Positions 1 to 64,000 of a stretch of DNA of 64,000 nucleotides are shown one piece after another (within the stretch, counting starts at the first letter, position 1; each line of letters starts with the position of its first letter). The notes under the pieces were generated by a model. The model was not told where the DNA came from, ran no database searches, and saw only the letters and a list, made by a program, of their open reading frames with translations. Source of the stretch: Mangrovimonas sp. YM274 (GTDB lineage: Bacteria; Bacteroidota; Bacteroidia; Flavobacteriales; Flavobacteriaceae); the NCBI RefSeq assembly GCF_030908385.1, contig NZ_CP133091.1, forward strand, positions 2,094,128 to 2,158,127, in the 5' to 3' direction. The position numbers and the translations under genes were made by a program.

Positions 1-68
1 CATTAATAAAATAGTGTAAACAATTATTGTTTATTAGAAATAATAAGCAACCAATCGTAAAAATAAAA

Positions 69-815
69 ATGAAATTACTAGAAGGAAAAACAGCCATTAT
101 TACAGGGGCTAGCCGAGGAATAGGAAAGGGAATAGCAGAAGTGTTTGCTCAGCAAGGAGCCAATGTTGCCTTTACTTATAGTTCTTCGGTAGAAGCAGCA
201 AATGCCTTGGAAAAGGAATTGAATGATATGGGGGTTAAGGCCAAAGGATACCAAAGCAATGCTGCTGATTTCACCCAAGCCCAAGCCTTGGTGGAAGATG
301 TGGTTAAGGAATTTGGAAGCATTGATATTTTAATTAATAATGCAGGTATTACAAAGGACAACCTTTTAATGCGTATTAGCGAAGAGGATTTTGATAAGGT
401 TATTGAAGTAAATCTTAAATCGGTTTTCAACATGACCAAGGCGGTACAACGCACTATGTTGAAACAACGCCAAGGATCTATCATCAATATGAGTTCTGTA
501 GTAGGAGTTAAAGGGAATGCAGGACAAACTAATTATGCTGCTTCTAAGGCAGGGATTATCGGATTCTCTAAATCTGTAGCTCTTGAATTAGGTTCTAGAA
601 ACATTAGATGTAATGTTGTAGCACCTGGTTTTATAGAAACCGAAATGACGGCAAAATTAGATGAAAATACCGTGAAAGGTTGGAGAGATGCCATTCCTTT
701 AAAACGTGGAGGTACTCCAGAAGATATCGCCAATGTATGTGTGTTCCTAGCTAGCGATATGAGTGCCTATGTTACAGGACAGACTCTTCACGTTGATGGT
801 GGAATGCTAACCTAA
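69..815 (+). CDS. fabG: 3-oxoacyl-ACP reductase FabG
   Basis: NADPH-dependent reduction of 3-oxoacyl-ACP in the fatty-acid elongation cycle; cytoplasmic short-chain dehydrogenase. From the ATG at 69 the protein has 248 residues, the usual FabG length. Seen: cofactor motif TGASRGIG at residues 12-19, NNAG near 90-93, catalytic Ser142/143, Tyr156 and Lys160 (YAASK), and the C-terminal GQTLHVDGG. A TTG at 27 would add 14 residues ahead of the Rossmann fold and is unlikely. The next gene starts about 50 bp downstream on the same strand. Other SDR substrates cannot be excluded, but length and motifs fit FabG well. Confidence 0.93.
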   Translation: MKLLEGKTAIITGASRGIGKGIAEVFAQQGANVAFTYSSSVEAANALEKELNDMGVKAKGYQSNAADFTQAQALVEDVVKEFGSIDILINNAGITKDNLLMRISEEDFDKVIEVNLKSVFNMTKAVQRTMLKQRQGSIINMSSVVGVKGNAGQTNYAASKAGIIGFSKSVALELGSRNIRCNVVAPGFIETEMTAKLDENTVKGWRDAIPLKRGGTPEDIANVCVFLASDMSAYVTGQTLHVDGGMLT

Positions 816-865
816 GGGTTACTCTCCAAACAACGTTAAACTACATCAATCAAAACTTATTGTTA

Positions 866-2902
866 ATGAATGACATAACACTTTTATATATCATCATTGC
901 TGGAATAATAGCGCTACTAGTAGCGCTTTTTCAGTATATATATAAATCGAAGAAACGTACCAAGACCAATATGTTATTGGCTTTTTTGAGATTTGTTACG
1001 GTATTTACAGTTTTATTGTTGCTCATTAATCCCAAGTTTGAAAAGATAAGTTATTACAATGAAAAGCCCAATTTAGTCGTTGCAGTAGATAATTCAGAAT
1101 CGATAGACTATTTACAACAAAGTAACAATGTTGAGGATATTATTAGTGCTATAAAGTCTGAAGAAACTATAAATTCTAATTTTAACGTAGAATATTACAC
1201 CTTTGGAAAGCAGTTGCAGGCATTGGATTCTCTAAGCTTTCGTGAAAAGCAATCGGATATGTCCAAAGCCTTTAAAAGACTTTCTGAGGTTTATAACAAT
1301 ACCATAGCTCCAACGATTCTTATTACGGATGGAAATCAGACCTATGGCAACGATTATGAATATGTAACTAACCGGTTATATAAACAGCCAATCTACCCAA
1401 TTGTATTGGGAGACACTACCAAATATACAGACCTTAAAATACAACAGTTAAACGTCAATAAATATGCGTATTTAAAAAATAAGTTCCCTGTTGAGATAAT
1501 TGCAGTATATGATGGTGATAGCCAAGTAAACACCCAGCTTAAAATAACTTCGGGCAACACCGTTATCCATTCCCAAAACCTAGAGTTTGATGAACAAAAC
1601 ACATCAAGAATAATTGATGTAACACTTCCAGCCAATAGGGTAGGTGTCACCAATTATAAGGCAGAATTAACACCTTTGGAAGGCGAAAAAAATAAGGTAA
1701 ACAACGTTAAGAATTTTGCGGTTGAAGTAATCGACCAAAAGACCAACGTTGCAATTATATCCGATCTTATTCATCCTGATTTAGGAGCTTTAAAAAAGGC
1801 TATTGAAAGTAACGAGCAACGTTCTGCAAGTATATTAAGTATAAGAGATTTCTTAATCTCAAGCACAGATTTTCAATCAGTTATACTTTATCAACCCAAC
1901 AACAGCTTTAATCTGGTTTATAATGAATTGGAAAAGCGTAAACTTAATAGTTTTGTTGTTTTAGGCCCCAAAACCAATTGGACATTTCTCAATAATATTC
2001 AGTCCTTATACCAACAAAAAATCACAAGACAAACGGAAGATTTCTTACCTGCGTTAAACCCTAATTATGCCACATTTATTGTCGATGATTTGGGCTTCCA
2101 TGACTTTCCTCCATTACAATCGGAATTTGGTTCGCTTACATTTTCAATTCCCATGGATCCTATTTTGTTTAAAACTATTAATGGTACACAACTAGACGAA
2201 CCTCTGCTAGCTACCTTTGAAAATGGTAATCAGAGGCAGGCTGTTTTAGTTGGTGAGGGCATATGGCGCTGGAGAGCACAATCATTTTTGGAAGCACAAT
2301 CTTTTCAGGAATTCGATGACTTTATTGGCAAACTGATTCAATACCTAAGTACTAATCAACGTAAAAACCGATTAAACGTTGATTACGAATCGTTTTACAA
2401 TGGAAATGACGATTTAAAGATTACAGCACAATTTTTCAACAAAAATTACGAGTTCGACAATAACGCATCAATCAATATTTCTTTAAAAAATCAGGATACT
2501 GATAATGTCCTTAGCTTTCCTTTTGTTCTAAAAAACACTAATTATGAAGTTGACCTGAGTGGCTTAACTCCAGGAAGATATCGTTTTACTGTTTCAGTAG
2601 ATTCGGAAAATATTTCTACGCAAGGAGAATTACAAGTACTGGATTATAATGTTGAGCAACAATTTTTAAATGCCAATGTTGCCAAGTTAAATAATGTTGC
2701 CTCAGCAAGTAAAGGCAAGGTGTTTTTCAGAAATCAACTTCAGGATTTGGCAACACTGCTTCTAAACGATTCTAGGTATCAAACATTACAGAAAAGCACA
2801 AAAAAAATCGTACCTTTAATAGACTGGAAATATTTATTGGGACTTATCGTGCTAAGCCTGTCTCTTGAATGGTTCATTAGAAAATACAAAGGTTTAATTT
2901 AA
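866..2902 (+). CDS. Membrane-anchored VWA-like domain protein
   Basis: 678 residues from the ATG at 866 (a TTG at 860 is in frame). Two N-terminal membrane helices lie at about 7-27 and 36-53. A von Willebrand A-like domain follows, with a MIDAS-type DxSxS (Asp74, Ser76, Ser78) and a later TDGNQ segment. A long beta-rich extracytoplasmic part leads to a final membrane helix near 655-673. The layout resembles the BatA-type and related VWA membrane proteins of Bacteroidota, but I do not recognise a named family. It lies 8 bp before the SPFH-protein gene, so the two are probably co-transcribed. Function unknown; a metal-dependent adhesion or assembly role is inferred from the VWA fold only. Confidence 0.75.
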   Translation: MNDITLLYIIIAGIIALLVALFQYIYKSKKRTKTNMLLAFLRFVTVFTVLLLLINPKFEKISYYNEKPNLVVAVDNSESIDYLQQSNNVEDIISAIKSEETINSNFNVEYYTFGKQLQALDSLSFREKQSDMSKAFKRLSEVYNNTIAPTILITDGNQTYGNDYEYVTNRLYKQPIYPIVLGDTTKYTDLKIQQLNVNKYAYLKNKFPVEIIAVYDGDSQVNTQLKITSGNTVIHSQNLEFDEQNTSRIIDVTLPANRVGVTNYKAELTPLEGEKNKVNNVKNFAVEVIDQKTNVAIISDLIHPDLGALKKAIESNEQRSASILSIRDFLISSTDFQSVILYQPNNSFNLVYNELEKRKLNSFVVLGPKTNWTFLNNIQSLYQQKITRQTEDFLPALNPNYATFIVDDLGFHDFPPLQSEFGSLTFSIPMDPILFKTINGTQLDEPLLATFENGNQRQAVLVGEGIWRWRAQSFLEAQSFQEFDDFIGKLIQYLSTNQRKNRLNVDYESFYNGNDDLKITAQFFNKNYEFDNNASINISLKNQDTDNVLSFPFVLKNTNYEVDLSGLTPGRYRFTVSVDSENISTQGELQVLDYNVEQQFLNANVAKLNNVASASKGKVFFRNQLQDLATLLLNDSRYQTLQKSTKKIVPLIDWKYLLGLIVLSLSLEWFIRKYKGLI

Positions 2903-2910
2903 TTTTATTT

Positions 2911-3726
2911 ATGGAAAAAATGCCAAAAATAGCCTTGCCTTTTGTGGCACTGCTAGTTGTTTTAATTATCACAATCACAAAATCAGCCATAACAATCGAT
3001 TCTGGTGAAGCTGGCGTACTCTACAAAACATTTGGAGGTGGGGTAGTAACAGACAAGCCCCCATTATCAGAAGGGTTTCATGTAGTGGCCCCTTGGAACA
3101 AAGTCTTTGTCTATGAAGTTAGACAACAGGAAGTTCTTGAAAAAATGAATGTATTATCATCAAACGGGTTAGACATCAAACTTGAAGCCTCGGTTTGGTT
3201 TCAGCCTAAGTATGAAAGCTTGGGGAAATTACACCAAGAGAAAAGTGATAAGTATCGTGAACGTGTTTTGTTACCGGCCATTAGGTCTGCTGCCAGAAGT
3301 GTTGTAGGACGGTATACGCCAGAACAATTGTATTCTAGCAAACGTGATGCCATTCAGCAAGAGATTTTTGAAGAAACCAAAAAAATAGTAGATGACCAAT
3401 ATATTCAATTGAATGAGGTTTTGGTTAGAGATGTAACTCTTCCGCCAACTATTAAAGATGCAATTGAGCGTAAGTTGAAACAAGAACAGGAATCCTTAGA
3501 ATACGAATTCCGTTTGGTAACCGCCCAAAAGGAAGCCGAACGTCAAATAATTGAAGCTCAAGGAAAGGCAGATGCCAATAAAATTTTAAGTGCTTCACTT
3601 ACAGATAAAATCCTTCAAGACAAAGGAATTGAAGCCACTATAAAACTTTCTGAATCTAATAACAGTAAAGTTATTGTTATTGGTTCTGGAGATAGTGGTA
3701 TGCCAATTATATTAGGAAATCAATAA
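2911..3726 (+). CDS. Prohibitin-family SPFH/band 7 membrane protein
   Basis: 271 residues with one N-terminal membrane anchor (about 8-24), then a band 7/SPFH domain (about 28-200) starting with the typical segment IDSGEAGVLYKTFGG, and a charged helical region rich in Glu, Lys and Gln at about 185-225. Proteins of this family oligomerise into ring-like scaffolds at the inner membrane and often act with membrane proteases. The gene follows the VWA protein by 8 bp and precedes a lipoprotein gene by 12 bp, suggesting one transcription unit. The family call is firm; its partner and role here are not shown. Confidence 0.88.
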   Translation: MEKMPKIALPFVALLVVLIITITKSAITIDSGEAGVLYKTFGGGVVTDKPPLSEGFHVVAPWNKVFVYEVRQQEVLEKMNVLSSNGLDIKLEASVWFQPKYESLGKLHQEKSDKYRERVLLPAIRSAARSVVGRYTPEQLYSSKRDAIQQEIFEETKKIVDDQYIQLNEVLVRDVTLPPTIKDAIERKLKQEQESLEYEFRLVTAQKEAERQIIEAQGKADANKILSASLTDKILQDKGIEATIKLSESNNSKVIVIGSGDSGMPIILGNQ

Positions 3727-3738
3727 TCAAAAAATGAG

Positions 3739-4371
3739 GTGACAAGGCTTGGTTTAATTATTTTGATGCTTTCATTTATGATGTCCTGTGGGCCATCGAT
3801 GACATCAAACTGGGTAAAACCAAGCATTGACACCCCTAAATATTATGGCCGTATCGCAGTAGTTGCGGTAAGTTCAGATTCTGAACTAAGAGCATCTTTG
3901 GAAAAGCATATTGGCCAGCGATTTGAAAAGCATGGAATGGACAATATTGTTTATGGTTCCAAATTATTTCATGAAAATATCACTCAAGGTAATTGGAACG
4001 AATCGCATATCACTAGCACGCTTTCAAAACACAGAATAGACGGTGCTCTAATTGTAAGTTACTTAGGCGATTTAAATCTTCCTCAATATGACAATGGTGA
4101 ACTTTATGGTGCTCCTACTAATCAGCGCTTAGGACAGCATGTTAATTTAAGGTACACAGAAGTCTCCCAAGCCGATTACTACACCGCGCCTAACAAAAAA
4201 TATTGGTTTGAAGCTTACCTATACGATTTAAGTGAAATCCAACCTAAGGAAGAAGCGTTAATCTGGAAAGGCCAGTCGTCCGTCCCTAGTCCTTCAAGTG
4301 TTAAGCGTGGGGCCAAGCGTTTCTCTAAAGTTTTGGTTGACCACCTTTACAACAAAGAAATTTTAAAATAG
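3739..4371 (+). CDS. Lipoprotein of unknown function
   Basis: 210 residues from a GTG start. Residues 1-17 are a short lipoprotein signal with Cys17 in the lipobox MMSC. The mature part is mixed alpha/beta with the segment KYYGRIAVVAVSSD and a later DGALIVSYLG, a pattern seen in small outer-membrane-associated lipoproteins; no family is assigned. GTG is chosen because later ATG codons would destroy the signal peptide, and the ATG at 3734 is out of frame and stops at once. It is the last gene before the histidine leader region, whose own promoter probably starts a new unit. Confidence 0.72.
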   Translation: MTRLGLIILMLSFMMSCGPSMTSNWVKPSIDTPKYYGRIAVVAVSSDSELRASLEKHIGQRFEKHGMDNIVYGSKLFHENITQGNWNESHITSTLSKHRIDGALIVSYLGDLNLPQYDNGELYGAPTNQRLGQHVNLRYTEVSQADYYTAPNKKYWFEAYLYDLSEIQPKEEALIWKGQSSVPSPSSVKRGAKRFSKVLVDHLYNKEILK

Positions 4372-4382
4372 ATTTTAATTTA

Positions 4383-4415
4383 TTTGGATTTGTAAAATTA
4401 ATTCGCAAATATTTG
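4383..4415 (+). promoter_or_regulatory. Candidate promoter of the his operon
   Basis: A TTTG at 4383-4386 lies 21 bases before AATATTTG at 4408-4415, close to the Bacteroidota pattern TTTG-N19-21-TAnnTTTG except that the -7 box begins AA. A start near 4422 would leave about 15 bases before the leader peptide ATG at 4437. Found by pattern only. Confidence 0.35.
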
Positions 4416-4436
4416 TACTTCAGTAAAGTAAAAAAA

Positions 4437-4490
4437 ATGTCTTTTATTCAATTACATCATCATATTCATACTTGCACTCAAGCGAGATGA
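4437..4490 (+). CDS. hisL: Histidine operon leader peptide
   Basis: A 17-codon reading frame, MSFIQLHHHIHTCTQAR, with four His codons in five positions (4455-4463 and 4467-4469). It lies between the candidate promoter and an intrinsic terminator that precedes hisG. This is the arrangement of an amino-acid attenuator: scarce charged tRNA-His would stall the ribosome on the His run. The enterobacterial hisL has the same logic with seven His codons. Homology is not claimed; the call rests on codon content, position and the RNA pairings described in the next entries. Confidence 0.85.
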   Translation: MSFIQLHHHIHTCTQAR

Positions 4491-4535
4491 AGATGTATTG
4501 AATAAAACCAAATATTATCTAAAACCCGTTTGAGT
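4442..4535 (+). promoter_or_regulatory. His attenuator: alternative RNA pairings
   Basis: Two competing pairings are visible. Leader bases 4442-4458, within the first part of the peptide reading frame, can pair with 4492-4507 (one bulged base). Bases 4476-4484, ACTCAAGCG, can pair with 4527-4535, CGTTTGAGT, through nine pairs including one G-U. The second pairing consumes the 5' arm of the terminator, so it is an antiterminator. A ribosome stalled on the His codons leaves 4476-4484 free; a ribosome that reaches the stop at 4488-4490 covers it and lets the terminator form. Confidence 0.75.
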
Positions 4536-4553
4536 AAATCAAACGGGTTTTTT
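4522..4553 (+). terminator. Intrinsic terminator of the his attenuator
   Basis: Perfect 12-bp stem, AAACCCGTTTGA (4522-4533) with TCAAACGGGTTT (4539-4550), a 5-base loop and a run of T ending at 4553. It lies between the leader peptide and hisG, so it must be conditional for the operon to be expressed. Confidence 0.9.
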
Positions 4554-4595
4554 GCTTTCATGCCCTAGATTTACTCAAACATAAAAACATACACA

Positions 4596-5453
4596 ATGAG
4601 TAAATTAAAAATTGCAGTTCAAAAAGCAGGCCGGTTGCATGATGACTCCATGAAAATTCTAAATGAAGTAGGAGTATCTATAGACAATGGCAAAGATCAA
4701 CTAAAAGCTTCTGCTCGTAATTTTCCCTTAGAGGTTTTTTATTTACGGAATGGGGATATTCCTCAGTATTTAAGAGACGGTGTGGTAGATGCAGCCATAA
4801 TAGGTGAAAATGTTTTGATAGAAAAAGGGGGAGATGTTGCTATAGTTGAAAAATTGGGATTCTCAAAATGCAAAGTATCCGTAGCAATTCCTAAAAACAC
4901 AAAATTTAAGGATGTAAAGGATTTAGAAGGAAAACGCATCGCGACATCCTATCCAAATACGGTTAACCAATACCTCGAAAAACAGAATATTAAAGCTAAT
5001 CTTCATATTATTAATGGTTCAGTAGAAATTGCACCAAACATAGGTCTTGCCGATGCCATAGTTGATATAGTTTCTAGCGGCAGTACTTTATTTAAAAATA
5101 ACTTAAAAGAAGTTGAAGTTATTTTGAACTCCGAAGCAGTATTGGCAGCTTCTCCGCTAATTGGAGAAGAACAAAAAAACATTTTAAATCGGCTCCAATT
5201 TAGACTGCAGTCTGTTTTAAAAGGAAGGCAGTCTAAATATGTACTGCTCAATGCCCCCAATGAAAAATTGGAAGAAATTATAAAAATCCTTCCAGGGATG
5301 AAGAGCCCAACTGTTTTGCCCTTGGCTGAAGCGGGATGGAGTTCCGTGCATTCAGTAATCAACAAACATGAATTCTGGGAGATTATCGACGAACTTAAAC
5401 GAGTGGGAGCGCAAGGGATTCTTGTCTGTCCAATAGAAAATATGGTCCTGTAA
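4596..5453 (+). CDS. hisG: ATP phosphoribosyltransferase HisG (long form)
   Basis: First step of histidine synthesis: ATP plus PRPP gives phosphoribosyl-ATP. At 285 residues it is the long form with a C-terminal ACT-like regulatory domain (about 215-285), which gives allosteric inhibition by histidine and needs no HisZ. The N-terminal part shows the family segment LRNGDIPQYLRDGVVDAAIIGENV, cut here only by description, and the PRPP-binding region near DAIVDIVSSGSTL. It is the first structural gene after the attenuator, so it is controlled both at transcription and by product inhibition. hisD follows 17 bp later. Confidence 0.96.
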   Translation: MSKLKIAVQKAGRLHDDSMKILNEVGVSIDNGKDQLKASARNFPLEVFYLRNGDIPQYLRDGVVDAAIIGENVLIEKGGDVAIVEKLGFSKCKVSVAIPKNTKFKDVKDLEGKRIATSYPNTVNQYLEKQNIKANLHIINGSVEIAPNIGLADAIVDIVSSGSTLFKNNLKEVEVILNSEAVLAASPLIGEEQKNILNRLQFRLQSVLKGRQSKYVLLNAPNEKLEEIIKILPGMKSPTVLPLAEAGWSSVHSVINKHEFWEIIDELKRVGAQGILVCPIENMVL

Positions 5454-5470
5454 TATTTAAATACTGTAAA

Positions 5471-6775
5471 ATGAATATCATTCAAAACCCAAATAGAAAC
5501 CAATGGGAGTCACTTTTAAAACGTCCCTCCAAAACTTTGGAAAGTATAGAGCACACTGTAGAACAAATCTTTGAAGATGTGCAGCGCAGCGGGGATAAAG
5601 CTATACAAAAATACACCTTGTTGTTTGATGGCGTTAATTTAAACTCTAACCTGGTAACCTTACAAGAAATAGAACAAGCTAGTAAAACTGTTCCTGCCGA
5701 ATTGAAGGACGCTATAAATATTGCAAAAGCAAATATAGAGACTTTTCATAGGGCACAAAAAACAGCCGAAATAGCAGTGGAAACCATGCCCGGAGTAGTT
5801 TGTTGGCAAGAAAAAAAGCCCATTGAAAAAATTGGACTTTATATCCCTGGAGGGTCTGCTCCTTTATTTTCTACAGTTCTTATGTTGGCTATTCCTGCTT
5901 TAATTGCAGGTTGCAAAGAAATGATATTATGTACACCTCCAAACAAGTCTGGTGTTATAGCTGATGAAATTCTATATACTGCCAATTTATGCGGCATCGG
6001 TAAAATAGTGAAAGTAGGAGGCATACAGGCTATTGCAGGATTAACCTTTGGTACCGATAGTATCCCTAAAGTTTATAAAATTTTTGGACCAGGAAACCAA
6101 TATGTTACCGTAGCGAAACAACTATCCACAAAATATGGAATAGCCATTGATATGCCTGCTGGGCCAAGTGAATTACTTGTGGTTGCAGACAATTCGGCTG
6201 AGCCATCGTATGTTGCCTCAGATTTACTTAGCCAAGCAGAACATGGAGCCGATAGTCAAGTAATTTTAGTTTCAACTTCAAAAGAATTGATTGATAAGGT
6301 TATTTATGAAGTTAAAAAACAACTTAAGCAATTACCAAGATTGGCAATTGCTCAAGAAGCCATTACTAATTCCAAATGCTTTCTTATGGAAGACAAAGAG
6401 AAAGCTTTGTGTCTAGTAAACATGTATGCACCTGAACACTTGATCATTTGCTGTGAGGATGAGGAGTATTTTATCAATGGAATTAACAATGCCGGTTCGG
6501 TATTTATTGGAAATTACACACCTGAAAGTGCTGGGGACTATGCGTCCGGAACAAATCACACTTTGCCAACCAATGGATTTAGCAAAGCATATTCAGGAGT
6601 TAATTTAGACAGTTTTACCAAGAGTATTACCTTTCAAAAGATTACATCAAAAGGGTTGTTAGGACTTGGAGAAACCATAGAACTTATGGCAGAGGCCGAA
6701 GGTTTGCAGGCCCACAAAAACGCTGTAACAATCCGATTGAAAGACTTGTCAAACTCAACTAACAAGAAGGTATGA
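5471..6775 (+). CDS. hisD: Histidinol dehydrogenase HisD
   Basis: Last two steps of the pathway: NAD-dependent oxidation of L-histidinol to L-histidine through the aldehyde; a zinc enzyme of the cytoplasm. 434 residues, the usual length. Seen are the family segments IGLYIPGGSAPLFST, FGPGNQYVTVAK, DMPAGPSELLV, and DLLSQAEHGADSQ, with Gln and His as zinc ligands, and YAPEHL and GDYASGTNHTLPT near the C-terminus. The stop overlaps the start of hisC by 4 bases (ATGA), which implies translational coupling. Confidence 0.97.
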   Translation: MNIIQNPNRNQWESLLKRPSKTLESIEHTVEQIFEDVQRSGDKAIQKYTLLFDGVNLNSNLVTLQEIEQASKTVPAELKDAINIAKANIETFHRAQKTAEIAVETMPGVVCWQEKKPIEKIGLYIPGGSAPLFSTVLMLAIPALIAGCKEMILCTPPNKSGVIADEILYTANLCGIGKIVKVGGIQAIAGLTFGTDSIPKVYKIFGPGNQYVTVAKQLSTKYGIAIDMPAGPSELLVVADNSAEPSYVASDLLSQAEHGADSQVILVSTSKELIDKVIYEVKKQLKQLPRLAIAQEAITNSKCFLMEDKEKALCLVNMYAPEHLIICCEDEEYFINGINNAGSVFIGNYTPESAGDYASGTNHTLPTNGFSKAYSGVNLDSFTKSITFQKITSKGLLGLGETIELMAEAEGLQAHKNAVTIRLKDLSNSTNKKV

Positions 6776-7824
6776 AGACAGCGATTGATATAACCAAATT
6801 GGCCAGACCCAATGTTTTGGCTCTAAAGCCATACTCATCGGCAAGGGATGATTTCAAAAAAAATGACGCTAATTACGTGTTTTTGGATGCCAATGAAAAT
6901 CCTTTTAATAATGGATTAAATCGGTATCCAGATCCACAGCAACATGCTTTAAAGGATGTGTTGTCTCGCTTAAATGGTGTATCCAAAGAGCAAATTTTGT
7001 TGGGTAATGGTAGCGACGAAGTATTGGATTTAATATTCCGTTCATTTTGTGAACCAAACAAAGACAATATTGTAATTCTGCCTCCTACATATGGTATGTA
7101 CGAAGTATTGGCCAATGTTAACGCAGTCAAAATCATTAAAGTGCCTCTTTTGGAGAATTTCCAGCCCAATGTCGAGGCTATTTTAAATACTATTGACAAC
7201 GCAACTAAACTCTTGTTTTTATGTTCTCCCAACAACCCAACAGCTAATAGTTTTCAAGCCGAAGCAATCGACAAATTATTGCAATCATTTAATGGCTTGG
7301 TAGTTATTGACGAAGCTTACATAGACTTTTCTGATCAAGAAAGTTGGCTTAATAGATTGGATGATTTCCCAAATCTTGTAATAACTCAAACACTCTCCAA
7401 GGCCTATGCCTTGGCAGGTGTCAGGTTAGGAATTTGTTATGCATCAAAGGAGATAATTTCAATATTGAATAAAATCAAGCCTCCTTACAATATCAACGAA
7501 TTAACCCAACAAAAGGCTATAAGTGAACTGAAAGGAACTATCGCAACACAGGAACAAATACAGACCATTCTCGATGAACGGGAACGATTGACAGTAGCCT
7601 TAAAGAGCATAGCCTACATTGAAAAAATATATCCTTCTGACACTAACTTTTTGCTGATTAAAGTGGACGATGCAAATAGACGATACCAGCAACTTGTAGA
7701 AGAGGGGGTAATTGTTCGAAATAGAACCAAGGAACCTTTGTGTGATAATTGTTTGCGCATTACAGTCGGGAATCCCAATGAAAACAAAATACTAGTACAA
7801 ACTCTACAGAACCTAAAGCCATGA
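6772..7824 (+). CDS. hisC: Histidinol-phosphate aminotransferase HisC
   Basis: PLP-dependent transamination of imidazole acetol phosphate with glutamate to give L-histidinol phosphate. 350 residues, class I/II aminotransferase fold. The PLP lysine is Lys210 in [16 protein letters not shown]. Upstream are [26 protein letters not shown] and [10 protein letters not shown], the family's substrate and cofactor segments. It overlaps hisD by 4 bases and hisB by 4 bases, so the three are tightly coupled. Confidence 0.96.
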
Positions 7825-8960
7825 AAATGAAAAAAGTATTATTTATAGACCGTGACGGGACCTTAATAAAAGAACCTGAAGATGAACAAATAGATGCGTT
7901 TGAGAAATTACAGTTTTATCCAAAGGTTTTTCAGTACTTAAATAAAATTTCAAAGGAACTTGATTTTGAATTGGTAATGATAACGAATCAGGATGGCTTA
8001 GGAACTGAGGTTTTTCCTGAAAATACCTTTTGGCCTGTACACAATTTTATAATCGACACCTTTAAAAATGAAGGTATAATCTTTAGTGAACAGTTTATAG
8101 ATAGAACATTTCCTCATGAAAATGCACCTACCAGAAAACCAAAAACTGGACTTTTGACCAAGTATTTTTCAAATGCATACGATCTTTCACAATCTTTTGT
8201 AATCGGTGATCGATTAACCGATATTGAATTAGCCAAAAACCTAAATTCAAAAGGCATTTACATTAATAATCATACCAATTTAGGGACCTCAGAAATCTCA
8301 ACAAAAGAGAGGGACTTGCAACCATATATCGCTTTGGAAACTAATAGTTGGGAGGATATCTATAGGTTCCTAAAAACTGAGGACAGGACAGCGCAATTGA
8401 AAAGGAATACCAACGAAACCCAAATAGATATTGCTATCAATTTGGACGGAACGGGAAAGAGTGCTATTGATACAGGTATCAAATTCTTTGACCATATGTT
8501 GGATCAATTAGCTCGTCATGGGCAATTGGATTTGAACATTGAAGTTCAAGGCGACCTAGATGTAGATGAGCACCACACCATTGAAGATACTGCCATTGCA
8601 TTGGGGGAAGTATTTGCAAAGGCGTTGAGTGACAAACGGGGGATGGAACGATATGGTTTTTGTTTGCCTATGGACGACTGTTTAGCACAAGTAGCCATAG
8701 ATTTTGGCGGCCGCAATTGGTTGGTGTGGGATGTAGAATTTAAACGTGAAATGATAGGCCAAATGCCTACTGAAATGTTTTTCCATTTCTTTAAATCCTT
8801 TACAGATGGTGCGAAATGCAATTTAAATATCAAGGCAGAGGGCACAAACGAACATCACAAAATAGAAGCTATTTTCAAGGCTTTGGCAAAGGCAATTAAA
8901 ATGGCAGTAAAACGAGATATAGAAAAAATGGTGTTGCCATCAACCAAAGGAATTTTATAA
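7821..8960 (+). CDS. hisB: Bifunctional histidinol-phosphatase / IGP dehydratase HisB
   Basis: A fusion of two enzymes, as in enterobacteria and many Bacteroidota. Residues 1-165 or so are a HAD phosphatase (DxDGT at Asp10 and Asp12, TNQDG, and a later [10 protein letters not shown]) that dephosphorylates histidinol phosphate. Residues about 190-379 are imidazoleglycerol-phosphate dehydratase, with the metal-binding histidine clusters [14 protein letters not shown] and [14 protein letters not shown]. 379 residues in all. ATG at 7821 overlaps the hisC stop; an ATG two codons later is equally possible. hisH follows after 8 bp. Confidence 0.96.
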
Positions 8961-8968
8961 AAGAAAAC

Positions 8969-9556
8969 ATGAAAATAGTGATCATTGATTATGGGGCGGG
9001 CAATATTAAAAGTATTCAATTTGCTTTCGACCGACTTGGTATAGCAACGACATTGTCATCTAACATCGATACTATTTTGGCAGCCGATAAAATAATTTTT
9101 CCTGGAGTAGGTGAGGCCAGTTCTGCTATGAACATGTTGGTAAACCATAAATTGGATAGGGTCATCCCAAAGCTTCAACAGCCCGTTTTAGGCATTTGTC
9201 TAGGCATGCAGTTGTTGTGTACTCATACAGAGGAAGGCCATACAAACGGATTGGGAATCTTTCAAACCAAAGTAAAACGTTTTTCAACCCAAGGCCATAT
9301 CAAAGTTCCTCAAATAGGTTGGAATACTATCGAAAATTTAAGGTCTCCTTTGTTTAAAGGCATATCTGAACAGTCATTTATGTATTTGGTACATAGCTAT
9401 TACGCAGAAACGTGCATGGAAAGCATAGCAACCACAACATACGGCTTAACATATGCTTCCGCACTTCAGCATAAAAACTTTTATGGAGTACAGTTTCACC
9501 CGGAAAAAAGCGGCGAAATAGGCAGTAAATTATTATCTAATTTTTTAGAACTTTAA
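8969..9556 (+). CDS. hisH: Imidazole glycerol phosphate synthase, glutaminase subunit HisH
   Basis: Class I glutamine amidotransferase that supplies ammonia to HisF. 195 residues. The nucleophile is Cys77 in [10 protein letters not shown]; the His and Glu of the triad are in [10 protein letters not shown] near the C-terminus. The oxyanion region PGVGEA is at 45-50. It sits between hisB and hisA rather than directly beside hisF, as usual in this operon type. The enzyme forms a heterodimer with HisF encoded 0.7 kb downstream. Confidence 0.95.
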
Positions 9557-9566
9557 ATACAACAAA

Positions 9567-10295
9567 ATGAGAATAATACCAGCTATAGATATTATTGAGG
9601 GAAAATGTGTCCGACTTACCAAAGGTGATTATAACACCAAAAAAGTTTACAACGAAGATCCTTTGGAAGTAGCCAAAAGCTTTGAAGGTTCAGGAATACA
9701 ATATTTACACTTGGTAGATTTAGATGGAGCTAAAAGCCAACATATTGTCAACTATAAAATATTGGAACAAATAGCTTCTAAAACCAACTTAAAAATCGAT
9801 TTTGGAGGAGGTCTTAAATCTCATGAAGATTTACACATTGCTTTTAATTCTGGCGCATCACAAATTACAGGAGGAAGCATTGCTGTAAAAAATCCTGAAA
9901 TGTTTGAGCAATGGCTTAGTAAGTATGGAAATGACAGGATTATTTTAGGGGCAGATTGTAAAGATGAAAAAATAGCAACTATAGGTTGGCAGGAACAAAG
10001 CAATCTTGATGTCCTACCTTTCATCAAGTCGTATCAAGATAAAGGTATACAATCTGTAATTTGTACAGACATCAGTAAAGATGGAATGTTGGAAGGCCCT
10101 TCTATAGGACTCTATAATGAAATTTTGGCAGAATGTAGGACACCTGGCCCCATAAAACTAATTGCCTCTGGAGGTATTAGTAGCTTAGAGGATATGGATC
10201 GCTTAGAGGAAATTGGGTGTGATGGTGCCATCATAGGAAAGGCTATTTATGAAGGAAAAATTCAATTAACCGATTTAGAAAAAAGAGTTCGCTAA
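9567..10295 (+). CDS. hisA: ProFAR isomerase HisA
   Basis: Isomerises ProFAR to PRFAR (Amadori rearrangement). A TIM barrel of 242 residues with the catalytic Asp8 in [14 protein letters not shown] and the second Asp in [14 protein letters not shown]. Phosphate-binding glycine segments FGGGLKS and ASGGISS are in the expected half-barrel positions. It is a paralogue of HisF, and the two are separated by only 2 bp, so co-translation is likely. Confidence 0.95.
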
Positions 10296-10297
10296 AT

Positions 10298-11053
10298 ATG
10301 TTTACAAAACGAATTATTCCTTGTTTGGATATTAAAAATGGACGGACCGTCAAGGGCGTTAATTTTGTGAACTTAATAGACGCTGGAGATCCAGTGGAAT
10401 TAGCTCAGCAATACGCCCAAAAAGGCGCCGATGAACTGGTGTTTCTGGACATTTCGGCAACCCAAGAAGCAAGAAATACCACATTAGATTTGGTGCTGCA
10501 CGTAGCCGAACATGTCAATATCCCTTTTACTGTTGGAGGAGGCATTAGTTCTGTTCAAGATGTGGACGCGCTATTAAAATGTGGGGCAGATAAGGTGTCC
10601 ATCAATTCATCGGCAGTTAAAAGGCCGGAATTAATCAATGAACTATCCGCAAAATTTGGATGTCAATGTATAGTAGTGGCTATAGACGCTAAGCAAATAG
10701 ACGGCAATTGGAAGGTTCATCTAGCAGGAGGAAGCATTCCAACACAATTAGATTTATTTGAGTGGGCCAAAGAGGCCCAAGAAAGGGGAGCAGGTGAAAT
10801 TCTTTTTACCTCAATGAATCACGATGGCACTAAAAATGGTTTTGCCAATGACGCATTGGCTAAATTATCCAATGAGCTACATATTCCCATTATTGCTTCT
10901 GGAGGTGCAGGGACTATGGAACATTTTTCAGATGCGTTCATCAAAGGAAAAGCCGATGCTGCTTTGGCGGCAAGTGTTTTTCATTACGGTGAAATTGACA
11001 TTAAAACACTTAAACAGAATTTAAAGAAAAACGGTATAACTGTTAGGCTATAA
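10298..11053 (+). CDS. hisF: Imidazole glycerol phosphate synthase, cyclase subunit HisF
   Basis: Closes the imidazole ring from PRFAR and ammonia, releasing IGP and AICAR; works with HisH. 251 residues, TIM barrel. Asp11 is in [17 protein letters not shown] and the second catalytic Asp in VVAIDAKQ. Phosphate-binding VGGGISS and ASGGAGT are present. Compared with enterobacterial HisF the length is normal. hisIE follows after 38 bp, the largest gap inside the operon. Confidence 0.96.
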
Positions 11054-11091
11054 AGGGCTTTTCTATACTTAATTATTAAATATAAAAAGGA

Positions 11092-11688
11092 ATGCAAATT
11101 AACTTTGATAAAGATGAAAATGGCTTGGTACCAGCCATAATTCAGGATGCAGAAACAAAAAATGTCCTCATGTTGGGATATATGAATGCCGAAGCTGTAC
11201 AGAAAACACAAACTTCAGGATTAGTTACTTTTTACAGCAGAAGCAAGCAGCGTTTATGGACTAAGGGAGAAGAAAGCGGCAATGTTTTGAAATTTGTCGA
11301 TATAAAATTAGATTGCGATGCTGACACACTCTTGATTCAAGCTCAGCCATTAGGTCCGACCTGTCATACAGGAACGGATACCTGTTGGGGACTGTCCAAC
11401 CATCCTAATTTTGGATTTTTGACCACTCTGGAGGACATTATTAAGGATAGAAAGGAAAACTTTAAACCAGAAGGTTCCTATGTAGCTTCATTATTTGATA
11501 AAGGCATTAATAAAATTGCACAAAAAGTAGGGGAGGAAGCAGTAGAAGTGGTTATTGAAGCCAAAGATGATAATAACAATCTTTTTTTAAACGAAAGTGC
11601 TGATTTATTGTTTCATTATTTAATTCTTTTACAAGCTAAGGGCTACACCTTAAAAGATGTCGTTACTGTTTTAAAAGAGCGTCATTAA
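11092..11688 (+). CDS. hisI: Bifunctional phosphoribosyl-AMP cyclohydrolase / PR-ATP pyrophosphatase HisIE
   Basis: Fusion of the second and third steps of the pathway. Residues 1-105 or so are the cyclohydrolase (HisI), with MLGYMNAEAV, FYSRSKQRLWTKGEESGN and the zinc cysteines and acidic metal site in DCDADTLL and PTCHTGTDTCW. Residues about 110-198 are the pyrophosphohydrolase (HisE), with KVGEEAVEVVIEAK and ESADLLFHYLILL. 198 residues. It ends the his operon; no clear terminator follows, and 37 bp later a pseudouridine synthase-like gene begins on the same strand. Confidence 0.95.
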   Translation: MQINFDKDENGLVPAIIQDAETKNVLMLGYMNAEAVQKTQTSGLVTFYSRSKQRLWTKGEESGNVLKFVDIKLDCDADTLLIQAQPLGPTCHTGTDTCWGLSNHPNFGFLTTLEDIIKDRKENFKPEGSYVASLFDKGINKIAQKVGEEAVEVVIEAKDDNNNLFLNESADLLFHYLILLQAKGYTLKDVVTVLKERH

Positions 11689-11725
11689 ATTTTGTGTTAG
11701 CCTTAAAAATAACGTACTTGCCCAC

Positions 11726-12511
11726 ATGTTTGAAAAAAGGTTTTACTACGTTTTTAAGATACAATATCTAGGCTATCGCTTTCATGGTTGGCAAAAACAG
11801 CCTAATTTAAAAACCCTTCATTTAATGATAGACCGCACCTTTAAATACATTTTGGAAGGTAAGCGGTTCAAAACCTTAGCAGCAGGAAGAACGGATGCTA
11901 TGGTATCAGCCAATGAAGCGGCATTTGAACTATTTCTGTACCATGAAATTGAAAATGAAACCGAATTTTTAGAATGGTTCAACTACAATTTACCACAGGA
12001 CATTAGAGCTCTGTCCATTCAAAAAGTAGACGGAAATTTCAATGTGATTCAACATTCTAAGGTGAAAGAGTACCTGTATCTTTTTACACATGGTCAAAAG
12101 TGCCATCCATTTTGCGCTCCAATTCTGTCTACAATTCTTGATCCTTTGGATATAGAACTCATGAAGCAAGGCGCCAAAATGTTTCAGGGCACTCATAATT
12201 TCAAAACCTATTGTTATAAAGCGTCTGAAAATGGTGTATATGACCGAACCATTATACAGAGTGAAATTATTGAGAACACCATGTTTACCGCTAATTTTTT
12301 TCCTGAGAAAACGTATGCCTTTAAAGTTAAGGGACAGGGGTTTGGAAGAAATCAGGTCAGAATGATGATGGGAGCATTGATTCAACTGGGTAAAGGAGAT
12401 ATTACAGTAAACTTTATTGAGGAATCCCTATTGCCTGGAAATACGCATAAAATAAATTTTATAGCACCTCCTTCTGGGTTGATTTTAAATTCTATTGAAT
12501 TCCAAGACTAA
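11726..12511 (+). CDS. Divergent TruA-like tRNA pseudouridine synthase
   Basis: 261 residues with the TruA fold pattern: N-terminal YLGYRFHGWQKQP, the catalytic-Asp segment AGRTDAMVSANEAA (Asp57), and C-terminal FGRNQVRMMMGALIQLGKG. In canonical TruA the Asp motif reads GRTDAGVHA; here the Gly is Met and the His is Ser. The catalytic Asp is kept, so activity is plausible, but the target may differ from positions 38-40 of tRNA. Many flavobacteria carry a second, standard TruA elsewhere. It may be read through from the his operon. Identity of the family is sure, the substrate is not. Confidence 0.8.
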   Translation: MFEKRFYYVFKIQYLGYRFHGWQKQPNLKTLHLMIDRTFKYILEGKRFKTLAAGRTDAMVSANEAAFELFLYHEIENETEFLEWFNYNLPQDIRALSIQKVDGNFNVIQHSKVKEYLYLFTHGQKCHPFCAPILSTILDPLDIELMKQGAKMFQGTHNFKTYCYKASENGVYDRTIIQSEIIENTMFTANFFPEKTYAFKVKGQGFGRNQVRMMMGALIQLGKGDITVNFIEESLLPGNTHKINFIAPPSGLILNSIEFQD

Positions 12512-12512
12512 A

Positions 12513-12536
12513 AAAAGGTACCAGAAACTGATACCT
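12513..12536 (-). terminator. Intrinsic terminator after the 145-residue membrane protein gene
   Basis: On the minus strand, a 9-bp stem (12516-12524 with 12528-12536, one G-U) is followed by a T run formed by the complement of the A run at 12511-12516. Confidence 0.6.
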
Positions 12537-12561
12537 CTATGTGAAATGTTGTAACGATAGC

Positions 12562-12999
12562 TTAAGAAATCCAGTGGTTTGCAATAGCTTTTTTGGTAAA
12601 CCACAAAAATAAAAGAGAGAAAACAATAATCATCCCTGTCATGATTACTGCAAAAGGACCATAAATGTCTACAGAATTAACTACAAACAGATTGTGAATC
12701 ATTTGTATTACCACGCCTGCCAGTGAAATAACAAATAAGGGATAAGCCGCCTTTTTTCTTAAAACTAAGGCAATACTGGCTAACATACCTCCAAAAACAG
12801 CAATTGCAAATGCTGCAATGGCCCAAGCGGGTGTATTGGAGATAATTTCAAGTTGCTCATTGGTATATTGAGATTTAAAACTCTCTGTTTGATAGGTTTG
12901 CCCTAAGTATTGCATAACACCCATAGCATTCCAAACCAATGCAACAACACTTACAATCCAAAACCAAACTGGTGGCTTTGTTTTAAAAGTTGTGCTCAT
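12562..12999 (-). CDS. Four-helix membrane protein of unknown function
   Basis: 145 residues with four predicted membrane helices, at about 12-31, 57-79, 84-105 and 112-135, and a KTKPPVWFW start that resembles small sugar-transporter-like membrane proteins of Bacteroidota. No catalytic motif is visible. Monocistronic: it is followed by a minus-strand terminator and its upstream region faces the small 74-residue gene. Function not recognised. Confidence 0.72.
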   Translation of the reverse strand: MSTTFKTKPPVWFWIVSVVALVWNAMGVMQYLGQTYQTESFKSQYTNEQLEIISNTPAWAIAAFAIAVFGGMLASIALVLRKKAAYPLFVISLAGVVIQMIHNLFVVNSVDIYGPFAVIMTGMIIVFSLLFLWFTKKAIANHWIS

Positions 13000-13124
13000 A
13001 AAATTATTATAGATTAATTGGTTAATATTCTTTGCTGATCACATATTTTAAGAAAACTGCTACAGCAATTTATGAAATTATTATTAACCTATAACTTTTA
13101 TATCTAAAAATGTCAAAGAAAATG

Positions 13125-13349
13125 TTAGTCTTCGGCAACGTGAAAAATAGGCTCTTTATTTACCCATTTTCCGTTTTTGGATTCTCCTAAAATGATAATA
13201 TCCTTGGCACGCTCGTACTCCTTAATGGTCCTTAACATTTTGGCCTTTGTATCTCTATAAAGCTTGATTCCATCTTTAGCACCTTTGTTTCTTATCTCTA
13301 AATAAAACCCATCCTTGAGTTTTGCTGGCTTTGTTGCTGGTCTGCCCAT
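13125..13349 (-). CDS. Small basic conserved protein, unknown function
   Basis: 74 residues, rich in Lys and Arg, beginning MGRPATKPAKLKDGFYLEIRN, no signal peptide or membrane helix. The N-terminus resembles an AT-hook (GRPxxKP), so nucleic-acid binding is conceivable; this is inference from composition. It has its own start with no close neighbour on the same strand within 120 bp. Small proteins of this kind are often seen in Flavobacteriaceae, but I cannot name a family. Confidence 0.65.
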   Translation of the reverse strand: MGRPATKPAKLKDGFYLEIRNKGAKDGIKLYRDTKAKMLRTIKEYERAKDIIILGESKNGKWVNKEPIFHVAED

Positions 13350-13723
13350 ATTTCGATGTTAATAATTTAATTGCAGTTTAAAAAAATTTTTTACAATAAA
13401 CAAGTGAAATGTAATATATTGTTACTTAAGGGGTTGCTTTTTATTATTAAAAGTAAAAGATAAGCTTAATAAAATTGATGGAAAACCAAGTAAAGTGTTA
13501 ATTCAACTTGTAATCCTGTATAATTATTCTTATAATTTCTATATAATATAAATAGTAGGTTTTTCAAGTCCGTAAACACCTTGTCATGAACATGACCAAC
13601 CGATAATTTCATTTAAATATCAAAGAGTTTCTAACAAACAAATATTAAATGTTACAATTATTGTACCTTTAAAAGGTAGGCTTAGACCTAAAACCACATT
13701 TTCTAACCTTTAAATTGAGTATT
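13350..13723. other. AT-rich intergenic region
   Basis: 374 bp with no supported gene. It should hold the promoter of the minus-strand 74-residue gene at its left and that of the small lipoprotein gene at its right. A TATTGTACCTTTA-like segment near 13658-13673 resembles a -7 box but has no clear -33 partner. Nothing else is recognised. Confidence 0.5.
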
Positions 13724-13894
13724 ATGAAAAAAGTAATTTTGGCAATTGTTTTATTGTTTTCCTTGTCTGTAAGTTTTACAAGTTGTAGGGAAAAGAAATC
13801 TACTGGAGAAAAAATTGAAGATGCCATTGACGATGCAGGTGATGCTATAGAAGACGCAGCCGATGATGTAGAAGATGCTTTAGACGATAATTAA
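13724..13894 (+). CDS. Small acidic lipoprotein
   Basis: A 56-residue protein. Residues 1-20 are a lipoprotein signal (MKKVILAIVLLFSL...) with the lipobox FTSC and Cys21. The mature part is only 36 residues, has a short basic segment REKKSTGEK, then a strongly acidic helix with repeated DDAGDAIEDA-like heptads up to the end (DALDDN). It is followed at once by an intrinsic terminator, so it is a free-standing transcript. This looks like a real small outer-membrane or periplasmic lipoprotein with an amphipathic acidic helix; function unknown. ATG at 13724 is the only start that gives a signal peptide. Confidence 0.8.
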   Translation: MKKVILAIVLLFSLSVSFTSCREKKSTGEKIEDAIDDAGDAIEDAADDVEDALDDN

Positions 13895-13917
13895 ACCTAA
13901 TCTTATAAGATCTGCTT

Positions 13918-13946
13918 AAAGTCCTGTTGCAAACAGGACTTTTTTG
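13918..13946 (+). terminator. Intrinsic terminator after the small lipoprotein gene
   Basis: 8-bp GC-rich stem (13921-13928 with 13932-13939), a 3-base loop, an A run before and a T run after. It overlaps the region just ahead of the DUF2461 gene, which must therefore start its transcript later or by read-through. Confidence 0.85.
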
Positions 13947-13977
13947 TATTTTTAATCCTTCAAAATCTAAAAAGGAC

Positions 13978-14655
13978 ATGACATCATCATTTTCACCTGA
14001 GGTATTCGATTTTTTAAAACGGTTAAAGCAAAATAATGAAAGAGAATGGTTTAATGAGCACAAAAAGGAATTTAAAACAATTGAAAAGGACGTAAAGTCA
14101 GCTTACAATACCCTATTTGAGTTACTCAAAACCCATGATGATGTGGATCATTTAAAATTGTTCAGAATTTATCGTGATGTAAGATTTTCTAAAAATAAAG
14201 CGCCATACAAAACCCATTTTGGAGGAAGCTTTCGCCGAACAAAACCAGAGCTTCGCGGAGGCTATTATCTGCACCTAGCTCCTAATAATGAATCCTTTAT
14301 TGCAACTGGATTTTGGGAACCTAACAAGGAGGATTTGCTCCGTATGCGTAGGGAATTTGAAATGGATGCCAGTATGATGCGCAACATCATTTCCGAACCT
14401 AAATTTAAATCTGTTTGGGGCGAACTCCAAGGGGATGAACTGAAAAGTGCGCCACGCGACTTCAATAAGGAAGACCCTGCAATAGATCTTATTAGAAAAA
14501 AACAGTACATCTTTACTAAAACTTTCACAGATAAGGAGGTCCTTTCCAAAGACTTTTTAGAGAATGTCAATATAGCCTTTCAAGCAGTTCGCCCATATTT
14601 TGACTATATGAGCGAAGTACTTACTACAAATCTTAATGGAGAGTCAATAATCTAA
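13978..14655 (+). CDS. DUF2461 (TIGR02453) family protein
   Basis: 225 residues from the ATG at 13978, preceded by an AAAGGA-type purine stretch. The family pattern is clear: FDFLKRLKQNNEREWFNEHK near the N-terminus, FRIYRDVRFSKNKAPYKTHFG in the middle, and GGYYLHLAPNNESFIATGFW. Members are cytoplasmic, widespread in bacteria and of unknown biochemical function. An earlier in-frame TTG at 13927 lies inside the terminator hairpin and is rejected. The stop codon overlaps the stop of the opposing Gre-like gene by a few bases. Confidence 0.9.
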   Translation: MTSSFSPEVFDFLKRLKQNNEREWFNEHKKEFKTIEKDVKSAYNTLFELLKTHDDVDHLKLFRIYRDVRFSKNKAPYKTHFGGSFRRTKPELRGGYYLHLAPNNESFIATGFWEPNKEDLLRMRREFEMDASMMRNIISEPKFKSVWGELQGDELKSAPRDFNKEDPAIDLIRKKQYIFTKTFTDKEVLSKDFLENVNIAFQAVRPYFDYMSEVLTTNLNGESII

Positions 14656-15098
14656 CCAATCCCTTTAATGGTGTACGTTGTACTGTTAAAGGTAATAGCG
14701 TCACCTATTGTTTTGTTTTTTAACAGCATTCCTATTGGAGAATTTAAGGATATAACCAAATAGGGTTTACTGTTTAGTTCTATTTTACCAATACTAACGG
14801 CTAAATAAAACGTAGCACTGTTGGTAGTTACTAAACTTCCCAATACTGCACTGTCATGTTTTAAATTGGGGTTAATTAATTTAAGGGTATCTAATGCTTT
14901 GGACGCATCAGCTAAATGTTGGCCATTCTTTTCCAAATCATCAAACAACTTTCCACTTCCGGAATCGTCATCTTCGTCACCACTTTTATCATAGGATTCT
15001 ATGGCCTCTTTTATTAGTTCTATTTCATTTTTGTAACTAACAATGCGCTTGTTGACATGTTCCAAACATGCCGATAACAGTTCGTGTTTTAAATTCAT
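14652..15098 (-). CDS. GreA/GreB-like elongation factor family protein
   Basis: 148 residues. An N-terminal helical region (about 1-80) with a very acidic loop (GDEDDDSGSG) is predicted to form the coiled-coil hairpin, and a C-terminal Gre domain (about 83-148) ends with SPIGMLLKNKTIGDAITF, the segment that binds RNA polymerase in GreA. Gre factors reactivate backtracked polymerase by inserting the acidic tip of the hairpin into the secondary channel. The hairpin here is shorter and its tip differs, so transcript cleavage is not assured. It follows the 133-residue gene by 3 bp, forming a two-gene operon. Confidence 0.78.
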   Translation of the reverse strand: MNLKHELLSACLEHVNKRIVSYKNEIELIKEAIESYDKSGDEDDDSGSGKLFDDLEKNGQHLADASKALDTLKLINPNLKHDSAVLGSLVTTNSATFYLAVSIGKIELNSKPYLVISLNSPIGMLLKNKTIGDAITFNSTTYTIKGIG

Positions 15099-15101
15099 AA
15101 A

Positions 15102-15503
15102 TCAAGCCACTTTGGGCTCCAATAGCTGTATGTAATCAATTAATCGGTCCTTAACTAGCCCCATCATACGCTTGTTTAAAGCTGAAGAATTTTGGATGTA
15201 GATTTGATACTCTTCAACGGTAAACTGTCCAATGACCATACCTTTTAAGGAGTTGCGAAACTTCATATCCTTATGGATGGCATTTTCGATGTAGTCCAGT
15301 TGCTTTGTCAAAGATAATTCATAAAAAACATTTTTATGTTTATCTACATAATTTTTAAACACGGCAACAAACAATTCTCCCTGAAGCTTAATGATAGGCC
15401 TTAAGGTTTCATTTTGGAAGCGCTCATCGCGAGTCATGGTGTCATAAATTAAAGCGGAGGCGATTACAGGACGAATCTGTAACAAGTCTAAAGATCGTGA
15501 CAT
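15102..15503 (-). CDS. Conserved helical protein of unknown function
   Basis: 133 residues, mostly alpha-helical, no signal peptide or membrane segment. N-terminal SLDLLQIRPVIASALIYD and central FRNSLKGMVIGQFTVEEYQIY are the most distinctive segments. It is the first gene of an operon with the Gre-like factor (3-bp gap), which may point to a role connected with transcription; this is inference from position only. Related proteins occur in other Flavobacteriaceae as far as I can tell from general knowledge, without an assigned function. Confidence 0.7.
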   Translation of the reverse strand: MSRSLDLLQIRPVIASALIYDTMTRDERFQNETLRPIIKLQGELFVAVFKNYVDKHKNVFYELSLTKQLDYIENAIHKDMKFRNSLKGMVIGQFTVEEYQIYIQNSSALNKRMMGLVKDRLIDYIQLLEPKVA

Positions 15504-15656
15504 GGCTTTTGTTTTTCTTAAAGTTATAAATTATCAAAGGGCTATTTGGATGCCTAATTAATTGTTGTTAACGAGTTTATCAACAACATTGACTTTTTAT
15601 ATACTTTCATTATGCTTTTAAATATGCTTTGCATAGGACAAATTTTTTTAATGCCG

Positions 15657-15664
15657 TATCTTTG
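15657..15664 (+). promoter_or_regulatory. Candidate -7 box, DUF72 gene
   Basis: TATCTTTG fits the Bacteroidota -7 consensus TAnnTTTG exactly and lies 26 bp before the ATG at 15691. A TTTG at 15638-15641 is only 15 bases upstream, shorter than the usual spacing, so the -33 box is uncertain. Confidence 0.45.
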
Positions 15665-15690
15665 AAATACACTACTGAAATCTAATTTTT

Positions 15691-16584
15691 ATGAAGTTTG
15701 GAAGCGTTAGCAATCCTGAAGATATTGATTTTACCATTCCAGAAGACCATATCGATACCCTTCGTGTTTTAAGTAAAGTGAAAGATGACAATGTACCGGA
15801 AATCTATGTGGGGTGTGCCAAATGGAACAAAACTGACCTCAAAGGATTTTACCCTCGAGGAACCAAAGATGAATTGGCCTATTATTCCAGACAATTCAAT
15901 GCCATAGAACTCAACGCTACCTTTTATCGAATATTTCCAGGCGAGCAATTTGCCACCTGGTATGATAAAACACCGGAAGGCTTTAAATTCTTCCCTAAGT
16001 TAAACCAAGAAATCAGTCATTGGAAGCGCCTGAATGACGTACAAACCGTTGTAGAGGATTATCTCTACAACGCAGCAAACCTAAAAGAAAAACTAGGAAC
16101 CATTTTTTTGCAAATGCACAACAATTTTGGACCCAAGGATTTTAATCGGGTTATCAATTTTGTTGAAAACTGGCCAAAGGAAATACCTCTTGCCATAGAA
16201 TTCAGGCATACCGATTGGTATAATGACCCAGCGGTATCCAATCAGTTATATGACTTATTGGAAAGCAACAACATTACCAATGTTCTTGTGGATACGGCTG
16301 GTAGAAGAGATTTAATGCATATGCGCTTAACAACTCCTAAAGCTTTTGTGCGCTACGTAGGAGCTAATCATCCAACAGATTATAACCGATTAGAAGATTG
16401 GGTAGCTAGGTTAAAAACATGGCAAGATCTAGGTATTAAGGAAATAGACTTTTTTGTACATCAAAATATTGAAAAGGAGTCTCCATTATTATCAGCTTAT
16501 TTTATCGGAAAATTGAACTCGACACTAGATTGTGACTTAAGAGTACCAAACAAAGACAACAATATTCAACAAACTTTATTATAA
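15691..16584 (+). CDS. DUF72 (YecE-like) family protein
   Basis: 297 residues. The TIM-barrel-like DUF72 family is evident from IYVGCAKWNKTDLKGFYPRG, YYSRQFNAIELNATFYR, FKFFPKLNQEISH, LGTIFLQMHNNFGP and LAIEFRHTDWY. Members are cytoplasmic and uncharacterised. The C-terminal part has FVRYVGANHPTDYNRLEDW followed by a FVHQN segment. The thioesterase gene follows after 5 bp, so the two are co-transcribed from the promoter near 15657. Confidence 0.9.
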   Translation: MKFGSVSNPEDIDFTIPEDHIDTLRVLSKVKDDNVPEIYVGCAKWNKTDLKGFYPRGTKDELAYYSRQFNAIELNATFYRIFPGEQFATWYDKTPEGFKFFPKLNQEISHWKRLNDVQTVVEDYLYNAANLKEKLGTIFLQMHNNFGPKDFNRVINFVENWPKEIPLAIEFRHTDWYNDPAVSNQLYDLLESNNITNVLVDTAGRRDLMHMRLTTPKAFVRYVGANHPTDYNRLEDWVARLKTWQDLGIKEIDFFVHQNIEKESPLLSAYFIGKLNSTLDCDLRVPNKDNNIQQTLL

Positions 16585-16589
16585 AACAT

Positions 16590-16979
16590 ATGAGATTTCA
16601 TACTAGAAAATGGGTAAAACCCGAAGACCTTAATCCTAACGGAACCCTTTTTGGAGGGCAATTATTGGCTTGGATCGATGAAGAAGTAGCACTGTATACG
16701 GTTATCCAACTGGAGAATTCTAAAGTGGTTACCAAATACATATCAGAAATCAATTTTACCAGTTCTGCCAAAGAAGGAGATATTATTGAAATAGGAATAG
16801 AAGTAGTTAAATTTGGTAAGAGCTCTTTAACATTGAAATGCGAAGCTAGAAATAAAATGACTCGTGAAACAATCCTGACAGTAGACAATATCGTAATGGT
16901 AAATCTGGGGCCAGATGGCAAACCAAAACCACATGGTAAAACGGAAATTGAATTTGTAAAGGATCGTTTGCAAAACTAA
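16590..16979 (+). CDS. Acyl-CoA thioesterase, hotdog fold
   Basis: 129 residues, the length of YciA-type thioesterases. The family helix GTLFGGQLLAWIDEEVALY is present with the catalytic-region Asp, followed by FTSSAKEGDIIEIGIEVVKFGKSSL. It would hydrolyse acyl-CoA to free acid and CoA in the cytoplasm; chain-length preference cannot be read from the sequence. Second gene of the operon with the DUF72 protein. Confidence 0.88.
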   Translation: MRFHTRKWVKPEDLNPNGTLFGGQLLAWIDEEVALYTVIQLENSKVVTKYISEINFTSSAKEGDIIEIGIEVVKFGKSSLTLKCEARNKMTRETILTVDNIVMVNLGPDGKPKPHGKTEIEFVKDRLQN

Positions 16980-17040
16980 TCTCCTTAAGGTCAACTGCTT
17001 ATCATTTTTTTGTATCTTTAAGCAACTTAAACCATTAATT

Positions 17041-17544
17041 ATGAAAGCATTGACCTTTGCACTCTTGGGGTGCCTATTTTTTTTAAGTTGTGGCTCGTCA
17101 TCGTCTACGGCCGATAAAACCAACGAACGAACCCTAAAAGGGACGTGGACTGTTGAAGATATTGATTTTATTGGTGAAGAAGGCTTGTACAAAGCCTATA
17201 TGTTCGACAATACTGATTCTGCATGTCTTCGCGGTAGTGAGTGGGTTTTTATACCCAATAACAATACGGGACGCTTTACTACTAACGCTAGTAACTCCAC
17301 TTGCCAAGTAGCGAACAGCCGTATGATTTGGTCCTTTTACGAAACCGAAGGAGCTCGCTATTTTCAATTTAAGTATGCAGATGACAAAAACCGACCGTTG
17401 GATAAATCCAAAACAGGGTATCGCTCTAAAATTGAGAGCTTAAGCGCTTCCAATATGGTGCTTCGGGTACCATCAACCTATGAAGGAAAATCTTTTGACG
17501 TTTTATTGAAGTTTGCTAAAGTATCGGACGCCATTAACTTATAA
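17041..17544 (+). CDS. Lipocalin-like lipoprotein
   Basis: 167 residues with a lipoprotein signal and Cys17 in FLSC, then a Ser-rich tether. The mature part starts with LKGTWTVEDIDFIGEEG, the G-x-W signature of the lipocalin-like domain of Bacteroidota lipoproteins, and is otherwise beta-rich. A TATCTTTA box at 17013-17020 may serve as its -7 element. The OmpA lipoprotein gene follows after 13 bp, so both are likely exported from one transcript. Ligand unknown. Confidence 0.78.
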   Translation: MKALTFALLGCLFFLSCGSSSSTADKTNERTLKGTWTVEDIDFIGEEGLYKAYMFDNTDSACLRGSEWVFIPNNNTGRFTTNASNSTCQVANSRMIWSFYETEGARYFQFKYADDKNRPLDKSKTGYRSKIESLSASNMVLRVPSTYEGKSFDVLLKFAKVSDAINL

Positions 17545-17557
17545 AAACCAATTCGTT

Positions 17558-18226
17558 ATGAAAATACAATTAAAATACACTGTTGCAATAATGCTTTCGG
17601 CACTAATGATTAGTTGTAGTGCCATTCAAAACTCAAATAAAACCCAAAGAGGAGCTGTGGCAGGAGCTGCAGGCGGTGCTTTGGTGGGAGGCTTGATAGG
17701 AGGAGACCTTAAAGGAGCCTTAATTGGAGCTGCTGTAGGGGGCGCTTCAGGGGCAATCATTGGTAATGTTATGGATAAACAAGCCAAAAAAATTGAGGAA
17801 GCAATTCCAGGTGCTGAAGTGGAACGTATAGGAGAGGGGATCCATTTATCTTTTGATGACAGAAGTGGTGTAAACTTTACCATCAATAAATCCGATTTAA
17901 CGCCTGAGGCCAAAACCAATCTGGATGCCCTTTCAGAAGTGTTTATAGAGTTTCCAGATACAAACCTTTTGGTAGAAGGACATACAGACTCCTCCGGAGA
18001 TGAAGGTTACAATATGACACTGTCTAAAAAGAGAGCACAATCTGTGGTAGATTATCTCGTTGCCAAAGGTGTGTCTAGAGGACGCTTTTCGGTGGAAGGG
18101 TATGGAGAAACAAAACCGCGTTTTGACAATTCAACCGAGGAAGGAAGAATCAAAAATAGACGCGTAGAAATAGGAATCGTTGCCAATCAGGAAATGATTG
18201 ATGAAGCCAAGGCTAAGGCCAATTAA
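17558..18226 (+). CDS. OmpA-family lipoprotein with glycine zipper
   Basis: 222 residues from the ATG at 17558. Signal with lipobox MISC and Cys20, then a glycine-zipper segment (about 32-75, GAAGGALVGGLIGG and following) that can insert in a membrane, then an OmpA C-terminal peptidoglycan-binding domain (about 110-215) with VEGHTDSSGDEGYN and LSKKRAQSVVDYL. It probably links the outer membrane to the cell wall. Architecture matches YiaD-type proteins. Co-transcribed with the lipocalin-like gene. Confidence 0.9.
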   Translation: MKIQLKYTVAIMLSALMISCSAIQNSNKTQRGAVAGAAGGALVGGLIGGDLKGALIGAAVGGASGAIIGNVMDKQAKKIEEAIPGAEVERIGEGIHLSFDDRSGVNFTINKSDLTPEAKTNLDALSEVFIEFPDTNLLVEGHTDSSGDEGYNMTLSKKRAQSVVDYLVAKGVSRGRFSVEGYGETKPRFDNSTEEGRIKNRRVEIGIVANQEMIDEAKAKAN

Positions 18227-18246
18227 TACACCAAATTATTATTAAG

Positions 18247-18282
18247 AAACCTAAACTTTAGTTCTTGCTAAGGTTTAGGTTT
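18247..18282. terminator. Possible bidirectional terminator between convergent genes
   Basis: Perfect 10-bp inverted repeat AAACCTAAAC (18247-18256) and GTTTAGGTTT (18273-18282). It overlaps the last codons of the MscS gene on the minus strand. T runs are short, so termination strength is doubtful. Confidence 0.45.
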
Positions 18283-19508
18283 CCATTTATTACCTCAAAT
18301 ACTTCTAGACCAAAATAAGGGACAGCTGCCAGCATATGGTCAAAAATATCAGAAATGATATATTCATAATTTTCCCAGCGTTTGTCGCTTGAAAAGGCAT
18401 AAATTTCTAAAGGAATACCATGAGGCGTTGCTTCTAATTGGCGCGTCATGATCATCATATCTTTGTTAATGGCCGAATGGTTTTCAATATAAGTCTGTAT
18501 ATACTTTCTAAACACTCCTAAATTGGTCAAGTTTCTACCGTTTATCAGTAATGACTTGTCAATATTATGAGCATTATTGTATTGGTCGATATCTTTTTGG
18601 CGCGTGTTGAGATAAGTGGTAATCAGCTGAATTTTTTTAAGGTCTTCAATACTTTGAGAATCCAAATATTTTACGGAAGACACCTTGATGATTACAGATC
18701 TTTTAATACGTCGCCCGCCAGAATTGCTCATTCCACGCCAATTCTTAAACGATTCCGAAATAAGGGCAGAAGTAGGTATGTTGGTAATGGTATTGTCAAA
18801 ATTTTGAACCTGAACCGTATTCAGATTAATCTCGATAACTGTACCATCTGCACCAAATTTTTCAATAGTTACCCAATCTCCAATTCTTATGGTATCGTTT
18901 ACGGCTACTTGTATACTGGCAACAAACCCCAATATGGTATCCTTAAATATCAAGAGTAATACTGCTGAAGCCGCTCCCAAACCGGTCAAGAATGAAATAA
19001 TAGAGATATTCGTCAAGATAACAAAGCAAAGTATCAATCCAATTCCCCATACAAATAGCATAACTACTTGTATATAACTATCTATAGGTTTGTCCTTAAG
19101 TCTCGGTAATGTTTTAAAGTACGCCTCCAAGGTCTTTAAAACACTCCTTAAAATCCATATAAAAAGGAGCACACCATAGACCTTTATTAAAGCTTCTACA
19201 GGAGCTTCAAAATTTGGAAAATCTATAAAAACAACAGGAAATAAATTTAAAGTGATCAAAAAAGGCACCAAATGAGCCAAATTTCGAGGAGCCTTATGGG
19301 AAATTAAAAGGTCATCAAAATTGGTTTTAGACTTATGGGCAAAGCGTTCAAAAGCGCTTATTAAGATTTTCTTGGTAATTACATCCGAAATAAGAATGAT
19401 AATAGCCAAAATAACCAACATGACTCCCATATTTAAATAGGTCGCGGTGGTTTCGGAAAAATCTAAAGAAATAAAATAATCGTAAAAATAATGCGAAAGT
19501 GATTCCAC
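18258..19508 (-). CDS. Mechanosensitive ion channel, MscS family
   Basis: 416 residues. N-terminal membrane helices at about 25-43, 78-95, 108-122 and 145-168, then the pore helix and MscS signature near 170-225 (GLGAASAVLLLIFKD, VNDTIRIGDWVTIEKFG) and a cytoplasmic beta/alpha domain to the end. Similar in plan to YbdG of E. coli. It would open under membrane tension to release solutes during osmotic downshock. It begins 1 bp after the stop of the DUF3817 gene, so the two are co-transcribed. Confidence 0.9.
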   Translation of the reverse strand: MESLSHYFYDYFISLDFSETTATYLNMGVMLVILAIIILISDVITKKILISAFERFAHKSKTNFDDLLISHKAPRNLAHLVPFLITLNLFPVVFIDFPNFEAPVEALIKVYGVLLFIWILRSVLKTLEAYFKTLPRLKDKPIDSYIQVVMLFVWGIGLILCFVILTNISIISFLTGLGAASAVLLLIFKDTILGFVASIQVAVNDTIRIGDWVTIEKFGADGTVIEINLNTVQVQNFDNTITNIPTSALISESFKNWRGMSNSGGRRIKRSVIIKVSSVKYLDSQSIEDLKKIQLITTYLNTRQKDIDQYNNAHNIDKSLLINGRNLTNLGVFRKYIQTYIENHSAINKDMMIMTRQLEATPHGIPLEIYAFSSDKRWENYEYIISDIFDHMLAAVPYFGLEVFEVINGNLNLSKN

Positions 19509-19509
19509 G

Positions 19510-19800
19510 TTATGCTTGTTGTTTTAATAATTTTCTATCTACCGCAAAAGTTGCAAAGGGCAGTATTGAAGCTATCAATACCTTTATTAAGGTTTTGTTG
19601 TTCCACTGTAATTTACTACCTAGGATTACCGCTAAAATAATATATGCAATGAACAATAGACCATGAGGCATACCCAATAGTTTTACATACTGCGGATCAT
19701 CGCCCAAATACTTGACAGGCACAGCAATAAATAATAATAAAATATAAGAAATTCCTTCTAATAAGGCAATAATTCGAAAGGTCGTTTGAAGTGAAAGCAT
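19510..19800 (-). CDS. DUF3817 integral membrane protein
   Basis: 96 residues with three membrane helices. The family start FRIIALLEGISYILLLFIAVPVKY and the segment GMPHGLLFIAYI identify DUF3817, short membrane proteins of unknown function that also occur as domains in some transporters. First gene of an operon with the MscS channel. Confidence 0.88.
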   Translation of the reverse strand: MLSLQTTFRIIALLEGISYILLLFIAVPVKYLGDDPQYVKLLGMPHGLLFIAYIILAVILGSKLQWNNKTLIKVLIASILPFATFAVDRKLLKQQA

Positions 19801-19848
19801 ATGGTACTTTTATGTTAACACAAAAATACCATACGCTTTAGGATTGGT

Positions 19849-22032
19849 CTAATTTTTTACCACTTTTTTAACTAATACAGGTGTGTTTCGGGAATTATAA
19901 AACTTGGCCAAATACATGCCTGTAGCCAATTGCTCCAAAGACAGGGTAGCTGTTTCATGAGCCTGAAGTGTTCTGGACAATACTTGTTTTCCATCCATAC
20001 TGAACAATTTCAATTGCAATGTTTCCGCATATCCATGCTGTACAGTTAACTGATCATGAAACGGCACTGGAAATAATTTAATGCTAGGAACATCGCTTAC
20101 AGGATCTGTTGACAACGCTTCACCATTAAAATAGGTAAGTGCTTTGGCGAAAGCTTCTGGCCCCAATTGCTCCCCAATGATTCTCCCCCCAATATCATCG
20201 ATAGGAGGGTGGATACCGCCCCAAATTCGCGATAAACTTGTTTGATCGGAAGCGTCTCTATAGGTAGCCCATTGTAACGTCATGTTTTGTGAAGGTCCTT
20301 CTTCAAACACCAAAAACTCATTTTCAATAAGATCGAAAGTCCCCATTCCTCCAGGGAAAAATTCATCACCCGTTAACAAGGTCATGGTTTCGGCAGCCCC
20401 TCTAGAGAAGGTAGAGTGGCCGGATAAATACCCTGCAAAAGGCGGTGTTACAAAGGAAGGGCGTTGGTATGGCCACCAATGGGTTCCCAAAATCCAATCC
20501 ACACCTGCAATATCAGTATCTGGATTTTCAATAAAATCAGGACCTTTCCAAGCATAAACCTTTATTTTTCCAACATTTTCATCATTATCTCCTGCCAATG
20601 GGTCGCCAACTTCTATCAATTCAATTCTCCCATCAATTAAAGGTAAGCCATGTGGATCATAACTAGGTAAAGAGGCATCAGTACTCTGTCCCTTAGAGGC
20701 CATGTAACGAATGGCCGAGATCGGTCTGATATAGTCATAATAGCCTTTAATTCCCCATGTATTTATGGCACAGTCGTGTACGGTACCCCCTAAAGCCAAG
20801 TAACTTTTTACATCCCACTCCAAATCATCCAAAATTTCACCTTCACCACCCAATTTCTTTTCTAAATCTGGATGGTCGCTCACATAATTTAAAATGGTAA
20901 ACCAATGTCCTGGAGGTGTTTCAGAGGCTGGTCCATCTGCCCAAAACTCGGCTAAAACCCTTGCGTAATCAGCACGCTTTACCATTTGTGGTTCGTAGGG
21001 AAGGTTAGTGGCTGGATTTAAATCATGACCGGTGCTAGCATCACCACCTTCCATAAAATCATAGAATTCTTGAAATTCAGCTAACGTCTCGGGAAAGTCG
21101 GCACTGTCAAAATTACCAATACTGGCCGGAGAAATATCAATCATAGTTTCATCGGCAGGGTCTAAATGAGAAGACCATGACGCTACCAATGAAAAACTCC
21201 ATTTATAAGGGTCGTTGATTCCGTCTTCATTGGATTCTTGGATGTACCAAGGTGATCCCGGATCATTGTAAACATAACAATCGAAACCATCATTTAAAAT
21301 GTCTAAATCATCACTTTTTAAGGCAAAAGGTGTTACTTGACCCCATTCTGGACCTACAAAAGTTGGCGTGGTTAAAGGAAAAACATTGCCACTTTGGTCA
21401 ATATACACGTCAAAAGCCAGAGGTTGCCAATGGTTAGGGTTGATACCACTGTTATCTTCATATAAATCCAAAATCAATGGATCATTAACAGGTGCGTAAA
21501 ATTCACTTGAATAGCCATCTGCCTCATTGGATCCATCTTGGAGTCCAAAGGCAATCATTTGTTCTGCCAAATAATTACCCAAAGCAGCATAAGAACCTCC
21601 ACTATAATCGGTTGAAACAAATTCAGGATCATACCCCAAATCCGTGAAATGGGCTAAAAAAGCAGCTTCACTAGTACTACTGTTTGGTGCATTTTCAAAA
21701 CGATGACTTAATAAGCGAAACATGGCATAACTAATGATTTCATGTCTGGCAGCAGCCACATCGGTAGGAGTAGAAACCCCATCAAAAGGGCATTCATACC
21801 CTCCAAAAGTCTTCCCTAAAAAGACGGTTTCGGCCACATCATCAAAAATAGCCCAGGCATCATACATTATTATGGAAGAGTGAAATAGGTTCCTGGCATG
21901 TACGGTTGGTCTTGCCAAATCAATACGGATTGCCGATAGGAGTTCTTCATTCCACTCACGTGCCACAGATTGCTGCGACCAGTTTGGTAAGGAAATCAAA
22001 AACAATAAAAAACAGAGCGTAATTTTTCTCAT
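19849..22032 (-). CDS. Secreted vanadium-haloperoxidase-like (PAP2-fold) protein with T9SS type-A sorting domain
   Basis: 727 residues. A Sec signal peptide (about 1-20) is followed by a large helical domain. The vanadate/phosphate pocket of the haloperoxidase-PAP2 superfamily is visible: Arg524-Pro525, Ser537-Gly538-His539 (LSGHS), Arg602 and His608 six residues apart (SRIWGGIH). The lysine normally seven residues before the first Arg is not found in that place. Residues about 650-727 form a type-A T9SS sorting domain (KLFPVPFHDQLTV, LFSMDGKQV, LATGMYLAKF), so the protein is exported over the outer membrane and may be anchored or released. The enzyme may oxidise halides or act as an acid phosphatase. 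Confidence 0.87.
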   Translation of the reverse strand: MRKITLCFLLFLISLPNWSQQSVAREWNEELLSAIRIDLARPTVHARNLFHSSIIMYDAWAIFDDVAETVFLGKTFGGYECPFDGVSTPTDVAAARHEIISYAMFRLLSHRFENAPNSSTSEAAFLAHFTDLGYDPEFVSTDYSGGSYAALGNYLAEQMIAFGLQDGSNEADGYSSEFYAPVNDPLILDLYEDNSGINPNHWQPLAFDVYIDQSGNVFPLTTPTFVGPEWGQVTPFALKSDDLDILNDGFDCYVYNDPGSPWYIQESNEDGINDPYKWSFSLVASWSSHLDPADETMIDISPASIGNFDSADFPETLAEFQEFYDFMEGGDASTGHDLNPATNLPYEPQMVKRADYARVLAEFWADGPASETPPGHWFTILNYVSDHPDLEKKLGGEGEILDDLEWDVKSYLALGGTVHDCAINTWGIKGYYDYIRPISAIRYMASKGQSTDASLPSYDPHGLPLIDGRIELIEVGDPLAGDNDENVGKIKVYAWKGPDFIENPDTDIAGVDWILGTHWWPYQRPSFVTPPFAGYLSGHSTFSRGAAETMTLLTGDEFFPGGMGTFDLIENEFLVFEEGPSQNMTLQWATYRDASDQTSLSRIWGGIHPPIDDIGGRIIGEQLGPEAFAKALTYFNGEALSTDPVSDVPSIKLFPVPFHDQLTVQHGYAETLQLKLFSMDGKQVLSRTLQAHETATLSLEQLATGMYLAKFYNSRNTPVLVKKVVKN

Positions 22033-22220
22033 AAATGAAGATAGGTTGTTAGTTAATTAATAATTGGATGTTTCAAATGTAACAAAGTTTTCCAATTATA
22101 AAAACATATCATCATTTTAACAATAAAGCATAATTGATTAATAAAATTACATGTCTATTCTTAATAAATCACAAACAAAACAGGAGAGAAGTTGTTGTAG
22201 TCTATTTTAGTAGTTTAACA

Positions 22221-22253
22221 AAAAAAAGACTACTTTGAGGGAAGTAGTCTTTT
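22221..22253 (-). terminator. Intrinsic terminator after the OmpA-family gene
   Basis: 12-bp stem AAAAGACTACTT (22224-22235) with AAGTAGTCTTTT (22242-22253), loop of six bases. On the minus strand it is followed by the complement of the A run at 22220-22227. Confidence 0.8.
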
Positions 22254-22298
22254 AAACAGGATTAATTAAATAACAGAGGTATCGTTCAGATTTGAGGT

Positions 22299-23123
22299 TT
22301 ATTCTTCTGCCGATATCAATGCAAAGAACTTATCCAAATTAGGAAGGATTAAAATTCGGGTTCTTCTGTTAATAGCTCTATTTTCTGCAGTATCATTATC
22401 GGTTAGAGGTTGGTAAAAACTACGTCCGGCAGCAATAAGCTTTTCTGGTGCTACATCAAATTCATTCTGTAACTTTTTCACTACAGAAGCGGCACGCAAT
22501 ACACTAAGTTCCCAGTTATCTGATACTTTTACCGTGCTAATAGATTGAGAATCTGTATGACCTTCAACCATTACTTCAACACTTGGTTCTGAATTGATTA
22601 CATCTGCCAATTTTTTCAAAATATGGTCGGCATCATTGCTAATATTAAAGCTACCAGATCTAAACAATAGCTCATCTGCAATAGAAATCATTACCACAGT
22701 TCCTTCAATATTCATGCTAACATCTTCAGTTTCATCAATATTGGTAACATTGCTTCTTACATTATAGGAAATGGCGGCGTTCATGGAGTCCTTCAAGGTT
22801 TTGGCATCGGCCAAATAGGCAGGAGGGACGTTCTTCAACATTTCGCGCATTTGTGCTTTTTGGTCTTCTGAAATAACCACACCTTCTACAGACACCATTT
22901 TGGCATCACTTTCTTCGGATAGGGAATTGATTCTAGCATTATATTGGTCTACACGGGCTTGAATAGCGGCAAATTGCGCTTCCAATTCCTCGTTTTCAAC
23001 CTTGGTTTTTGTCAATTCACTTTTTAACTCTCCGTTATCTTTTTCAAGTGCCAAATATTTCTTTTTGGACACACAAGAGGTCAATGCAATGGCTGTAAGT
23101 ATTACAATAGAAAATTTTCTCAT
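22299..23123 (-). CDS. OmpA-family lipoprotein with coiled coil
   Basis: 274 residues. Signal with Cys17 in LTSC, then a coiled coil at about 25-75 (repeated Leu/Glu/Lys heptads), a middle region, and an OmpA-like peptidoglycan-binding domain at about 145-270 with VEGHTDSQSISTVKVSDNWELS and NRRTRILILPN. Such proteins anchor the outer membrane to peptidoglycan and can link to motility or secretion complexes. It is a single gene with its own terminator. Confidence 0.88.
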   Translation of the reverse strand: MRKFSIVILTAIALTSCVSKKKYLALEKDNGELKSELTKTKVENEELEAQFAAIQARVDQYNARINSLSEESDAKMVSVEGVVISEDQKAQMREMLKNVPPAYLADAKTLKDSMNAAISYNVRSNVTNIDETEDVSMNIEGTVVMISIADELLFRSGSFNISNDADHILKKLADVINSEPSVEVMVEGHTDSQSISTVKVSDNWELSVLRAASVVKKLQNEFDVAPEKLIAAGRSFYQPLTDNDTAENRAINRRTRILILPNLDKFFALISAEE

Positions 23124-23298
23124 AATAGTTATTTAATTAATGTTTCGATGTCTTATTTATATCTACGGATGAAGTGGATGTATAGATTATGAAAGCTTAC
23201 AGAATTTAATAAAAATAACTTATAAGGTAATATTTTTAAAATGTTTTCTTCTCAATATGAACACTTTATACTATATTTAATACACAAAACAAATTTTT

Positions 23299-23727
23299 AT
23301 GAGAGCTTATAAAACCGTTGTATTTACTGTGTTTGCCTTGGGAAGCATCTTTTTGGGCACCGCGCAAGAAACCTTAACACCTAAGGAAAAGGAGCGTATG
23401 GATAACAAAGTTCAGGTCTTTACATCTGATGAACGAGACAATATCCAAATGTGGTTTTATGAGCAGACCAATAAATTGGGACTTGATGAAAGTACGCGAA
23501 ATATGTATGCAACTATTTTAAATGATCATATTTATGATCTTGGCCGCTTAACGGATAAAGATAAGCATTATAACGAAGCGGAAATTTTATCCAAAATTGA
23601 AGAGGACAAAGTAAAGGTGAATGCCAAAATAAAACCCTTGCTTACCGAAAACCAATACCAACAACACCTTGAACATTACAACAGGGTATTGGATGTGTAT
23701 ATAAAACGTATTAAGGAAAATAAATAA
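23299..23727 (+). CDS. Small secreted helical protein, unknown function
   Basis: 142 residues with a Sec signal (about 1-22, ending GTAQ) and a helical mature part rich in Lys, Glu and Asn: LTPKEKERMDNKVQ, LLTENQYQQHLEHYN. The pattern resembles the small DUF4890/Spy-like helical periplasmic proteins in general shape only; no family is assigned. No neighbour on the same strand within 500 bp. ATG at 23299 is the only start that yields a signal peptide. Confidence 0.7.
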   Translation: MRAYKTVVFTVFALGSIFLGTAQETLTPKEKERMDNKVQVFTSDERDNIQMWFYEQTNKLGLDESTRNMYATILNDHIYDLGRLTDKDKHYNEAEILSKIEEDKVKVNAKIKPLLTENQYQQHLEHYNRVLDVYIKRIKENK

Positions 23728-24252
23728 TAGAGCGTGTAATATTGAAGTAATGGGGGAATTCGGAAAAACTCTATTTTACATAATATAAATTATAGTACAA
23801 ATGTATTCTGTAACAAAATCGATAGTAATTATGTAAAAGCCAATTTGTGGAATATTAATTTAAACTACATTGGATAGCTATAATGTTCTATTATGTAAAA
23901 TATCCCACAATGGTTATAGATTCTAAACAATCATTCCGTTTTGGGTCATGAAACTTTCCGCATTTTAATATTCGTATAATTTGAATATTCCGCACAATCC
24001 TTCATAAATTTTCAAATACGCGATTCTCAATAAACTTCACGTTAGCTATTTGTAACTATAATTTGCCGTTATGTAAAATAGCCGCTACCAAGCGCTCGAT
24101 TGTTTTATAAATACCCAGTCATTTTCATGATAACCATCCCAAAAATCAATCACCTCATATTTTTAATAGTCCATACCAATGTCCAGAAATTTTCAAATAC
24201 CCGATTCTCAGCGATTGGCGTTTTAAGCCTTATGCTTCTTAATTTATAAATT
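23728..24252. repeat. Non-coding region with short dispersed repeats
   Basis: 525 bp without a supported gene. A 24-bp direct repeat lies at 24006-24029 and 24187-24210 (one mismatch). The motif TTATGTAAAA occurs at 23829, 23891 and 24069, the last two extended to TTATGTAAAATA, and once inverted at 23772-23783. Such clusters suggest a decayed mobile or integration element or a chain of old insertions; no transposase remnant is readable. Confidence 0.5.
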
Positions 24253-24969
24253 TCAACCTTCATAATACGTTCCCATAAGCCGATCCCAAAAAGTAAAATA
24301 CAAGCCATAATTCATCTTAGACTTAAGATGATGAAAATCGTGGGCATCGGGAGTATTCAGAATTTTAAATTGTTTCAGTTTAGGGATTGAATACCCCAAA
24401 TGAATCACAACATTATAAAGCGTTAAAAATGTAATAAAAACTACTAAAGCCCATTGATGATGAGGAATGACAAACAATATTATTGGTATGAATCCCAAAG
24501 AGATTATAGCTTCCCATGGATGAAAGGCAAATGCCGCCCATGGTGTTGGACTGGTAAAACCATGGTGTACCTTATGAATATGCTTAAAAAATTTTGAATG
24601 ATGAATTAATCTATGGGTCCAATAAAAATAGGTATCGTGAATAAAGACCATGATAAGAATACTTACAACAAAGTATACCAATCCAAATTCTTTTAAATCA
24701 CTATAGGACTGAGTATATCCCTTTTCAACCCAAAACACAAAAAGCCAAAGACTACATCCATAAATTAGAAACGTAAGCAATGAATAGAACTGTTCGCGTT
24801 TAATTTGAGTTTTCAGAGGAAATTGCTTTTGGATTTTAAACTTAGAAAATCTCGTTTTTTTCAAGACATAAAACAGATAAAAAAAGACACCTGCAATCAG
24901 TACATAACGAAGGATGAACAAAATAGTTCCAATAATCCAAATCTCGGTATGTGAAAACCCATAAAACAT
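24253..24969 (-). CDS. Sterol desaturase / fatty acid hydroxylase family membrane protein
   Basis: 238 residues with four or more membrane helices. The three histidine clusters that bind the diiron centre are present: H111-D-T-Y-F-Y-W-T-H119-R-L-I-H-H, H132-K-V-H-H, and H210-D-F-H-H. The family hydroxylates or desaturates lipids, sterols or carotenoids with O2. Third gene of a minus-strand operon with a lipoprotein and a radical SAM enzyme (12-bp gap). Substrate unknown; a lipid or terpenoid in the inner membrane is likely. Confidence 0.88.
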   Translation of the reverse strand: MFYGFSHTEIWIIGTILFILRYVLIAGVFFYLFYVLKKTRFSKFKIQKQFPLKTQIKREQFYSLLTFLIYGCSLWLFVFWVEKGYTQSYSDLKEFGLVYFVVSILIMVFIHDTYFYWTHRLIHHSKFFKHIHKVHHGFTSPTPWAAFAFHPWEAIISLGFIPIILFVIPHHQWALVVFITFLTLYNVVIHLGYSIPKLKQFKILNTPDAHDFHHLKSKMNYGLYFTFWDRLMGTYYEG

Positions 24970-24981
24970 ATTAGTGGCACT

Positions 24982-26205
24982 TTAAGTTGAAGGATATGTG
25001 GGACACCCTTCAGCTTTTAAAATTTCTAAATGGTTTTCATAATTTACATCCAACACCTTACCTGTTTTCTTGTGGCAAAACGGGCAGGCATTCATATCAC
25101 CATCGCTATCAATATACATTCCCTTCTGTCCGGCACTAAAACAGCCTTGTCTACGTTGGTAATATCCATGATAGCTCAAAATGGGCATGTCTTTGTGATT
25201 TGGACCAAAATTCATTTTCAAAAAGAAATCTTCCAAAATAGCAATATGCGCTTTGTCAAGACTTACCTCTTTTTGCGCATAATGCCCAACTGCTTTAGGC
25301 TCCAATAATTGAACAAAAGACACCTCAAACTCCTTTGCTAATAACATATATTCCAATAAATTAGCTTCAGAAATGAATGTTTTTGTGGCGCAAAGCGACA
25401 AAGCAGTGACCAGACCTTCAGATTTGGCATTGGCCAAAGCTTGTTCCACCCAATAATAGGCATCTTTAAAATGTCGGAATGCATTATGGGCTTCTGGCCT
25501 GTGATGATCTAAACTCACAATGACCCCTTTTAACCCAGCCTTTTTCAAGCGTTTTGCATTTACATTTGTGAGTTTAAAGCCTGAGGTGACTATCCAAAAA
25601 TTGGTACGTTGTGTATTGGCAGCTGCCAACAACTTAATCATGGTCTCCATTTGAAGTAGGGGCTCCCCTCCCAACAATTGAATTTGACTTACTCCCTGCT
25701 CTTGCAATTTCCCCACAATTTTAATCAAGTCCACATCAGATAAAGTGTCCTTTTTATTCAAGTGCTCCCATTCATAACAATGCTCACATTGCAATGCACA
25801 TTTTTTAGTAATCGACAAAAAGACTGTATTAAACCTATTTGCAAAACCTCTATCCAAGGGTTTAAAATCATGCAGTTGAGAGGCTATAAATTGTTTATAA
25901 ATATCAGTATCCCATCCGGGAGTATACAAGCTCATAAAATACTCTCCATTTACATAAGCCATCTTTTGTAATCTGTAGTTTCCCAAAAAACGCCGTCTTA
26001 GTGCTACCAAATAACGCAGCGCCCGGAACCAATCAAAAGGATTTTTATAGCATGTCACAGCTATCTTTAGGAGGGTTAATTTCAGTTTAAAATGCACCAA
26101 TTTCATTGGCCATCCTGAAATTATGGAATGCCTATAAGTTTGGGTTTTAGAAGCCTCTGTTGGCTGGGCCTGAGACTGTGCGTAGTTTTTAATTTCAGTG
26201 ATCAT
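24982..26205 (-). CDS. Radical SAM enzyme with SPASM-like C-terminal cluster
   Basis: 407 residues. Canonical CX3CX2C at Cys136, Cys140 and Cys143 (KKCALQCEHCYEW), then GGEP at 179-182 and SLDHHRP in the barrel. The C-terminus has Cys355, Cys374, Cys377 and Cys401, consistent with an auxiliary iron-sulfur cluster of SPASM or twitch type. The first 120 residues are an extra helical domain. Such enzymes modify peptides or small substrates by radical chemistry. Flanked by a lipoprotein gene 11 bp upstream and a lipid hydroxylase gene 12 bp downstream. No precursor peptide is evident nearby, so a RiPP role is not supported. Confidence 0.88.
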   Translation of the reverse strand: MITEIKNYAQSQAQPTEASKTQTYRHSIISGWPMKLVHFKLKLTLLKIAVTCYKNPFDWFRALRYLVALRRRFLGNYRLQKMAYVNGEYFMSLYTPGWDTDIYKQFIASQLHDFKPLDRGFANRFNTVFLSITKKCALQCEHCYEWEHLNKKDTLSDVDLIKIVGKLQEQGVSQIQLLGGEPLLQMETMIKLLAAANTQRTNFWIVTSGFKLTNVNAKRLKKAGLKGVIVSLDHHRPEAHNAFRHFKDAYYWVEQALANAKSEGLVTALSLCATKTFISEANLLEYMLLAKEFEVSFVQLLEPKAVGHYAQKEVSLDKAHIAILEDFFLKMNFGPNHKDMPILSYHGYYQRRQGCFSAGQKGMYIDSDGDMNACPFCHKKTGKVLDVNYENHLEILKAEGCPTYPST

Positions 26206-26216
26206 AGGTCCTTTTA

Positions 26217-27908
26217 TTATTCAACTACAACACTTAATTCTTTCTCATAATTCATCAATGCCTCGTATTCATATTTGGAAAAATCGGTGAAGGCTCCTGC
26301 TTCCTTAAACAGTTTTAGCTTTCGAAAATTGGGTTCTTCATTATATTGTCTTATATAATTATAGTAGCCCCTGTTTTTAAGAAAATAGGTTCTTTTTAAA
26401 CTATTTGAAAAAGGTTCTATTTCAAAACTTACGGTTACTTCATCCCCTATATTAGGTTGAGTAAAATAGTTTCTATCCGCTGTAGTAAGCGCCTCCCTAA
26501 CGTTCTTGCCTTCACCATCAATAGCTTGGCTAGGAAGAATATATGCGATGTCTAACTCTTCATTTTTAGAATAATCAATTCCTACATAATCCAACTCCCA
26601 AAACATAAATCCTGTTTCCAGCCTTATGGCCACTTGCTCCCCTTTCACCTCACTTAAATCTACAGAAATAGCCTGATCCCGATACGCCATTGGCCCCACA
26701 GTATGTAACCGTTCAACCAACTCCCATCCCTTTTTAGTTTTTATATATACCGACAAAGGAATATGCTGCGCTTCTATCCAATCGGTACTTTGCTTTTTGG
26801 TTGTGTTTTGTTGCTGTTTTTGAAACTCTTGATAATAGGTTCCAAATTGCTCATTAAATTTTCCAAATATATAGTCTAACCATAAGGAGTTCTTGACTCT
26901 TAAATAAAGCTTAGCTTCTGTGGTGGGCTGTATAGGTTTATCAAAAAGAAAGTCTATTTGCCGCACACTGTTATCGCTGGTCAAGTCTTGATTAAAAAGA
27001 AAAGCATGACTGTCCTTTGCTAAAACAGCTTCTAGATCCATTTGCTCTCCATCCTCAAAAACTTTTTTTGGAGCTTGAATTGAAGAAAATGTGTAGGGGT
27101 TTCCATTCTGATCCATGAGTACAGAAATATCAGGACGGTGGCTTATTTCAACTAGCTGTAAAAAGTCTGTATGCTGTACTTCCTTCAGCTCGTTAGTAAC
27201 TTTTATATCTAATTTATTATTGCTTATTTCTAAATCCGGTAATTCTAAATAATCATCCTTTTGCATATTTGGTGTAATGATTCCCGGATACAACTCTCCA
27301 GCAAACTGATACTCATTCCCGTCCTTTATATAGATAAACGGACAGGAACTTTTGGTTAGCGCAACAATTATGGCTACTAGGGCAATTACACCAACAGTTC
27401 CACCAATAATATTGGCAACTTTACGCCCCGTATTTTCGTCATTAATCGAGATGGAGGTAATTTCTGAAATTGGAAACGTAACCTCATTCCCAAATCTTGG
27501 AGCTTCGGTAGAATTAATATAAAAATGAAGTTCATTTAGAGGCTCTTGCTTTTTTGTATATTGGTGAACTCGCTTACTTTCTCTAGGTTTTAATGACTTA
27601 TGGGCTTCGTTCAAAGAGGTACAAATTCCAGATATTGTTTTCTCGTTTTCATTAAGCACAAATTCATCCAAATGCCATATGTGTCCCTTGGTATGAATAA
27701 CCACATAGTTATACGAATCACTAAAATCTGCTATTTTACTCGAAATCGTTTCTGACGTAGTTGCTACATCCCTAACATTGTAATAAGAACAACCAATAAT
27801 GAGATTTAAAAATGAGAGTGTCAAGATAACAGATAGGCTTACCTTTAATTTGATGTTCTTAGAAAAAACTTGTAAGGGCTTAAATTTTGAATTGCTTGAA
27901 AAACTCAT
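26217..27908 (-). CDS. Large lipoprotein of unknown function
   Basis: 563 residues from the ATG at 27908. Signal with a basic start and Cys40 in IIGC. A second hydrophobic segment near 166-185 (GGTVGVIALVAIIVAL) follows an N-terminal domain of about 120 residues, and the rest (about 190-563) is a globular beta-rich part opening with CPFIYIKDGNEYQFAGELYPG. An ATG at 27980 adds 24 residues and would give an implausibly long signal. It is the first gene of the operon with the radical SAM and hydroxylase genes; a TATCTTTA on the minus strand at 28003-28010 may be its -7 box. No family recognised. Confidence 0.75.
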   Translation of the reverse strand: MSFSSNSKFKPLQVFSKNIKLKVSLSVILTLSFLNLIIGCSYYNVRDVATTSETISSKIADFSDSYNYVVIHTKGHIWHLDEFVLNENEKTISGICTSLNEAHKSLKPRESKRVHQYTKKQEPLNELHFYINSTEAPRFGNEVTFPISEITSISINDENTGRKVANIIGGTVGVIALVAIIVALTKSSCPFIYIKDGNEYQFAGELYPGIITPNMQKDDYLELPDLEISNNKLDIKVTNELKEVQHTDFLQLVEISHRPDISVLMDQNGNPYTFSSIQAPKKVFEDGEQMDLEAVLAKDSHAFLFNQDLTSDNSVRQIDFLFDKPIQPTTEAKLYLRVKNSLWLDYIFGKFNEQFGTYYQEFQKQQQNTTKKQSTDWIEAQHIPLSVYIKTKKGWELVERLHTVGPMAYRDQAISVDLSEVKGEQVAIRLETGFMFWELDYVGIDYSKNEELDIAYILPSQAIDGEGKNVREALTTADRNYFTQPNIGDEVTVSFEIEPFSNSLKRTYFLKNRGYYNYIRQYNEEPNFRKLKLFKEAGAFTDFSKYEYEALMNYEKELSVVVE

Positions 27909-28119
27909 GACACAAAAAATATTCAAGGAAGTCTTGTTTGCCAGAGATTTGAGGAGTAGAATACACCTAATAACATCCATCTAATAAAATGGAGAATTAT
28001 ATTAAAGATAAACTTTTTTTAATTGATAAACAATTTAGAATATTTTGATATTTCGTCATACCTCATAAATTCACCTAATTTCAAACCACAACATCGACTA
28101 AAGAAGTATCTTCGCGGCC

Positions 28120-29019
28120 ATGTGGATGTATTTAGGATTATTGGCGGCGCTCTTTTTGGGCTTACACAACTTATGTAAAAAACACGCCGTACAGGGGAAT
28201 GAAGTGTACCCTGTACTTTTTGGGACGGTATTTAGTGGATTTATCTTTATAGCAGCCTTTTATGTGCTGGCACTTATAAATCCTGAAGCGGCCTTAAACA
28301 AAGGTTTTAACTTTCAGGAAATTCCTTGGCAAACCCATGGTTTTATTTTTATCAAATCAAGCATCATGGCCAGTTCTTGGGTCTTGGCCTATCAGGCTTT
28401 AAAACATTTACCCATTACCATTGTAACCCCCATACGTTCTGCAGGACCATTTTTTACCTTTATTGGGGCTATCGTAATTTATAAAGAGAGCCCAAATATG
28501 TTTCAATGGATGGGGTTCTTCCTTATTATATTCTCGGTGATGCTCTATTCCAGGATTGGAAAAAAGGAAGGGATTCATTTCAAAAGGAACAAATGGATTT
28601 TTGCCATTATAGCCGCAACTTTTTTAGGGGCCAGCAGTGGATTGTATGATAAATTCCTCATTCAAAGTTTGGAGCTCAATCCGCAAACCCTGCAATTTTG
28701 GTTCTGCCTTTATACCCTACTCATTTTAAGCATCATCCTAGGCCTGACATGGTTTCCTTACCCCTCAAAACGTCAAGCCTTTAAATTTAGATGGTCTATT
28801 GTTGGGGTTGGTGTCCTCTTGCAGGCCGCCGATTATTTTTATTTCAAAGCTCTTCAAGATCCCGAAGCACTCATCATGTTATTGTCTGCTATCAAGCGCA
28901 GCCAGATACTCATTGCTGTGGTGGTTGGAGGCCTCATCTTCAAAGAGAAAAACAAGCGTAAAAAACTGGTACCTTTAATAGGCATCATGACGGGGGTCTT
29001 CCTGATTTTGTATTCATAA
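28120..29019 (+). CDS. EamA-family (DMT) transporter
   Basis: 299 residues, ten predicted membrane helices in two halves, with GLHNLCKKHAVQG at the start, PIRSAGPFFTFIGAIVIYKESP in the first half and AIKRSQILIAVVVGGLIFKEKN in the second, the duplicated EamA pattern. It exports or imports a small metabolite; the substrate cannot be told. Convergent with the Lgt-like gene, 46 bp between the stops. Confidence 0.9.
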   Translation: MWMYLGLLAALFLGLHNLCKKHAVQGNEVYPVLFGTVFSGFIFIAAFYVLALINPEAALNKGFNFQEIPWQTHGFIFIKSSIMASSWVLAYQALKHLPITIVTPIRSAGPFFTFIGAIVIYKESPNMFQWMGFFLIIFSVMLYSRIGKKEGIHFKRNKWIFAIIAATFLGASSGLYDKFLIQSLELNPQTLQFWFCLYTLLILSIILGLTWFPYPSKRQAFKFRWSIVGVGVLLQAADYFYFKALQDPEALIMLLSAIKRSQILIAVVVGGLIFKEKNKRKKLVPLIGIMTGVFLILYS

Positions 29020-29065
29020 ACAGTATCAAAAACTCCTTTTGAATCATTTGGGTCGTGCAGACAGG

Positions 29066-30886
29066 TCAATCCTTTGCCTTTGCTTGACCGATACTTTCAC
29101 CAAAACGGTAGTTTACCGAAAATAAAAACTTACCCCCAACTTCATCATTCAAAAGTCCAGGGCCAGTATTGTGTTCCCTGTAGTGTTCCTTAAAAATATA
29201 CATAAGGCGTACTCCCATATTTTTGGTAATCAAGGTTTCTAATGATAAATAGCTGGTTTCCAAATTCCAAATATACCCATATCGTAAACTATAATCGGGA
29301 CTTAAACCAAAACTACTTCCTATACTTGATCTATGGTATATTGTAGGGTATGGAGAAGGAAACAGAAAGCCGTAATTATAATCAATATCCACATATTTTC
29401 GTGGACCAAATCGAGCATGCACCTCAGGCAAAAACACATATTCCTTTTGGGCATCTTCAATATTTGTGGCATCATAAAATTGATGTTTATTAACTCTTAA
29501 ACTTCCCAATTGAAAGCCAACCCCTCCTCCTAGCCACTTGCCATCATAAGTCACAAAGGGGTTTAGTCCAAAGACAAAATCCTTTTCTGTGTTATTGTTT
29601 GTCAAATTGGTGCTTTTCACCATGCCTCCATGAACATTGGCGCCTAGCCTAAGCGTTTTGTTATTTTTTTCCTTTATATAGGAATAGCCAAGCCCTCCAA
29701 CCTGATAGGTTTGTCTGTAATCCTCAGAGTCGTAGGTGGTACCACATTCCCCCTGTTGCGGGTTGTACCTAACCGTATTTGCAAAATCACCAAACGAGCC
29801 TCCTACATCCACTCGATGGTAGGTTTTAATAGCAGTTTTATGGGTTGGGATGGTTTGGGCAAAAACAAATAAAGGCATCAATAACAGCACACTTATGGCC
29901 ATTCTGTAAGGTTTTAACCTGTTTTCTGTATAGAGATAATAAACTGAAAGTACGATGGCAGGGAAAAACTTCACCCAAATTACCAAAAGTTCATAAGTTG
30001 AAAACAGGTTCCTAAAACTATATAGACAAACGGAAATGAATACGATATACAAAAAATCGGCGTGCAGAAATGGCGAATTTTCCCGACCCCCTAGCCAATC
30101 GCTACCTTTGTAACGTTCGTAAAACCATAAGACGCTTCCGGCAATCATACCATAAGCCAACATACTCCATTGATAGGTTCGCAAGCCCGCATAATACAAA
30201 GTGCTGAACTGAGAGCCAGTAGGATCCCTAAAAAATTCAATCCCAAAACGCATCATAAAAAACAGGGACAGTCCAAACAACAAGGCACTTAGGGGCTTTT
30301 GCCATTTTTTATGGGTTTTCCAAACAAGATAGCCTATCAAAACCAACAAGACACTCTCATAAAGTTGCACAGGATGCACCGATAAAGACGCCAAGGCTTC
30401 TGGAGCAATCTGTCCCGCACTCCAATGGTTAAAATGGGCATGGGTTCCCTTGGCATATTGAACCGACCACATCCCATTGGACGGAATACCATAGCAACAA
30501 CCATTAAAGAAACATCCCAGCTTAATAATTCCTAAAGCTATGGGGCAAATCCAGGCATATAAATTCAATATAAAACGTCCAAATCCGAAAATTCGTTGGG
30601 ACACTAACAGTCCCAAAAAACCGAAAAACAGCCCTCCTATGGCCGACCGATTATTAAAATTTGAGGAATGGGAATTGATAGCTCTGATCCAATCTTCCAA
30701 AGGAATGGTAAACAGCCGAGAGCCTAAAACCGTAAACAACGAAATCGTCGTCATCATTAAAAGGACCGATCTTAAATGATACCCTCGTTTGATACTTTTA
30801 TAGAGCACCACACAAAAAATGAGCAAGAATGCTAAAAAATAACATAACTGAAAAAGCACCTGGGGACTACCTACAAAATGTTCCAT
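29066..30886 (-). CDS. Lgt-like membrane acyltransferase fused to a beta-barrel-like domain
   Basis: 606 residues from the ATG at 30886. Residues 1-320 are a polytopic membrane domain with prolipoprotein diacylglyceryl transferase features: NGCCYG at 128-133, HPVQLYE at 171-177, and RFGIEFFRDP at 213-222. Residues 331-344 (ISVLLLMPLFVFAQ) look like the end of a second signal peptide with a cleavage site after AQ. Residues about 355-606 are Tyr- and Gly-rich alternating strands like an outer-membrane barrel, ending VNYRFGE. Typical Lgt has about 290 residues and no such tail. A GTG three codons earlier is a weaker start. The regulator gene lies 152 bp upstream on the same strand. Confidence 0.8.
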   Translation of the reverse strand: MEHFVGSPQVLFQLCYFLAFLLIFCVVLYKSIKRGYHLRSVLLMMTTISLFTVLGSRLFTIPLEDWIRAINSHSSNFNNRSAIGGLFFGFLGLLVSQRIFGFGRFILNLYAWICPIALGIIKLGCFFNGCCYGIPSNGMWSVQYAKGTHAHFNHWSAGQIAPEALASLSVHPVQLYESVLLVLIGYLVWKTHKKWQKPLSALLFGLSLFFMMRFGIEFFRDPTGSQFSTLYYAGLRTYQWSMLAYGMIAGSVLWFYERYKGSDWLGGRENSPFLHADFLYIVFISVCLYSFRNLFSTYELLVIWVKFFPAIVLSVYYLYTENRLKPYRMAISVLLLMPLFVFAQTIPTHKTAIKTYHRVDVGGSFGDFANTVRYNPQQGECGTTYDSEDYRQTYQVGGLGYSYIKEKNNKTLRLGANVHGGMVKSTNLTNNNTEKDFVFGLNPFVTYDGKWLGGGVGFQLGSLRVNKHQFYDATNIEDAQKEYVFLPEVHARFGPRKYVDIDYNYGFLFPSPYPTIYHRSSIGSSFGLSPDYSLRYGYIWNLETSYLSLETLITKNMGVRLMYIFKEHYREHNTGPGLLNDEVGGKFLFSVNYRFGESIGQAKAKD

Positions 30887-31038
30887 GATAAACACAATTA
30901 ATTAAATAGGTATGGTGCGGTAAGTGGGTCAGCTATTAGATCAACATGGAAAAAAACTATATTAAATATACGCATTTTTAGCCAAAAAAGGAAGCTAAAA
31001 ATAAGAATAGAAAGCCATTATGAGTGCATCAAAAGATG

Positions 31039-31899
31039 TTACATCGTCTCCAATTTATATCCCACCCCATGAATATTGACAAGCTGAATCCGTTCATCAT
31101 CCTGTAGTTTCTTACGAAGTTTGGAAATATAGGTATCCAAACTGCGCCCCACGACCACCCCATGGTCTTCCCAAACACGTTTGCTAAGTTCATCACGGCT
31201 AATCACTTGGTTAGGGCGCTCCACAAACAGCTCCAACAGTTCGCATTCCTTTTTGGAAAGGCTTATTTCGGTGGCAGGCGTTACCAATTTGTGCTGTTCT
31301 GGATAAAACATAAAACGCCCCAAAGGCACTTCCTTGGTGGCGGCAGGCTCTGAAACCACTGAGTGTTTTCGTCCGAAGAACCACCAACCCAAAACGCCTA
31401 AAACAATTACTGGAAGTAGCCATAACCAAACCAAATTAGAGTTCGTCCTTTCTCCTTCTATAAACTTCACATGGATCCTATAACAAGATTGAGGGAGCAC
31501 CCGACCTTGACACGGTACGATTCCCTGCTCCCCCTCCAGCCACATCTCATAGCTATAGGCTACTTCTGCATCTTCACACTGCAGTACTTCTACCAAATAA
31601 CGATCTGAAAGTTCTGCACGTTCCAAACTGCGCTCTACAATGGCCACCAAACTATCGGGTACAATTTGTAAAGCCTGTTCAAAGGAGAGTTCATAAGTAG
31701 AAGCGTCCAAAGCTACCACAGGAAGCACTCGGGAACTGGAATCGCCAGATTGCAACAACAATTGGTGTCCTGCCTCGCGTAAGCCTACTTTTATGCGTTC
31801 AGGAGAATGTTCTTCAACAGATTCGGAACAGGCTACAAAAAGTAGACTGAGTAGCAACAATGTCACTTTATAATTGAGTTTTATCATCATTGGTATCAT
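31039..31899 (-). CDS. Membrane-bound winged-helix regulator with inverted topology
   Basis: 286 residues. An N-terminal signal with lipobox-like FVAC (Cys24), an extracytoplasmic domain to about residue 155 with Cys108, Cys130 and Cys139, a membrane helix at about 156-176, and a C-terminal OmpR/PhoB-type winged helix (about 193-286: ISLSKKECELLELF, VISRDELSKRVW, VGRSLDTYISKLRKKL, IHGVGYKLE). ToxR and CadC have the winged helix at the N-terminus; here the order is reversed. If Cys24 is cleaved, the sensor is lipid-anchored and still tethered by the membrane helix. ATG codons at 31890 and 31887 are also possible. Confidence 0.85.
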   Translation of the reverse strand: MIPMMIKLNYKVTLLLLSLLFVACSESVEEHSPERIKVGLREAGHQLLLQSGDSSSRVLPVVALDASTYELSFEQALQIVPDSLVAIVERSLERAELSDRYLVEVLQCEDAEVAYSYEMWLEGEQGIVPCQGRVLPQSCYRIHVKFIEGERTNSNLVWLWLLPVIVLGVLGWWFFGRKHSVVSEPAATKEVPLGRFMFYPEQHKLVTPATEISLSKKECELLELFVERPNQVISRDELSKRVWEDHGVVVGRSLDTYISKLRKKLQDDERIQLVNIHGVGYKLETM

Positions 31900-31944
31900 A
31901 AGTACTGTAAATAACCAACATTTTTAGGACTTTTTACATGTATT

Positions 31945-31985
31945 GACAGTTCTTTTACACTTTTTTGACACTTTTAAGAACTGTC
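31945..31985. promoter_or_regulatory. Inverted repeat in divergent promoter region
   Basis: GACAGTTCTT (31945-31954) and AAGAACTGTC (31976-31985) form a perfect 10-bp inverted repeat with 21 bp between. The spacer repeats TTGACA-like and TTTTACAC segments. It lies between the regulator gene and a divergent lipoprotein gene, so it is a candidate binding site for the regulator. Pattern only. Confidence 0.45.
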
Positions 31986-32059
31986 CTCCATAGCTTTAAC
32001 CTAGCAATCAAAATAACCCAAGAACTTCCGTGTTGGAGGTTCATCTAAATCAAATTCTT

Positions 32060-32665
32060 ATGAAAACAATTAGTTACTATGTAAAGCCATTTGTCGTTAT
32101 CCTTGGGATAACACTCACCCTTCTTTTCAACTGTCAAACGGACAAATACCAAGAAAAGACAGCAGAAACTTCTCAATTGGCAATGGCTACAACAGAATAC
32201 CCAATGGGGCCTGTGTTGTTTCCCAGAAGGGAAGGACAAACGCACATAGATTCGCTCTATGAAACCTCTTTCTATTTGGAAGATTTAGGAAATAACGACT
32301 ACAACATTATTGTATACATGGGCTTAAAAGAACAATCGTATTACGCTTCTCCAAATTCCTCACATACCTACAAGGGACGTTTTATTTTTGACGTTGAAAC
32401 CGATGATAAAATTCAATTATTTGATGCACTCTCTGAAAAAACTATTTTAAAAGAAGACATAGAGCCTCACTGCAATGGATATGGTGCTAACTGGATACGA
32501 CAAAACACATTCTACAAGCAGCCCTTCCATTTAAATACCTCTGAGGATTTTTATATCATGGGATTTATACAATTTACTATTGAACCCCGTTGTACCAAGG
32601 AAGTCATTCCATTTGGTATCACCAATAAAGATGGGAATCTAAAGATTGCCATCACAAAATGTTAG
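32060..32665 (+). CDS. Lipoprotein of unknown function
   Basis: 201 residues from the ATG at 32060. Long signal with Cys25 in LLFNC. The mature part is beta-rich, with YNIIVYMGLKEQSYYASP and a pair of late cysteines (DIEPHCNGYG and EPRCTKEV) that may form a disulfide. It is divergent from the membrane-bound regulator, with the inverted repeat between them, so it may be a target of that regulator. A longer TTG reading frame from 32030 is rejected as it breaks the signal. Confidence 0.7.
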   Translation: MKTISYYVKPFVVILGITLTLLFNCQTDKYQEKTAETSQLAMATTEYPMGPVLFPRREGQTHIDSLYETSFYLEDLGNNDYNIIVYMGLKEQSYYASPNSSHTYKGRFIFDVETDDKIQLFDALSEKTILKEDIEPHCNGYGANWIRQNTFYKQPFHLNTSEDFYIMGFIQFTIEPRCTKEVIPFGITNKDGNLKIAITKC

Positions 32666-32682
32666 TCTTTTAGACATAACAT

Positions 32683-32745
32683 AAAAAAACACCTCCAATG
32701 GAGATCTCTGGTCATTCAATTGACCAATCCCAACGGAGGTGTCTT
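32683..32745. terminator. Bidirectional terminator, two-part hairpin
   Basis: Outer stem CACCTCC (32690-32696) with GGAGGTG (32735-32741); inner stem TGGTCA (32709-32714) with TGACCA (32721-32726). An A run precedes it. It separates the convergent lipoprotein and M13 peptidase genes. Confidence 0.65.
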
Positions 32746-32767
32746 TACTTGATTCTAAAACAGAAAC

Positions 32768-34798
32768 TTACCAGACCTTGATTCTATCGGTTTCTGCCTT
32801 ATAATTTTTATCTCCTTCTTCCACATCAAAGGCCTCATAAAACGGCGTCATGTTCATTAAAGGGCCATTCACACGCCATATCGGTGGCGAATGTGGATCG
32901 GTTGCTACATAATTGCGTAAATATTCATCACGTGTCTTCACACGCCAAATACGTGCCACCGACATAAAGAAACGCTGATCTGGAGTATAGCCATTAATCT
33001 TGGTACTGTCCTGTCCCTGAGCCGTCATTTTAAAGGCATCGTAGGCAATGGCCACACCGCCATTATCTGCTGTGTTTTCACCAACCGTCAAAGCCCCTTT
33101 TAGGTGCACACTGTCCAATACGGTAAAAGCATCATATTGTTCAATGATCTGTTCGGTTTTGGCCTTAAACTTGGCATAATCCTCTTCGGTCCACCAGTTT
33201 TTTACATTTCCTTCCTTGTCGTATTGCGCTCCTTGATCGTCAAAGGCATGGGTAAATTCATGGCCAATGACCATCCCTATACCTCCATAATTCACGGCAT
33301 CATCGACATTTGGGTCAAAATAAGGAGGCTGTAAAATCCCTGCAGGAAACACAATTTCGTTCAAAGACGGATTGTAATAAGCCGTCACGGTAGATGGTGT
33401 GGTGTACCATTCATCTCTATTAGGCGCCTTGTTTAACTGGCCTAAATGATAGGCATAATTGTTTTGATTTAAGGCCAATACATTTTCAAAATAATGCGCC
33501 TTGTCAATAGCAACGTCATAGGTTCTCCATACATCTGGATACCCAATTTTTTTGGTTATGCTGTGTAGTTTTTCTTTAGCCTTTACTTTAGTGCTATCAC
33601 TCATCCAATCCAATTGAGTAATGCGCTTTTCCAAAGTTTTTTGAAGATTGTTCACCAATTCCAAAGCTCTCTTTTTGGCATTTTCATCAAAATAACGCTT
33701 TACATACAATTGTCCCAAAGCAAACCCCAATTGGCGGTCTACCTGTTGCACCATGCGCTCAGCCCTAGTTTTTTGAACACTTTGCCCCGAAATCACCTTG
33801 GAATAGGCAAACTCAGCCTCTTGAAAAGGAGTATTCAAAATAGACGCAAAAGCCGTCAAGGTATTGGCCTTTAAATAGATTTTCCAATCATCTAAAGGCA
33901 GGGTGCCCAGCATTGTGTTAAGCGTTTCGAAATAGGCTGGTTGCATCACATCTACAGAATCTACCGCCATTTCTGAATGCTCTAACATGGACTTCCAACC
34001 TATGTTTGCTTGTGTTTTGTCTAGCTCTGAAACGGCCAATTTATGGTAATTTGCCTGGGTATCCCGTAATTCCACTCGGGTTTTATGGGAAGCAGCCAAT
34101 TGCTTTTCTATCTTATATATCTTTTGGACATTGGCTTCTGCGTTGGAATCACCTATCAACTCAAATAACGTTGCTAAATAATTTTGATAAGCTTTTTGAA
34201 TGGCTTCCGAGGAAGGATCTGTTTGGAAATAATAATCCCTGTCTGGCAAACCCAATCCTGTTTGTCCAAAATGGGCAATGTTTAAAGCGCTATTCTCTTG
34301 ATCTGGATAAATAGAAGCGTTGATTAAAGAATAATTCCCAACTTTCATTTGATCAGCTACAAAAGCCATTAAATCAGCAGAATTATCTAAAGCATCAATT
34401 TGTTCCAGAATTGGTTTTACTGGTTCAAACCCACGCTGATCGATGCTCAAGGTATCCATCCCTGAGGCATAGAAATTGCCTAATTTCTGTTCAATGCTAC
34501 CTTTAGGATAGTCTCCAACAGATACTTCCTCCAAAATGGTCTGCAACAATTTTTTCTGTGGAATATTTAAAAATCTATAGGAGCCCACCCCTACTTGGTC
34601 ATCGGCAATTACGGCTTGGTCATACCAAGTTTTGTTAACATGGCCAAAGAAATTATCCCCCGGCTTAATTGAAGGGTCAATCCCCTCAAAAATAAGAGCA
34701 GATTCCTGCGAAGCGTCATCGCTCACAGGCTGCTTTGAATCCTCTTTACAGCCCACCAATAAAGCGGCTGCAAAAGAGATATAAAGAACTGGTTTCAT
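32768..34798 (-). CDS. M13-family metallopeptidase lipoprotein
   Basis: 676 residues. Lipoprotein signal with Cys17 in LLVGC. The neprilysin-type zinc site is complete: His513-Glu514-Phe-Thr-His517, and the third ligand in GENTADNGG (Glu574, Asp578). The C-terminus ends RIKVW with the usual conserved final Trp, and the late RVNGPLMNMTPFYEAF segment contains the substrate-binding Arg region. It degrades peptides in the periplasm or at the cell surface. Single gene; divergent from the HipA-like gene. Confidence 0.95.
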   Translation of the reverse strand: MKPVLYISFAAALLVGCKEDSKQPVSDDASQESALIFEGIDPSIKPGDNFFGHVNKTWYDQAVIADDQVGVGSYRFLNIPQKKLLQTILEEVSVGDYPKGSIEQKLGNFYASGMDTLSIDQRGFEPVKPILEQIDALDNSADLMAFVADQMKVGNYSLINASIYPDQENSALNIAHFGQTGLGLPDRDYYFQTDPSSEAIQKAYQNYLATLFELIGDSNAEANVQKIYKIEKQLAASHKTRVELRDTQANYHKLAVSELDKTQANIGWKSMLEHSEMAVDSVDVMQPAYFETLNTMLGTLPLDDWKIYLKANTLTAFASILNTPFQEAEFAYSKVISGQSVQKTRAERMVQQVDRQLGFALGQLYVKRYFDENAKKRALELVNNLQKTLEKRITQLDWMSDSTKVKAKEKLHSITKKIGYPDVWRTYDVAIDKAHYFENVLALNQNNYAYHLGQLNKAPNRDEWYTTPSTVTAYYNPSLNEIVFPAGILQPPYFDPNVDDAVNYGGIGMVIGHEFTHAFDDQGAQYDKEGNVKNWWTEEDYAKFKAKTEQIIEQYDAFTVLDSVHLKGALTVGENTADNGGVAIAYDAFKMTAQGQDSTKINGYTPDQRFFMSVARIWRVKTRDEYLRNYVATDPHSPPIWRVNGPLMNMTPFYEAFDVEEGDKNYKAETDRIKVW

Positions 34799-34933
34799 AA
34801 TGAATGGTTTGTGATAGTATCAAAAGTAAGTATTTTAAACCTAAATGTCATGATAAGCATTTCAGAGGCATCTAGGACTTTGGAATTGAAAAATATCTAT
34901 CTCTCCCCGCTCTCTACTTCCTCCCAAAACCGT

Positions 34934-34941
34934 TATCTTTG
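34934..34941 (+). promoter_or_regulatory. Candidate -7 box, HipA-like gene
   Basis: TATCTTTG, an exact match to TAnnTTTG, 17 bp before the ATG at 34959. This would give a very short untranslated leader. No good -33 box is seen. Confidence 0.4.
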
Positions 34942-34958
34942 GCCTCAAATATTACCTT

Positions 34959-35747
34959 ATGTCAATAGCTATTCGGCATGTCAATGTCATGCGTTACATT
35001 ACGCCTTTAAGAGAAGGCGGTTCCCTCCCAGCCATTGCTGAAGCGGATGATGGATTTAATTATGTGGTGAAGTTTAGAGGAGCCGGCCATGGCGTAAAAG
35101 GACTCATTGCCGAATATTTGGGCTGTGAAATTGCCCGAAAATTAGGGCTATTGGTTCCAGAGGTTGTCTTTGCCGAATTGGATGAAGCTTTTGGTCGTAC
35201 CGAAGGGGATGAGGAAATACAAGACCTCCTTAAATGGAGCCAAGGATTAAATATCGGGTTGCACTACCTCTCCGGAGCTGTAAACTATGATCCTGTGGTA
35301 TTGACGCCAGATCCGCTTTTGGCCTCCAAAATTGTGTGGTTGGATGCTTTTATCACCAATATAGATCGCACTACGCGCAACACCAACATGCTTATTTGGA
35401 ACAAAAATCTATGGTTGATAGACCATGGGGCGTCTTTCTATTTTCATCATTCGTGGAAGGACATTTCTACGGCTGCTAAAACGCCCTTCAACCTTATCAA
35501 AGACCATGTGCTATTGGCTCAAGCTAGTGAATTAGAGCGGGTGCATCAAGAGTTTAAAGCCTTGTTGACTGAAGAAGTCATCAGTGACATCGTGAACAAC
35601 CTTCCAGACACTTGGTTGCAATGGGAAGGCTATCCCTATACCGAACAGGACTTAAAAAATGGCTATCTTGAGTTTTTAAACACAAGATTGGCCAATTCTG
35701 AAATTTTTACAAACCAAGCCATAAATGCCAGAAAAGATCTTATATGA
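34959..35747 (+). CDS. HipA-like kinase (HipA_2 family)
   Basis: 262 residues. Kinase features: Lys38 in YVVKFRG; catalytic Asp136 and Asn141 in NIDRTTRNTN with HipA-like D-x4-N spacing; and metal-binding Asp155 in LIDHGASF. It is shorter than HipA (about 440) and lacks the HipA N-terminal domain. HipA phosphorylates glutamyl-tRNA synthetase as a toxin; the target here is unknown. No HipB-type DNA-binding antitoxin is adjacent. Instead the gene overlaps a DUF3037 gene by 23 bp, and this pair recurs in other bacteria, which points to a functional unit. Confidence 0.87.
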   Translation: MSIAIRHVNVMRYITPLREGGSLPAIAEADDGFNYVVKFRGAGHGVKGLIAEYLGCEIARKLGLLVPEVVFAELDEAFGRTEGDEEIQDLLKWSQGLNIGLHYLSGAVNYDPVVLTPDPLLASKIVWLDAFITNIDRTTRNTNMLIWNKNLWLIDHGASFYFHHSWKDISTAAKTPFNLIKDHVLLAQASELERVHQEFKALLTEEVISDIVNNLPDTWLQWEGYPYTEQDLKNGYLEFLNTRLANSEIFTNQAINARKDLI

Positions 35748-36108
35748 GTACGCCGTAATTCGTTACGTCCCTAAAGTGGAACGTGAAGAATTTATAAATG
35801 TAGGCATTGTCTTGTATGCCAAACAACACAACAGTATTCACCTGCACTATCATGTAGACCAAGCTCGTATTGCAGCTTTTAGTCCAGAAGCGGATATAGA
35901 AGCTTTAAATGCGCATTTGGAATCATTTAAACGCATTGCAGCGGGCGACAAAACCTGTGGTTTGATAGCCCAAATGGATACCGCTTCCAGATTTAGATGG
36001 CTGACCGCTGTGCGCAGTTCAGTCATTCAAACCTCTAGACCTCACCCTGGTTTTAGTACGAACTTGGAAGCCACCGCGAAAAAATTGTTTGAAGAGGTGG
36101 TGCTATAA
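35725..36108 (+). CDS. DUF3037 protein, partner of the HipA-like kinase
   Basis: 127 residues. DUF3037 features: YEYAVIRYVPKVEREEFINVGIVLY at the start and TASRFRWLTAVRSSVIQTSRPHPGF near the C-terminus. No catalytic function is known. The start lies inside the 3' end of the kinase gene (23-bp overlap in another frame), which implies translational coupling and a fixed ratio, as in toxin-antitoxin or enzyme-partner pairs. Whether it neutralises or assists the kinase is not shown. Confidence 0.87.
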   Translation: MPEKILYEYAVIRYVPKVEREEFINVGIVLYAKQHNSIHLHYHVDQARIAAFSPEADIEALNAHLESFKRIAAGDKTCGLIAQMDTASRFRWLTAVRSSVIQTSRPHPGFSTNLEATAKKLFEEVVL

Positions 36109-36130
36109 TTAAAACACTAAACTGACACCA

Positions 36131-36721
36131 ATGGCAAATTACTTTTCAATTCTAATCGTTGCTTTAACTTTTTTTAGTGTCCCTACTAAAAATGAAATTT
36201 CGGATTTTATTGAACAGTTGCCTCGCATTGCTCCACATGAAAAATATACGGATTTTGACGAATCTAAATTCATCAAAACCCAAGGTTATTCATTTCCAAC
36301 GGCTATAATTCAAACTTGGGAAGAAACACCTATTAACAATATTTCTTTTGAAGAAAATCAAACCATTCCATTTTATACAAATCAAGTAACATGTATGGGG
36401 ACTTACACCATTAAAGAAGGTGTAAAAACGGTCTTAATTAGAAAATCGAATGGTGACTTCCCCTATTTTTTCTACCTATTGAATCTTATTAAAAAAGAAG
36501 GCAAGCTGATTCCCGTATCACAATTGGAAGTTTACTCCGTTGAAAATGCTGGAGGAAACTTAAGTTTTGTAATAACAAAAGAACACCAAATAAAAGTATA
36601 CCATATAGGTGAAGAATCTGCCTTAGGCACCACCGTTTTTATAGATGCAAATGGGCAGTTCCAGATAGAATCATCTAAATGGTTTCGAGGCAATGATTAC
36701 AACAACATTACAAAATACTAA
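36131..36721 (+). CDS. Exported protein of unknown function
   Basis: 196 residues with a short N-terminal hydrophobic segment (about 3-16, signal-like) and a beta-rich mature part: TQGYSFPTAIIQTWEE, TVLIRKSNGDFPYFFYLLNLIKKEGK. It starts 22 bp after the DUF3037 gene on the same strand and could be on the same transcript. No family recognised; no charged motif or cysteine pair suggests a catalytic role. Confidence 0.65.
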   Translation: MANYFSILIVALTFFSVPTKNEISDFIEQLPRIAPHEKYTDFDESKFIKTQGYSFPTAIIQTWEETPINNISFEENQTIPFYTNQVTCMGTYTIKEGVKTVLIRKSNGDFPYFFYLLNLIKKEGKLIPVSQLEVYSVENAGGNLSFVITKEHQIKVYHIGEESALGTTVFIDANGQFQIESSKWFRGNDYNNITKY

Positions 36722-36818
36722 TCTAAACAACTCACCTAAATTAGATCTTAACTAAAGTTCAATCATAAGCCATGTACTATCTTTTGATCTAAAGATGGCT
36801 ATCCTTCACTAAAATCCT

Positions 36819-37874
36819 TCACTTCTTTAAAGAGGCCATATCAATCACAAAGCGGTAATGTACATCACTTTTGAGCATGCGTTCATAAGCGGTATTGATA
36901 TCCTGTATGTTAATCACTTCAATATCTGAAGTGATGTTATGTTTGCCGCAAAAATCCAGAAGTTCTTGGGTTTCGGCAATCCCACCAATCAAGGAGCCTG
37001 CAACCTTTTTACGCCCCATAATCATAGGAACTGAATTTAGCATTGGGTCCAATGGCCCCAAATAGCCCACCAGCACCAAAGTACCATTGGTATTTAAAGT
37101 GCCAATATAAGGGTTCACATCATGCACATACGGCACCGTATCTATAATCACATCAAACTGTCCCTGTACGGCTGTCATTTCATCTTCATTCGTAGAGATG
37201 ACTACAGCATCCGCTCCTAAATCCATGGCGTCTTGTATTTTGTTTTTAGATCGAGAAAATAAAGTTACATGTGCGCCAAGCGCATCCGCCAATTTAATGG
37301 CCATATGTCCCAATCCTCCAAGGCCCACAACCGCCACCTTACTATCTTTTCCAACATTCCAATGGCGCAATGGTGACCATGTGGTAATACCGGCACACAG
37401 TATGGGAGCCACGCCTGCCAAATCAAGATTTTCAGGTACGCTTAATACAAAATGTTCATCTACCACAATACTTTCAGAATAACCTCCATAGGTAGGCAAA
37501 TTCAAATGTTTGTCATGGCCTCCATAGGTTCCAACCCATTCAGGACAATACTGCTCCAAGTCATTTTCACAATTGTTACAAGAACGGCACGAATCTACCA
37601 AACAACCTACAGCCACAATATCTCCTGCTTTATATTTGCTCACCCCTTCACCTACAGATTTTACCTTCCCAACTATTTCATGACCGGGAACCACGGGATA
37701 TACACTAAAGCCCCAATCGTTGCGCGCAAAGTGTAAATCGGAATGGCAAACACCACAATACAAAATATCGATTTCTACATCCTTATCCGTAACTTTTCGT
37801 CTTTTAATATCCATTTCCCCTAGGGATGCATCCGCGGCTTCTGTGCCAAATGCTTTTATACTTGTTGTGTTCAT
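36819..37874 (-). CDS. Zinc-dependent NAD(P) alcohol dehydrogenase, YahK/CAD type
   Basis: 351 residues. Catalytic zinc Cys in CGVCHSDLHFARNDWG and GHEIVGKV; structural zinc cysteines in CRSCNNCENDLEQYC; cofactor motif GLGGLGHMAIK. These proteins reduce aldehydes to alcohols, usually with NADPH. A paralogue lies at 45378-46430 with the same motifs and about the same length. Single gene. Confidence 0.93.
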   Translation of the reverse strand: MNTTSIKAFGTEAADASLGEMDIKRRKVTDKDVEIDILYCGVCHSDLHFARNDWGFSVYPVVPGHEIVGKVKSVGEGVSKYKAGDIVAVGCLVDSCRSCNNCENDLEQYCPEWVGTYGGHDKHLNLPTYGGYSESIVVDEHFVLSVPENLDLAGVAPILCAGITTWSPLRHWNVGKDSKVAVVGLGGLGHMAIKLADALGAHVTLFSRSKNKIQDAMDLGADAVVISTNEDEMTAVQGQFDVIIDTVPYVHDVNPYIGTLNTNGTLVLVGYLGPLDPMLNSVPMIMGRKKVAGSLIGGIAETQELLDFCGKHNITSDIEVINIQDINTAYERMLKSDVHYRFVIDMASLKK

Positions 37875-38105
37875 GATTAATTTAATTTGCTTATTATGAA
37901 TACTTTAAAGTTACGCAAATATTATGAGGCTTTAGAAGGTTTTTCACCTTATAACTCCAATTAAATACTTAGGTAGAAAATGAAACATGACAATATTTCA
38001 GATTTTGGCATTTGGCGTAATTTATGAGCCTCTGCCTCCATGAATATACATTGGTCAGGTATAAAAGTTATACTGCGCTTTTGTATACACATTAAAAACT
38101 ATTTT

Positions 38106-38534
38106 ATGAGTCAAGTTAAAGAGAATAACACTGTAAAGGTGCACTACACAGGAAAATTAGCAGATGGTCAAGTTTTTGATACATCTGAAGGACGTGAACC
38201 TTTAGAGTTTACTTTAGGACAAGGACTAATGATCCCTGGTTTTGAAAAGGGATTGATTGATATGAAATTGAATGAGAAGAAAACCATCTCACTAACTAAA
38301 GAAGAAGCTTTCGGTGATGCACGAGCTGAATTGATCCAAGAAGTTCAAAAAGATCAATTGCCTGAGGAATTGGTTCCAGAAGTAGGTATGCCATTAATTT
38401 CTACTGCTCCAGACGGAAGAGAGCACCAATTGCTTATTATTGAAGTAAAAGAAGATAGCATTGTAGTAGATGCCAACCACCCTCTTGCTGGAAAAGATGT
38501 TATTTTTGATTTGGAAGTAGTTGACATTAAATAG
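38106..38534 (+). CDS. FKBP-type peptidyl-prolyl isomerase, SlyD-like
   Basis: 142 residues from the ATG at 38106. FKBP core: VKVHYTGKLADGQVFDTSEGREPLEF, GQGLMIPGFEKGLIDMK, and NHPLAGKDVIFDLEVV at the end, which with the inserted flap (about 72-118) is the SlyD layout, without its His-rich tail. It helps protein folding in the cytoplasm. An intrinsic terminator follows. Confidence 0.93.
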   Translation: MSQVKENNTVKVHYTGKLADGQVFDTSEGREPLEFTLGQGLMIPGFEKGLIDMKLNEKKTISLTKEEAFGDARAELIQEVQKDQLPEELVPEVGMPLISTAPDGREHQLLIIEVKEDSIVVDANHPLAGKDVIFDLEVVDIK

Positions 38535-38556
38535 TCGTACTTTTAAATGGATAGAT

Positions 38557-38592
38557 AAAAGCCTGATAAACTATAGAGTTATCAGGCTTTTT
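38557..38592. terminator. Intrinsic terminator after the FKBP gene
   Basis: Stem GCCTGATAA (38561-38569) with TTATCAGGC (38579-38587), A run before and T run after; it can act from both sides and also serves the minus-strand gene ending at 38631. Confidence 0.85.
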
Positions 38593-38630
38593 AATTCAGC
38601 ATATAATGGTTGCTTAGTTAACCATGGGGC

Positions 38631-39254
38631 TTATAAACTGGTGGTTTGCTCTGGTAAAACCAGATCTCTATGTGCCACTAGCAGACTGCCTTCTTTTTGC
38701 AAATCAAGCATTCCTTGAAATCCATTTTTATCTAATTTTTTACGACAACGGTTTGTCAACAAGGGATCCTCACTAAAAATAAAGGCATCCAATTTTTGCT
38801 CTTCCTCACCCGGCGCCTTAATTACTGGGTGGATATGTTTTAGTCCTCTTCGTCTTGGAAAAGCATTAGCAGCATAACTGGCTCCTGGAACAAAGGTGTA
38901 AAAGGTATACTGTCCATTGGCATCGGTTTTTACCCAAGCACGATGATAAACGTATTTTTTGTCGTTAAAAGTTCTATTATCGTAATCTCCGTCCTCATTT
39001 GGTTGATAAATGAACATGATCACATCCTTAGCAGGCGTCACTCCATCACTTTTATAAATGGTTCCGGTAATTTTTAATTTGTCGGTTTGACCGGCATATC
39101 CAGGAATAGTATCTACAGCATTAAGAGATGTTTCTGAATAGTCGTAAATAGGACTTCTCTTTTTATATGCTTCTGAAGCCGTATCCAAATCATTTTGGGA
39201 AACCGCTGCAGCCATCATAAAAAATGTGCAGAAGAAGGCGAGTATAGTTTTCAT
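38631..39254 (-). CDS. Exported intradiol dioxygenase-like protein
   Basis: 207 residues with a Sec signal (about 1-20, AAAVSQ). The beta-sandwich of intradiol ring-cleavage dioxygenases is suggested by LKITGTIYKSDGVTPAKDV, TDANGQYTFYTFVPGAS and the iron-ligand histidines in LKHIHPV; tyrosines lie in the expected segments. Protocatechuate dioxygenase subunits are cytoplasmic, so export is unusual. Substrate unknown: an aromatic ring in the periplasm or surface, or a loss of catalysis and use as a binding domain. Confidence 0.8.
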   Translation of the reverse strand: MKTILAFFCTFFMMAAAVSQNDLDTASEAYKKRSPIYDYSETSLNAVDTIPGYAGQTDKLKITGTIYKSDGVTPAKDVIMFIYQPNEDGDYDNRTFNDKKYVYHRAWVKTDANGQYTFYTFVPGASYAANAFPRRRGLKHIHPVIKAPGEEEQKLDAFIFSEDPLLTNRCRKKLDKNGFQGMLDLQKEGSLLVAHRDLVLPEQTTSL

Positions 39255-39496
39255 AAGACATTCATTTTAAACACTTCAAAATTAGATAAGTATCTTTTTT
39301 TTGAACTAAAAATCTTATGAACGTAAAAATTTTACGATGTACGACCGTCCTTTCATACCAACGTAAAAAATCATCGGTAAATGGTAGAACTGTTCATCTT
39401 GTAAATGTGCACTTTAACCAAATTGATATCAATAGTGAGTCTTCAAAATTGAAACTTGAGCTCCAAAAATGATGCGTTATTGGAATAAAGTATATA

Positions 39497-39543
39497 AAAC
39501 CTGTTAAAGCTTGCCTAAATTCAGCTCACTTCAACAGGCTTTA
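39497..39543 (-). terminator. Probable terminator after the Old Yellow Enzyme gene
   Basis: CCTGTT (39500-39505) with AACAGG (39533-39538), extended by further imperfect pairs, and a minus-strand T run. Moderate support. Confidence 0.45.
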
Positions 39544-39550
39544 TGAAACA

Positions 39551-40660
39551 TTAAGAAGATTTTGCTATATCTGCCGTGGCGTAATCCGTATACCCTTTTT
39601 CTCCAGGGGTATAAAAAGTATCTTGGTCCCAATCAGCCCATTCAATATCCTGTTCGATACGTTCTACCAAATCAGGATTGGAAATAAACGGCTTTCCAAA
39701 AGCAACAAGATCTGCATCTCCGCTTGTAATTACTTCATGTCCTGTTTCCGCCGTAAATTGGTTGTTGATCATTAATGTACCTTGATATAGCGGTCTAAAG
39801 TGTTTGGCCACATTGGTAACGGCATAAGAAACTTCAGTCACATCTGTAAATGGCTCCGATAAATGGACATATGCCAAGCTGTAATCGTTTAGTTTCTTGA
39901 TGATATATTCAAAAGTTGGGATGGTGTCTTTATCTAAGGTAATTCCAAACAAGTTATGCAAAGACGGATTGAAACGCACTCCTATTTTCTCTTGAGGAAT
40001 CGCTTCGCTCATGGCATCGAGTACTTCAAAAAAGAATCGTGCTCTGTTTTCGATTGAACCTCCATATTCATCGGTTCTTGTATTGGAAGTCCCTGTGAAA
40101 AATTGATGAAATAAATAACCATTGGACGAATGGATTTCCACGCCGTCAAACCCAGCTTCCATAGCATTAGTGGCAGCATTCACAAAATCATTTATAGTAT
40201 CCTCTATTTCAAATTTTGTCATGGCTTTAGGAGTTACTGTATCCTTAAAGCCGTCAGGTGTAAAGGACTGCCCATTAGGGTTAATGGCCGAAGGCGCCAA
40301 AGGCAATTCCCCGTGATGAAAATCGGGATGCGACATGCGGCCTACATGCCATAATTGGATAAAGATTTTCCCTCCTTTATCATGAACCCGTTTGGTTACC
40401 AATTTCCAACCTTCTACCTGAGCTTTGGAATAAATTCCTGGCGTATTGACATAGCCTACAGCGGCTTCAGACACCTGAGATCCTTCCGTTATAATAAGCC
40501 CTGCCGAAGCGCGTTGCTCATAATAAAGTCCTTGAAGTTCATCTGTAGGTACTCGCTCTTCATTTATAGCTCTACTTCTTGTCATAGGAGCCATAACAAT
40601 GCGGTTTTTGAGGCTTAAGTTTTTGGATTGATAAGGTTGTAACAATGCGTTATGTTTCAT
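39551..40660 (-). CDS. Old Yellow Enzyme family ene-reductase
   Basis: 369 residues, FMN-dependent TIM barrel. Seen: NRIVMAPMTRSRA at the N-terminus, QLWHVGRMSHPDFHHG with the substrate-binding histidine, FDGVEIHSSNGYLFHQF, and NTRTDEYGGSIENRARF. It reduces activated alkenes or nitro-esters with NAD(P)H. The nitroreductase gene lies 93 bp upstream on the same strand, with a hairpin (40689-40723) in the gap. Together they look like an electrophile or quinone response unit. Confidence 0.94.
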   Translation of the reverse strand: MKHNALLQPYQSKNLSLKNRIVMAPMTRSRAINEERVPTDELQGLYYEQRASAGLIITEGSQVSEAAVGYVNTPGIYSKAQVEGWKLVTKRVHDKGGKIFIQLWHVGRMSHPDFHHGELPLAPSAINPNGQSFTPDGFKDTVTPKAMTKFEIEDTINDFVNAATNAMEAGFDGVEIHSSNGYLFHQFFTGTSNTRTDEYGGSIENRARFFFEVLDAMSEAIPQEKIGVRFNPSLHNLFGITLDKDTIPTFEYIIKKLNDYSLAYVHLSEPFTDVTEVSYAVTNVAKHFRPLYQGTLMINNQFTAETGHEVITSGDADLVAFGKPFISNPDLVERIEQDIEWADWDQDTFYTPGEKGYTDYATADIAKSS

Positions 40661-40752
40661 AGTAATTAGGTGTTATGTTAAACAATTAGCCCTCTAAAAT
40701 CATTTGTTAGGATTAAAGAGGGCTTTTTCAAAACTTAAAATAATTTTATAGG

Positions 40753-41385
40753 TTATGCCAATTCTGTAATGAATTCTTCTTTTGGTGTTCTCACTTTTTT
40801 CATATCAACCAACCAATCCTTATCTGTATCTCTATATCCTAAAGCCAAGATTAAGTTACTCTTGAGCCCTTGTGATTTCAAATCCAATAATTCGTCCAAC
40901 TGCTCAGGGATGAATCCTTCCATTGGTGTGGCATCTACTTTTTGTTCGGCAGCTGCGGCAATAGCCATAGCAAATGCAATGTATGCTTGCTTGGCAGCGT
41001 GATTGGCATGCCACTCATCACCTAATGGCTCATACATTCCCCATAAACGGGTTTTATAATCATCCATAGTCTCTAGCGGCAAATTGCGCTCATTCATAGT
41101 TTTGTTGAATACCTCTTCTATTCGTTCCAAACGATAATTGTCCCAAGCAGCAAACACCAATAAATGAGAAGCATCGGTAATTTGAGGTTGGTCAAAAGCG
41201 ATTGGCCTGATTTTTTCCTTTAATTCTTGATTGCTAATTACAAACACTTTATAAGGCTGTAATCCTGAAGATGATGGGGACAATCTTGTTGCCTCCAATA
41301 TATAATCGATTTTTTCCTGCGGTACGGCAGTACCATTCATTGCCTTGGCTGCATAGCGCCAATTTAAACTATCTACTAAACTCAT
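40753..41385 (-). CDS. Nitroreductase-family NAD(P)H oxidoreductase
   Basis: 210 residues, FMN nitroreductase fold: LNWRYAAKAMNG, TRLSPSSSGLQPYKVFVIS (flavin phosphate site), and a C-terminal LALGYRDTDKDWL. It reduces nitroaromatics, quinones or enones. Divergent from an HxlR regulator gene with operator-like palindromes between the two starts, so it is the likely regulated target. Confidence 0.93.
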   Translation of the reverse strand: MSLVDSLNWRYAAKAMNGTAVPQEKIDYILEATRLSPSSSGLQPYKVFVISNQELKEKIRPIAFDQPQITDASHLLVFAAWDNYRLERIEEVFNKTMNERNLPLETMDDYKTRLWGMYEPLGDEWHANHAAKQAYIAFAMAIAAAAEQKVDATPMEGFIPEQLDELLDLKSQGLKSNLILALGYRDTDKDWLVDMKKVRTPKEEFITELA

Positions 41386-41440
41386 AATCTTATACTTATT
41401 TTACTTCCCGGCAAATTTACATATATTTGCTAAACTAAAG

Positions 41441-41482
41441 TAAGTACTTAACAAAAGTATAGTACTATACAAGAGTATAGTA
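41441..41482. promoter_or_regulatory. Operator-like palindromes between nitroreductase and hxlR-type genes
   Basis: GTATAGTACTATAC (41457-41470) is a perfect 14-bp palindrome; TAAGTACTTA (41441-41450) is a perfect 10-bp palindrome; GTATAGTA recurs at 41475, 18 bp after the first copy. The position suits binding of the divergent HxlR protein. Inferred from pattern and position. Confidence 0.6.
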
Positions 41483-41503
41483 ACTTAACATTAATGACAT
41501 ACT

Positions 41504-41896
41504 ATGGGCCTACAGGAACAATTGGAACTTATAGATAAAGCAAAAACTTGCGAAAAAGCACACAGCACCTGCGTTGGTATTATCCAACCAGTTCAGGATG
41601 CACTTTATGTTTTAAGTGGTAAATGGAAATTACCTATTATTATTTCTTTGACGTTTGGAAACAAGCGGTTTAGTGAAATTGCAAAAGAAATTCCCAAAAT
41701 TAGCGACCGCATGCTATCTAAAGAACTTCGGGAACTGGAAATGAATCACCTTGTGAAGCGAACCGTTTATGACAGTATTCCTGTGGTGGTAGAATATACC
41801 TTAACAGACTACGGAAAGACTTTAGATACCGCTATCGAGGAACTCTACAAATGGGGAAAAAACCATAGGAAAAGGATAACTGGCAAGATGGAATAA
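41504..41896 (+). CDS. HxlR-family winged-helix transcriptional regulator
   Basis: 130 residues. The HxlR domain is clear: VLSGKWKLPIIISLTFGNKRFSEI, ISDRMLSKELRELEMNHLVKR, VVVEYTLTDYGKTL. Two cysteines (Cys16, Cys23) precede the domain; in several HxlR proteins such a cysteine senses electrophiles or quinones. It is divergent from the nitroreductase and most likely controls it and itself through the palindromes in the 118-bp gap. Confidence 0.92.
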   Translation: MGLQEQLELIDKAKTCEKAHSTCVGIIQPVQDALYVLSGKWKLPIIISLTFGNKRFSEIAKEIPKISDRMLSKELRELEMNHLVKRTVYDSIPVVVEYTLTDYGKTLDTAIEELYKWGKNHRKRITGKME

Positions 41897-41909
41897 CAAA
41901 GCACTTTTA

Positions 41910-42782
41910 TTATTTACTATCTTTAGCAGTAGTTCGCTTTTGGCGCTCCTTGAAGGAAATGTTTAAAATTAGTCCGCCTACAATTAGCAATATCCCTAAA
42001 AAGCTCCAAAAGGAATACACATCCTTAAACCATAAAATCCCTATGATAAGAGTGAAAATCACTTCTATATATTTCATAGGGGCCACCAACCCTGTGGCAG
42101 CCGACTGAAAAGCCTTAGTCATATACACTTGACCAAAATATCCAAAAACTCCTAGCAAACCCAATAAGGGCCATTCCATACCATGTGGTGTTGTCCAATG
42201 ATTTATTGATAACAATCCTCCGGTGAGGGTCGCAATCACCATAAAATAATTCACTACCACTACGGGATGATCCTTGGTCCCAATTTTATTGATAACGGTA
42301 TACACCAAGCCACTAAATACAGCTGCCAATAATACCAAAACCAGTCCATAGGTCTGTAATTCCGTATCAAACCCCTTTAAAACCACCACACCTGAAAAAG
42401 CCATCATAAAGAAAAGCCATTGTACAGGCTTGATCTGTTCCTTTAAAAACAAAACGGCAAAAATAGCCGCAAATATGGGGGCAATATATCTTAGGGATAC
42501 AGCAGTAGCTACCGGTAAATATTTCATAGACATAAAGAAAAGTGTCATCGAGGTCACCCCTACAATGCCTCTTAACACCAGAAGTTTCCTTTGGTTTCCC
42601 ATAATAGGAATCTTATGTCTTAATAAATAGCCAAATGTAAACACCAGAGAGCCCAAAGACCTAAAAAACACCAGTTGAAAAGCATGAATATTGGAAAGGT
42701 ATTTAACCGTCACATTCATAAGCGCAAAGGAAAATGTACTCAGGATCATGAATGTAATGGTCTTTTTTAAAGTCATAGGCAA
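41910..42782 (-). CDS. EamA-family (DMT) transporter
   Basis: 290 residues, about ten membrane helices in two repeats: VFFRSLGSLVFTFGYLLRH, PVATAVSLRYIAPIFAAIFAVLF, and PMKYIEVIFTLIIGILWF in the second half. Substrate unknown. Placed 10 bp after the agmatine deiminase gene, so probably the third gene of the agmatine operon; a polyamine-related metabolite is a possible cargo (inference). Confidence 0.9.
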   Translation of the reverse strand: MPMTLKKTITFMILSTFSFALMNVTVKYLSNIHAFQLVFFRSLGSLVFTFGYLLRHKIPIMGNQRKLLVLRGIVGVTSMTLFFMSMKYLPVATAVSLRYIAPIFAAIFAVLFLKEQIKPVQWLFFMMAFSGVVVLKGFDTELQTYGLVLVLLAAVFSGLVYTVINKIGTKDHPVVVVNYFMVIATLTGGLLSINHWTTPHGMEWPLLGLLGVFGYFGQVYMTKAFQSAATGLVAPMKYIEVIFTLIIGILWFKDVYSFWSFLGILLIVGGLILNISFKERQKRTTAKDSK

Positions 42783-42792
42783 GTACTACCGC

Positions 42793-43821
42793 TTATTTGG
42801 GAATTTGTTGGCTTAAACAATGAAGCGTTCCAAAGCCCCATATCAAGTCTATTGCGCTTATTCCAATCACCTCGCGTCCCGGAAAACAGTCGGCAATAAT
42901 GTTAAGCGCCTCTCTATCCTTGGCATCATTGAATGTAGGCACCAAAACGCAGTTGTTCAAAATTAAGAAATTAGCATAACTGGCAGGCAGGGTCAGGTCT
43001 TCAAATGCAATTGGGCTAGGCATTGGTAATGTAACAATATTGGGAGACTTTCCGTTTTCCAAAACGGCATTCTGCAAACGCTTTAAATTATCTTGTAAGG
43101 CATGAAAATTAGGCGCTCCCGGGTTAGTTTCAACAACCGTAATAATAGTGTCTTCGTTTACGAACCTACAGAGATCATCAATATGTCCGTGAGTATCATC
43201 TCCAACAATGCCATCTCCCAACCAAATAACGTTAGTAATTCCTAAATACTCTTTAAAAATAGCTTCATAATCGCTTTTTGTAAAACCAGGATTACGCACT
43301 TGAATCTTAGGGTCCATCAAACATTCCTCTGATGTCAACAAAGTTCCCTTACCGTTTACATCAATGGCCCCACCTTCCAAGATCACTGGTTTTCCATTAT
43401 GGGTAACTTGACTAAGCGGCATGTTAAGTGTTTCACTTACTTTTTGAGGTACCTGCCTATCCAAAAGGTAATTTTTGTATTTAGCCCAACCATTAAAATT
43501 AAAGTTAAGTGCCTCTCGTTGCCCCTTGTTATAAACGACGATAGGTCCCGAATCGCGCATCCAACTTCTATTGGTTTTATGGATGATAAAGGTAATTTGC
43601 TCTAGATTGACATGTGCCATGGCCAGCATTGCTCCCACCCTTTCCTTTAAAGGTTCATCTGCCACCACCAAAAAGACTTCTTCATAGGTTGCCACTTTCT
43701 TAATGAACTCTACAAAGGCCCATTGTATGGCTTGATATTTTCCAGGCCAATCATTCCCATTGTGCGGGAAACACAACAAAACGCCTTGTTGTAGCTCCCA
43801 TTCTGCAGGAAACCGTCTCAT
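42793..43821 (-). CDS. aguA: Agmatine deiminase
   Basis: Converts agmatine to N-carbamoylputrescine and ammonia. 342 residues of the peptidylarginine deiminase-like family: FPAEWELQQGVLLCFPHNGNDWPG, RDSGPIVVYN, DDTHGHIDDLCRFV, and the catalytic Cys in GFGTLHCLSQQIPK. Its start ATG shares one base with the stop of the amidohydrolase gene (TAATG). Both enzymes are needed for putrescine synthesis from arginine, so they form one pathway. Confidence 0.9.
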   Translation of the reverse strand: MRRFPAEWELQQGVLLCFPHNGNDWPGKYQAIQWAFVEFIKKVATYEEVFLVVADEPLKERVGAMLAMAHVNLEQITFIIHKTNRSWMRDSGPIVVYNKGQREALNFNFNGWAKYKNYLLDRQVPQKVSETLNMPLSQVTHNGKPVILEGGAIDVNGKGTLLTSEECLMDPKIQVRNPGFTKSDYEAIFKEYLGITNVIWLGDGIVGDDTHGHIDDLCRFVNEDTIITVVETNPGAPNFHALQDNLKRLQNAVLENGKSPNIVTLPMPSPIAFEDLTLPASYANFLILNNCVLVPTFNDAKDREALNIIADCFPGREVIGISAIDLIWGFGTLHCLSQQIPK

Positions 43822-44708
43822 TAATCTATAGCTCTTTTAGTAATATCCTCAAAAGCATCAATACGGCGATCTCTGAAGAATGGCCAATTTTGACGCACAT
43901 TTTCCTGGTGCTCCAAATCAACTTGGGCCATTAAAATTTCCTCTTGATCATGGGATGCTTGTGCCAATATTTCACCCTGCGGCCCTGCAATAAACGAAGC
44001 GCCCCAAAATTCAATGCCAGCTGTGTCAGGTATGTATTGCTCTAACCCTATTCTATTGGCCGCTGCAACATATACGCCATTCGCTACGGCATGACCTTTC
44101 ATAACATTCATCCAAGCACCATATTGATTCTCGCCATATTCGGTTTTTTCATGCGGGTGCCATCCAATAGCAGTTGGATAAAATAAGACCTCAGATCCTT
44201 TAAGGGCTGTAAGACGGGCAGCTTCAGGGTACCATTGATCCCAACAAATAAGCGTTCCAATATTTCCTTTTTTGGTTGGATTGTTTTTAAATCCAAGATC
44301 TCCCGGAGTAAAATAGAATTTTTCATAAAAATGGGGGTCATCCGGAATATGCATTTTACGATATAAACCGGCTTCGGTACCATCTGTATCGATAATGTAT
44401 GCACTGTTGTGATAAATCCCTGCCATGCGTTTTTCAAAAAACGGAACAACAATTACAACACCTAATTTTTTAGCCAATTCACTAAAAGCCGTAAACGATG
44501 TGCTGTAAAGTGGTTCTGCCAAGGCAAAATTATCCGTATCCTCACTTTGGCAAAAATAATGACTACTGTAAAGCTCTGGTAAACAAATAACTTCCGCTCC
44601 TTGCTTAGCGGCTTTTTCTACCCATTTAAGGCATTTTTTAAGGTTGTTTTCAGCAACATCATTCAAGTTCAGCTGAATGACCGCTATGGTATATTTTTTC
44701 TTAGACAT
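43821..44708 (-). CDS. aguB: N-carbamoylputrescine amidohydrolase
   Basis: Nitrilase-fold hydrolase that turns N-carbamoylputrescine into putrescine, CO2 and ammonia. 295 residues; the Glu-Lys-Cys triad is seen in EVICLPELYSSHYF, LYRKMHIPDDP and GTLICWDQWYPEAARL. The downstream agmatine deiminase gene overlaps by one base. First gene of the operon. Confidence 0.93.
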   Translation of the reverse strand: MSKKKYTIAVIQLNLNDVAENNLKKCLKWVEKAAKQGAEVICLPELYSSHYFCQSEDTDNFALAEPLYSTSFTAFSELAKKLGVVIVVPFFEKRMAGIYHNSAYIIDTDGTEAGLYRKMHIPDDPHFYEKFYFTPGDLGFKNNPTKKGNIGTLICWDQWYPEAARLTALKGSEVLFYPTAIGWHPHEKTEYGENQYGAWMNVMKGHAVANGVYVAAANRIGLEQYIPDTAGIEFWGASFIAGPQGEILAQASHDQEEILMAQVDLEHQENVRQNWPFFRDRRIDAFEDITKRAID

Positions 44709-45021
44709 ATTACAACAATTAAACAGTGTAAAATTACTTATTTTTTGGAATAAAGCTTAAAAATTTCTTTCTCATCATATCCGTTTTAAAATGAAAAGAC
44801 CAAAAAGAAAATCACGATACGTTATTGGTTTTCAATATATTACACAAAACACTAAAATGTATATCCATAAACGTTTTACTATTTCCGATTAACGGCAAAG
44901 CACAAACCTTTTAACTAATAAAAATGAAACTACAACAAACAATTTTGCGGTTAGAGAATTCATTTACTACCTTTTTTATACAAAATTTAAGGTTTATTCA
45001 AATCTTATAAAACCTAAAAAT
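44709..45021. other. AT-rich intergenic region
   Basis: 313 bp between divergent genes. It must hold the promoter of the agmatine operon on the minus strand. A 28-codon frame at 44924-45010 has no support beyond its start and is not called. No repeat is recognised. Confidence 0.4.
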
Positions 45022-45294
45022 ATGGATACAAATCTTTCTTTGTTCAATCAAATTAACAGTATATCCTATTGGTTACTTATAGAAAGTAACTTTAAGAGCT
45101 CCATTATTTTAGACGCTGAAAAGGACACTTACTATGTTACAATAAAAAAAGGCAAGCAGCCTTTGTACACTTATTGCATTAATAACTTTAGTAAAAAGAA
45201 TAAAAACTTTTTAAAATTTGAACTTATCGGCATTGTAAACAGTTTGTTGCACATTAAACAAACTATTACCGAAAAACAGCGCTACAGTGCCTAG
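45022..45294 (+). CDS. Small protein of unknown function
   Basis: 90 residues, Lys- and Asn-rich, no signal or membrane helix. The middle VTIKKGKQPLYTYCINN and the end LLHIKQTITEKQRYSA do not match a family that I know. Support is its length in an AT-rich region and the clear terminator right after its stop. Short 5' purine stretch only. Confidence 0.5.
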   Translation: MDTNLSLFNQINSISYWLLIESNFKSSIILDAEKDTYYVTIKKGKQPLYTYCINNFSKKNKNFLKFELIGIVNSLLHIKQTITEKQRYSA

Positions 45295-45313
45295 GTCAAC
45301 CAAAATTCATGAA

Positions 45314-45350
45314 AAACAGCCTCCTAAATTACGGAATTAGGAGGCTGTTT
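45314..45350. terminator. Bidirectional intrinsic terminator
   Basis: Perfect 14-bp stem AAACAGCCTCCTAA (45314-45327) with TTAGGAGGCTGTTT (45337-45350), 9-base loop, A/T runs at both ends. It serves the 90-residue gene and the minus-strand alcohol dehydrogenase gene. Confidence 0.9.
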
Positions 45351-45377
45351 ATTTATGACTAACACTTTCCTGGAAAC

Positions 45378-46430
45378 CTATTTTAAAGAGGCCATGTCTA
45401 TTACAAAACGATATTTCACGTCTGCAGAAATAACCCGTTCATATGCCTTGTTTATATCCTGCATATTAATGACCTCGATATCCGAAACAATATTGTGTTC
45501 TCCACAAAAATCCAGCATTTCCTGTGTTTCCTTTAGTCCACCAATCAAAGACCCTGCAATGCGCTTACGGCCCATTATAAGCCCTCCTCCATGAAATGGT
45601 TTTAATGGTTCTACCGCTCCAACAAGAACCATTGTAGCATCTCGTTTCAACAATGCTATATAAGGGTCCATTTCATGTCCAACGGGAATGGTATTCAAAA
45701 TAAAATCAAAACTTCCCATGTGTTGTTGCATTTGCTCGGGGTCTTTAGAAATCAATACTTCATGAGCCCCTAAATCCTTGGCATCAGCAGCCTTTGAAGG
45801 TGATGTTGTTATCATAACTACATGAGCCCCTAAGGCATTTGCAAACTTCACTCCCATGTGTCCCAATCCCCCAAGACCAACAATTCCAACCTTGTCTCCT
45901 TTTTTTACATTCCAATGTCTAAGCGGGGACCAAGTGGTAATTCCTGCACAAAGTAATGGTGCTGCACCTTTAGGATCAATAGTATCTGGAACCTTCAAAA
46001 CGAAAGATTCATCAACAACTATTCCTGTAGAATATCCTCCATAAGTTTGGAGCCCTTCAAAATATTTATTAGGACTATTGTAGGTAAAAGTGGCTCCGTT
46101 TTCGCAAAATTGTTCCAAATCATCTTTACAAGACGAACAGGTTTGACAGGAATCCACCAAACAACCTACTCCAACAAGATCTCCTACCTTAAATTTACTA
46201 ACCCCACTTCCCACATCCGTTACTTTTCCAATAATTTCATGACCTGGGATTACTGGGTATTGCGACCCTCCCCAATCATTTCTAACCGTGTGTATATCAC
46301 TATGGCAAACCCCGCAATACAAAATGTCTATTTGCACATCCTTTTCGGTAACTGCTCGCCGTTCTATTTGCATCAATTCTAAATCTGCATCGGAAGCTTT
46401 AGCCCCAAATGCTTTAGCTGTACTACTCAT
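45378..46430 (-). CDS. Zinc-dependent NAD(P) alcohol dehydrogenase, second paralogue
   Basis: 350 residues, clearly homologous to the gene at 36819-37874 over the whole length: CGVCHSDIHTVRNDWG, GHEIIGKV, structural cysteines CQTCSSCKDDLEQFC, cofactor segment GLGGLGHMGVK. Aldehyde reduction with NADPH is expected. The differences between the copies (for example an insert with FTYNSPNKYFEG) suggest distinct substrates. Single gene. Confidence 0.93.
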   Translation of the reverse strand: MSSTAKAFGAKASDADLELMQIERRAVTEKDVQIDILYCGVCHSDIHTVRNDWGGSQYPVIPGHEIIGKVTDVGSGVSKFKVGDLVGVGCLVDSCQTCSSCKDDLEQFCENGATFTYNSPNKYFEGLQTYGGYSTGIVVDESFVLKVPDTIDPKGAAPLLCAGITTWSPLRHWNVKKGDKVGIVGLGGLGHMGVKFANALGAHVVMITTSPSKAADAKDLGAHEVLISKDPEQMQQHMGSFDFILNTIPVGHEMDPYIALLKRDATMVLVGAVEPLKPFHGGGLIMGRKRIAGSLIGGLKETQEMLDFCGEHNIVSDIEVINMQDINKAYERVISADVKYRFVIDMASLK

Positions 46431-46538
46431 AAATTCTAATTTAGGTGTTATTTTCTATAAAATTAAGAAGTGACTTTTTACTTCTACAATTTGAATATTT
46501 AATATAATGTTAAAACTTGACAATACCCAAGATTTGAC

Positions 46539-47054
46539 TTAGGCAAACATGGTAAGAATCCAATATAAAATGATAAGCACAACGAAGACAAAACTAATGG
46601 CGAAATATTTTATGGAATTGTGCACACATTTAAACTTATTATCTATAATCTTGCTTTCGGCATGAATTTGTTGCCCCAATTGCTCATAAAGTTTTTGTTG
46701 ACTTCCGCAGATTTCAATTAAATGCTCCGTATACTCTTCAATAGAACCAAACTTATAGACGGCATCACTAAAGAAAAATACATTCTTTTCATAGTTACGC
46801 TCTATTTGAGGCTTGAAACATTTAAAACAATAAAATATGGATAAGAGCACAAAAAATATCCAACAAATAATGCCTATCATGGGGATAATACCATCTTCAA
46901 ATAAATGCGATAGGGTTTTAAGCCTATCTACAAATATTCCCAAAATCAAACTATGGAATGAAAACACCACTCCTGCCTTTAATTCGGAAGCGCGTATAAG
47001 CTTTTCCAAACGTTCCAACTGTTCCCAGTAATTATTAGGATCCTGTATTGTCAT
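46539..47054 (-). CDS. Pycsar-effector-like membrane protein (PycTM/DUF5706-like)
   Basis: 171 residues, with membrane helices at about 27-43 (weak), 56-78 and 149-169. The N-terminal RASELKAGVVFSFHSLILG, the post-helix KPQIERNYEKNVFFFSDAVY and the amphipathic HLIEICGSQQKLYEQLGQQI before the last helix follow the pattern of the Pycsar effector family. In that family a cyclic nucleotide opens or gathers the membrane protein and harms the membrane. Its start overlaps the 3' end of the cyclase gene by 20 bp, so the two are translationally coupled. The family call rests on pattern, not a search. Confidence 0.72.
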   Translation of the reverse strand: MTIQDPNNYWEQLERLEKLIRASELKAGVVFSFHSLILGIFVDRLKTLSHLFEDGIIPMIGIICWIFFVLLSIFYCFKCFKPQIERNYEKNVFFFSDAVYKFGSIEEYTEHLIEICGSQQKLYEQLGQQIHAESKIIDNKFKCVHNSIKYFAISFVFVVLIILYWILTMFA

Positions 47055-48900
47055 ATGCTTTTGATTTAAATGGTTCTTTAACCTTTATGGTGTGTTGATT
47101 CTTTACAAAATACATTTTCATCATCCCCTTATTTTTCACATCAATTTCCCCTCTGTATTCGCACTCAAATTCATCTTGAATCAGGTTATGGGTAGATGCT
47201 GAAATATTGATTTTTCCTTCTTCTGAATTGGTTTCCATTCTTGCGGCAATATTTACAGTGTCTCCCCAGACATCATAGGCAAATTTCTTACTCCCTACCA
47301 CTCCTGCCACTACAGAACCCGTATGGATCCCCACGCGTATACTGAAATTCCTTTCTGTTTGTTGATTGTCACTAATTTCCTCAACAAAAGTTACAATTTC
47401 AATGGCAGCTTTCACAATTTTTTTAGCATGGTCCTCAATTTCAAAGGGAAGCCCACCAACACACATATAAGCATCACCTATGGTTTTTATCTTTTCCAAA
47501 CCATATTGTTCAATAATTTCGTCGAATTTAGAGAAATAGAAATCTACAGTTTCCACCAAGGCTTCGGGAGACAATCCTTCCGAATATTTTGTAAAACCAA
47601 CAAAATCCGTAAATAATACCGTAACCGAATCGAATCTATGCGAGGTTACTTTACCGTGCTCTTTGAGTTCCTTTGCAGTTTCTTCTGGCAATATATTACG
47701 TAACAACTGGTCCGATCGTAGTTTTTCCTGCTCAATGATCCGCTTTGTTTTTTGAATGAATGCATTTCTTCTAAAAAGCCCCAAAGCCAAAAGTCCTATC
47801 AAAAATAACGCTATGGTTGTGGCAATAGCAATAATTTTTTGAGTCCGCTTTTGTTGATTGAGCAAATCAACTTCCAGCTGCTTCTGGGAAACTTCAAAAT
47901 TGGTACGGATATCAGCCATCTCCTGTACTTTACGCACATTACTTACACTATCACGATAAACTATATGAGATTTATAATATTGGTAAGCTTCATTCGTGTT
48001 TCCTTTCTGTTCATTCAATTGCGCCAACAAGAGGTTTGCTACGCTAATCTGCTCCTTTAAACCATGTCGCTGGGCAATTTCCAAAGCCTGATTGGCAAAC
48101 TCTAAGGCTTTAGGGATATCATTTTGTTTCGAATAGATATCAGACATACAATTGAGGAACTCTGAAATGCCCGAGTAGTCCTCAAGGGGTTCCAAGATTG
48201 AAATGGCTTGATTGATATTTCTTTTGGCTAATTCATCATTCCCTTTTTCAGCATAGATTCTACCTAAATTTCCCAGTATATATGCCTTTCCGATGGTGTA
48301 ATTTGTCCTTTCAAAAATCTCTCCTGCCTCTTCAAAATACTCACCTGCCCTATTATATTGCTCAAATTTCAAAAAATGATCACCAACATTATACAGGGCG
48401 TTTGCTAGAGTTACAGAATCATTGGATGTCCTTAAAAGATTTATGGCCTTGCCGTAATAAAGCTCCGCATTACTTGAATTTTCCATCATAGAATAGACGT
48501 CTGCTGCAGCCATATAGGCCGCACCTTCTCCAGTAATATAGCCACCTTCAATAGCTGATTCTGCACTTAAAACAAATGCCGAAAGCGCTTCTTCCAAATT
48601 GCCCAATAAACGTTCCTTGTTTCCTTTCTGCAAGTAGCCCCTGGACAAATATTCAAGATTGTTAAACTGCTTGGATAATTGTATCAATTCTTCCGAATAG
48701 TCTAATGCCAAGTTGATGTCATTACTTTCATTAAAAGACAGCTCACGAAGTAACTCCATACGCTCCAACCCCTTGGCGCCATCAAGCAGTTTGGCTAAAC
48801 TATCGGCTACTTTTTGGTCCTGGGCATTAAGCGACAATGGGATAAAACACAACAGTGAAATCCACCCTAGATAACGGAATAAAGAACTGAAAATTTTCAA
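47035..48900 (-). CDS. TPR-containing class III nucleotide cyclase
   Basis: 621 residues. Signal peptide (1-26), TPR repeats (about 60-320) placed outside the cytoplasm, coiled coil (about 320-352), membrane helix (355-377), a linker LLRNILPEETAKELKEHG and a cytoplasmic cyclase domain (about 422-600). Metal-binding Asp432 and Asp476, transition-state Asn550 and Arg554 are present. Lys472 and Asp543 sit at the adenine-specifying positions (Glu and Cys in guanylate cyclases), so cAMP is the expected product. The order is an extracytoplasmic sensor, then membrane, then output. Second gene of a three-gene operon; it ends inside the start of the effector-like gene. Confidence 0.92.
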   Translation of the reverse strand: MKIFSSLFRYLGWISLLCFIPLSLNAQDQKVADSLAKLLDGAKGLERMELLRELSFNESNDINLALDYSEELIQLSKQFNNLEYLSRGYLQKGNKERLLGNLEEALSAFVLSAESAIEGGYITGEGAAYMAAADVYSMMENSSNAELYYGKAINLLRTSNDSVTLANALYNVGDHFLKFEQYNRAGEYFEEAGEIFERTNYTIGKAYILGNLGRIYAEKGNDELAKRNINQAISILEPLEDYSGISEFLNCMSDIYSKQNDIPKALEFANQALEIAQRHGLKEQISVANLLLAQLNEQKGNTNEAYQYYKSHIVYRDSVSNVRKVQEMADIRTNFEVSQKQLEVDLLNQQKRTQKIIAIATTIALFLIGLLALGLFRRNAFIQKTKRIIEQEKLRSDQLLRNILPEETAKELKEHGKVTSHRFDSVTVLFTDFVGFTKYSEGLSPEALVETVDFYFSKFDEIIEQYGLEKIKTIGDAYMCVGGLPFEIEDHAKKIVKAAIEIVTFVEEISDNQQTERNFSIRVGIHTGSVVAGVVGSKKFAYDVWGDTVNIAARMETNSEEGKINISASTHNLIQDEFECEYRGEIDVKNKGMMKMYFVKNQHTIKVKEPFKSKAYDNTGS

Positions 48901-48906
48901 ATTATA

Positions 48907-49368
48907 TTATTTTGGATTGGCCTGTAGTTTAGGATCTACTGAGAAAGCCTTATAATCATCGGCTGTTTTAAAGATTCTAAAGTTAATCGTGTAATCATCT
49001 ATTTTGTTTACCAAACTAGAATCATCCTTAACTTTTTTCTTAACCGTTGCATTACGGCTATTACCTCCAGAAATGATAGACTCATCAAAAAAATTAACAT
49101 TATTATTCACATTTGAATTATAGTCTATACTGTAAATGGCAATAGAATAGTCTTTATCCACTCCGTCAGGATATTTAACTTCGCCCTCCCATTTTACATC
49201 ATGGTCAACATATACTTGTGAAGTGAAGTCCTCAATTCCGTTGGAAGAGGTGCCGGAATTATCATCAGTCAATTCACATTTGCTTTCTACCTCAGTTTTT
49301 GTGGGGTCATCTAGTCCATAAAGCGCACTAGCTTGAACAGTTAAAGTGATGGTTACCTTTTTACTCAT
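48907..49368 (-). CDS. Small soluble protein at the head of the cyclase operon
   Basis: 153 residues from the ATG at 49368, with no signal peptide. Beta-rich: MSKKVTITLTVQASALYGL at the start and YTINFRIFKTADDYKAFSVD near the end. There is a weak resemblance to the AidA/PixA inclusion-body family in the way the last strands end with a FSVDP segment; this is not firm. Six bp separate it from the cyclase gene. A 19-residue longer form starting at 49425 lacks support. Function unknown. Confidence 0.7.
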   Translation of the reverse strand: MSKKVTITLTVQASALYGLDDPTKTEVESKCELTDDNSGTSSNGIEDFTSQVYVDHDVKWEGEVKYPDGVDKDYSIAIYSIDYNSNVNNNVNFFDESIISGGNSRNATVKKKVKDDSSLVNKIDDYTINFRIFKTADDYKAFSVDPKLQANPK

Positions 49369-49383
49369 GATTTCTATATTTAA

Positions 49384-49420
49384 ATGGTTATTATCTAATT
49401 GTATAACAATACATAACCAT
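49384..49420. promoter_or_regulatory. Nested inverted repeat upstream of the cyclase operon
   Basis: ATGGTTAT (49384-49391) with ATAACCAT (49413-49420) surrounds ATTGT (49398-49402) with ACAAT (49406-49410). It lies 16 bp before the first start codon of the operon, so it could be an operator or a hairpin in the untranslated leader. Confidence 0.5.
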
Positions 49421-49542
49421 CGCAACCTATGTTATGAGTAAAATGAGGCTCTGAGAAATTTTTAACGTAATATGTTTTTAGGGGAATAGTTTAAATATAC
49501 TACAATTGACCGAATTACACTAATTTATTCCTTAATCCAATT

Positions 49543-49578
49543 AAAAAAGAAAGCCTCCTATTTGGAGGCTTTCTTTTT
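49543..49578. terminator. Terminator after the S9 peptidase gene
   Basis: 10-bp stem GAAAGCCTCC (49549-49558) with GGAGGCTTTC (49564-49573), loop of five bases, A run before and T run after. It marks the end of the minus-strand S9 peptidase transcript and separates it from the cyclase operon. Confidence 0.9.
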
Positions 49579-49584
49579 CTTGCT

Positions 49585-52359
49585 TTATTTTTCTAAGAGT
49601 TCATATCCTTGGTCAATCCCTTTTTCAATAGCAGGTACTCCTTTTTCCATCCAAAGTGGCTTTGGAGCTCCCTTCAGAAAATAATCGAAATATTGCGCTA
49701 ATCTAATATTGAAATCTCTTTTGTTTTGATATTTCTGGGGCCAATGCGGTTCTCCTTCATAATTTAAAAACCATGACGGTTTCCCTAATCTTCTCAAACT
49801 TACAAACAATTCTATCCCTTGGTACCATGGCACGTGACCATCGGCATCATTATGCATAATCAAAAGAGGCGTATGGACTTTATCAATATTAAAAATAGGA
49901 GAGTTTTCAATGTATCGAGCAGGATATTGCCAAGGAGTTCCACCAATCCTACTTTGACCGTGCTCGTATTGAAACTGTCTGCTTAACCCAGTCCACCATC
50001 TAATACCTCCATAAGCACTAATCATATTTGGAACCGGAGCCCCAGCTTCCGCAGCCTTGAAAATATTGGTTTTGGTGACCAGATAGGCTATTTGGTAACC
50101 GCCCCAACTATGGCCTTGAACCCCAATATTATTACTGTCCACAAAGCCCTTTTCAATTAAATTGGTTACTCCCGGAAGTACACAATTAAAGGCACTTTCA
50201 CCGGGATATCCTTCTCGATAGGTTACATCAGGATTAAAAATCAAATAACCTCTACTGGCATAAAAACTATAATTAATTGTAGATCTACCAAAAGATGGTG
50301 TACGGTGCTTATGTAAATTATCTGAACTTCGCTCATAAAAATTGACCACCATAGGGTAAGTTTTATTCGGATCGAAATTTTCTGGTTTTACAAGCATCCC
50401 TGTCATAGGGATACCATCCAATGAATTCCAATGCACCAATTCTATTGTTCCCCAATTAAACTGTGATTGCTGAGGATTGGCATTACTTAAACGGGTGTTT
50501 GTTTTAAAATAATCTTCAGTAATTCTAATGTCTGGGAACTCTTGAAAAGATTCTCTTGTAAAAACCATTTCACTACTTTGTAGTGCTTTAATAGGTTTAC
50601 CAAAATGATACGGACCATAAACTATTTCCTCAAGAACTTTAGACTTTGCATTTAATTGAGCGTAACCAGATTCTTTAGTTTCGTCATTAAAAACAGATAA
50701 GAGCCAATTTTGCTTTGTATCCAAAGCTTCTTCTTCCTTGTTCAAACGAATATATCTATATACCTTTTTTAAATTTCTACCTTCCGTTAGTTTTGTTCCT
50801 TTTCCTGTTTCTGGATCAAAACTCCAAATATCATAGCGATCGTAAAGTAACAGGGACTTGTCATTATTTGTCCATCCAGCACTACCATAAGCGTATGCCG
50901 GAGCAGGCACGTCATTCAATTCGTCTGCAAAAGCGATACCCTCTGTTAAATTGACTTTGGTTCCCTTTTTGATATTGTATACAAACCAAGTGCTGTCTAT
51001 ATCATGATAACCATATACGTAATTCCCTTTGGGACTTAATTTGGCTTCGGGAACCGCTTTTAAAATTGGCTCAACTTCTCCATTTTCTGTATTTACCAAA
51101 GCAAAATCCATTAAACTCATCCCAGTCCATTGACTTTCTAAAGTATAGGGTTGTGGATTATTTACCAAAGCCCATTTTGCATCCCCATGATTTGTAATTG
51201 AAACGTTAGGGTAAGCTTTGGTAGCCAACGGCACTAACTTATTTTTTTTCAAATCGTACACAGTAGTAAAGGATTTAATACTATCCTTTTTAAGATCTAA
51301 TTCCTGAACGGTATAGAGTCTTGGCTCGTCATAAGTCCAAACCTCCACGTTTACCACTTCCTCATCCAAGAGTGTTGTATCTTTAACCACTGGAGGTTTT
51401 CTCAACCCAAAATATAATTTGGATTCATCCCGAGAAAACGTCAAAGTTTCATAAGGAGAAACCAAATACCCCTTAGGCGAGGTGTTATTGTCAACAACTT
51501 TTTGGGCTACAGAATCGCCTTCACCCCAAACAAATAATTCATTAGGCCTTACTTGAACCTTTGTAGTATCTTGATCTGCTATAAAGCCTAACTGTTTTCC
51601 TGATTCACTAAACTTTAAATGAACATATGTTGCCGATGTAGCCCCATGGATTTGATTGGTCTCATTGTTTTCAAAATTTATAACATAAACCCCGGCACCG
51701 CTATTTTTTTCATCCCCTGTTGTTGAATAAGCCAATCGATTTCCAAATTTTGAAAAAGTATAATTGGTGACATATTTAAGCGTGTCCCGTTGGTTTGTAT
51801 TTAAGCTGACCACTACCAAATGGTATCCATTCTTTTTACTAACCTTTTTTTTCCGTTTGTCTGAAGGTATTTTTGACTCTTCACTTTCCTTAGATTTTTC
51901 TTTAATAGCAAGTAACTCTAGAGCCACAAAACCAGACCACTTTTCAGGTATTTTATACGATTTTAAATTGGCAAGTTTCATCAAGTTACCTGATTGCAAA
52001 TTGTAAATACCCAAGGAGTCTTTAGGCAATTCATTTGCTTCTATTTTTTGCCGTTTCATAGCCAATATAGAATCCTTTACGGGATTGATTTCAAATAACA
52101 AGAACTTGGAATCATAGGTGAAACGTCCTCCTTTGGCGTGCTCATGTTCAAAAATCAAGTTTCCTGACTTTTCTTTAAGCTCTAAAGAAGAATCTGAGTT
52201 TTCAACAGTAATGTCATATACTACATATTGACCGTTAGGAGCAATTTGTGTATTGTTTATCGTCTTCCAATTTGCTACATCGGAATGGTCCATGATTTTT
52301 TTTTGAGAAAACATGGAAATTGCCAACAAACTAAGTAGGCCTGAAATGTAAATTTTCAT
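49585..52359 (-). CDS. S9-family prolyl-oligopeptidase-like peptidase
   Basis: 924 residues with a Sec signal (about 1-20). A long beta-propeller part precedes a C-terminal alpha/beta-hydrolase domain with the nucleophile Ser751 in GVQGHSWGGYQ, acid Asp840 in HNDADGHVPW and base His872 in GEPHWPQK. It cleaves peptides in the periplasm. The length is greater than DPP4-type enzymes (about 720), owing to the long N-terminal part. Single gene with its own terminator. Confidence 0.92.
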   Translation of the reverse strand: MKIYISGLLSLLAISMFSQKKIMDHSDVANWKTINNTQIAPNGQYVVYDITVENSDSSLELKEKSGNLIFEHEHAKGGRFTYDSKFLLFEINPVKDSILAMKRQKIEANELPKDSLGIYNLQSGNLMKLANLKSYKIPEKWSGFVALELLAIKEKSKESEESKIPSDKRKKKVSKKNGYHLVVVSLNTNQRDTLKYVTNYTFSKFGNRLAYSTTGDEKNSGAGVYVINFENNETNQIHGATSATYVHLKFSESGKQLGFIADQDTTKVQVRPNELFVWGEGDSVAQKVVDNNTSPKGYLVSPYETLTFSRDESKLYFGLRKPPVVKDTTLLDEEVVNVEVWTYDEPRLYTVQELDLKKDSIKSFTTVYDLKKNKLVPLATKAYPNVSITNHGDAKWALVNNPQPYTLESQWTGMSLMDFALVNTENGEVEPILKAVPEAKLSPKGNYVYGYHDIDSTWFVYNIKKGTKVNLTEGIAFADELNDVPAPAYAYGSAGWTNNDKSLLLYDRYDIWSFDPETGKGTKLTEGRNLKKVYRYIRLNKEEEALDTKQNWLLSVFNDETKESGYAQLNAKSKVLEEIVYGPYHFGKPIKALQSSEMVFTRESFQEFPDIRITEDYFKTNTRLSNANPQQSQFNWGTIELVHWNSLDGIPMTGMLVKPENFDPNKTYPMVVNFYERSSDNLHKHRTPSFGRSTINYSFYASRGYLIFNPDVTYREGYPGESAFNCVLPGVTNLIEKGFVDSNNIGVQGHSWGGYQIAYLVTKTNIFKAAEAGAPVPNMISAYGGIRWWTGLSRQFQYEHGQSRIGGTPWQYPARYIENSPIFNIDKVHTPLLIMHNDADGHVPWYQGIELFVSLRRLGKPSWFLNYEGEPHWPQKYQNKRDFNIRLAQYFDYFLKGAPKPLWMEKGVPAIEKGIDQGYELLEK

Positions 52360-52669
52360 TGGGCATATTTTTTAAAGGTTACAAAGATACTCAATTGCAG
52401 AAAAACAGACTTAAAACCAATCCTCTAAGAATCAATACAAAAACAAAAAATCACAAAAATATCGTGTAAACAATTCCATTTTAAGTTTACTGAAAATTTA
52501 GTTTATAACATGAGTAGTAATTTGATCCAGAAGATCAAGATGGCGCGTTTTGATGCGGAAACATCTGATTGTTAATAAATTGTTGACAAGAACCCATAAA
52601 ATGTCACGGTGTAAGCCATTTTTTATTAATTTTATTTTTTAATAAAAGCCACAAATAATAGACCTTTTC
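52360..52669. other. AT-rich intergenic region
   Basis: 310 bp between divergent S9 peptidase and LysM genes; it holds both promoters. TTGTTAATAAATTGTTGAC at 52569-52587 contains a direct TTGTT repeat that resembles DnaA-box-like sequences seen near other bacterial genes; too weak to call as an origin. Confidence 0.35.
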
Positions 52670-54478
52670 ATGAAGATATTTTATAATGTTTTTATCTTTT
52701 TTTTATGTTGTTTCCAACTGGCAACCGCACAGCAAAACACTATAAAACACAAAGTTAAAAAAGGTGAAAACGTTTATCGTATTGGATTAAAGTATGGCGT
52801 GAGCCCCGAAGAAATTTACCAGCTTAACCCTGGAAGTTCGGAAAGTATTTATATAGGACAAGTGTTAATTATTCCTTCTTCGAAAGAAAATTCTTCCACA
52901 AATAGCGTTGCAACACAAACCAATAAAAGCAGTTTCACCCATATTGTACGTCAAGGGGAAACTAAATTTGGCCTAGCTAAACAATTTGGTATTTCTATCG
53001 CACAGCTTGAGCAGGACAATCCCCATATTAAAGGAGGGCTACAAGTAGGCCATGAATTAACCATAAATAAAGGCAATCGACCTGTTAGCACTCCTAGCAA
53101 ACCGTCCTACACAACATCGAATCCTTCAACAGTAACCGAAGCCGTTGAGACCATAAAAAAATCGAATGACAAAATTCAATATTATAGCTATACGGTTAAA
53201 CCTAAAGAAACCCTTTACAGCTTATCGGTTCAAGCGGAAATGAAACCTTCGGAATTTCTAATTTTAAATCCCGACCTTATAAATGGAGTTAAAGTTGGTC
53301 AAACGGTAAAAATGCCTAAAAAGGGAAGTGCTACCGTGAATTCCAAGAGTACAGCAACGGATAAAGCTACATCAACAATAGCAGCAACTTCTTCCAGATA
53401 TGATAATTTGGCTAAGACTGTAGACTTTTCAAAGAATACAGAATTAATGTTCTTATTTCCTTATTCTGAAAAGGAGTTAAGCGACCGCCTTCGATCCATA
53501 AATACATTTTCTGAAGTACAAGATTCTGTTTTTCGTCAAAACCTTGAATTTTATAGAGGCGCTCAATTAGCGATTGATTCCCTAAAAAAAATGGGATTCA
53601 AATTTAACTTGGACATTGTAAAAATGGAGAACGAGAAGCTCTTGTTAAAGCCTAACCCTGACAAGAATTCCCGAGCAGTAATCTGGCCTTTTAAAAACAC
53701 CAAAACCGAAGAAGCTGCTCTAATGTTTGCAACGCAAAATATCCCTGTGATCACTTTAGAAAATACTTCAACAAAACCTGGTTTGGCAAACATATATGAA
53801 GCAGTGCCTTCCCAAACTACCCAGCGTGAAGCCATTTTAAATTACATTAAACGCAACCCCAATAACAACGTTATTGTTATCAACGATAAATACAGAAGAG
53901 AAAGCAAAAGCTTCATCTCAAATTGGTTACCGGAAGCGCAATTTTTAGATCTTAAAAACAATGGTACTTTTAAAGACGATGACCTATTAAATTTATTACA
54001 AAAAGGGAAAAACAACATTGTAATTTTTGATACCGATAAAAACAGCACATATCTTAGTTCAACAACACTATTGTTGAGCCAAGTAAGTAAATACGACATC
54101 CAATTGGCGGTTATTGACCCTGAATTAATACCCGATGATGCCGAAGTGTCTTCAAAAAGATTCCGAATCTTACAATTGATGTACCCTTCAGCAACAGCTT
54201 TAAAACAATCCAACGCCACCAATTTATTCATCAAAAAATACACCTATTTATATAAGAGTACTCCACCTCAAAACGTCATTTATGGATTCGACATTACATT
54301 TGATACTTTGCTGAGAATGGCGCAACCGGAGTCTTTTGAAAATGCAGTAAAAAATAATGTTACGGAATATGTAAATATCAAGTTTGACTATAGACCAAAT
54401 GCCAAGGGAAGTTACGACAACAAAGGGGTTTATATCATCCAATATGATGCAGAAAGCTTTTTAAAAGAAGTGAACTGA
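52670..54478 (+). CDS. LysM-repeat protein with PBP1-like domain
   Basis: 602 residues with a Sec signal (1-20, ATAQ). Three LysM domains at about 24-70, 89-133 and 170-215 bind peptidoglycan (VKKGENVYRIGLKYGVSPEEI, VRQGETKFGLAKQFGI, VKPKETLYSLSVQAEM). Residues about 260-602 have the type-1 periplasmic binding-protein fold, starting MFLFPYSEKELSDR. It would sit in the periplasm on the cell wall and bind a ligand or act as a sensor or assembly protein. The large adhesin gene starts 114 bp downstream. Confidence 0.87.
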   Translation: MKIFYNVFIFFLCCFQLATAQQNTIKHKVKKGENVYRIGLKYGVSPEEIYQLNPGSSESIYIGQVLIIPSSKENSSTNSVATQTNKSSFTHIVRQGETKFGLAKQFGISIAQLEQDNPHIKGGLQVGHELTINKGNRPVSTPSKPSYTTSNPSTVTEAVETIKKSNDKIQYYSYTVKPKETLYSLSVQAEMKPSEFLILNPDLINGVKVGQTVKMPKKGSATVNSKSTATDKATSTIAATSSRYDNLAKTVDFSKNTELMFLFPYSEKELSDRLRSINTFSEVQDSVFRQNLEFYRGAQLAIDSLKKMGFKFNLDIVKMENEKLLLKPNPDKNSRAVIWPFKNTKTEEAALMFATQNIPVITLENTSTKPGLANIYEAVPSQTTQREAILNYIKRNPNNNVIVINDKYRRESKSFISNWLPEAQFLDLKNNGTFKDDDLLNLLQKGKNNIVIFDTDKNSTYLSSTTLLLSQVSKYDIQLAVIDPELIPDDAEVSSKRFRILQLMYPSATALKQSNATNLFIKKYTYLYKSTPPQNVIYGFDITFDTLLRMAQPESFENAVKNNVTEYVNIKFDYRPNAKGSYDNKGVYIIQYDAESFLKEVN

Positions 54479-54535
54479 TACGGAAGCGTAACATGCAATA
54501 AGCCATCAAATATGTAGGAAATTGTAATATTTTTT

Positions 54536-54543
54536 TACATTTG
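54536..54543 (+). promoter_or_regulatory. Candidate -7 box of the adhesin operon
   Basis: TACATTTG, an exact match to TAnnTTTG, 49 bp before the adhesin ATG at 54593. A TTG at 54522-54524 is too close for a normal -33 box. Confidence 0.4.
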
Positions 54544-54592
54544 ATAGCACAAATTTGTTACCTAACACTAATGACCAACAACTACCCTATTT

Positions 54593-57500
54593 ATGAGAGA
54601 AGGTAAAATCTATGCTATTAGTAAGTACCTTTTAGGCATTTACATAGTTTTATTTGGCGGCCTTTTTTACTCATCTGCGCAATGTCCAACAGTAAACGAT
54701 CCTGTTCAAACATTTTGTGACATTGAATCTGTCCTTGTATCCGATTTGGTTGCCCAAGATAATGGTAGTGGTGTCGTATGGTATGATACACCTACTTCAA
54801 CCACACCTTTGGCCAGTACAGAAGGCCTTGTTAATGGAGAAGATTATTATGCCGATGACAATTCAGGATCCTGTGGTTCACGCCAACAAGTTACCGTAGT
54901 TATCTATGGTGCACCAATAGGATTTAATTTCCAAGGTGTTTGTGTAGAAACTCCGGATGATGCAACCATAGCCGATTTAATTGCTATAGGAAATGATGTA
55001 CAATGGTATCTTTCTTTTTCTGGAGGTACTCCACTACCGGATACAACACTCTTAAGTGACAATACAATTTATTATGCAGACCAAGCTAACCCTGATACTG
55101 GCTGTAGAACATCAAGGCTGTCTGTTCTAGTGAATGTAGGATTAGTTCCCATTCCAACAGGAGATGCGGTTCAAGAATTTTGTATTGAATCAGACCCCAC
55201 TGTAGCCGATTTAAATGCCACAGGGACCAACAACTGGTACGCAACAGCATTTTCCTTCCTCCCACTCGACCCCACAACTCCCTTAATAGATGGAGAAAAT
55301 TATTATGCCACAACAATTGATCCCCCATGTGAAAGCTTGGGAAGATTTGAAGTTACAGTAGTTATAACACAAGCAAATGAAGCTGGTACGGATGGTCTAT
55401 TAGAATTATGTGAAGGAGCGTTAGCAACAACCCCTTCCATTAATTTATTTGATTATTTGGAAGGCACACCCTCCAACAATGGTACCTGGGCAGGGCCTTT
55501 CCCTACTTCAAACGGAAGTACAGGCACAATTGACACTATAAATTTTACAGTAGCCAACAGCCCTTATGAATTTACTTATTCGGTGGATGAAACGGCAAAT
55601 TGTCCTACAGCTACTGCCACTGTAACCATAACCATTACGGAGAATTCCAATGCCGGAATTAATGGAACCGTTGACCTTTGTAGTAACGGAAATACTGTAG
55701 ATTTATTCAACAGTTTAGGCGGTACACCAGACACGGGAGGAACTTGGTCCCCCGCACTTGCTAGCGGAACTGGAATATTTGATCCAACTTTAGATTCAGC
55801 TGGTGTCTATACCTATACCGTACCCGGAATTCCTCCATGTGGAGATGCTGTTGCCACCGTAGACGTAAGTATAATTCCGGAGCCAAATGCTGGAAACGAT
55901 AGTACTTTAGATATCTGCTCTAATGATGCTCCCCAAAATTTATTTGATAGTCTTGGAGGTACGCCTGATATCGGCGGAACCTGGTCCCCTGCACTTGCTA
56001 GTGGATCTGACCTTTTCGACCCACTTATAGACACAGCTGGCACCTATACTTATACGGTAGCCGGTATAGCTCCATGCCAATCAGTTAGTGCAACACTAAT
56101 AGTGACAATTATTTCTGCACCAAATGGAGGAATCAACGCTAATTTGGAATTATGTGAGGAAGATACCAATACCTATAACTTATTCGACACTCTAGAGGGA
56201 ACTCCAGATTTAGGCGGTAGCTGGTCCCCTGCACTTGCTAGTGGTTCGGGTATTTTTGATCCTGCGATAGATCCTGCAGGGACTTACACCTATACGGTTA
56301 CAGGAACAGCACCTTGTGCAGACAGTTCAGCAACTGTGACCGTTACACTCATTCCAAATGTCAATGCAGGAACCGATGGTACTCTACAAATTTGTACTTC
56401 GGACACTTCTACATACAATTTATTTGATAGTCTTGGTGGAACTCCTGATGCGGGTGGAACTTGGACCCCGGCACTTACAAGTGGTTCAGGCATTTTTGAT
56501 CCTTCGGTAGACACAGAAGGCACCTATACCTATACTGTTCTGGGAACAGCACCTTGTGGCGATGCTTCCGCTACGGTAACCGTTAGTATTATTGAGGAAC
56601 CCAATGCTGGAACCGATGGTACTCTAGAAGTTTGTGAGAATGACACCCCTCAAGATTTGTTCAACAGTTTGGAAGGCACTCCAAATTTAGGCGGTAGCTG
56701 GTTCCCTGCACTTGCTAGTGGTTCGGGTATTTTTGATCCTGCGATAGATCCTGCTGGAACTTATACCTATACGGTTATAGGAACAGCACCTTGCGCAGAC
56801 AGTTCAGCAACTGTGACCGTTACAATCATTCCAAATGTCAATGCAGGAACCGATGGTACTCTACAAATTTGTACTTCGGACACTTCTACATACAATTTAT
56901 TTGATAGTCTTGGTGGCACTCCTGATACAGGTGGAACATGGACCCCGGCACTTACAAGTGGTTCAGGCATTTTTGATCCTTCGGTAGACACAGAAGGCAC
57001 CTATACCTATACGGTTATAGGAACAGCACCGTGTGGAGATGCTTCCGCTACGGTAACTGTTAGTATTATTGAGGAACCCAACGCAGGAACCGATGGTACT
57101 CTGGAAGTTTGTGAGAATGACATCCCTCAAGATTTGTTCAACAGTTTGGAAGGCACTCCAGATTTAGGCGGTAGCTGGTCCCCTGCACTTGCTAGTGGTT
57201 CGGGTATTTTTGATCCCGCTTTGGATTCTGCTGGAACTTATACCTATACGGTTACAGGAACAGCACCTTGTGCAGACAGTTCAGCAACTGTGACGGTTAC
57301 TATTGTTCCTAATGCCGATGCAGGAACCGATGGTACTCTACAAATTTGTACTTCGGACACTTCTACATACAATTTATTTGATAGTCTTGGTGGAACTCCT
57401 GATGCGGGTGGAACTTGGACCCCAGCACTTACAAGTGGTTCAGGCATTTTTGATCCTTCGGTAGACACAGAAGGCACCTATACCTATACTGTTCTGGGAA

Positions 57501-59590
57501 CAGCACCTTGTGGCGATGCTTCCGCTACGGTAACCGTTAGTATTATTGAGGAACCCAATGCTGGAACCGATGGTACTCTAGAAGTTTGTGAGAATGACAC
57601 CCCTCAAGATTTGTTCAACAGTTTGGAAGGCACTCCAAATTTAGGCGGTAGCTGGTCCCCTGCACTTGCTAGTGGTTCGGGTATTTTTGATCCCGCTTTG
57701 GATCCTGCTGGAACTTATACCTATACGGTTACAGGAACAGCACCTTGTGCAGACAGTTCAGCAACTGTGACCGTTACAATCATTCCAAATGTCAATGCTG
57801 GAACCGATGGTACTCTACAAATTTGTACTTCGGACACTTCTACATACAATTTATTTGATAGTCTTGGTGGCACTCCTGATGCGGGAGGAACCTGGACCCC
57901 GGCACTTACAAGTGGTTCAGGCATTTTTGATCCTTCGGTAGACACAGAAGGCACCTATACCTATACGGTTACAGGAACAGCACCGTGTGGAGATGCTTCC
58001 GCTACGGTAACTGTTAGTATTATTGAGGAACCCAACGCAGGAACCGATGGTACTCTAGAAGTTTGTGAGAATGACACCCCTCAAGATTTGTCCAACAGTT
58101 TGGAAGGCTCTCCAGATTTAGGCGGTAGCTGGTCCCCTGCACTTGCTAGTGGTTCGGGTATTTTTGATCCTGCGATAGACCCTTCTGGAACTTATACCTA
58201 TACGGTTACAGGAACAGCACCTTGTGTAGACAGTTCAGCAACTGTGACCGTTACTATCATTCCAAATGTCAATGCTGGAACCGATGGTACTCTACAAATT
58301 TGTACTTCGGACACTTCTACATACAATTTATTTGATAGTCTTAGCAACACTCCGGATACAAATGGAACTTGGACCCCAGCACTTACAAGTGGTTCAGGCA
58401 TTTTTGATCCTTCGGTAGACACAGAAGGAACCTATACCTATACGGTTACAGGAACAGCACCTTGTGGCGATGCTTCCGCTACGGTAACCGTTAGTATTAT
58501 TGAGGAACCCAACGCAGGAACCGATGGTACTCTAGAAGTTTGTGAAAACGATACAGCCACATATGATTTATTCGACAGCCTAGGCGACACTCCTAATATG
58601 GGCGGAACCTGGTCTCCCTCACTTGCCAGTGGCACGGGTATTTTCGATCCAGCCACGGACGCTACTGGAGACTACACATACACCGTTATTAATCCTGGAT
58701 GTAACACGGAAGCAACTGCAACCGTAAGCGTTACGGTTGTTGACAGCCCTGTTATTTCAGATGCCCGTATTCAAGTTGGCATGGTTTGTCTAGGGTATTC
58801 AAATGATGTAACCATTACATTGGCTCTTCAAGTGGAAGATGGTTTTTACGATTTAAGCTATGAGCTTTCTGGGGCTAATACAATTTCAAATTCCGCTTCG
58901 ACCGAATTTATAGGCGGTGATGCTGTTTTCACAATTCCGGCTGAGGAATTACAAAATACAGGAGAGACCACTATTACGATTACAGGAATTTCTTCTCCAG
59001 ATATCTCCTGTAGTGAACAAGGTTCTTTATTAGTAGCTACATTTACTGTACTCGATAATCCTACTCCCGAATTATCAGACAATGGAGATTTATTCTGTGG
59101 GGAATTTGAACCTACAATAGCAGAGCTTTCTGCCAACATTATAGATTCTAATATCATTATTTGGTACGATGCTCCTATTGATGGCAATGTATTAGATGAA
59201 ACGCAACTCCTTGAAGATGGTGGTACTTATTATGGTGCGATGATTTCAGATGATGGTTGTGAAAGCGTTATCCGATTGGATGTAACTGTAACTTTAGACC
59301 AATGTTTTATCATTCCTGATGGTTTTTCACCCAATGATGATGGCATCAACGATACGTTTACGATACCAAATTTAAGGGATCTATATCCTGATTTCACATT
59401 GGAAATTTACAATAGATATGGCAACGTATTATATAAAGGAGATACCAATAAACCTGATTGGAATGGTGAATCCCACAAAGGAGTTACCCTAGGAAACGGT
59501 ATCTGTCCTGTGGGAGTATATTTTTACATTTTGAATTTTAATGATGGGGAGAGAAAACCTATTCAAGGACGTGTTTATCTAAGCAGATAG
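54593..59590 (+). CDS. Giant T9SS type-B surface adhesin (SprB-like)
   Basis: 1665 residues. Sec signal (about 1-30), three divergent Ig-like modules of about 75-90 residues (54.7-55.4 kb), then fourteen related repeats of about 79-80 residues with the core LFDSLGGTPDxGGTW and GTYTYTV, then an Ig-like region, and a C-terminal gliding-motility-type CHU_C sorting domain (about 1573-1665: GFSPNDDGINDTF, EIYNRYGNVLYKG, GVYFYILNF). This marks export by the type IX system and surface attachment with PorP/SprF proteins, the next gene. A Cys pair in each repeat suggests disulfides. SprB itself is far larger; this is a smaller adhesin of the same kind. Confidence 0.9.
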   Translation: MREGKIYAISKYLLGIYIVLFGGLFYSSAQCPTVNDPVQTFCDIESVLVSDLVAQDNGSGVVWYDTPTSTTPLASTEGLVNGEDYYADDNSGSCGSRQQVTVVIYGAPIGFNFQGVCVETPDDATIADLIAIGNDVQWYLSFSGGTPLPDTTLLSDNTIYYADQANPDTGCRTSRLSVLVNVGLVPIPTGDAVQEFCIESDPTVADLNATGTNNWYATAFSFLPLDPTTPLIDGENYYATTIDPPCESLGRFEVTVVITQANEAGTDGLLELCEGALATTPSINLFDYLEGTPSNNGTWAGPFPTSNGSTGTIDTINFTVANSPYEFTYSVDETANCPTATATVTITITENSNAGINGTVDLCSNGNTVDLFNSLGGTPDTGGTWSPALASGTGIFDPTLDSAGVYTYTVPGIPPCGDAVATVDVSIIPEPNAGNDSTLDICSNDAPQNLFDSLGGTPDIGGTWSPALASGSDLFDPLIDTAGTYTYTVAGIAPCQSVSATLIVTIISAPNGGINANLELCEEDTNTYNLFDTLEGTPDLGGSWSPALASGSGIFDPAIDPAGTYTYTVTGTAPCADSSATVTVTLIPNVNAGTDGTLQICTSDTSTYNLFDSLGGTPDAGGTWTPALTSGSGIFDPSVDTEGTYTYTVLGTAPCGDASATVTVSIIEEPNAGTDGTLEVCENDTPQDLFNSLEGTPNLGGSWFPALASGSGIFDPAIDPAGTYTYTVIGTAPCADSSATVTVTIIPNVNAGTDGTLQICTSDTSTYNLFDSLGGTPDTGGTWTPALTSGSGIFDPSVDTEGTYTYTVIGTAPCGDASATVTVSIIEEPNAGTDGTLEVCENDIPQDLFNSLEGTPDLGGSWSPALASGSGIFDPALDSAGTYTYTVTGTAPCADSSATVTVTIVPNADAGTDGTLQICTSDTSTYNLFDSLGGTPDAGGTWTPALTSGSGIFDPSVDTEGTYTYTVLGTAPCGDASATVTVSIIEEPNAGTDGTLEVCENDTPQDLFNSLEGTPNLGGSWSPALASGSGIFDPALDPAGTYTYTVTGTAPCADSSATVTVTIIPNVNAGTDGTLQICTSDTSTYNLFDSLGGTPDAGGTWTPALTSGSGIFDPSVDTEGTYTYTVTGTAPCGDASATVTVSIIEEPNAGTDGTLEVCENDTPQDLSNSLEGSPDLGGSWSPALASGSGIFDPAIDPSGTYTYTVTGTAPCVDSSATVTVTIIPNVNAGTDGTLQICTSDTSTYNLFDSLSNTPDTNGTWTPALTSGSGIFDPSVDTEGTYTYTVTGTAPCGDASATVTVSIIEEPNAGTDGTLEVCENDTATYDLFDSLGDTPNMGGTWSPSLASGTGIFDPATDATGDYTYTVINPGCNTEATATVSVTVVDSPVISDARIQVGMVCLGYSNDVTITLALQVEDGFYDLSYELSGANTISNSASTEFIGGDAVFTIPAEELQNTGETTITITGISSPDISCSEQGSLLVATFTVLDNPTPELSDNGDLFCGEFEPTIAELSANIIDSNIIIWYDAPIDGNVLDETQLLEDGGTYYGAMISDDGCESVIRLDVTVTLDQCFIIPDGFSPNDDGINDTFTIPNLRDLYPDFTLEIYNRYGNVLYKGDTNKPDWNGESHKGVTLGNGICPVGVYFYILNFNDGERKPIQGRVYLSR
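55649..58750 (+). repeat. Tandem repeats in the adhesin gene, 477-bp superrepeat
   Basis: Thirteen units of 237-240 bp from about 55649 to 58750. Units of type A (NAGTDGTLQIC) begin at 56363, 56840, 57317, 57794 and 58271, each 477 bp apart, with type-B units (NAGTDGTLEVC) between. The A-B pairs are nearly identical in DNA, while the outer units have drifted, so the centre is a recent amplification. Confidence 0.92.
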
Positions 59591-59608
59591 GTCTTATAAA
59601 AGTAATAT

Positions 59609-60547
59609 ATGACACTTAAAAATATAACATATCGCATCACTGTTTTGATGTTTTTACTTGGATTGGCAGCCCAATCCCAACAGGATCCACAGTACACGCA
59701 ATACATGTTTAACATGAGCGTGATTAATCCCGCCTATGCTACAGATGATCCAAACACCATCAATCTTGGTGGATTTTATCGCGCACAGTGGGTAGGTTCC
59801 GAAGGAGGCCCAACAACAGGCACTTTTTTTGCACATACTCCCATTGCCAATCGTTTAGAAGGAGGTATATCTGTAGTGCATGATCAAATTGGAGATGTGG
59901 TTAAAGAAACTAATGCTTATGTGGATGTAGCCTACGTAATTCCTATGAGTGAACGCACAAAACTGTCTCTGGGAATTAAAGCGGGAGCAACCTTTTTTAG
60001 TACCAATTTTAACGGCTTTATTTATTCCGATCCTCTTCCCGACCCTGCCTTTGCCTCAAATATTAGTGAAACATTTCCTAACATTGGAGCCGGAGCTTTC
60101 TATTTTGGTGACAACTTTTACGCTGGTTTTTCCGTTCCTAATATTTTAAAATCTGAACACCTAAAAAACGATAGTGGTATTGTAACCAGTGGTGCAGAGG
60201 AAATTCATTTCTTTTTAACAGGGGGCTATGTCTTTCAATTGAATGACCATTTAAAATTAAAACCAGCCTTTATGACAAAGGCCGTTTCCGGAGCTCCAAT
60301 GTCTTTAGACTTAACAGCCAATGTTCTTATCAATGAAATTGTAGAATTGGGTGCTGGGTATCGCTTCGATGATTCGGTAAGCGGTTTGATTAATTTCAGA
60401 ATTACTAAATCCTTAAGATTTGGATATGCCTACGATTACACGCTTTCAAATTTGGGACGATTCAACTCCGGAACTCATGAGGTAATGCTGTTGTTTGACA
60501 TCAGTAAATTTGGTGTGGGATATGATAAATCACCAAGATTTTTCTAA
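59609..60547 (+). CDS. PorP/SprF-family outer membrane protein
   Basis: 312 residues with a Sec signal (about 1-22, AAQSQ). The family start QDPQYTQYMFNMSVINPAYA is present, followed by a beta-barrel with repeated Gly/aromatic strands. These proteins help the type IX system deliver and anchor type-B substrates. Encoded 18 bp after the adhesin gene, so it is its dedicated partner; the PorE-like gene follows after 11 bp. Confidence 0.93.
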   Translation: MTLKNITYRITVLMFLLGLAAQSQQDPQYTQYMFNMSVINPAYATDDPNTINLGGFYRAQWVGSEGGPTTGTFFAHTPIANRLEGGISVVHDQIGDVVKETNAYVDVAYVIPMSERTKLSLGIKAGATFFSTNFNGFIYSDPLPDPAFASNISETFPNIGAGAFYFGDNFYAGFSVPNILKSEHLKNDSGIVTSGAEEIHFFLTGGYVFQLNDHLKLKPAFMTKAVSGAPMSLDLTANVLINEIVELGAGYRFDDSVSGLINFRITKSLRFGYAYDYTLSNLGRFNSGTHEVMLLFDISKFGVGYDKSPRFF

Positions 60548-60558
60548 TAGCTTTTAAT

Positions 60559-62424
60559 ATGAAAAACATCGTTTTACTTATATCACTTCTTTTTACGGTA
60601 TTCTTTGGATATGGCCAAAAGGCCAGTGCTTCCAAAGCCAAAAAGTTGTTTGAAAACAGAGCATATTCAGAAGCCGCTAAAATGTATCAGTCCCTGCCCA
60701 AAACACCTGAAAACCTACAGAATTTAGGAGACTCTTACTTTTACAATGCCCAAATGACCAATGCCAAGGCTGCCTATGCCCAATTATTCGCGAGCAGCGA
60801 TAGTTTACCAAAAGTATATTATTTCCGATATGGACAGTCTCTAAAAGCTGCAGGGGACTTTAAAACTGCAGATAGCATTTTGAGCATATATACTGGTGAG
60901 GTAATGGATACACCAAAATTGAAACGCACCTTAAGCAGAATCGTGCCTTACCTGTATGAGTTACAACCTTTAAAAAACAGTGCCTCTGGAGATTTTGGCA
61001 TTAGTTGGTATGGTGACAACGTTGTGTTTTCTTCCTATAGAAATAAGGACAATCCCACTTACGAATGGAACAACAAACCTTATCTAGATTTATATGAAGC
61101 CACGCTTTCCGAAGAAAAGGATGCCTTAGAGCAAGTAACCCCCTTCTCTGAAGACATAAATTCCAAAACGCACGAAAGTAACGCTACATTTACTGCAGAC
61201 GGAAAGACCATGTACTTTTCTAGGACCAATGATAAACGCGTAAAAATTGGGGACGATAAAATTGCAACTATAAAATTGTACAAAGCAGAATTGATAGATG
61301 GAAAATGGACCAATGTTGAAGAATTGCCTTTTTCAAGCGACACCTACTCTACTCAACATCCATTTTTAAACCCCAGCAATACCAAATTATTCTTTTCAAG
61401 TGATATGCCTGGGTCATTGGGATCTTTTGATATTTATTCTGTTGATATTACAGAAGATGGTTTTGGCACTCCCGTTAACCTAGGCGAGGTAATCAATACA
61501 GAGCATAGAGAGCAATTTCCATTTATGGACCAAAGCGAAACTCTATATTTTGCCTCCGATGGCCACCAAGGATTAGGAAATCTAGACATTTTTATGAGTA
61601 ATGGTTATGCCGGATTTTACTCAAAGCCCATTAATTTGGGAGAAACCATTAATTCTGGAATGGATGATTTTGGATACGTCCTTAATGAAGATGTTCAAAA
61701 AGGCTTTATTTCATCCAACCGCAGCGGGGAGGATCTTATTTATGCATTTTTAAGGATTCCAAACAAGAAACGTTACATTGTAGAAGGTACCGTAATTGAT
61801 AAAAACACCAAAGAAATCCTACCAGGAACTACAGTTACGCTTTATGATGACAAAGGAGAAGTTGTTGGACAAACCGTTGTGGGCGATGATGCCAAGTATG
61901 CCTTCAACACCAAACCTAATCAATTATACAGAATTGAAGGATATCGGGACTTTTACGCTCCTGGAGAACAAGAATTCACCACGAATGATGATGGTAGATT
62001 TGAATTTAACATAGAATTAGAGATTGAATCTTATGACGATGCCGAAGATATTGTTGTTACCAAAGATGATGGCTATATCTACATTGAATTGGAGAATATT
62101 TATTTTGATTTTGGTAAGTGGGATATAAAACCACAAGCCGCGAGTATTTTGGATATCATGGTAGGTTTGCTAAAAAAATACCCGAGAATGGAGGTACAAT
62201 TAGGAGCGCATACCGATTCTAGAAGTAGTGAAGAATACAACTTGAATTTATCATTGAATAGAGCAAAATCTACACTTGAATACCTTGTTGCCAATGGTAT
62301 TGAGCGTTCCCGATTAAGATCTAAAGGATATGGCGAAAGTCAACCTTTGGTAGATTGTAAAGACGATTGTACGGAAGAAGAGCATTCTATCAATAGACGC
62401 TGTGAGTTTTTAATTTTGAAATAA
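60559..62424 (+). CDS. PorE-like OmpA-family protein (TPR, beta-propeller, carboxypeptidase-regulatory, OmpA domains)
   Basis: 621 residues. Sec signal (1-19), helical TPR-like part (about 25-130), a PD40/WD40-type propeller (about 140-410, with SRTNDKRVKIGDDKI, LFFSSDMPGSLGSFDIY, LYFASDGHQGLGNLDI), a carboxypeptidase-regulatory-like domain (about 415-490), and an OmpA domain (about 510-621, IYFDFGKWDIK and AHTDSRSSEEYN). The same order as PorE of the type IX system, a peptidoglycan-linked part of the machine. Downstream of PorP/SprF and the adhesin, it completes a surface-display unit. Confidence 0.93.
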   Translation: MKNIVLLISLLFTVFFGYGQKASASKAKKLFENRAYSEAAKMYQSLPKTPENLQNLGDSYFYNAQMTNAKAAYAQLFASSDSLPKVYYFRYGQSLKAAGDFKTADSILSIYTGEVMDTPKLKRTLSRIVPYLYELQPLKNSASGDFGISWYGDNVVFSSYRNKDNPTYEWNNKPYLDLYEATLSEEKDALEQVTPFSEDINSKTHESNATFTADGKTMYFSRTNDKRVKIGDDKIATIKLYKAELIDGKWTNVEELPFSSDTYSTQHPFLNPSNTKLFFSSDMPGSLGSFDIYSVDITEDGFGTPVNLGEVINTEHREQFPFMDQSETLYFASDGHQGLGNLDIFMSNGYAGFYSKPINLGETINSGMDDFGYVLNEDVQKGFISSNRSGEDLIYAFLRIPNKKRYIVEGTVIDKNTKEILPGTTVTLYDDKGEVVGQTVVGDDAKYAFNTKPNQLYRIEGYRDFYAPGEQEFTTNDDGRFEFNIELEIESYDDAEDIVVTKDDGYIYIELENIYFDFGKWDIKPQAASILDIMVGLLKKYPRMEVQLGAHTDSRSSEEYNLNLSLNRAKSTLEYLVANGIERSRLRSKGYGESQPLVDCKDDCTEEEHSINRRCEFLILK

Positions 62425-62460
62425 ATTTGGACTATCTAGAACTAATTCAATAGCAATCAA

Positions 62461-62495
62461 AAAAAAGCTGTTTCGTCCATGAAACAGCTTTTTTT
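62461..62495. terminator. Terminator after the adhesin operon
   Basis: 14-bp stem AAAAAAGCTGTTTC (62461-62474) with GAAACAGCTTTTTT (62481-62494), 6-base loop, T run after. Bidirectional; also ends the minus-strand transporter gene. Confidence 0.9.
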
Positions 62496-62542
62496 AATTT
62501 ATAAATCTTCTTTCTACTCCTATTTGATCTTGCAGAAGCATA

Positions 62543-63460
62543 TCATCTTTTAAACCTGGAAAATATTTCCAACGTCTTTTTAGTATTGATAAAATACACT
62601 CCCGTAAGTAATACTACTGCAGCTACAATAGACTGAGCAGTGATATGTTCGTTTAAAAAATACCACCCTAAAACCAAGGCCACTATAGGATTGACATAAG
62701 TGGACGTAGCTACCTTTTCTGGAGACACGGTTTTTAGCAAATAATTAAAGGATGTAAACGCCACAATACTTCCCAATAAAATTAAAAGTACCATAGAAAC
62801 TGTCACAGAACTCTCCCATTGTGCTGGCATTACCCATTGCTCCTGAAAAATCAAACTGGCCAATAGCAACATAATCCCTCCCGTAAACATTTGGTAGCCC
62901 GTGTTTACAAAATAGTTTTTTGGCAAATCTGCCTTTCCAACAAATAAACTACCATAAGCCCAACTCAGCATACAACATAAAATCATAAGCATTCCTAAAA
63001 CCGAACCTTCCTGACTAATTATTTCATTTTGGCTTACCAACAAATAAATTCCCACCACACCAAGAATCACTCCAACTACAGACATTGGCTGTATTTTTTT
63101 TCCTTGTAAAATGCGCATTAAAATCAGAACTATTAAGGGCTGCGCCGAAATTTCCAAAGCCGCAAAACCACTATCTACGTATTTCAAGGCCCACACCACA
63201 ACACCATTTCCAAAGGTCAAAAAAAGAAAACCAGCAAAAATGGTATTCATTAGTTGCCGGGAGGAAATCTTTAATGAAATCCCCATAATTTTTGAGATGA
63301 TAAAAATCAATATTCCCGCCGATATAAATCTTACAGAGGCCAACATAAAAGGAGGCAATTGCGCCACAGCAATTTTATTCAACAGATACGTGGAGCCCCA
63401 AATGACATATATTGCAAAGAAAGCGAGAATAATTAAGGTAGTATTACGCGATGTGCTCAT
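62543..63460 (-). CDS. EamA-family (DMT) transporter
   Basis: 305 residues from the ATG at 63460. About ten membrane helices; family segments FAIYVIWGSTYLLNKIAVAQLPPFMLASVRF in the first half, here given only in part as WGSTYLLNKIAVAQL, and STYVNPIVALVLGWYFLNE in the second. A TTG 21 bp upstream is less likely. Resembles the RhaT/YdcZ-type exporters of amino acids or other small metabolites; cargo unknown. Confidence 0.92.
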   Translation of the reverse strand: MSTSRNTTLIILAFFAIYVIWGSTYLLNKIAVAQLPPFMLASVRFISAGILIFIISKIMGISLKISSRQLMNTIFAGFLFLTFGNGVVVWALKYVDSGFAALEISAQPLIVLILMRILQGKKIQPMSVVGVILGVVGIYLLVSQNEIISQEGSVLGMLMILCCMLSWAYGSLFVGKADLPKNYFVNTGYQMFTGGIMLLLASLIFQEQWVMPAQWESSVTVSMVLLILLGSIVAFTSFNYLLKTVSPEKVATSTYVNPIVALVLGWYFLNEHITAQSIVAAVVLLTGVYFINTKKTLEIFSRFKR

Positions 63461-63534
63461 TGTGATAATTTGAAACCGCAATATTACGCATAATCTACTA
63501 TAAATCTGCCCTTAAACTTATTTATCAAATCGCC

Positions 63535-64000
63535 TTAGGGGACAATATTTTGATTTACATGAAACAGATTGTTTGGATCGTATTTTTGTTTTATTTCAGT
63601 TAACCTAGTATAGTTATGTTTATAACTAGCTTTCACCCGTTCCTGCCCTTCATCCATCATGAAATTTGAATAAGCTCCACCAGATGAATATGGATGAAGT
63701 GCACCCCAGTAGGCCTTACACCAATCTGTAATTTTCGATGCATTGGATGGACTTGGATCTACCCCCACAATTACCCCCGCATATTTCGCATCTCTATAAG
63801 CCCAAGGTGTATCTTCTTTACCCGGTTTTGAAGCCGCACCACTTATGGGGTACATATGCATTTGTGACAAGGGAGTTGGGATTTCAGAACCAAACTTTTT
63901 ATGTTGACTTGCTGCTTCAGGTTGTATTTCATTATAAAAATCGGCTCTCCAGTACCACTGTAGTCCCGGAGGCATCATGCCATCAAAAAGTGTCTGTATG
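63535..64000 (-). CDS. FAD-binding oxidoreductase, C-terminal part with BBE domain (cut by window edge)
   Basis: Only the last 155 residues are in the window; the reading frame is open to position 64000, so the 5' part lies outside. The end has the berberine-bridge-enzyme (BBE) signature YTRLTEIKQKYDPNNLFHVNQNI, given here by its parts LTEIKQKYDP and NLFHVNQNI. Upstream of it is FYNEIQPEAASQHKKF. The full gene would encode a FAD-linked oxidase of the BBE/oligosaccharide-oxidase type with about 450-500 residues. Substrate unknown. Confidence 0.87.
   Translation of the reverse strand, partial: IQTLFDGMMPPGLQWYWRADFYNEIQPEAASQHKKFGSEIPTPLSQMHMYPISGAASKPGKEDTPWAYRDAKYAGVIVGVDPSPSNASKITDWCKAYWGALHPYSSGGAYSNFMMDEGQERVKASYKHNYTRLTEIKQKYDPNNLFHVNQNIVP

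Follow-up and report, generated by a model that had tools for sequence, protein, structure and literature searches.

A single open reading frame of Mangrovimonas sp. YM274 joins a relative of Lgt, the enzyme that puts lipid on cysteine, to a tail resembling an outer-membrane barrel, which raises the question of how one chain could serve two membranes. The frame occupies positions 29066..30886 (-) of the window, by which we mean the whole stretch of 64,000 nucleotides that was analysed, and encodes 606 residues plus stop, with the ATG at 30886 and the stop codon at 29066-29068. An alternative in-frame GTG at 30895 would extend the product to 609 residues; the ATG is the point from which homologues align. 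The fused frame is real as first described, and an assembly artefact was ruled out as its source since the fusion recurs in many genomes. The AlphaFold2 model of the whole chain has ten long helices followed by twelve strands, an architecture that agrees with an enzyme-plus-barrel layout at low confidence (pLDDT 48, four-sequence input).

The N-terminal half belongs, by sequence, to the Lgt superfamily. Residues 13-255 (30122..30850 (-)) match PF01790 with 68.4 bits against a curated cut-off of 24.9 (E 7.6e-19), which bears out the Lgt motifs that the sequence-only reading had seen there, and PF01790 is found at E 0.01 or better in all ten fusions scanned. It is the only Pfam family matched by the chain at E 0.01, so an annotated genome would tend to show the gene as an Lgt and leave the barrel unnoticed. 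The best solved fold match of the whole-chain model is E. coli Lgt, 5azb (Foldseek E 8.1e-3, probability 1.00); no Foldseek match of the whole-chain or barrel model reached E 0.001, and a profile of the Lgt half found no PDB sequence at E 0.01. Alignment of 5azb to the pLDDT 48 model gives a Z of 11.7 over 234 aligned residues at an rmsd of 5.1 Å, where values below about 13 may be chance for helical bundles and the runner-up for that region scores 7.3. The fold match is backed by the PF01790 sequence match, which is independent of structure.

The enzyme half is nevertheless not a canonical Lgt, as judged from its sequence. A second, canonical lgt lies elsewhere in the genome (E 5.8e-58), and its product passes the NCBIfam Lgt equivalog TIGR00544 (142.2 bits versus 118.9), whereas the window protein has no match to this model at E 0.001. 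The NF000778 model separates the two less clearly, since the window protein scores 45.9 against a required 334 and the canonical Lgt of the same genome also falls below (79.9). When E. coli numbering is transferred to the fusions with the canonical Lgt of the window's genome as a bridge, the window protein carries isoleucine for H103, lysine for R143 (K122, just before the signature), and cysteine for both N146 (C125) and E151 (C130), the latter two within the altered signature GCFFNGCCYG (residues 124-133, 30488..30517 (-)). Among 15 aligned fusions the H103 position is isoleucine in eight, valine in three, serine in two, and leucine and tryptophan in one each; the R143 position is lysine in 14 and arginine in one, the remote L037; and the N146 and E151 positions are cysteine throughout. 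Other hallmarks have been kept. The equivalents of G154, H196, R239 and E243 are retained in 15 of 15 aligned fusions and that of R246 in a 10-row full-length alignment, the R239/E243/R246 network corresponding to R213, E217 and R220 of the window protein in the motif RFGIEFFRD (residues 213-221, 30224..30250 (-)). The motif HPVQLYE, common to Lgt (residues 171-177, 30356..30376 (-)), is retained as HPxQLYE in 14 fusions, with one E to D change, and lost in L037. The initial description of the motif set as close to but not identical with Lgt thus holds: like Lgt, the fusion matches PF01790, finds 5azb as its best fold match and keeps the R239, E243, G154 and H196 equivalents, and unlike Lgt it has H103, R143 and N146 replaced, additional hydrophobic segments, a barrel and no TIGR00544 match. 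Four stand-alone Lgt-type proteins from other genomes of the family (L020, L021, L022 and L023) have the same cysteine changes with R143 retained; they carry a GCCYG signature and make up a branch of non-canonical Lgt proteins whose reading frames hold no barrel. The fusion, for its part, ties a non-canonical branch of the superfamily to one particular barrel and may offer a handle on that branch's function.

The replacements mean that the enzyme half could be inactive. According to two reports, E. coli Lgt needs Y26, H103, R143, N146, G154 and R239 (PMC13251419; PMC4728403), and the H103A, R143A and N146A variants fail to restore growth (PMC13251419). The Lgt-like half might then be a pseudo-enzyme that has no transferase activity and serves the barrel as a scaffold in the membrane or as a means of delivery, and this would be compatible with cutting of the chain. 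The H103, R143 and N146 positions are indeed altered in the aligned fusions, with the exception of R143 in L037. Against this stand the retained R239, E243, G154, H196 and R246 equivalents, the dN/dS of the Lgt part (0.13 and 0.20 in the two pairs described below) and the variation among Lgt proteins themselves, in which H103 is variable and N146 and E151 are found as cysteine in distant members (PMC13251419; PMC4728403). Loss of activity is accordingly regarded as rather unlikely, and a non-canonical but working Lgt-type enzyme as the preferred reading.

Lgt is a seven-helix protein. In the window protein, where hydropathy was computed on this sequence alone, two extra hydrophobic segments follow, TM8 (30014..30070 (-)) and TM9 (29933..29989 (-)); the stretch that holds them is present in the 15 aligned fusions, and all 11 stand-alone Lgt-type proteins in the same alignment end before reaching it. 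If the C-terminal end of Lgt is inside, helices 8 and 9 would bring the chain back inside, so that the tenth segment would point outward like a signal peptide. This tenth segment, MAISVLLLMPLFVFA, covers residues 329-343 (29858..29902 (-)) and ends VFA-Q, with the Q being Q344 (29855..29857 (-)), the predicted +1 residue after signal peptidase I under the Q-rule. It is the hydrophobic run before a signal-peptidase-like site that had been picked out from the sequence at the start. After cutting, the segment would stay with the enzyme half as its tenth helix.

The junction is conserved to a degree that makes the signal-like segment more than chance on the sequence evidence. All 17 distinct homologues (the window protein included) have A or S before the junction and Q after it, 343-348 residues from the start, so that in no collected sequence are the halves joined without the signal-like segment; the remote homologue reads LMS-QS. 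Q344 is the sole invariant glutamine among the 55 invariant columns of the 10-row full-length alignment, which includes a member only 26% identical. Proline, which favours cleavage in some signal peptides when at -6, occupies that position in 16 of 17. Of 48 candidate export segments at the N-termini encoded by neighbouring genes, a set that still holds membrane proteins and missed lipoproteins, 19 show the pattern xXA-Q. Four of these 19 are lipoprotein-like and were dropped, and the remaining 15 signal peptides, chosen for glutamine at +1, were used to build a small position matrix. The matrix ranks the junction first within the chain in 12 of 17 homologues, second in three, third in one and 20th in the remote L037; with the +1 and +2 columns removed the junction is first in nine of 17 and 110th in L037. 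The small residue at -1 and glutamine at +1 found in every homologue fit the published Bacteroidetes Q-rule, by which most signal peptidase I substrates expose glutamine that is then cyclised (PMC5837995, PMC10653852). The fusion resembles the Q-rule substrates of PMC5837995 in the pair of residues at the site, a small one at -1 followed by Gln at +1, and differs from them in that its signal is internal, following about nine helices, rather than N-terminal.

A separate barrel protein could also arise without any cutting if translation started internally just before the signal segment, in which case there would be no precursor. The window gene does have an in-frame ATG 15 codons before Q344, from which the resulting signal would lack a positive n-region. 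Six of the 17 genes, however, have no ATG, GTG or TTG between 30 and 9 codons before the Q, and a scan for the same three codons found no start position common to the remaining genes. An internal start is thus highly improbable, and cutting of a full-length chain is preferred to it.

What is exported would be a barrel. The predicted mature tail comprises 263 residues (344-606, 29069..29857 (-)) and, when folded alone, again gives 12 strands, at low confidence (mean pLDDT 50, four-sequence input); the description of the tail as barrel-like on first inspection is supported to that extent. Among the 50 rows displayed by a VIA-align search with this model, 49 are barrels of the outer membrane or designed transmembrane barrels, as judged from titles or general knowledge, the exception being 5g26, whose title is silent on a barrel. 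The best match is the BrkA beta domain (Z 14.7, rmsd 3.6, 190 aligned), tied with a COG4313 channel (Z 14.2, rmsd 3.7, 192 aligned). All 15 tails that reach the C-terminal end have an NYRF or YYF strand near it, while L016 and L017 stop short; an aromatic C-terminal strand is common in outer-membrane barrels. The tail is thus best read as a predicted 12-stranded outer-membrane barrel, and in the sequences collected it is not predicted as a soluble domain. It shares its 12 predicted strands and aromatic C-terminal strand with autotransporter beta domains, KdgM and the COG4313 channel, and it differs from these proteins in its position inside a longer chain, its lone conserved cysteine and its lack of a recognised sequence family, Pfam, PDB and NCBIfam searches having returned weak and inconsistent names only.

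The distance between the two parts bears on whether the chain is cut. From the Q to the first conserved strand motif there are 14-20 residues in the 15 sequences that are measurable (all except L017 and L037), a linker of about 5-7 nm when fully stretched, and the periplasm is wider than that. If the barrel is real, such a linker seems not long enough to cross the periplasm, and any tail arriving at the outer membrane would have to be released by cutting. The chain could alternatively stay uncut, with segment 10 serving as an ordinary transmembrane helix that anchors the tail, a beta domain in the periplasm, to the inner membrane. Such an arrangement would suit the predicted helix 325-348 (609-residue numbering), which extends just past the site, and the low confidence of the barrel model. 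It would leave the A/S-Q of all 17 homologues without obvious need, since an uncut helix does not call for it, and would sit poorly with the proline at -6, with the aromatic strand that finishes every complete tail and with fold matches that, among the rows displayed, are membrane barrels. An uncut chain therefore seems unlikely, and cleavage, taken alone and judged from the sequences, probable.

Taken together, one reading frame, two domains and a conserved internal site make up what is expected of a two-product precursor. The proposal already made from the sequence, that the chain yields an inner-membrane enzyme and an exported barrel, gains the conserved junction, the barrel model and the short linker in its favour, with the cleavage step itself being predicted from sequence and models; as a whole, the statement that the chain is a precursor of an inner-membrane Lgt-like enzyme and an outer-membrane barrel is given a probability of roughly 65%. 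In the proposed sequence of events, the Lgt-like part would become embedded in the inner membrane with its C-terminal end inside, the two extra helices would preserve this orientation, and the tenth hydrophobic segment would then serve as an internal signal peptide exporting the tail. Signal peptidase I would cut after residue 343; glutaminyl cyclase would then convert the exposed Q344 to pyroglutamate, which makes this modification a testable marker of the predicted cut. The 343-residue product would be a non-canonical Lgt-type enzyme that stays behind in the inner membrane and probably handles phospholipid, and the 263-residue product would fold as a 12-stranded barrel in the outer membrane. 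Made as one chain, the lipid-modifying enzyme and the barrel would be synthesised in equal amounts, and they are probably steps of one envelope-lipid pathway.

If the chain is cut as predicted, a single bacterial chain would supply both membranes of the envelope by way of an internal signal peptide, an unusual way of making proteins for two membranes. A comparable case is the FbcH cytochrome b/c1 precursor of Bradyrhizobium, in which one reading frame with an internal signal peptide is cut into two membrane proteins. The Lgt-barrel fusion is similar in being a single bacterial frame with an internal signal peptide, its cutting being predicted, and differs in that both FbcH products belong to one inner-membrane complex whereas the second product of the fusion is predicted in the outer membrane. 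Among the titles listed from the open-access literature no fusion of Lgt to a barrel came up, and passages of PMC12636315 and PMC12419801 describe none.

The tail contains an unexpected feature that could connect it to the enzyme more directly. Each of the 15 complete tails has exactly one cysteine, at mature position 38-49, as do the two incomplete tails as far as they are available; even the tail of the remote L037, only 23% identical to that of the window, has a lone Cys. In the window protein this is mature residue 38 (29744..29746 (-)), which the model places in the loop between beta1 and beta2, the predicted first surface loop, where it would face outward. Lying 38-49 residues past the cut site, the cysteine would be near the enzyme for as long as the tail is tethered, and the Lgt-like domain might lipidate it before its own tail is cut off. 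The cut barrel would then carry lipid on its first surface loop, and the gene would by itself, with no lipobox, provide a way of making an outer-membrane barrel that is lipidated at the surface. Such self-lipidation is a speculation and quite improbable.

The 17 distinct homologues, all of which join both parts, comprise 16 from the window's family and one remote member from another family of the class. Two of them are incomplete: L017 is truncated where its contig stops, and in L016 the reading frame shifts partway through the barrel. This shift, at about 7250-7290 of the locus also compared as L062, lies in a single-contig genome and may be a sequencing error or a decaying copy. Of the related loci L003-L005, only L005 is distinct, L003 and L004 being genomes already counted; L003 (Mangrovimonas, with a twin in G040 of the same genus) is 96% identical to the window. 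Of 299 family genomes searched with the protein, 65 had some match; 14 of these are the long fusion, and the remainder align with all or some of the Lgt part. The barrel profile matches in 15 of 397 family genomes, and all 16 of its matches sit in fusion genes. The gene is patchy, a genome of the same genus (G262) being without a match. Outside the family the only new fusion is that of G658, found among 395 class genomes (E 2.6e-5), a 589-residue frame that is 26% identical and has the whole architecture; G658 is itself the one genome of 13 in its family to match.

Searches for a free-standing barrel with barrel profiles were negative in 395 class genomes and 397 family genomes (E 1e-4), in 395 phylum genomes and 196 order genomes (E 1e-3), and in the genome of the window itself (E up to 10). 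These samples overlap, and for many genomes fewer candidates were scored than the first look had flagged (6 of 13 in one instance), so that weak matches may escape. Separate-gene homologues, sought for both halves, thus exist for the enzyme in the form of stand-alone Lgt-type proteins and were not seen for the barrel. A weak phylum match in G800 (E 2.5e-4), a 1007-residue frame with a TonB-dependent-receptor-like reading, was set aside as general barrel similarity, and a PF01790 survey of 247 class genomes was, among the matches listed, uninformative on other fusions.

An unrooted tree of 26 rows places the 15 fusions in it in a single group (support 95/95), with a long-branch warning for L037. 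Substitution rates point to purifying selection on the fusion gene. Between the window gene and L003, dN/dS is 0.077 overall, 0.133 in the Lgt part, 0.046 in the barrel and 0.25 in the 22-codon signal segment (4 changes); between L005 and L009 it is 0.20 overall, 0.20 in the Lgt part, 0.18 in the barrel and 0.42 in the signal segment (5 changes). Purifying selection on the signal segment is thus weaker than on the domains in two pairs with 4-5 changes each, and two more distant pairs are saturated overall.

The 15 fusion loci compared have no universal neighbour. A gene for a CDP-alcohol phosphatidyltransferase lies directly downstream on the same strand in five of them (L057-L060 and L062), identified by Pfam at two loci with which the other three cluster, and gives a weak hint of a link to phospholipid. 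At 70% identity or more the phosphatidyltransferase occurs in 5 of 15 genomes with the fusion versus 1 of 15 without (at 88%). A general linkage was rejected, the gene being absent from 10 of the 15 loci and present in a genome that has no fusion. At L063 and L064 the gene directly downstream is of the GDSL-lipase family (by Pfam on L064). In the window, the frame at 31039-31899 (-) resembles a membrane-bound regulator, with a signal- or lipobox-like start and one hydrophobic segment, both seen by eye, and an OmpR-type DNA-binding end (PF00486). Further along, a 587-residue protein with no Pfam match at E 0.1 (26217-27980 (-)) adjoins a radical SAM protein (24982-26205 (-)), and relatives of these two proteins are also adjacent near the fusion in L005.
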